Part shown: positions 1 through 23,018 of the stretch, piece by piece
How the letters are laid out: each line of letters begins with the position of its first letter
Numbering within the stretch: position 1 is the first letter of the stretch
IMG/VR virus record: IMGVR_UViG_3300034374_010773
Coordinates: 1 to 23,018 of that record
Reading direction: 5' to 3' (one strand)
Length of the DNA stretch: 23,018 bases
Source of the DNA: a virus
Program-made: the position numbers and the translations under genes
The notes under the pieces: model-generated
Database searches by the model: none
What the model was told of the DNA's origin: nothing
Seen by the model: the letters and a program-made list of their open reading frames with translations, nothing else

Positions 1-1492
1 GGTACCAGATAATAACTTTCCAGATAATAAACCTAAATTCTCAGAATTTGGTATAGATTTTGAAGTACCTTTTGAAATTCATATAGATCATAGATATTTT
101 CAATCTATTTTTGGAAATGATTCAGAACCTAGAAAAAGAGATTTCTTATATTTTCCATTAATCAATAGAATGTTTGAGATTCAAGGTTCTTATTTACATA
201 GAGGTTTTATGATGGAGCCAAGTTTCTGGAAAATACAGCTCTATAAGTTTAATCCAAATATTGATATGTTAATGAAAGACGAAGATCGTCAATATATGGA
301 TAATATCATAACAAGTGCTGAAGAATTGTTTGCAGAGGAGGTCACAGAAGACATCGAGGACGCTACAATGCCTGAGCAATATAAAACCATATCTACAAAA
401 TATGACATCACTAGGGGCGCTATTCACCCAGACTTAAAAATAAAGAATATCAAGTTTAATTTTAATTACGCATCCCTTATGGAAAACTATTATGATTTAA
501 GCGGAATTGAATACACTACTAATTCTTATTTCTTAACTAGTGATTCTCCTCTTGTTTCCACTTCTCAAGAGGTAGTAAATGTCCCTGGAACAGTCAATAA
601 TAAAAAATCATATAATGTAATTAGAGCATATGAAGAGAGTGACATATTTACAACTTGGCAAAACAATGCTTTAATGACTAATGATAAAAACATATCCGGA
701 ATAGACGTAAAATATTTAAGAGTACGTGGACCTTTTGATACTATTCCAGATCATGTAGGTCAATCTGAATCAGGGAGATATTTACAATTAGAAGCTTATA
801 AAGATTTAAGTTTTACTAATCAAAGAAATATCATGACTGGAACAGTTGATGGAAAACCAGCAGTAACCTTAAAACTAAGAGAAACATCAATTGTTTACAA
901 TAGAAAACCAGAATTTGGCACAAATGGCGTAGACAATTTATCCTATACTTGTATGTTTAACGTTCCAGCTGATTCTGAAATTGTTAGTTTTATAAATGGT
1001 TACGACAATGAATCAGAATCTGGTATATACATTTACGCACAATTTAACAAGTATTTTAACGATCAACCTGAAGGTGATTTGATAATCAATGTTAAAATAA
1101 ACAGTATACTTAAAACCTATACAATAACTAATTTTGTATCAGGAAACTGGCATGCTCTGGTTGTATCTGTTTCAAATGAATTTAAACAAATAGGTGTTTA
1201 CTTATATAATGTTGTAGAGGATATTTCAGATCTTTCTAATCACACTGATTTTAAAAAGATATTTGAAAACGTAGCATCTATGCAAGAACAGTCGTTTAAT
1301 ATCGAGCAGCCATATACGATACCTACTTCTAACTTAAAAATATCTAACATTAGATTATTTAAGACTATGATTAAAGAGGAGCAACATGATTTTATTCTAA
1401 GTCAGCAATTTATTAAGGACGAATCGATGCTATTATTAATAGATAATTGTAGACCACAAGTTAAGGTACCGTTTATAACGAGAAATAGATAA
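1..1492 (+). CDS. T4 gp14-like neck protein with C-terminal ConA/LamG-like domain (5' end outside window)
   Basis: The frame is open from base 2, so the ATG at 170 is internal and the gene starts upstream; 496 residues are visible. Near visible residues 46-62 the pattern RDFLYFPLINRMFEI, followed by an aromatic segment (SFWKIQLYKFNP) and an acidic stretch, matches the C-terminal part of T4-type gp14 neck proteins, which typically read GDLI-(Y/W)-(F/V)-P----LFEI before a CELFEY-like strand. From about residue 310 to 470 the sequence looks like a concanavalin A/laminin-G sandwich: GNWHALVVSVSNEFKQIGVY and then NIRLFKTMIKEEQHDFILS are typical last strands of that fold. T4 gp14 (256 aa) has no such addition. 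The next gene is gp15-like, as in T4, which supports the call. The neck joins head to tail; the extra domain may be surface-exposed and bind sugar, but this is inference. Confidence 0.55.
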   Translation, partial: VPDNNFPDNKPKFSEFGIDFEVPFEIHIDHRYFQSIFGNDSEPRKRDFLYFPLINRMFEIQGSYLHRGFMMEPSFWKIQLYKFNPNIDMLMKDEDRQYMDNIITSAEELFAEEVTEDIEDATMPEQYKTISTKYDITRGAIHPDLKIKNIKFNFNYASLMENYYDLSGIEYTTNSYFLTSDSPLVSTSQEVVNVPGTVNNKKSYNVIRAYEESDIFTTWQNNALMTNDKNISGIDVKYLRVRGPFDTIPDHVGQSESGRYLQLEAYKDLSFTNQRNIMTGTVDGKPAVTLKLRETSIVYNRKPEFGTNGVDNLSYTCMFNVPADSEIVSFINGYDNESESGIYIYAQFNKYFNDQPEGDLIINVKINSILKTYTITNFVSGNWHALVVSVSNEFKQIGVYLYNVVEDISDLSNHTDFKKIFENVASMQEQSFNIEQPYTIPTSNLKISNIRLFKTMIKEEQHDFILSQQFIKDESMLLLIDNCRPQVKVPFITRNR

Positions 1493-1502
1493 ATAATATA
1501 AG

Positions 1503-2285
1503 ATGAATTTAGACAATCAAAACATAAGAAACTCTAATGTTCAGGATATTTTCTTAAGAAATGCAATATTGTCACTATTAGATATATTGAATCGTGAGAT
1601 TATAATTGAACTAGTAAGGGATGGAGAAATAGAGAAGCATGAAATTCCTTTCTTCTATAATTTCGCAGCAGATGAAGGCTTTATGAAAGATTTTTTCATA
1701 CAAGTACCTGATGGTTGTAAAATACCAGTAATAGCTGAAGGTAATTATGATATAATGCCTAGGGGAATTGTAACTCTTGACTCTTTTCAAATAAAATCTG
1801 GAGACATCACTAATAAATTTGTTAGAGCTAGCTTTACTCAACAAGAGTTAAATGATAATGATCAAAAAGTAAACAAAGCATACTCTGCTCGTTTGTATAG
1901 TTTGCCTATGTCACTTAAGTTTAGTTCTAAGATAAAATGTGATAACTTAAATAAAGCATTTAAAATAATGGAAAAGGTAATTGATCTATTCTATAAAAAT
2001 AAGGTAGTGTATTTTCAATACAGAGGAGTTAGAATCCCTGCACAATTTACATTTCCAGATACAGAGGCTTTTCAAAAAGAATATAGCTTTGATTATACAA
2101 AAGACCAGCGTGTTGATGTTAGCTTTAGTATTGATATGGAAACCTATTTCCCTAGTTTTAATGAAGATACAGTGTTCTACAAAGGAAACACTATAAGACA
2201 AATTGGTTTAAATACAAAACTAGAAGATACTGGCATAAATTTAGATGATTCTTTTATAGATCAGGATCATCCACCGAGTGAATAA
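1503..2285 (+). CDS. T4 gp15-like tail sheath stabiliser/tail completion protein
   Basis: This 260-aa protein is close in length to T4 gp15 (272 aa). It shares the family layout: a helical start (FLRNAILSLLDILNREI), a middle with PRGIVTLDSFQI, then SLPMSLKFSSKIKCDNLNKA leading into a helix, and a late QRVDVSFSIDMETYFPSF strand. This parallels T4 gp15, where PRINLHLVDF, an IYELSIFTRYEDD helix region and a WSLTFEVNGWMYPP strand come in the same order. gp15 forms the hexameric ring that ends the tail tube and sheath and meets the neck. The gene follows the gp14-like gene after 10 nt and precedes the nucleotidyltransferase by 3 nt, so it is probably co-transcribed with both. There is no clear Shine-Dalgarno site; the leader is A/T only. 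The assignment rests on motif order and synteny, not on an alignment score. Confidence 0.7.
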   Translation: MNLDNQNIRNSNVQDIFLRNAILSLLDILNREIIIELVRDGEIEKHEIPFFYNFAADEGFMKDFFIQVPDGCKIPVIAEGNYDIMPRGIVTLDSFQIKSGDITNKFVRASFTQQELNDNDQKVNKAYSARLYSLPMSLKFSSKIKCDNLNKAFKIMEKVIDLFYKNKVVYFQYRGVRIPAQFTFPDTEAFQKEYSFDYTKDQRVDVSFSIDMETYFPSFNEDTVFYKGNTIRQIGLNTKLEDTGINLDDSFIDQDHPPSE

Positions 2286-2288
2286 TAA

Positions 2289-3449
2289 ATGGAGCAAAGA
2301 ATACAATATAAGATAGATTTACCTAAAGACATTCTAGTGATTCGAGATGAATTTAAAAAGAATGGCTATAAGTTATATTTAGTGGGAGGAGCAGTGAGAG
2401 ATGCACTATCTGGGATCACTCCTAAGGATTATGATCTAGCCACTGATGCTCTACCTGATGAGGTTGAAAGGATACTTTCACCAATCTATAAAATGTTACC
2501 TATTGGTGAGAAGTTTGGTATATGGCTAGCTGTTACGCCAACCGGTGAATTCGAGATTGCCACTTTTAGAAAAGACGTAGGAACTGGACGTAGACCAGAT
2601 ACGGTTGAATTTACAACAATAGACCAAGATGTACTTAGACGTGATCTAACTATAAATGCGCTTTTTTACGATATTGAAAAGGAGGAGATAGTTGACCTCG
2701 TAGGCGGTGTAGAAGATTTAAAAAATGGTGTAGTAAAAACTGTTGGGGATCCAAAAGATCGCTTTGATGACGATAAACTTAGAAAACTAAGAGCAATACG
2801 TTTTGCAGGTATTACAGGATCAGAATTAGACAAAGAGATAAGAGATTACTTATTAGTGGATTCTGGAATGGAAGAAATATCAGGAGAAAGAATAAGAGAT
2901 GAGTTCTTAAAAGGCATAGCTAAAGCAGCATCGGTTGTTTATTTCATGAACCTCTTAGACAAATATAATTTTTTTAGATCTATTTTTCCAGGTTTAAACA
3001 TTAATGCAGATTATGTAGAAGAAAAAGATTACATAGTAAACCTTGCAACTCTACTTAAAGAGAACGACTCCATAGAGTTGAGAAAAAATTTAAATGCTGC
3101 AAAGTATTCAAATGAAGAAATAAATGGTATAATATTTCTTAAATCCTTGATTCATTTAAATCAAGACAACGCATTAGAAATAAAGCAGAGTCAATCTAAA
3201 GCCAAGATTACCGATGATCAAATTAGAAGATTTGCAGAGTTAAACGGTTTAGACCTTAAATTAATTAATGCTTTTATTAGGTATGCACCAAGTGTTACAG
3301 GAAAACAAGTAATGGATAAAATGAATATTAAAGGTGGACCTGAAGTTGGAAAATATATAAAACAAATGGAGGTAGATATCTTTAAAGACCTAATGTCTAA
3401 TGAATCATACCGCTTTAAGTATATAAAAGAATTTGTAAATTATGAATAA
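2289..3449 (+). CDS. Class II nucleotidyltransferase: CCA-adding enzyme / poly(A) polymerase family
   Basis: The protein has the full N-terminal motif set of the bacterial CCA-adding and poly(A) polymerase family: LVGGAVRD at residues 31-38, the catalytic pair D47-Y-D49, ATFRKD at 91-96, RRDLTINAL at 117-125 and RFDDDKLRKLRAIRF at 158-172, which corresponds to the nucleotide-selecting motif (usually with E at the first D). These enzymes add CCA or A residues to RNA 3' ends using two-metal catalysis. The last 200 residues are poorly conserved helices, as expected for the body and tail of class II enzymes; 386 aa is near normal length. Motifs alone do not settle whether it makes CCA or poly(A). 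It lies 3 nt after the gp15-like gene and its last 8 nt overlap the next gene, so it is expressed with virion genes. Catalytic residues look intact. Confidence 0.9.
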   Translation: MEQRIQYKIDLPKDILVIRDEFKKNGYKLYLVGGAVRDALSGITPKDYDLATDALPDEVERILSPIYKMLPIGEKFGIWLAVTPTGEFEIATFRKDVGTGRRPDTVEFTTIDQDVLRRDLTINALFYDIEKEEIVDLVGGVEDLKNGVVKTVGDPKDRFDDDKLRKLRAIRFAGITGSELDKEIRDYLLVDSGMEEISGERIRDEFLKGIAKAASVVYFMNLLDKYNFFRSIFPGLNINADYVEEKDYIVNLATLLKENDSIELRKNLNAAKYSNEEINGIIFLKSLIHLNQDNALEIKQSQSKAKITDDQIRRFAELNGLDLKLINAFIRYAPSVTGKQVMDKMNIKGGPEVGKYIKQMEVDIFKDLMSNESYRFKYIKEFVNYE

Positions 3450-3885
3450 GAAACATGTAAAATTATTTGAAAGATTTGATCTAGGTGATGATAGCTACAC
3501 TGAAGTAATAGACAACGTGTTAGAAATGGTAGACGTGTATAACGCACCTAAAACAGATTCTAAGGGTAAACCTGTAGATGAAGATTCTGAATTAATACTA
3601 CATAAAGTTATAGTTAATTTTGATTTACAAGTTATTTACAAAAGAAGTGGCATTGATGGGGTAATATTTAGTTTAAAATCTGTTGCACTTGACGGTGCTG
3701 TGATTGATTATGATGAAAACGAGCAGGATAGTTTTGATATCATAGATGACAATATTGAATTAGAAAGATATGATTCTGAAATGGGAGGGTTTCCTCTCTA
3801 TATCGATACTCTTCAGATAGATATGAATAATTCATTTGATACAAAAAATTGGACGTACTCTATAAACATAGGGCACTTTGGATAA
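3442..3885 (+). CDS. Small acidic protein with N-terminal LFERF motif, function unknown
   Basis: I do not recognise a family for this 147-aa acidic protein. After the start it reads MNKKHVKLFERF, a short basic/hydrophobic segment followed by LFExF. This resembles the N-terminal capsid-targeting peptides of T4 internal proteins (MKTYQEFI-type), and L8-F9-E10 fits the L/I-x-E cleavage rule of the T4 prohead protease. The rest is rich in Asp and Glu and predicted to be mostly beta strand (KVIVNFDLQVIYKR; SIDGVIFSLKSVALDGAV-like stretches), with a C-terminal NWTYSINIGHFG. The start codon lies inside the end of the nucleotidyltransferase gene (8-nt overlap), and the next gene starts 2 nt after its stop, which points to translational coupling. 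A virion or core role is possible; nothing beyond the motif shows it. Confidence 0.75.
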   Translation: MNKKHVKLFERFDLGDDSYTEVIDNVLEMVDVYNAPKTDSKGKPVDEDSELILHKVIVNFDLQVIYKRSGIDGVIFSLKSVALDGAVIDYDENEQDSFDIIDDNIELERYDSEMGGFPLYIDTLQIDMNNSFDTKNWTYSINIGHFG

Positions 3886-3887
3886 TT

Positions 3888-4436
3888 ATGATTTTAAATG
3901 TAAGAAACAATAGCTTTGTATTTCTATTTCCAGAAAATTTCTTTACTGATAATATTAAAGAAAAATACAAAGACTATTATCAAAGTTTAATACTACCTTA
4001 TGATACTATAGATGATTTTATGTCATCTACAGTTCAGCAAATAGATTTTCCTGCATGGAATATGCAAACAGCTGAACAAACAAGACCTCTTGGTAAACAG
4101 CAGGACTATAAAAGTTCTAAACCTTTAAAGGAACTTTTTAATAGAGAAATATCTATCACAATGAAGATATCGGATGCATATCTTAATTACTTTATTTTTC
4201 TAGAAAATTCACTTGAGTTTCTTGATTTTTCAAATAAAACTCAAACACTTTCTCCTATTAGATTAATGATGTTAAATAATGAAGGATATAGCGTTTCATC
4301 TATAATATTTAATAATCCAATTCTTACTTCTCAAACTGGTATTAAACTATCATACAGTTCAGTGACACCGCAATTAAATACGTTTGAGATAAAGTTTAAA
4401 TATTACGATTTTGATTTAAAAGTTGATTTTAATTAA
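3888..4436 (+). CDS. Tail-tube-fold protein (gp19/gp54-like), 182 aa
   Basis: I chose the ATG at 3888 (MILNVRNNSF), 2 nt after the preceding stop, rather than an in-frame ATG at 3849 that would overlap the upstream gene by 37 nt. The protein has the layout of tail-tube-type proteins: an early FPAWNMQTAEQTRPLGKQ segment (tube proteins often have a P-x-G or P-x-R loop after the first strand), a middle ISITMKISDAYLNYFIFLEN strand-helix, and an ending in which GIKLSYSSVTPQLNTFEIKF parallels the T4 gp19 ending around ELQLDWDSNNEIQTFEVTL. This fold is shared by the tube protein gp19 and the tube initiators gp48 and gp54, and I cannot tell these apart. It is the last gene of the plus-strand block; its stop codon overlaps that of the convergent membrane gene. 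Confidence 0.5.
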   Translation: MILNVRNNSFVFLFPENFFTDNIKEKYKDYYQSLILPYDTIDDFMSSTVQQIDFPAWNMQTAEQTRPLGKQQDYKSSKPLKELFNREISITMKISDAYLNYFIFLENSLEFLDFSNKTQTLSPIRLMMLNNEGYSVSSIIFNNPILTSQTGIKLSYSSVTPQLNTFEIKFKYYDFDLKVDFN

Positions 4437-4924
4437 CTTTCAGATAGTTCTACTCTCTCCTTCTGTATTGAATAAACTTTATTGAGAACCAATAAATGGA
4501 ATGTACATATTACAAGTATTGCAACCATTTCAGCATACAATAAGCTGAAGGGAACCAATGGAAGAGCTATCATATATAACCATCTACAAAATGTAAAGTT
4601 ATTTGCTTTATATAGAGGATACATGCTTGTTATAAAAAAACCAACTGCCACTATATTATGAACCATTGGGTAATATTCAATAGAAAAAGCTGTAGTTAAT
4701 AAGAGTAAACAGGCTGATAATCTCCACTTAGGTATTCCAATTAAATAGTAAGCTGTTAGTGAATTAGCTATAATAAACAGCGGTTGCATTTCAGTGTTCC
4801 AATAAGATGAAATAGATTTTTCATAACCGTGAAAAAATAGACATATAAAAGGTGAAAGAGCAGCGAAAACAACAACACATACTCTTAATAAGTAATCAAA
4901 CCTAGTTATATTGTCGCTAATCAT
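4433..4924 (-). CDS. Small polytopic inner-membrane protein, possibly DUF998-like
   Basis: The 163-aa protein has five or six hydrophobic segments, at about residues 13-31, 48-64, 69-82, 88-104, 113-127 and 129-147, and a short charged C-terminal tail. The layout SISSYWNTE, then LFIIANSLTAYYLIG, then HNIVAVGFFI recalls the DUF998/FRAG1-type membrane family (a tyrosine-rich loop after the first helix and a conserved His before the fourth), but this resemblance is weak and based on reading alone. It is the last gene of the minus-strand fibre cassette and is preceded by a perfect TATAAATAAAA promoter-like motif of its own 49 nt before the start codon. A role in lysis, superinfection exclusion or host-membrane change would fit a late phage membrane protein, but no motif selects among these. 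Its stop overlaps that of the convergent tube-like gene. Confidence 0.75.
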   Translation of the reverse strand: MISDNITRFDYLLRVCVVVFAALSPFICLFFHGYEKSISSYWNTEMQPLFIIANSLTAYYLIGIPKWRLSACLLLLTTAFSIEYYPMVHNIVAVGFFITSMYPLYKANNFTFCRWLYMIALPLVPFSLLYAEMVAILVICTFHLLVLNKVYSIQKERVELSES

Positions 4925-4970
4925 GTTGCACCGTCATAAAATTATTTAAGAAATATAGGGAATGCTATAA

Positions 4971-4982
4971 TTTTATTTATAT
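4971..4982 (-). promoter_or_regulatory. Late-promoter-like motif ATATAAATAAAA
   Basis: On the minus strand the 77-nt gap between the 74-aa gene and the membrane protein gene contains TATAAATA, identical to the T4 late promoter core. It lies 49 nt before the ATG at 4924. It is the only exact 8-base match noted in the window; others share ATAAATA. Confidence 0.45.
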
Positions 4983-5001
4983 GACAAAATTCAAAATAAT
5001 T

Positions 5002-5226
5002 TTATTTTATTAAAACTACTTTTAAAATTCCTTCAAATTGCTTTGCATTTTCAACATTAGGATACTCCTCTCCGGCTTGGGAGTTAATCATATCCATAGC
5101 TAAGTTAAAGTTTTCTTCAAAAGGCTCATTTAATTCCATAGCTATTCCTACTTTACCGCTATCTATAGTGTTCTTAGTTATTGTTCCAAGTGTTGATAAA
5201 TCCATTTTTAGTTTCTCAAAATCCAT
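5002..5226 (-). CDS. Small soluble protein of the fibre cassette, function unknown
   Basis: This 74-aa protein begins MDFEKLKMDLSTLGTITKNT and has no membrane segment or signal peptide. It reads as alternating helix and strand with an acidic middle (ELNEPFEENF) and a basic, hydrophobic end (GILKVVLIK). The start at 5226 lies 2 nt after the stop of the 208-aa gene, so it is probably translated from the same message. Small genes at the end of a fibre operon often encode fibre assembly factors or tip proteins, but nothing in this sequence proves that. No family recognised. Confidence 0.65.
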   Translation of the reverse strand: MDFEKLKMDLSTLGTITKNTIDSGKVGIAMELNEPFEENFNLAMDMINSQAGEEYPNVENAKQFEGILKVVLIK

Positions 5227-5228
5227 AA

Positions 5229-5855
5229 TTAAACATAAAATAATTTTGTATTTGGCATATTGTTATTTTCTAACTTATACGTTGCACCTGTTCCAGTTGG
5301 GTAAGAACTGTCTTGATACCCTTGTATGTGAATATCTGTTGAAGAAAGTCCATAATTAGTATATCTTATGCTAGGGTATCCAAAGTCAAAATCTCCCCAG
5401 CGGTTTTCCCACTTAATAATAAGGTTATAAGAGTTATTATAACTAAAATTAGTATCAAATGAATACTCTCTCCAACCGTCTCCTCCGCTAAAGCTAACAC
5501 TAAAATTACTTTTAACAGTTGTTACGTTAAAAGGTGATGCTGCACTAAGTGATTCACTATTTGAAGAAAAACTAGAAGAAGTAGTATGTGCAAGTATAAG
5601 CGTTTGATTAGTAATATTTGGAGTAACCGGTGGATATGGATCATCATCTAGTTCATAATAAAATGCCAATTTATTAAAAGTGTAACTACCTCCTATTAAA
5701 GAACTTGGTATTAAAATACCGCTGTATCCGTATTTATAAAGATAATAAGCCGGCTGATAAACAGTGTTAAGTGTATTGGTTCCAATAGTAATTTCACCTC
5801 CTGTAGATGGGTTTGTTCTGGAATCTTGATTTAAAAATTGAGGCATGTGTATCAT
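5229..5855 (-). CDS. Probable fibre-tip/receptor-binding protein with Bacteroidota-type beta-sandwich domain
   Basis: The 208-aa protein has no signal peptide and is almost all beta. Its middle follows a pattern common in secreted and surface proteins of Bacteroidota: TGGEITIGTNTLNTVYQPA, then YLYKYGYSGILIPSSLIGG, then a strand FNKLAFYYEL, NQTLILAHTTSSSFSS, a GDGWREYSFDTNFSYNN turn, NLIIKWENRWGD, and aromatic/Asp-rich ends. In those proteins the sequence order is two short beta hairpins around YG(Y/W)S, an 'I-x-x-L-x-F-Y' strand, an 'LGHTxxxxF' segment and a 'W-x-x-(I/F)-x-L-(D/N)-x-x-F-x-Y-x-x' segment. It starts 5 nt after the stop of the 1305-aa fibre and is probably co-translated with it. 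I infer that it sits at the fibre tip and binds a host surface structure. Confidence 0.6.
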   Translation of the reverse strand: MIHMPQFLNQDSRTNPSTGGEITIGTNTLNTVYQPAYYLYKYGYSGILIPSSLIGGSYTFNKLAFYYELDDDPYPPVTPNITNQTLILAHTTSSSFSSNSESLSAASPFNVTTVKSNFSVSFSGGDGWREYSFDTNFSYNNSYNLIIKWENRWGDFDFGYPSIRYTNYGLSSTDIHIQGYQDSSYPTGTGATYKLENNNMPNTKLFYV

Positions 5856-5860
5856 ATATC

Positions 5861-8800
5861 TTAAGAGTAATTTTGTGCAAAGTTTCCATACATATCAGTT
5901 CCATCGTAATAGAATACTATAGTATCTATTGCGCTAGCTCCTGTACTAATTACAGGCGGTGTGCCTCCTGGCCACTTAACCGTTCCTCCTGCTATTGTAT
6001 ATGTTCCAATATTTACAGGAGATGCTGCTTTTTGAATAACTTTTAAGAAATAGGTTCCACCTGCTACTAAATTTGTAAATGTTAATGTAACATCTAGAGT
6101 AGCCGCTGCTAAATCTAAAGGTTGTCCATTTGCATCATTACCATCGAATGTTGCAGCATTTACACTAACTGTAATAGTTGCGCCTTGAGCTGAATTAACC
6201 TGTCCATTAACTGTTACATTTCCGGTTACTTCAAATAAGGTTCCGTTCCAGGTAAGGTTAGCATCTCCTTCAATCGTATCCGCTGCATTAAATACTGCAA
6301 CTCTATTATCTACTCCTCCTGTGGCAGATACTGCGCCTGATACATCAGCTGACGTTATATTCGCCCAGTTTGCTTTACCGTCAAATGTAATTGATTTTAA
6401 AAACTTACCTACTCCTTCTGTACCGTCTGAAAGTTGTACTGCATGTGTGCCTGTTCCTCCGGTTGTTGCACTAATCAGTGCACCTATATTCTCCGCTGAA
6501 CTGTTAAATGCGCTAACTGAAATACCTACGTTATTACCTGTATTACTGGCACCTTGAGCTGAAAAAAGTGCACCTTTTGCAAGACCATTTGTCTTTGTGT
6601 TTATTACTCTTATGCCATTAGTTAAAGTATCTTCTATGTTTAGAGAAGAACTAGGCTCAAATGCTCCTATTGCTAGTGTACTTCCGTTATCCAGTAATGT
6701 TCCTGTCGCAAGCTTATTGTTATTATCTTCCCTAAGAGTAGTATTAACCGAACCTCCTGTAATTGAGTCTCCGATTGTTAATCCTCCATATTCATTTATA
6801 GTCGACCAACTTACATCAGTTCCATCTGATTTAAGGAATGTGTCTACTGCTCCAATTGCTAATGTACTTGATTGATTAGATGAATTTCCTACAAATAAAC
6901 TACCTCTATTTAAGTTAGGTGTAGCGTTGCTTCTTCCTGCACCGCCTACTTTAATTGAACCTGCTGATACGTCTACTCTTTGTACTTTACCTATATTTTG
7001 TATTAGGCTACTTTCTCCTGTTGGTGCTAAGTTAGTTATTTCACCTGCTACAGTTGATACATATAATGTATCTCCTAAACTCCAACCTGGTGTTGAAGTA
7101 TCAATTCCAGATAATGTACCAAATGTAACTACTTCAACAGAAGAATTTAAATTAGCTGAGTCAAATGCTAATCCAAATGCTGGCATTTTATTAGCATCAT
7201 CTGCATCTGCTTTCATTACGATTGGTGTATTACCGCTTATTCCGCTAATGTAAACTACATCTCCTTTTGAAAGTGCTTCTCCAGCTTGAGCATTAAATCT
7301 AATTGCACCTCTAAGGTCTCCTATAAATTCTGCATCTGCTCCACTAACTTCAATTTTACCTTGAACTTCTAATGCTTCTGAAGGTTCAGAGGTACTAAAA
7401 TCTCCAATACCTACATTGGTATTTCTATAAATATTTCCACCTGTTGTTTCTGTCCATAAACCGGATGAAGGAAGACTTTGAGTTGATAGAATACCTGTAG
7501 CGTCTGCCACTACCATTCTAGTTCCAGTTCCTAATAGAGATGATAATTCTACAAATGTAGAATCTAATGTAATTTTAGCAGCTTCAACGTCAGCCGCTGT
7601 TAGGGTTATAATTAAATCCTGAGATCCTCCAAAAGTGGCTGCTTCAAAGGTAATAGTATCTCCTGCAACAAATCCACTACCTTGAGCCGATTTAGCTGCA
7701 GCTCCGCCTCCTGCTGAATATGGAACTGACACTAATATTCTAGTAGCGACTCCTCCGCTTACTTCTACTACTAATTTAAGGTTTATACCTGCTCCACTAG
7801 TTAATACTCCTGTAGAACTTCCTGGTGTTTGATTAGTAAATACTCCATCCGAAGCTCCTACGAAATTCTGGGTAACTGAAGTTATTAAATCAGATCCAAA
7901 TTCAATAGATCCTTTTTCTCTAACACCCATATTAATGTCTCCTGCATTGGAATCTATAGTGATAGTTCCTCCAGGGTATGGAGCCAGTGCATCATTAACT
8001 GTATCTTCTCCTATTCCATTATATGTAATAATATTAAAGCTTCCTCCTTTTGCTTGTAAATCAATCCCTCCTCCAGCAGATGTTGTTCCAGCATTACCTG
8101 TATAAACTTGAAAATCTCCACTTGGATTAAATCTTATATATCGGGTTCCATTAGTAGAACCTGGAAGATAATTACTATCATATCCATAAAATAGAGCGTT
8201 TGTTCCTACAAGATCAAACGTAGTATTTAAAGCATGGTTAAATTCTAATGTAAGCGTGTTATTAGGAGAAGTAAGACCTGGACCTTGGAACATTATAGAT
8301 CCTGTTCCATTTGGATCTAATGTAATAGCACCGTTATTACTATTAGTTTTTAAAGCAAGTTGATTTCCTCCGCCTATTGTTGTTGTACCTGTTGTGGAGT
8401 CTATTGTAATGTTACTTGAAACCGTTCCGGATGATCCCTGATTAAGTACGCTTTGTAAATCTTGTAAATAAGTTGAAGGAATTGATTGCCACTGTCCAGT
8501 ACCATTAAGGTCAGTTGACGTCCATACATATCCAATGTTTCCTTCAGAACCGTCTGAAAATTGCATGGTTCCGTTAAACTTATTAAGTACACTTGCTTCT
8601 ACTTGATGTATACCGTACCATTCTCCACTTCCTTTGGTAATATTTCCTAATTCTCCTAAATATATTTGACTAAGGTCATTTATAGTTACATTAGCATCTG
8701 CTAATAAAGGGTCTCTTAATCTTAGTCCATACACTTCTCCAATTGTTCTAGCACTTCCGGCTTTGTATTTTAAATCCAAATCTGCTCCTACCATTGTTCC

Positions 8801-9778
8801 AGTATGAGTACCATCTGTAGTTATTTCTGCGTTAATACCTACTATCATAGCTGCTCCGGAAGTAGGGAAAGTAACTCCTCTAAATAGAACACCTCCTCCT
8901 ACAGATTTTGCTTCAATTACCACTTGATTAGCAGATCCTTCTGCTAAAAGAATTTTATTTGAAGCTAAGGCTGTTCCTATTGCCATGTTGGTTCCATTAA
9001 ATAATAATCCTCCGTAGTCAAAATTATTACCGGATCCATTTACTCTAGGAACCTGGTATTGTGATCCAAAAGATACTCCTCCTCCTGATATTGCATTATC
9101 AACATATTCTTTATCTACTAGGGATCTTAGTGTATATCCACTATGATAGTTTAAAGCGTATTCTAAACCTTTGCCTAGAATCCCGTCAGTTACTATCATT
9201 CCTGTTTTTGTAATATCTAATTTATTGCTTCCAGTCCCAGTAGAAGTTATTGATAATAAGACTTGACCTCCATTAGCTACATCTATTTTAGATACATCAG
9301 TTAATATATCAGACGTTGCCTGTAATCTATTAAAAGTGCTTCCAATAGTTAAAGCTCTTTGACTAGTTCCTCCTCCGTCATTATTGAATATAATAACTGT
9401 GTCATTTCCTAAATAAGTACTTCCTTCGGTTATTACATTCTGTAAATTAGGAATAGTTCCATTAGATGCTAAGGTAATTCTACCCTGTTGGTCTACTGTT
9501 ATATTTGCGTTTACGTATGATCCAGGAGTAACTGCAGTATCCGCTAAATCAATTGTTCCAGAACCTGTAATAGTTCCTCCATCTAATCCAGTACCTGCTG
9601 TTATTGAAGTAACTGTTCCAAATCCAGCGGCTGATTGCCATGTAACATTACCTAATCCATCTGTTATTAAAGTTTGGCCAGATACGCCATCTGTTACCGG
9701 TAGCTTAAATGCACCATTTCCAATGGTTAATTCATCAACCGATAAATTTATATACTTTCTAGTAGTTTTTGGTGGCAT
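5861..9778 (-). CDS. Long tail fibre protein, 1305 aa
   Basis: This is by far the largest gene here. Composition is typical of phage fibres: very rich in Gly, Ser, Thr, Asn and Ala, with many short beta strands and almost no Cys. The N-terminal 110 residues (ending in GTGLDGGTITGSGTIDLADT and a segment with ITVDQQGRITLASNG) form a motif widely seen in fibre shafts. Four sites share a DG-x-x-G... DG-x-(G)-x-(V/A)-x-W pattern, near residues 24-50, 405-430, 975-990 and 1112-1137. A globular-looking module lies at about 835-920 (LSKGDVVYISGISGNTPIVM; WSLGDTLYVSTVAGEI). The C terminus (about 1205-1305) is a compact beta domain ending FYYDGTDMYGNFAQNYS, a common fibre ending. No intramolecular chaperone domain of the S74 type was seen. 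The start has an ATAAATA motif 21 nt upstream. Confidence 0.9.
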   Translation of the reverse strand: MPPKTTRKYINLSVDELTIGNGAFKLPVTDGVSGQTLITDGLGNVTWQSAAGFGTVTSITAGTGLDGGTITGSGTIDLADTAVTPGSYVNANITVDQQGRITLASNGTIPNLQNVITEGSTYLGNDTVIIFNNDGGGTSQRALTIGSTFNRLQATSDILTDVSKIDVANGGQVLLSITSTGTGSNKLDITKTGMIVTDGILGKGLEYALNYHSGYTLRSLVDKEYVDNAISGGGVSFGSQYQVPRVNGSGNNFDYGGLLFNGTNMAIGTALASNKILLAEGSANQVVIEAKSVGGGVLFRGVTFPTSGAAMIVGINAEITTDGTHTGTMVGADLDLKYKAGSARTIGEVYGLRLRDPLLADANVTINDLSQIYLGELGNITKGSGEWYGIHQVEASVLNKFNGTMQFSDGSEGNIGYVWTSTDLNGTGQWQSIPSTYLQDLQSVLNQGSSGTVSSNITIDSTTGTTTIGGGNQLALKTNSNNGAITLDPNGTGSIMFQGPGLTSPNNTLTLEFNHALNTTFDLVGTNALFYGYDSNYLPGSTNGTRYIRFNPSGDFQVYTGNAGTTSAGGGIDLQAKGGSFNIITYNGIGEDTVNDALAPYPGGTITIDSNAGDINMGVREKGSIEFGSDLITSVTQNFVGASDGVFTNQTPGSSTGVLTSGAGINLKLVVEVSGGVATRILVSVPYSAGGGAAAKSAQGSGFVAGDTITFEAATFGGSQDLIITLTAADVEAAKITLDSTFVELSSLLGTGTRMVVADATGILSTQSLPSSGLWTETTGGNIYRNTNVGIGDFSTSEPSEALEVQGKIEVSGADAEFIGDLRGAIRFNAQAGEALSKGDVVYISGISGNTPIVMKADADDANKMPAFGLAFDSANLNSSVEVVTFGTLSGIDTSTPGWSLGDTLYVSTVAGEITNLAPTGESSLIQNIGKVQRVDVSAGSIKVGGAGRSNATPNLNRGSLFVGNSSNQSSTLAIGAVDTFLKSDGTDVSWSTINEYGGLTIGDSITGGSVNTTLREDNNNKLATGTLLDNGSTLAIGAFEPSSSLNIEDTLTNGIRVINTKTNGLAKGALFSAQGASNTGNNVGISVSAFNSSAENIGALISATTGGTGTHAVQLSDGTEGVGKFLKSITFDGKANWANITSADVSGAVSATGGVDNRVAVFNAADTIEGDANLTWNGTLFEVTGNVTVNGQVNSAQGATITVSVNAATFDGNDANGQPLDLAAATLDVTLTFTNLVAGGTYFLKVIQKAASPVNIGTYTIAGGTVKWPGGTPPVISTGASAIDTIVFYYDGTDMYGNFAQNYS

Positions 9779-9797
9779 GTATGTAAGATTTATTTAG

Positions 9798-9810
9798 TTT
9801 ATTTATCTAA
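9798..9810 (-). promoter_or_regulatory. Late-promoter-like motif TTAGATAAATAAA
   Basis: Minus-strand motif with core ATAAATA, ending 21 nt before the ATG of the 1305-aa fibre, in a 47-nt gap. A second copy-like AAATAAAT follows it closer to the start codon. Confidence 0.4.
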
Positions 9811-9825
9811 ACTTATCTTTACAGT

Positions 9826-11280
9826 TTACGCCATAATAACCGCTTTTAGATTAGTAGGTGAAGTGGATAGAATTTCAACTGTATTTAATGTAGCATTTTT
9901 AATTGCTAAAGACGCAACTATACCTCCTGGAACAGCATCCATGTCCCATACTTGAACTATGACATCTTGACTATTTAAATTATGAGTAATAGTGTCCCAT
10001 GCCATACCTCCAGTTGATAAGTATTCCTCTACGTATTTTTTATTGTTTACCCATTCTTTAGTTACGTAAGCATTATCTGCTTGAGAATCTATTGCCGCGG
10101 TTGAATCTCCTGGGTTCCAAACATTTGCATTATCTGTCCATAGTATATGATTTCCAAACGTAGTATTTCCTTGATTTAGTACATATGATATATTAGTAGC
10201 GGTTTGCTCAAGAGAACCTGTTGGGCTCTGAATATATGTACCGTTTTGAATAAAATTACCGTTTACTATAACTAACCTTCCATCGTTAGTAAGGGTTACT
10301 CCTGGGTCTATTGTTAAGTCTCCCCATACAATATACATTGCGTTTTCAGGAATAGTCATATCGGATGTAATTGTATGGAATATTCCAACTCCATCTCCTG
10401 TTCCACCTCCTGCTGATACTACAACTACCCTAACGCTTGATATGTCTTGAGTAAAGGTTACATCAATAGCGTTTAATACGTAATTATCTATATGAGCGTC
10501 AACTCTATCACCTGTTGTAGTGTCTATGAAATCAACTACTACACTGTTTGTTCCTAATCCGTGAGAAATTGTTTTAGTGACATTAGCGGTAAAACTGGTT
10601 GTTTCTACATAAGATGCATTGGTTCCACCTCCGCCTCCACCGCCGCAGCATGTTAGACTAAAGATTTGACCGTTTTCATCTGTAAAGTAAAGGTCTTGAG
10701 TAGTTGGATGTAAATGTGTTTCTAATCCAGGGTCTCCTATCCAAACAATACCACTTCCTGAATCAGGTGTATCTGGAATACCGGGACTTCCTAATTGTTC
10801 TAAAAGAGTTAATTGATAAAATAATCCACCGCCTCCGGTTAAACTTACCCAACCTCTACCGTCAAGGTATCCTATGAAATCTTCTCCAAATTCAGGTTTT
10901 TGATTTTGAATACCAGTATAGATTATCTCACCAGGTATTCCAAGATCTGGCCAATTATTAAAGTCAGTATGACGATACCTCTTAGCTTCAGCAACTTCAA
11001 CTAAAAATGAGTTACCTTCAGCTCTACCTTGGGAATCAATATTAAATGTAGTTAATCCATTAAGCTTTATACTTAAGTTATTATCTACGTTAATATACTT
11101 TACATTGAGGCTATCTAACCCCTCTATGGTGTTAGTTGTTTCATCATATGAAACATTATTCAAAAATTCCAATAAAGCATTAGATAGGTCGTTAAAGTTA
11201 AGGTTTGAAACCTCTATAATTGAACCTAGACTTGAATTGGTTAATTTTCTTATATTTGAAAGTTTGGAATATATAGCCAT
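9826..11280 (-). CDS. Tail fibre/baseplate-attached fibre protein with duplicated beta domain, 484 aa
   Basis: The N-terminal part (1-90) is helical and could attach the fibre (MAIYSKLSNIRKLTNSS...). Residues 105-210 are Gly/Pro-rich beta segments (FIGYLDGRGWVSLTGGGG), ending in an unusual C211-C212 followed by seven glycines (213-219). Residues 229-289 and 427-484 are two copies of one small domain: each has TI-(S/T)-H-x-L, a VVVDFID/VIVQVWD strand, an LN-x-(I/V)-x-(V) step and a VVVVSA/AVIMA end. This 'HxL-x-S-x-x-V-x-V-x-V' domain is common in phage fibre tips. Between them, residues 308-346 (YIVWGDLTIDPGVTLTNDGR) look like a short beta-solenoid. An AGGA sequence about 7 nt before the ATG is one of the few Shine-Dalgarno-like sites in the cassette. 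It lies upstream of the long fibre and is probably part of the same adhesion structure. Confidence 0.8.
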   Translation of the reverse strand: MAIYSKLSNIRKLTNSSLGSIIEVSNLNFNDLSNALLEFLNNVSYDETTNTIEGLDSLNVKYINVDNNLSIKLNGLTTFNIDSQGRAEGNSFLVEVAEAKRYRHTDFNNWPDLGIPGEIIYTGIQNQKPEFGEDFIGYLDGRGWVSLTGGGGLFYQLTLLEQLGSPGIPDTPDSGSGIVWIGDPGLETHLHPTTQDLYFTDENGQIFSLTCCGGGGGGGTNASYVETTSFTANVTKTISHGLGTNSVVVDFIDTTTGDRVDAHIDNYVLNAIDVTFTQDISSVRVVVVSAGGGTGDGVGIFHTITSDMTIPENAMYIVWGDLTIDPGVTLTNDGRLVIVNGNFIQNGTYIQSPTGSLEQTATNISYVLNQGNTTFGNHILWTDNANVWNPGDSTAAIDSQADNAYVTKEWVNNKKYVEEYLSTGGMAWDTITHNLNSQDVIVQVWDMDAVPGGIVASLAIKNATLNTVEILSTSPTNLKAVIMA

Positions 11281-11300
11281 TTATCAATCCTACTATTTTT

Positions 11301-11311
11301 TTTATTTATTC
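11301..11311 (-). promoter_or_regulatory. Late-promoter-like motif GAATAAATAAA
   Basis: Minus-strand ATAAATA core, 22 nt before the ATG at 11280, inside a 43-nt gap. Same spacing class as the motif before the long fibre gene. Confidence 0.4.
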
Positions 11312-11323
11312 TAGAAAACATGA

Positions 11324-12652
11324 CTAATTATTACGTGATTTATTTATCAATTCTGTTTTTTCGTCTATGCTAGATTCTTTAGAAAAGTTTCCATCAAAGA
11401 CGACACAATTATATAGATCAGCGTTAATAATATCATCAAGGTTGCTATAGATTGAAGATGACTTTATTTCGTTTAAATATCCTCCGTATTTACAGTCAAA
11501 GATCTTAGAGTATTTTATATCGTTATTAGAATATAACATGCTTTCTTTGATGCTTGAGTTTCTAATTACACACTGTTCAAATAAACAGTCTTCTAAATCA
11601 GCTTCTATATGACAATTAAAGAAGTCTATTCCACTTAAAGAAAAACCTTTTTTAATTCTAGCATCCTTTACTTGTACTCTTTTTCTAGCTGTATCGTAAT
11701 TTATTATAGCCTTATTCATTTCGCAACAAGATATAAGCTCAAATAACTTATTTCTTATCATCTGATAATTAGACTCCACTAAAAAAGAGTGATTTTTTAA
11801 ATCAACAAATAGAGGTATCTCCGGAAACGAGTGCTTAAATATTTCATAAGACTTAGTAGAATCTATAATCTTTTGATATCTTTCTAATAATCTTTGAATT
11901 TTTCTTTTTTCATTTAAGTCAAATGAAAAGTTATTAGTTAAAGTATTATACACGTGTTCAGCTGTGTAGTTAATTAACTCAACTGTTTCTTTTTTCTTTT
12001 TTTGATAACCTTTTCCTCCTGCGTATTTTACAGATACATATCCATCCATTAGGTTAGAAAAATCTGTTCCAAAATTAGAAGATCTTGGAAAATTATATTC
12101 CATAGGATTAGCTTTCTCTAATAAAGAACCTGTAAGCCTACTTGAATATAATTCTTTAGGAAAAATAAAAATAGCTTTACTTTGATGTATCTTTTGTTTT
12201 TCTGATGATGACTCTGGCCACATCTTAAATATCCTACTTTCATCGATATTTAAAATATATTTAAACTTATTTAGGTTTTCTAACTTATATTTTAAGTTTA
12301 AATCCATTTCATTAACAGATACTTTAATATTCATATTAGATCTGCTACTGGTAAATCCATTCTCATTAATGAAATTCATACACTTTAACATTGTATGAAT
12401 AGCCTTGTGATAAGGCATTAAATCTGTATCAATTCTTTTCATCCTATGACCACCTTCAAAGTCAGGTGATACGTATATGGCTTCGTCTACGAATTTTATC
12501 TTTGACTTGTTATCTAATGGTATTACGTTTTTACCCAAATATTTAGCTAACTTTCTAGATATCTTATCGTTAGATAGTGGTGAAAAAAACTGAAACGTAA
12601 ATCCTACATTAGTATTGTCAAAAAGAAACTTATTTTCGATATTATTATACAC
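11324..12652 (-). CDS. Amidoligase-like domain fused to pentapeptide-style beta-helix, 442 aa
   Basis: Residues about 15-240 have the strand-helix order of phage and bacterial amidoligase-like proteins (glutamine-synthetase/COOH-NH2 ligase fold): GFTFQFFSPL at 17-26, EGGHRMKRIDTDLMPYHKAI at 66-85, GFTSSRSNMNIKVSV at 99-113 and YVSVKYAGGKGYQ at 205-217. In active amidoligases the first strand ends in E-x-E and the third has S-S-G-(L/I)-H-(I/V)-(H/N); here these are F-Q and N-M-N-I-K, so catalysis is doubtful. Residues about 328-425 form short repeats such as DFFNCHIEADLEDCLFEQC and IRNSSIKESMLYSN, with the A-D/N-L-x-x-C rhythm of pentapeptide or right-handed beta-helix proteins. The start is GTG at 12652; no ATG is nearer. 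It sits first among the large genes of the fibre cassette. Family assignment is tentative and rests on motif reading. Confidence 0.55.
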   Translation of the reverse strand: MYNNIENKFLFDNTNVGFTFQFFSPLSNDKISRKLAKYLGKNVIPLDNKSKIKFVDEAIYVSPDFEGGHRMKRIDTDLMPYHKAIHTMLKCMNFINENGFTSSRSNMNIKVSVNEMDLNLKYKLENLNKFKYILNIDESRIFKMWPESSSEKQKIHQSKAIFIFPKELYSSRLTGSLLEKANPMEYNFPRSSNFGTDFSNLMDGYVSVKYAGGKGYQKKKKETVELINYTAEHVYNTLTNNFSFDLNEKRKIQRLLERYQKIIDSTKSYEIFKHSFPEIPLFVDLKNHSFLVESNYQMIRNKLFELISCCEMNKAIINYDTARKRVQVKDARIKKGFSLSGIDFFNCHIEADLEDCLFEQCVIRNSSIKESMLYSNNDIKYSKIFDCKYGGYLNEIKSSSIYSNLDDIINADLYNCVVFDGNFSKESSIDEKTELINKSRNN

Positions 12653-12666
12653 GAGTAATGTTTTTT

Positions 12667-12678
12667 ATTATTTATCCC
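12667..12678 (-). promoter_or_regulatory. Late-promoter-like motif GGGATAAATAAT
   Basis: Minus-strand ATAAATA core, 16 nt before the GTG start at 12652 and in the 46-nt gap behind the 74-aa gene. Confidence 0.35.
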
Positions 12679-12698
12679 ATACTCGTATAGAAATTTTG

Positions 12699-12923
12699 TT
12701 AATCAACTAATTGTATAGATACTTCATCTTTGTGAATCCATACTTCATTTCCATTCATAAAAGCAAGTTCATCCAACTTATTATGTAAATATGTTTTAGT
12801 TGGGTATTTAGCTAACTGATAAACACCTGTTTCGTATCTCCATGCAAATTCAAATTCTTTTTTTACTATTAACTCAGGTAAGGTGTCTAATTTATTTGCG
12901 TAATCTGTGATTAATACTTTCAT
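12699..12923 (-). CDS. Small protein of unknown function, first gene of the minus-strand cassette
   Basis: The 74-aa product reads MKVLITDYANKLDTLPELI, a basic KKEFEFAWRY, and an acidic end (EVWIHKDEVSIQLVD). It has no membrane segment, signal peptide or Cys. The pattern suggests a small alpha/beta fold. It faces the gp6-like gene across a 66-nt divergent promoter region and is followed by the amidoligase-like gene. The promoter in front of it (TAGTATAATAT) differs from the ATAAATA type seen elsewhere, so it may be expressed at a different time. I do not recognise a family. Confidence 0.6.
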   Translation of the reverse strand: MKVLITDYANKLDTLPELIVKKEFEFAWRYETGVYQLAKYPTKTYLHNKLDELAFMNGNEVWIHKDEVSIQLVD

Positions 12924-12938
12924 CTTTTTAAAACTTTT

Positions 12939-12952
12939 ATATATTATACTAA
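12939..12952 (-). promoter_or_regulatory. Sigma70-type -10-like box TTAGTATAATATAT
   Basis: Minus strand, 17 nt before the ATG at 12923. Contains TATAAT. The 11-mer TAGTATAATAT is repeated exactly at 17603-17613 on the plus strand in front of another gene. Confidence 0.35.
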
Positions 12953-12963
12953 TAAAAAATTAA

Positions 12964-12975
12964 AGATAAATAAAA
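12964..12975 (+). promoter_or_regulatory. Late-promoter-like motif AGATAAATAAAA
   Basis: Plus-strand ATAAATA core ending 17 nt before the gp6-like ATG at 12990. Together with the minus-strand box at 12939-12952 it makes the 66-nt gap a divergent control region. Confidence 0.4.
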
Positions 12976-12989
12976 AAAAATAAGTCTTA

Positions 12990-14648
12990 ATGGCAACAAC
13001 TGCTTCAAATTGGAAAATATTTAAATCTCTAGACTATTCAATACAGTTAATGTTAAAGCAGACAATAACGTATCTGTCTGATAAATTTAATCAAAGTCTA
13101 CAAGTATTCACTGCAGCCAGTCCTTTTGGTCAGATATTATTAGTACTAGAAAATATTAGTCAAATGATATTTTACTACATAGAGGATGCCATAACTGAAT
13201 TAAGTATAATTGATGCAACTAGAGTATCTTCAATATATTCACTAGCTACCTTAGCTGGACATAGTCCAAGTAGAGCTATTTCAGCTAGTGGAGAAATAAG
13301 CTTAACTACAACATCTGATTCTGCAAGTGCAGATTTTGATGTTATCATTATTCCAAACCTAACCAAATTAAAGTCTAGAAACAATGGACTTAATTACGTT
13401 CTAAGTTTACCACAAGATGATATTAAATTTTCAATGAAAGGAACCACAAATGGAACCTCAATGAAAATACTTCAAGGAGACATAGAAACTCAAACATTAA
13501 CGGCTAAAGGTGAAGAGATAGAAAGTTTTTCAATAAACTCAGCTCAAAATTATCTAGTTGATAACTACATGGTAAATGTTTATATCAATGGTGAAAAGTG
13601 GAAAAGATTTAATTCAATGCTAGATATACCTAGAGGAGAAAAAGGGTATGTAGTAAAAACTGGAATAACTACAGGAGTTGACATATTTTTTGGAAATGAC
13701 TTCTATGGTAAAATACCTGGAAAAGGATCTGAAATAAAAGTAGAATATTTAGTAAACAGCGGTGCTGCTGGAAACATAACAACTGAGCAGGTTTCTCAAG
13801 TATTATTTGAATGGTCAGACACTGGCTTTACTTTAACTGGAAAAGAGGTTGACTTAAATACCTATATTAGAATAGACACTGTGCATTCACCTCAATTTGG
13901 AGCAAATCCAGAGGATTCAGAACTAACTAGATTATTAGCACCTAAACAGTCAAAGAGTTTCGCATTAGTTAACATAGACCATTATGATTCAGTATTAACT
14001 AGATTAAAGATATTCTCAATAATAAATGTTTTCTTAGATGAAAATGACAGTAGGATGTTAAACCTATTCCTAGTGCCAGATATTAATAAAATGTTTAATA
14101 CTGGTCAGGATTATTTTAACGTAGACCCTTCTAAATTTAAATTAACAGAATTTAGAAAAAATGAAATAGAGAGATATTTAAATATGACTGGTTCTAAATT
14201 GATATCAACAGACATTAAAATAGTAGATCCTATCATTAAAAAATACGTAATCAATATAAGCACTATAGTATTTGATGATATTGCACCTGAGATAATTAAA
14301 AGAGACATATATAATAGCCTAGGTAACTACTTTATAGAGAATAAAAGAAGACATCGAATACCTAAGAGTGACTTAATAAAGATTATAGAAGAGATAAACG
14401 GTATAGATTCAGTAAACCTAAATATCGTGTCTGAAGCAAATGAAATATCATACATAGAAGACCCGGAAAACGATTTAGTAGGATTAGATGAATTTAACGA
14501 TATTATATTAGAAGACTATGAATTAGCTATTATACAAGGCGGATTTATAGATAGATATGGAAATGAATATTCACAAGGTATTTCTGATCAAGCATTAGGA
14601 TCTGTTAATATACAAATTAAAAAAATAGTGCCAAGGCCATTTAAATAG
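12990..14648 (+). CDS. T4 gp6-like baseplate wedge protein (baseplate J class)
   Basis: The 552-aa protein (T4 gp6 is 660 aa) carries the baseplate J hallmark at about residues 234-263: FGNDFYGKIPGKGSEIKVEY then LVNSGAAGNI, matching the family pattern F-G-(D/N)-x-x-x-G-x-x-P-x-x-G-x-x-I-x-V-x-Y ... G-A-A-G-N. The N terminus is helical (IQLMLKQTITYLSDKFNQS), and the middle of the protein (residues 60-100) has the 'A-T-R-x-S-S-I-Y-S-L-A-x-L-A-G-H' segment seen in gp6-like proteins. gp6 forms the inner ring of the baseplate wedge and drives its expansion on attachment. It is transcribed away from the fibre cassette, with an ATAAATA motif 17 nt upstream. The following 81-aa gene starts 1 nt after its stop. 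In T4 the gene lies with other wedge genes, not in front of the terminase genes. Confidence 0.85.
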   Translation: MATTASNWKIFKSLDYSIQLMLKQTITYLSDKFNQSLQVFTAASPFGQILLVLENISQMIFYYIEDAITELSIIDATRVSSIYSLATLAGHSPSRAISASGEISLTTTSDSASADFDVIIIPNLTKLKSRNNGLNYVLSLPQDDIKFSMKGTTNGTSMKILQGDIETQTLTAKGEEIESFSINSAQNYLVDNYMVNVYINGEKWKRFNSMLDIPRGEKGYVVKTGITTGVDIFFGNDFYGKIPGKGSEIKVEYLVNSGAAGNITTEQVSQVLFEWSDTGFTLTGKEVDLNTYIRIDTVHSPQFGANPEDSELTRLLAPKQSKSFALVNIDHYDSVLTRLKIFSIINVFLDENDSRMLNLFLVPDINKMFNTGQDYFNVDPSKFKLTEFRKNEIERYLNMTGSKLISTDIKIVDPIIKKYVINISTIVFDDIAPEIIKRDIYNSLGNYFIENKRRHRIPKSDLIKIIEEINGIDSVNLNIVSEANEISYIEDPENDLVGLDEFNDIILEDYELAIIQGGFIDRYGNEYSQGISDQALGSVNIQIKKIVPRPFK

Positions 14649-14649
14649 T

Positions 14650-14895
14650 ATGACAAAAAATAGCATATATAGAGCGGCATTTAATAGAAAAAAGCAATTG
14701 CTTAACACAGGGTACCAGTATAAAGAAAATATCCTTAAGAATACTTTATCTAAGCAGATGTATGGAGTAAACGAAACATTAGACACTTTCTTAAAGAATA
14801 TCAATGAAATTGTTTACGAAAATATTGAAGCGGTTAAAAACATTAAGATTTTTGCAAATCCCGCTCTAGATAAGTACGAAAGGGATATAAAATAA
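14650..14895 (+). CDS. Small helical basic protein between gp6-like and terS, function unknown
   Basis: 81 aa. The N-terminal half is rich in Lys, Arg, Gln and Asn (NRKKQLLNTGYQYKENILK) and the second half is helical with an amphipathic pattern (ETLDTFLKNINEIVYENIEA). It begins 1 nt after the gp6-like stop (TAGTATG), which suggests translational coupling. The next gene (small terminase) starts 17 nt downstream. It could be a baseplate or packaging accessory factor by position only; no family recognised. Confidence 0.7.
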   Translation: MTKNSIYRAAFNRKKQLLNTGYQYKENILKNTLSKQMYGVNETLDTFLKNINEIVYENIEAVKNIKIFANPALDKYERDIK

Positions 14896-14912
14896 AGTAT
14901 TAAAATTTAGAC

Positions 14913-15623
14913 ATGCTTAAAGACAAAGAAAATAAAAAGGCTTTAAAGGATGAAATAGAAAGCCTATTAAGCGGAATGAATCATCAAGAATTTGATGATT
15001 TAAATGTAGATCAAGAGCTTGCTGAAGAAACTCAACCAGAGAGTCCATATGACTTCGATGAAATGACAAGAGAATTTAATGAAAAAGCAAAACAGATCAC
15101 AGATTCTCTTTTTGAGTATTACGTAGAGCTTGGGATACTTGAAGAAAACAACTACATAAAGTTAAAGAAAGAAATGGACACAGTTAATATGTCTAATATT
15201 TTCTTTCAAATAAAAACCTTAAAGATCACTATTACTAAAATAATGGAAGAGATCACAACAGGTAACACTGCTCCACGTTTAATGGAAGTATTTGGACAGC
15301 TTCAGGATAAATTAAAGACTCTAGTTCAAACACAGGCTAATCACATGCTTTTCTTAGAAGAAACATATAAGAAAATCAACAATGAAGATCCTAAAAATCC
15401 TAATAATACTTTAAATAATAACAATAATGAAGGTGAATTTTTTATCTCTGTTGGAACCAAAAATATGGTAGAAAGTTTACCTGAATCAACTGAAACTTAT
15501 GAAGTGGATGACGATTTAGTTAACCCTTCTAACAAAACAGAATTAATGAAAGAAAACAATATAGAAATAGAGGACGACAATGATTCTGACTCTGATTTTA
15601 TAGATGTTACTGAAATAATATAA
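14913..15623 (+). CDS. terS: Small terminase subunit (T4 gp16-like)
   Basis: The central region, about residues 105-155, contains GNTAPRLMEVFGQLQDKLKT, which matches the T4 gp16 core (ADSPRHMEVFATLMGQMTT) with the invariant PR-x-MEVF-x-x-L; before it lie two long helices with FFQIKTLKITITKIMEE. gp16 forms a ring that recognises phage DNA and activates the gp17 motor. Here the protein is 236 aa against 164 aa in T4. The extra length is an acidic N-terminal segment, an Asn-rich linker around residues 160-172, and an acidic C-terminal tail with DDNDSDSDFIDVTE. The gene is followed 6 nt later by terL, the T4 gene 16-17 order. The family call is strong; what the acidic tail does is not visible. 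Confidence 0.88.
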   Translation: MLKDKENKKALKDEIESLLSGMNHQEFDDLNVDQELAEETQPESPYDFDEMTREFNEKAKQITDSLFEYYVELGILEENNYIKLKKEMDTVNMSNIFFQIKTLKITITKIMEEITTGNTAPRLMEVFGQLQDKLKTLVQTQANHMLFLEETYKKINNEDPKNPNNTLNNNNNEGEFFISVGTKNMVESLPESTETYEVDDDLVNPSNKTELMKENNIEIEDDNDSDSDFIDVTEII

Positions 15624-15629
15624 TCGCCT

Positions 15630-17594
15630 ATGCAAAACCCATTATCTAGAGGAGGAGGCTTTACTTCTTTGAAATTATCTAGCTTAAATTCAGAAGATGG
15701 AAATAATCATGTATGGAATTCTGAAAAAGTAAATACTATAATACACAGAGTTTCACAAGAAGGATTAGATATTAGGGGAATGCAAAACACTCCTTTTAAA
15801 GAAAATGATATTCTTTTAAAAAGAGCAAATTTACCTTTTGAATACACTAAAGAAGAATGGGAAGAATTACAAAAATGTAAGTCTGATCCAATGTATTTTG
15901 CTCAAAAATTCGCGTTTATTAGAACACCTAAAGGGGATATGAGTGTTGAAGACGCTGGAGGTTTAAGAGATTTTCAAGAGCAGATAGTAAAAAATACTCA
16001 TAACAATAAGTTTAATATATTAATGGCAAGTAGGCAAATTGGTAAAACAGTTACTACTGCAATTTATATAGTTTGGTTCCTACTTTTCAATAAAGAAAAG
16101 AACGTATTAATGGTTGCTGATAACATGACAACCACTAAGGAAATAATGGAGAAATTAAGAATAGTTTTAGATAACTTACCGTTCTTCATGAAACCTGGAA
16201 TTGTTAAAATAAATGAGTCATCCATAAGGTTAGATAATGACTGTAGATTAGTACTTAGAACTACTACCAAAAAGTCCGGTATTGGTATGACCGTGAACTT
16301 CCTTTATATAGACGAGTTTGCACACATATCAGAGTCAAATTTAGACAAGTTTTATAGAGCTATTTTACCTACAATTACTGAAGATCCATATGCAAAAGTA
16401 GTGATTACTTCTACCCCAAATGGAAGAAATAAATTTTGGGATATTTGGACTGGCGCAATAGATGGAGATAATGAATACTGCCCAATGAGAGTAGACTGGT
16501 GGCAAGTACCTGGAAGAGATGAAGAATGGAAGAAAAAGACTATTGCAAACATGGGATCTGAAACAGATTTCAATCAAGAATATGGACTACAATTCTTCTC
16601 AAGTGATCAACTTTTGCTGTCTTCCAATGATCTTCAAAAGCTGGAAACATATCAATCTATATATGAAAATGTTTCTTTAGATTTAGATGAAGAAGACTTC
16701 TATATAAATGACTTTTTAAGCTTTCATAAAAAGTACAAGAATTACACACTAAGTGATTTTAAAAATGATCCATCCTACTTTGTTGTTTCTATAGATACCG
16801 CAGATGGTGTAGATCAGGATTTTTCAGTAATGAATATATTTAAAGCTGTTGCTTTACCTATAAAGGATCTTGAAAAAAATAAAAACAATATCAAAAGCGA
16901 ACTTGATTGTATCTCAATGGTTCAAGTAGGTAAGTTTAAGTCTAACTCATTGAATATCAACGACTTTGCTATTGCCTGTGAAAAGATAATATATGATATA
17001 TTTGACCCTGAAAAGGTTAGAATAATATTAGAGTTAAATCATAAAGGTGAAATTTTACATAATAGATTTGCAGCTAATGATAATTACTGGTGGGGACAGA
17101 TGGTTCACACAAAACATACTGAGCTATCTAAAAATATAAAAGCGGGTGTCCGCCTGGGCCCGACGAATAAATTAAAGTACTGTGAGAAATTTAGATACTA
17201 TGTTTCTATTAATAAAGTAATTGTTACTTGCTATGAAACCTATCTTGAATTATCTTCATTTGGAAGATCTAAAGGAGGAAGTTATAGATGTCAAAGTGGA
17301 CATGATGATTTAGCAATGACATGTGTTAACACTTCTCCTCTTTTTGACTCTCCTCAGTTTTGGGAAATAGGTGGAGAAGTATATGAAAATACGTCAGATG
17401 AATATAAAAAAGACTTGTATGAAAAGATACTAGATGTAAAAACTGATAAAAAAGCATTTGACTTTGACCGCTTAAATGACTTAAATAATCAATTAAATCC
17501 TAAAGAATTTAAAGATTCAAAAAGAAAGAGTGTGTTCGATATCAACCATTTAAAAAAAATTAGCAAAATTAATCGCGATTTTTATAATTCATAG
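15630..17594 (+). CDS. terL: Large terminase subunit, ATPase-nuclease packaging motor (T4 gp17-like)
   Basis: 654 aa (T4 gp17 is 610). The ATPase domain has the Walker A-like ASRQIGKT at 133-140, Walker B FLYIDE at 224-229 with the catalytic E229, and the coupling motif STPNG at 261-265. The C-terminal RNase H-like nuclease has D389 in VSIDTADG, E468 in LELNHKGE and D559-D560 in GHDDLAMT, so all acidic sites are intact. It pumps DNA into the prohead and cuts the concatemer. It follows terS after 6 nt. Residues 505-512 (AGVRLGPT, nt 17142-17165) are encoded by codons that are 83% G+C and unlike the rest of the gene; the protein there still aligns with the T4 gp17 region just before the last strands of the nuclease. 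The first 100 residues are a variable extension. Confidence 0.97.
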   Translation: MQNPLSRGGGFTSLKLSSLNSEDGNNHVWNSEKVNTIIHRVSQEGLDIRGMQNTPFKENDILLKRANLPFEYTKEEWEELQKCKSDPMYFAQKFAFIRTPKGDMSVEDAGGLRDFQEQIVKNTHNNKFNILMASRQIGKTVTTAIYIVWFLLFNKEKNVLMVADNMTTTKEIMEKLRIVLDNLPFFMKPGIVKINESSIRLDNDCRLVLRTTTKKSGIGMTVNFLYIDEFAHISESNLDKFYRAILPTITEDPYAKVVITSTPNGRNKFWDIWTGAIDGDNEYCPMRVDWWQVPGRDEEWKKKTIANMGSETDFNQEYGLQFFSSDQLLLSSNDLQKLETYQSIYENVSLDLDEEDFYINDFLSFHKKYKNYTLSDFKNDPSYFVVSIDTADGVDQDFSVMNIFKAVALPIKDLEKNKNNIKSELDCISMVQVGKFKSNSLNINDFAIACEKIIYDIFDPEKVRIILELNHKGEILHNRFAANDNYWWGQMVHTKHTELSKNIKAGVRLGPTNKLKYCEKFRYYVSINKVIVTCYETYLELSSFGRSKGGSYRCQSGHDDLAMTCVNTSPLFDSPQFWEIGGEVYENTSDEYKKDLYEKILDVKTDKKAFDFDRLNDLNNQLNPKEFKDSKRKSVFDINHLKKISKINRDFYNS

Positions 17595-17602
17595 TGAAAA
17601 AG

Positions 17603-17613
17603 TAGTATAATAT
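17603..17613 (+). promoter_or_regulatory. Sigma70-type -10-like box TAGTATAATAT
   Basis: In the 53-nt gap after terL, 34 nt before the 101-aa gene. Contains TATAAT and is identical over 11 nt to the box in front of the minus-strand 74-aa gene. No ATAAATA motif lies here. Confidence 0.35.
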
Positions 17614-17647
17614 TTTTATATATTTAAACATTCCAAAATCACTCAAT

Positions 17648-17953
17648 ATGAAAGAAATAATTTTACCAGAAAAATGCGAAACCATGCATGATTTCTTGGT
17701 ACAAAACAAAGATGTTGTCTTTGATGCGGTGCTAGATTCAATAGAAGATCAGTATTGGGATAAGACAGTAAATACTGTAAACATCTTGAGGATAAACAGT
17801 AAAAATAAAGATAGCACCATTGCTTTAAAAAGAAAAGAATGGATTAAAGCTTTAAAAAGTGCTGAAGAATATTTTAGTAAACCATATATTGAAGCCTATG
17901 AAAAATGCCATAGATGTCTAAAAATTATAAAATATCTAGAAGGACTAGACTGA
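17648..17953 (+). CDS. Small soluble protein upstream of the sigma factor, function unknown
   Basis: 101 aa, mixed charge, with Cys at three sites (CETMHDFL near the N terminus and EKCHRCLKI near the end). The second half is a helical segment built around W-I-K-A-L-K-S-A-E-E-Y-F and E-K-C-x-x-C-L-K-I-I-K-Y-L; this rhythm (A-L-x-x-A-x-x-Y-F ... Y-E-x-C-x-x-(C/I)) occurs in several small phage proteins I cannot name securely. It has its own promoter-like box and precedes the sigma factor by 52 nt. In T4 a small co-activator (gp33) works with the late sigma factor gp55. Position makes a similar role thinkable, but there is no sequence evidence for it. Confidence 0.7.
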   Translation: MKEIILPEKCETMHDFLVQNKDVVFDAVLDSIEDQYWDKTVNTVNILRINSKNKDSTIALKRKEWIKALKSAEEYFSKPYIEAYEKCHRCLKIIKYLEGLD

Positions 17954-17972
17954 TAACTTATAATTTTAAGCC

Positions 17973-17988
17973 CATAAATAACAAAAAA
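17973..17988 (+). promoter_or_regulatory. Late-promoter-like motif CATAAATAACAAAAAA
   Basis: ATAAATA at 17974-17980, 25 nt before the sigma-factor ATG. The 15-mer ATAAATAACAAAAAA recurs exactly at 19190-19204 before another gene, the longest shared intergenic string seen. Confidence 0.45.
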
Positions 17989-18005
17989 AATAACCCATAC
18001 TGAAG

Positions 18006-18668
18006 ATGCAAGGATTTGACGAACTAAACAAAAAGATTAACAACAGAATACAGCAATTATCAATACTAGTACATAACAAAGAAAATACTCAAAGAGAATA
18101 TGACGAATTAGCAGAATTAATATATCCAAAATTAAAATATCATATTTGGAAATTTTGCAAAAACAATCTAGACACTGAAGAGGCGTTACATTTTACTCTA
18201 GTCAAAGTGTTTAATAATATCGATAAGTATAATCCAGAAAATGGTAGATTTACAACATGGGCTTTTACAATAGCCAGGAATGAAACCTTATACTATTTAG
18301 ATAGAAAACATAAAGACATTCCAAAATATATTGAAATATCTACTCTTTACGAAGATAGCGAGTACAATGATCAGTTAAGTGCAGAGGATAAACAGAATAA
18401 TCATAATGAAGTAACTGATATCTTCAATAAAACTATCTCACAGATATACAATCTTAAAGATGAACTTCTTAAAAACATAGCCATTGACAAAATGGTTAAG
18501 AACACCAAAGTAAAAGAAATAGCTCTTAAATATGGAATACCTGAAAATACAGTTAAAACTAAACTAAGAAAAGCCAGGTTTGAAATAAGAAAGTCTGTAA
18601 TACAAGAAGATCCAGAAGTAAATAGAAAGCTATCAGATTCATTACCAAATTTCAAAGTAAAATCTTAA
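18006..18668 (+). CDS. ECF-like sigma-70 family RNA polymerase sigma factor, candidate late sigma
   Basis: 220 aa. Sigma region 2 lies at about 33-103: the core helix has YHIWKFCKNNLDTEEALH and the promoter-melting/-10 helix reads RFTTWAFTIARNETLYYLDR (81-100), a clear match to the F-x-x-W-L/A-F-x-I-A-R-N pattern of extracytoplasmic-function sigma factors. Region 4 lies at 145-198, with a helix-turn-helix at 168-191 (KVKEIALKYGIPENTVKTKL). There is no region 1.1 or 3, as in ECF sigmas. The linker (104-144) is long and acidic. T4 late transcription uses the small sigma gp55 (185 aa) to read TATAAATA; the many ATAAATA motifs here, including one in front of this gene, suggest that this protein serves the same end. 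The next gene begins 3 nt after its stop. Confidence 0.9.
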   Translation: MQGFDELNKKINNRIQQLSILVHNKENTQREYDELAELIYPKLKYHIWKFCKNNLDTEEALHFTLVKVFNNIDKYNPENGRFTTWAFTIARNETLYYLDRKHKDIPKYIEISTLYEDSEYNDQLSAEDKQNNHNEVTDIFNKTISQIYNLKDELLKNIAIDKMVKNTKVKEIALKYGIPENTVKTKLRKARFEIRKSVIQEDPEVNRKLSDSLPNFKVKS

Positions 18669-18671
18669 AAA

Positions 18672-19190
18672 ATGAAAAATCTAATAATAAGTCTAAGCCC
18701 GTTAAACATTATTCGTAGAATAGTTTATGTAATAAAAGAACTTTACATGTTCTTTTTTTACGTTAGAACCATGTCAAACATAAAGCAAGAGTTGAAAAAC
18801 AATAAAATAGTTAAGTACTCTTGGTTTTCATACGTAAAGGCAGTTAATCTTAAAGCTGAAACACTGTCTCTAATGAATAAACCAGAACATGACTTAGATG
18901 AAAATGAAAAAGCGGAGCTAGATAAACTAGAATTAAGCTTTATTAGTAGAGAAATATCTAAATATAATGATATTTTTATATCATCGGGAACTATAGAGTT
19001 AATAAAAACCACCGCTATTAGAGTTAAAGACAATGACTTTTATGGATATATGGTAGAAATATCTTTTAAATGGAATAACGCTAAATTATATCAAATATTA
19101 AGATTATTATTTCAAGTATCTATATGGATTATGTTACTGTCTTTTTTACCATATAACTCTATCTATGAATATATAGTACAGTTTTTCTAA
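18672..19190 (+). CDS. Membrane-associated protein, two hydrophobic ends, function unknown
   Basis: 172 aa. Residues about 9-33 are hydrophobic with basic flanks (IIRRIVYVIKELYMFFFYVR) and residues about 136-171 include a strong membrane helix (ILRLLFQVSIWIMLLSFLPY). The middle is charged and helical (KPEHDLDENEKAELDKLELS) and then beta-like (ISSGTIELIKTTAIRVKD). It starts 3 nt after the sigma-factor stop, so it is coupled to it. The layout (hydrophobic patch, soluble domain, C-terminal anchor) would suit a protein held at the inner membrane. I do not recognise a family. Confidence 0.7.
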   Translation: MKNLIISLSPLNIIRRIVYVIKELYMFFFYVRTMSNIKQELKNNKIVKYSWFSYVKAVNLKAETLSLMNKPEHDLDENEKAELDKLELSFISREISKYNDIFISSGTIELIKTTAIRVKDNDFYGYMVEISFKWNNAKLYQILRLLFQVSIWIMLLSFLPYNSIYEYIVQFF

Positions 19191-19204
19191 TAAATAACAA
19201 AAAA
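19188..19204 (+). promoter_or_regulatory. Late-promoter-like motif TAATAAATAACAAAAAA
   Basis: ATAAATA at 19190-19196, 18 nt before the ATG at 19215 and overlapping the stop of the previous gene. Shares ATAAATAACAAAAAA with the motif before the sigma factor gene. Confidence 0.45.
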
Positions 19205-19214
19205 GATTATTGAT

Positions 19215-19538
19215 ATGAAAATTAAAGAAATAGTAACTAAATGGTCATGGCAAATACTAGCTATCTTATTTATGTTACTTTATTTAGGAAAAGGCTGTAC
19301 TTCTAAGAAGATAACTAAAATCGATAAGAAAATAGATAAAACCCATATTGAATTAACCCAAACGGTAGATTCTCTATCTTCAGAAATATCAAATTTAAAA
19401 AAGGAAGTTGCTAATAAAAAAGAGGTAAGAGACATTATGGAAAACGTAATGTTAGAATATCTTATTTACGAAGACGATTTAGATAAAGGAAAAACAAGCT
19501 TATCTCAAATTAAAAATAAGATAGAGCAGAATGATTAA
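19215..19538 (+). CDS. Membrane-anchored coiled-coil protein
   Basis: 107 aa with a single N-terminal membrane helix (about 12-27, WQILAILFMLLYLGKG) followed by Cys28 and a long coiled coil (about 32-75, heptad-like TKIDKKIDKTHIELTQTVDS and LSSEISNLKKEVANKK). The Cys after LGKG resembles a lipobox loosely but lacks a Leu at -3, so lipidation is doubtful. The size and layout fit an inner-membrane spanin-like or structural tether, but spanins usually pair with an outer-membrane lipoprotein, and none was seen here. Its last 8 nt overlap the start of the next gene, which suggests coupled translation. Function not established. Confidence 0.7.
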   Translation: MKIKEIVTKWSWQILAILFMLLYLGKGCTSKKITKIDKKIDKTHIELTQTVDSLSSEISNLKKEVANKKEVRDIMENVMLEYLIYEDDLDKGKTSLSQIKNKIEQND

Positions 19539-20355
19539 ATGGATAAAGAACAACAGAGAAACTGTAATTAGAAATTCCTTTCTATTTCCTATTTTACTAG
19601 TTGTTATTATGTCAATTAGCCATGTAGTTAGTTGGTATGATATAGGAAACCCAATCTCTTGGGCAATATATCTTTCTATAGCTGTTGAAATATTTGCACT
19701 TGCATCAGTATCAGCCGCCTCAATAAAAATGAATAAAAGCAGTATCTGGTTTCTTTTTATACTGGTTACTTTAATACAATTAATTGGTAACGTTTTTTAT
19801 GAATATCAAGAAATATCTTTAACAGATTCTGGATTTTTAGCATGGACTGAATTACTTTCACCTTTCTTTGAAGATTGGGATCAAATGGATCATAGAAGAT
19901 TCTTAGCAATTATACAAGGAGGAACTCTACCTATTATGTCATTAACTTCATTGCATTTCTATATTAAGTTCAACGAGAATCTTCATGATTCCGAAGAAAA
20001 AAAAACTCAACAGTACTTTGAAGCCAGAAATAAAATGATGGAAGATATAGTAGAAGCAGCAAAAGCAGAGGAGGAATATAATGAATCAAACGAGCCTCAA
20101 GAAAAAGAAGATGACACTGAAGACGAAACAGAATATCTCCTAAGATCAGAAGCTAATAAAGAACGTTTAGAAGAATCCATTGAACAGGCTGAATCTGGTG
20201 AAACTGAAGAACTATCACAAGACGAATTAGAATATTATAAAGGTATACACGATTCTAGCAATATCTCAGATCCAAGTAGATATATAAATATAAAGGAAGA
20301 AGATAGAAGAATATCTAAAGGCCTTAGACCTCAAAAAAATTGGGGAAAAAAATAA
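19531..20355 (+). CDS. Four-helix membrane protein with long acidic cytoplasmic tail
   Basis: 274 aa. Four hydrophobic segments lie at about 16-33, 43-64, 70-90 and 123-146. The loop before the fourth is acidic and aromatic (LSPFFEDWDQMDH). From about 150 to 250 the protein is a highly charged, mostly acidic helical tail (EEKEDDTEDETEY-like repeats; EQAESGETEELSQDELEY), and the end is basic (RRISKGLRPQKNWGKK). It overlaps the preceding coiled-coil gene by 8 nt. Membrane-plus-acidic-tail proteins are seen in large phages, but I cannot assign this to a known holin, antiholin or vertex protein. The two neighbours are also membrane proteins, so the three probably work together. Confidence 0.72.
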   Translation: MIKWIKNNRETVIRNSFLFPILLVVIMSISHVVSWYDIGNPISWAIYLSIAVEIFALASVSAASIKMNKSSIWFLFILVTLIQLIGNVFYEYQEISLTDSGFLAWTELLSPFFEDWDQMDHRRFLAIIQGGTLPIMSLTSLHFYIKFNENLHDSEEKKTQQYFEARNKMMEDIVEAAKAEEEYNESNEPQEKEDDTEDETEYLLRSEANKERLEESIEQAESGETEELSQDELEYYKGIHDSSNISDPSRYINIKEEDRRISKGLRPQKNWGKK

Positions 20356-20365
20356 AGATGTATAA

Positions 20366-20926
20366 ATGGGTAATTGCAAAGGAGAATGCGTAAATGGTGT
20401 ATGTGTATGCTCAACCGTAGCTACTAAACCTCTTCTTACGCTAAAAAACAATTGTTTTGTAATAGAGGACGGTGATAAGACCACAGGTAAAATATGTTTA
20501 GATGATTTTGCTTACCCAGTAGATGGTAAACAGTGCATGCAACTGGAGATTCCTAAATCAGCAGAAGGCGCTGAATGGCAATCTTTAACCCTATTTGATA
20601 ATAATATATCTATTGCATCGCCTTCTGAGGATCTTGATTCTACTCTTTCATATGTTAGAGGAATTATACTTAAAATAATGTATAGTGTAGAAGATGAAAA
20701 TCTAGAAGAGGTTCCTCTAAAGGATAAAAAATCATACATAACTATTACAAATGCTGATGGTGAAGAGTGTACATATCCATTATACAATTTTTTTAGTATC
20801 TTTACTAATCCAGTTGTAGATGATCCTTCTGAATTTATAAATAAAATAGTTATAAGCAACCCAAGTACTAAATATAGTTTTAAAGTAGATGCTTTAATAC
20901 TTTACACTAAATCTAGTACTTTATAA
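20366..20926 (+). CDS. Probable structural protein with Cys-rich N terminus, function unknown
   Basis: 186 aa. The first 16 residues hold C4, C8, C13 and C15 (C-x3-C-x4-C-x-C, in CKGECVNGVCVC), followed by C30, C44 and C57, whereas most other genes in the window have few Cys. The rest is beta-rich with acidic loops (LTLFDNNISIASPSEDL; SYITITNADGEECTYPLYN) and ends in a strand-rich KYSFKVDALILYTK. Start chosen at the ATG at 20366 (MGNC). There is a 10-nt gap from the previous stop and a 17-nt gap to the next gene. The C-terminal pattern (TKYSFKVDALILYTK after NPSTK) resembles beta-sandwich capsid or tail decoration proteins, but no family is certain. Confidence 0.65.
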   Translation: MGNCKGECVNGVCVCSTVATKPLLTLKNNCFVIEDGDKTTGKICLDDFAYPVDGKQCMQLEIPKSAEGAEWQSLTLFDNNISIASPSEDLDSTLSYVRGIILKIMYSVEDENLEEVPLKDKKSYITITNADGEECTYPLYNFFSIFTNPVVDDPSEFINKIVISNPSTKYSFKVDALILYTKSSTL

Positions 20927-20943
20927 AAAATAATATTACTTAA

Positions 20944-21372
20944 ATGGTATCATTAGACAGCGCAACCGAATTAATACAATTAGAACATTTTAGTTCTGGT
21001 GGTAATGATGTAGATTATATCCCAACTTTTATTAACACAGACCGAAGAGGTCAGAGTACTTCACTTGGATACTGGCAAATAGGTTCTACAGAACAACATG
21101 GGCAGACTTATTCTCCTGTCTATAAAATGATTTTTGCAGATCTTAGTAATGTTACGGCTACTCATATAAAAATATGGGGAATTAGTAATATTGGAAATGA
21201 AGCGGTGATATTTCCAGTAAGATACTTTGCATCAGATCCTTTAGGTAATTCCGTATTAGATATCTACTTAAATAAATTTGAATTCACAGACGCTGTAGGA
21301 AATGTTGTTGCCCCTGGTGGAGATTATAGCATAATAGGTTGCAAGAAAAAATCAATGCCTTTAACTTACTAA
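20944..21372 (+). CDS. Probable small virion protein, function unknown
   Basis: 142 aa, no membrane segment. The sequence is strand-rich: TELIQLEHFSSGGNDVDYIP, then SLGYWQIGSTEQHGQTYSPV, then HIKIWGISNIGNEAVIFPVR and a C-terminal GGDYSIIGCKKKSMPLTY. Its composition (many Gly, Ser, Thr, Asn) matches phage structural proteins. The stop TAA overlaps the next start (TAATG at 21370-21374), so the two are translationally coupled. I do not recognise a family. Confidence 0.65.
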   Translation: MVSLDSATELIQLEHFSSGGNDVDYIPTFINTDRRGQSTSLGYWQIGSTEQHGQTYSPVYKMIFADLSNVTATHIKIWGISNIGNEAVIFPVRYFASDPLGNSVLDIYLNKFEFTDAVGNVVAPGGDYSIIGCKKKSMPLTY

Positions 21373-21869
21373 TGGACTTTATATACGAAAATAACATAGT
21401 GATGACTTATGCTCAGCATAAGGATTTTACAAGAGGGCTTCCTTTTTATGGAGAAAAAGGAGACTTTAATTTCGTAATGGGTAGAAGTCAATTTACTCCA
21501 GGTATCTCTATTAAAATACTTCCGCTTAGTGATTTATCTAGAAACGCAGACGTTGGAGTAACTGAGTTTAGACAATATGTAAATACTATTAATAATATGT
21601 TTAAACCAGGAGATAGGATTAGAGGAATAGAAATGAACTCCATGTTGACAGAAGAGGATGATGATGGAACCCAAGTAGTTGGTAGATTCGATAAAATAAA
21701 AGTAGATTACAGTAATCAACAAATAAGAGCTTTTATTAAAGATCCATCAACTATGAAAACAACTGAAGTTTATCCAGGAACAATGGAGAGAATAATGGAA
21801 AGTTCAACATACACTCCAAAGAGTTCTAGACTAATACCTGACTTTGAATCTTTTATAGCTAATTCTTAA
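21372..21869 (+). CDS. Probable virion protein coupled to the preceding gene, function unknown
   Basis: I chose the ATG at 21372 (MDFIYENNIV), which overlaps the previous stop by 1 nt (TAATG), over an in-frame ATG at 21339 that would overlap it by 34 nt. This gives 165 aa. Features are an aromatic start (DFIYENNIVMTYAQHKDFT), a GRSQFTPGISIKILPLSDLS strand pair, a helix VTEFRQYVNTINNMFKPGD, and a C-terminal PGTMERIMESSTYTPKSSRL. No membrane segment. Position before the baseplate hub gene suggests a tail or baseplate part. No family recognised. Confidence 0.65.
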   Translation: MDFIYENNIVMTYAQHKDFTRGLPFYGEKGDFNFVMGRSQFTPGISIKILPLSDLSRNADVGVTEFRQYVNTINNMFKPGDRIRGIEMNSMLTEEDDDGTQVVGRFDKIKVDYSNQQIRAFIKDPSTMKTTEVYPGTMERIMESSTYTPKSSRLIPDFESFIANS

Positions 21870-21911
21870 ATTTTACTCGCTCGCTAGCAAAAACTTTATT
21901 ATTGCTCATTG

Positions 21912-21917
21912 TATAAT
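21912..21917 (+). promoter_or_regulatory. Possible -10 box (TATAAT) in an 82-nt gap before the hub gene
   Basis: The gap 21870-21951 holds TTGTATAATAATC and, just before it, a 5-bp stem AGCAA...TTGCT (loop 11 nt). A -35-like partner is not clear. It is the only gap over 60 nt in this half of the window, so a new transcript may begin here. Confidence 0.25.
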
Positions 21918-21951
21918 AATCTTATAGATAATAAAAAATACAAATTCACAT

Positions 21952-22950
21952 ATGAGTAATAATGATGATTTAATGAAAAAAGCATTAGATAACTTAGAAT
22001 CAAATAGTGAACTGGAGTATAATCAAGAAGAAACGCCTGTTGAAGCTGAAGATGCTCCTAAAAAAGTCACTAGTCTAGGTAAAGCTTCTATTTCATCTAC
22101 CGTTGATACAATGGCTAATGAATCCGGTTGGAAATTAGCTGCCTTAAATACACTTCCTTCTAGAGGTATGTTATATGAAAATAACATTGAAATCTTAATT
22201 AAGTCAGCTAAGACTAAAGAGATTAGGCACTGGTCTACTATAGATGAATATGATCCAATTGATGTATCAGATAAAATAGCTTTTATTACAGACTCATGTT
22301 GTATGTTAAATGCAAAAGGTTCTGGTAAAAACCTTAGTTCTAATGATATACTTGAGATTGACAAATATCAAATCTTATTTAAAATACATAGGCTTACCTT
22401 TCCAAATAATGAAAATACTTTAAAAGCCAATATAAAGTGTCATAATAAAAAATGTGGACACATTAACTCTATCCCCGTAAGTGATACTAATCTTCAAGGT
22501 TTTGATTTTCCAGAAGAGTTAATGGAATTTTATTCTAATGAAGAAAAATGTTTTGTAGTTAATTCAGAAAAATTAGGAGAAACAATTAGGCTTTATATGC
22601 CAACTATTGGTTCAACTAGACTAATGAATGAATATAAAAATATTTGCAAAAGAAGAGGATACACTGAAGATAAATCCATAGATAAAATACTTCCATACTT
22701 AATAAGCGATTGGAGAAAAGCTACTTCTACTGATCTTCTTAATATGAGAAGTGAAAGCAATAGATGGTCTCAAAACAAATTTATGTTCTTACATAAAGCA
22801 ACTGAAATGCTAGCAAATAATTCTAAAAATAAAGTATTAGGTATTTGCGAAAAATGTACTACTAAAATGGCCTCCTCTATTTTTTTGGGAGGAAGCTTCA
22901 CTGCAAAAGATATTTTCATTGTTTCAACTAGACTTAGAGATCTTATTTGA
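21952..22950 (+). CDS. T4 gp26-like baseplate hub protein with candidate zinc site
   Basis: 332 aa. Residues 1-55 are a charged, low-complexity leader. LPSRGMLYENNIEILIKSAK (68-87) matches the signature L-P-S-x-G-x-x-Y of the T4 baseplate-protein family, where a short strand with a mobile loop follows. DILEIDKYQILFKIHRLTFP (132-150) corresponds to the D-x-x-x-I-L-F-x-I-R region. C163-x4-C168 and C299-x2-C302 could form a zinc site, a common feature of the family (KCHNKKCGHIN; ICEKCTTK). gp26 is part of the central baseplate hub. The gene has a 7-nt gap to the next. The family level is fairly sure; the exact T4 counterpart (gp26 or gp51) is not. Confidence 0.65.
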   Translation: MSNNDDLMKKALDNLESNSELEYNQEETPVEAEDAPKKVTSLGKASISSTVDTMANESGWKLAALNTLPSRGMLYENNIEILIKSAKTKEIRHWSTIDEYDPIDVSDKIAFITDSCCMLNAKGSGKNLSSNDILEIDKYQILFKIHRLTFPNNENTLKANIKCHNKKCGHINSIPVSDTNLQGFDFPEELMEFYSNEEKCFVVNSEKLGETIRLYMPTIGSTRLMNEYKNICKRRGYTEDKSIDKILPYLISDWRKATSTDLLNMRSESNRWSQNKFMFLHKATEMLANNSKNKVLGICEKCTTKMASSIFLGGSFTAKDIFIVSTRLRDLI

Positions 22951-22957
22951 TATAAAC

Positions 22958-23018
22958 ATGGAATTAGCGGTGAAGCTTAACCAAAGCTTTGAGACACTGT
23001 ATAATCTTGATTTTTTAG
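22958..23018 (+). CDS. 5' end of a further gene, cut by the window end
   Basis: An ATG at 22958 opens a frame (MELAVKLNQSFETLYNLDFL) that stays open to the end of the window. It follows the hub gene by 7 nt (TATAAAC), consistent with co-transcription. Too short to assign a function. Confidence 0.55.
   Translation, partial: MELAVKLNQSFETLYNLDFL

Follow-up and report, generated by a model that had tools for sequence, protein, structure and literature searches.

The stretch of DNA analysed here, referred to below as the window, comes from a virus and forms a record of 23 kb (23,018 nucleotides) in which the gene under study lies among fibre and baseplate genes (Table 1). An earlier note, made from the letters alone, had placed an open reading frame at 11324-12652; this frame exists, and it is read from the minus strand. 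At the place matching its start codon, GTG is found in eight of nine distinct homologues and ATG in one. Searches of the window for RNA families and tRNAs returned none. The short ORF separating the gene from the gp6-like baseplate wedge gene is conserved in most of the lineage (59-81%), and in lineage member L017 it was not found by BLAST. The gp6-like gene is followed by a T4-type terminase gene. Among the matches listed for it, the best come from huge-phage records, which reach 392 bits, from Sphingomonas phage PAU, at 288 bits, and from cyanophages. The window also holds a long fibre-like gene, a tRNA nucleotidyltransferase/poly(A) polymerase gene and a sigma-70-type gene, the last of which perhaps encodes a late-gene sigma factor.

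Table 1. Features of the window and of the amidoligase-like gene
Feature	Residues	Coordinates	Strand	Evidence or remark
tRNA nucleotidyltransferase / poly(A) polymerase gene		2289-3449	plus	PF01743, E 3.2e-34; inside structural region
1305-aa fibre-like protein		5861-9778	minus	no convincing family match; homologue length varies strongly in lineage
Adjacent fibre-like gene		9826..11280	minus	N-terminus conserved beside amidoligase gene in window and sister clades
Whole gene: degenerate glutamine synthetase (GS)-like amidoligase domain and pentapeptide beta-helix		11324..12652	minus	442 aa, GTG start at 12652
Pentapeptide-type beta-helix	316-437	11342..11707	minus	DSSP; Pfam Pentapeptide_4 in homologues
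Amidoligase (GS-like) domain, catalytic-type residues replaced	1-262	11867..12652	minus	homologue alignment, Foldseek
S-V-K at invariant E-x-R (LEFRY)	207-209	12026..12034	minus	E, R in 45/45 relatives
Loop; relatives carry FPxRxxxxYAKSIK...PxxKYYGxNF, lost here	146-205	12038..12217	minus	low-confidence model
N-M-N-I-K at G-x-H-x-H / G-x-H-x-N position	106-110	12323..12337	minus	GIHLN etc. in relatives, GFHVH in L221
R73 at invariant Glu of ELVTG (PF12224 'EIITPP')	73	12434..12436	minus	E in 45/45 relatives; R/S in window clade
T-F-Q at E-x-E position	19-21	12590..12598	minus	both E in 45/45 relatives; T/S and Q in window clade
74-aa ORF between amidoligase and gp6-like genes		12699-12923	minus	no family match
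gp6-like baseplate wedge gene		12990..14648	plus	PHROG 219, E 3.8e-30; homologue near amidoligase gene in most other relatives
Sigma-70-type factor gene		18006-18668	plus	Sigma70_r2, E 3.6e-12

Taken alone, the window protein gave no useful match in Pfam, PHROGs, NCBIfam or the PDB sequences, and at the curated cut-off of PF12224 (22 bits) neither it nor the lineage members L017, L020 and L013 had a match, so that its resemblance to amidoligases can be demonstrated only via homologues or the fold. Relatives found by tblastn came from six uncultured huge-phage records of 462-735 kb, and scans of IMG/VR yielded 16 confirmed stretches when the window protein was the query, 336 with a mixed alignment and at least 594 with an alignment of sequences with intact motifs. 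Among 36 aligned relatives, 20 match PF12224 at E values up to 1, the best being 3.6e-10. A gene of the clade adjoining that of the window (L168) scores 38.6-39.1 bits, above the cut-off, which is also passed, with 34.7 bits, by the outlying amidoligase L221; the relative L004 matches PHROG 2443, 'amidoligase enzyme', through the homologous domain (E 1.5e-5). By hhalign, the window clade is linked to the relatives with probability 100 and E 4e-56, and the relatives are linked to bacterial PF12224 with E 7.5e-7, whereas no direct link between the window clade and bacterial PF12224 is obtained (E 0.49). The reversed control reached E 0.0091, and weak E values of this kind are therefore meaningless. 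Judged from these comparisons and from the nesting of its clade among the relatives, the window protein is a descendant of the PF12224 family through them, and the link to that family proposed in the earlier note thus holds by way of the relatives and not directly.

The fold points in the same direction. An AlphaFold model of the window protein, with 54 homologues as alignment input (mean pLDDT 84.8, pTM 0.80), predicts an alpha/beta domain followed by short strands from about residue 316 to 436 (DSSP), and an identical two-part architecture is predicted for a relative with intact motifs (pLDDT 90.5). In Foldseek both models match glutamine synthetases with probability 1.00 (E 2.6e-5 for the window model), with low TM-scores of about 0.3 over the whole chain, which places the resemblance only at the level of the shared fold, the GS-like fold of PF12224. 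Furthermore, a long list of phage 'Amidoligase enzyme' models in BFVD is matched by the window model with probability 1.00 (E 7e-11 and weaker), including the amidoligase of Agrobacterium phage Atu_ph07 (E 1.6e-7), and the top match in the viral library is a protein of an uncultured phage with 40% identity (TM 0.93). The reading of the N-terminal part as amidoligase-like, made in the earlier note, is thus borne out by both homologues and structure prediction. The same is true of the pentapeptide-style beta-helix that it had seen at the C-terminus: the strands at residues 316-436 of the model are short and regular, as in the coils of pentapeptide repeats (PF13599/PF00805), and Pentapeptide_4 is matched at E values up to 1 by 11 of 14 aligned homologues (best 5.6e-6). 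At the curated cut-off of the pentapeptide families the window protein has no match, and the lineage members L020 and L013 reach about 15 bits for PF13599, for which the cut-off is 38.

The motifs recognized in the relatives are G-x-E-x-E-F, K-x-E-x-D-x-S-G-G, E-L-[VI]-T, H-x-N-x-S and E-x-R-Y-x-G-G. In the window protein the catalytic-type residues of PF12224 (G-x-E-x-E, the E of E-I/V-T, G-x-H-x-H/N and E-x-R) are all replaced. The first and third of these replacements had been noticed in the earlier note and are confirmed as G17-F-T-F-Q21 and N106-M-N-I-K110; the position of R73 aligns with the bacterial EIITPP motif. Mapping of conserved residues across the homologues agrees with this picture. 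Of the 41 positions that are at least 95% conserved across 45 relatives, 21 are polar and 20 structural; in the window clade, 13 of the former and 4 of the latter have been replaced (Fisher p 0.011). Among the lost residues are the two Glu of E-x-E and the one in ELVTG, Lys together with Glu in K-x-E, three residues of KYYGxN (Lys, Tyr, Asn) and both fixed residues of E-x-R (Glu, Arg). H-x-N, which falls outside the 95% list, has likewise lost its His and Asn. On these alignments, and among the relatives examined, only the window lineage has lost all motifs; the others keep every catalytic-type motif except, in one clade, H-x-N-x-S, replaced there by Q-x-S-x-S. In that clade (L062-L068 and L070-L086; Q-x-N in one member) E-x-E, ELVTG and E-x-R are kept, and partial change of the active site therefore also occurs outside the window clade.

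The window clade consists of 15 contigs carrying nine distinct sequences of a single origin, united in one clade with 100/100 support and nested beside the L022/L168 clade, its sister clade; in both, the loop near residue 150 has a short insertion. The whole gene has a dN/dS of 0.04-0.07 across the lineage, and both of its halves have values of 0.03-0.10, which are rough, dS being near saturation in many pairs; the reading frame is intact in every full-length member examined. Sequencing error and pseudogene decay are ruled out by the 15 contigs, the intact frames and the low dN/dS. No second amidoligase was detected in five lineage records searched with the PF12224 model or in three of them searched with the profile of the relatives, records which, like all those of the window clade, are fragments (the largest is 125 kb), so that an active paralogue could lie elsewhere in the genome.

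Such constraint is compatible with a protein that is still an enzyme and that uses a rebuilt site, made for example of Q21, D75, K110, H156 and K159, to modify the neighbouring fibre or another protein. These five polar residues do not vary within the lineage and are missing from the relatives, and the cleft region is folded on both sides in the model. Nevertheless, 12 of the 16 former active-site-type positions are variable within the lineage; at the 16 lost N-terminal positions invariance is 4/16 in the window clade versus 15/16 in the sister clade, and the E-x-R pair is now S/N/D/E and K/R/S/N. Moreover, no nameable nucleotide-binding motif remains, and model confidence is low over the long loop (pLDDT blocks of 46-68 for residues ~141-200, versus 78-92 in the model of the relative). 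We regard a rebuilt active site as unlikely. The earlier note had left two options, a different active site and an inactive fold used as a structural adaptor, and it is the second that is favoured, because the lineage varies at what used to be active-site positions but conserves its structural residues and the beta-helix.

The beta-helix deserves separate consideration. In pairs with an N-domain identity of 0.7-0.8, its identity is 0.75 in the window clade, 0.65 in the sister clade and 0.63 in the other relatives; the excess over the sister clade at matched N-domain identity, about 11 points, is drawn from non-independent pairs and could equally reflect a relaxed constraint on the N-domain. 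A helix relatively more conserved in the window lineage would be expected if it were the working part of the protein in the cell, either as a DNA mimic acting like Qnr or MfpA on gyrase or as a DNA-binding defence protein, with the amidoligase domain as a mere carrier, and the profile of the relatives does match chains of MfpA, McbG-like and Qnr proteins weakly (E 0.02-1.2). However, chains named beta1 and loop variants match better, which makes the match generic to the fold, and the gene is found among late structural genes, not among early or defence genes, so that a role of this type seems quite improbable.

The gene neighbourhood is the other source of information on function. Outside the sister clade, most of the relatives that have intact motifs share one gene order: a gp5-like hub gene, an S1-domain gene, the amidoligase gene, a gene resembling PHROG 211 (head-tail adaptor), a gp25-like gene and a gp6-like gene. 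In the sister clade the amidoligase gene stands between a neck-protein-like gene and a fibre gene, whose N-terminus is homologous to that of the fibre in the window, and the window clade retains this fibre neighbour. Of the 106 other loci with enough flanking sequence to judge, 93 carry the S1-domain gene directly upstream of the amidoligase gene, within 600 bases of it and in the same orientation, compared with 0/29 loci of the window clade and 0/31 of the sister clade, counts that include repeated fetches of some contigs. This difference could be read as the trace of a substrate partner that moved away, leaving in the window lineage a relaxed and nearly useless amidoligase relic. Such a scenario appears very improbable: purifying selection on intact frames contradicts a relic, the sister clade has kept all motifs without an S1 neighbour, and the S1 gene persists at another place in sister records and in one window-type record of 105 kb. 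By the same token, loss of the S1 partner as the cause of the motif loss was considered and is weakened.

The explanation that we consider probable is that the window protein is a pseudoenzyme retained as a fibre or baseplate adaptor or as an assembly factor. Its ancestor was a phage amidoligase in which a GS-like, ATP-dependent amide-bond-forming domain was joined to a beta-helix of the pentapeptide type, with its gene in the baseplate/fibre region. The window lineage has lost the residues presumed to bind metal, ATP and substrate, and with them presumably the chemistry, while the fold, the beta-helix and the place by the fibre gene have been retained under strong purifying selection. The present role of the protein is most likely one of binding: it would serve as a structural adaptor of fibre and baseplate or would assist the assembly of the neighbouring fibre, and the beta-helix would provide an important contact surface. 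Synteny with fibre and baseplate genes makes the protein a candidate component of the virion, but synteny with fibre genes would also be expected of a fibre-modifying enzyme.

With the GS-like amidoligases described by Iyer et al. (2009, as cited in PMC10580990), which make up Amidoligase_2 (PF12224), the window protein has in common the GS-like fold and a backbone that can be aligned, via the relatives, around G-x-E-x-E, E-I/V-T and G-x-H-x-H/N, but it has none of the motifs and no Pfam score, and it carries a C-terminal beta-helix. L221, in contrast, keeps the classic GFHVH and has a C-terminus without a helix. Pentapeptide repeat proteins (PF13599, PF00805; MfpA, Qnr) have the same type of beta-helix, which here measures about 120 residues and, unlike theirs, follows an amidoligase domain in the same protein and is encoded among structural genes. 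Huge phages (LR756500-LR756504, LR745206) have full-length homologues with 22-26% identity and the same two parts, but in which E-x-E, ELVTG, H-x-N and E-x-R are kept. Amidoligases are absent from the main text of the paper describing huge phages (Al-Shayeb et al., 2020; PMC7162821).

The earlier note had taken the combination of the two domains to be undescribed. In a literature coverage that is incomplete, no account was found of phage tails in which a pentapeptide helix is attached to an amidoligase, and the one publication containing both terms concerns, according to its title and abstract, the lipocone superfamily. The fusion is nonetheless not unique to the window, since hundreds of phage contigs with intact motifs have it. 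In annotations, amidoligases of phages usually figure as genes of metabolism or superinfection (PMC10580990, PMC11318856); the occurrence of hundreds of relatives, with their fused beta-helix, in a T4-like baseplate operon or by a fibre gene suggests a role in tail building or modification. A lineage that has lost the catalytic residues and held the remainder separates an enzymatic from a structural role, and offers a natural experiment on the fused beta-helix. We tentatively entertain, as a possibility that we would not yet call probable, a broader reading in which these proteins form a widespread undescribed class of amidoligase-beta-helix fusions of the phage baseplate/fibre locus, one lineage of which has turned into a purely structural pseudoenzyme. 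If this were true, an ATP-dependent protein-modifying enzyme of the tail locus would have been converted into a part of the tail.

As for the relatives with intact motifs, the S1 protein may be speculated, by analogy with RimK acting on a ribosomal protein, to be a candidate substrate of the amidoligase or its operon partner. The gene matches PF00575 with E values down to 2.6e-27 (L073:6833-7999, L102:4671-5912, L061:6590-7687 and similar), and its product resembles the S1-domain proteins that PMC7162821 reports from huge phages.
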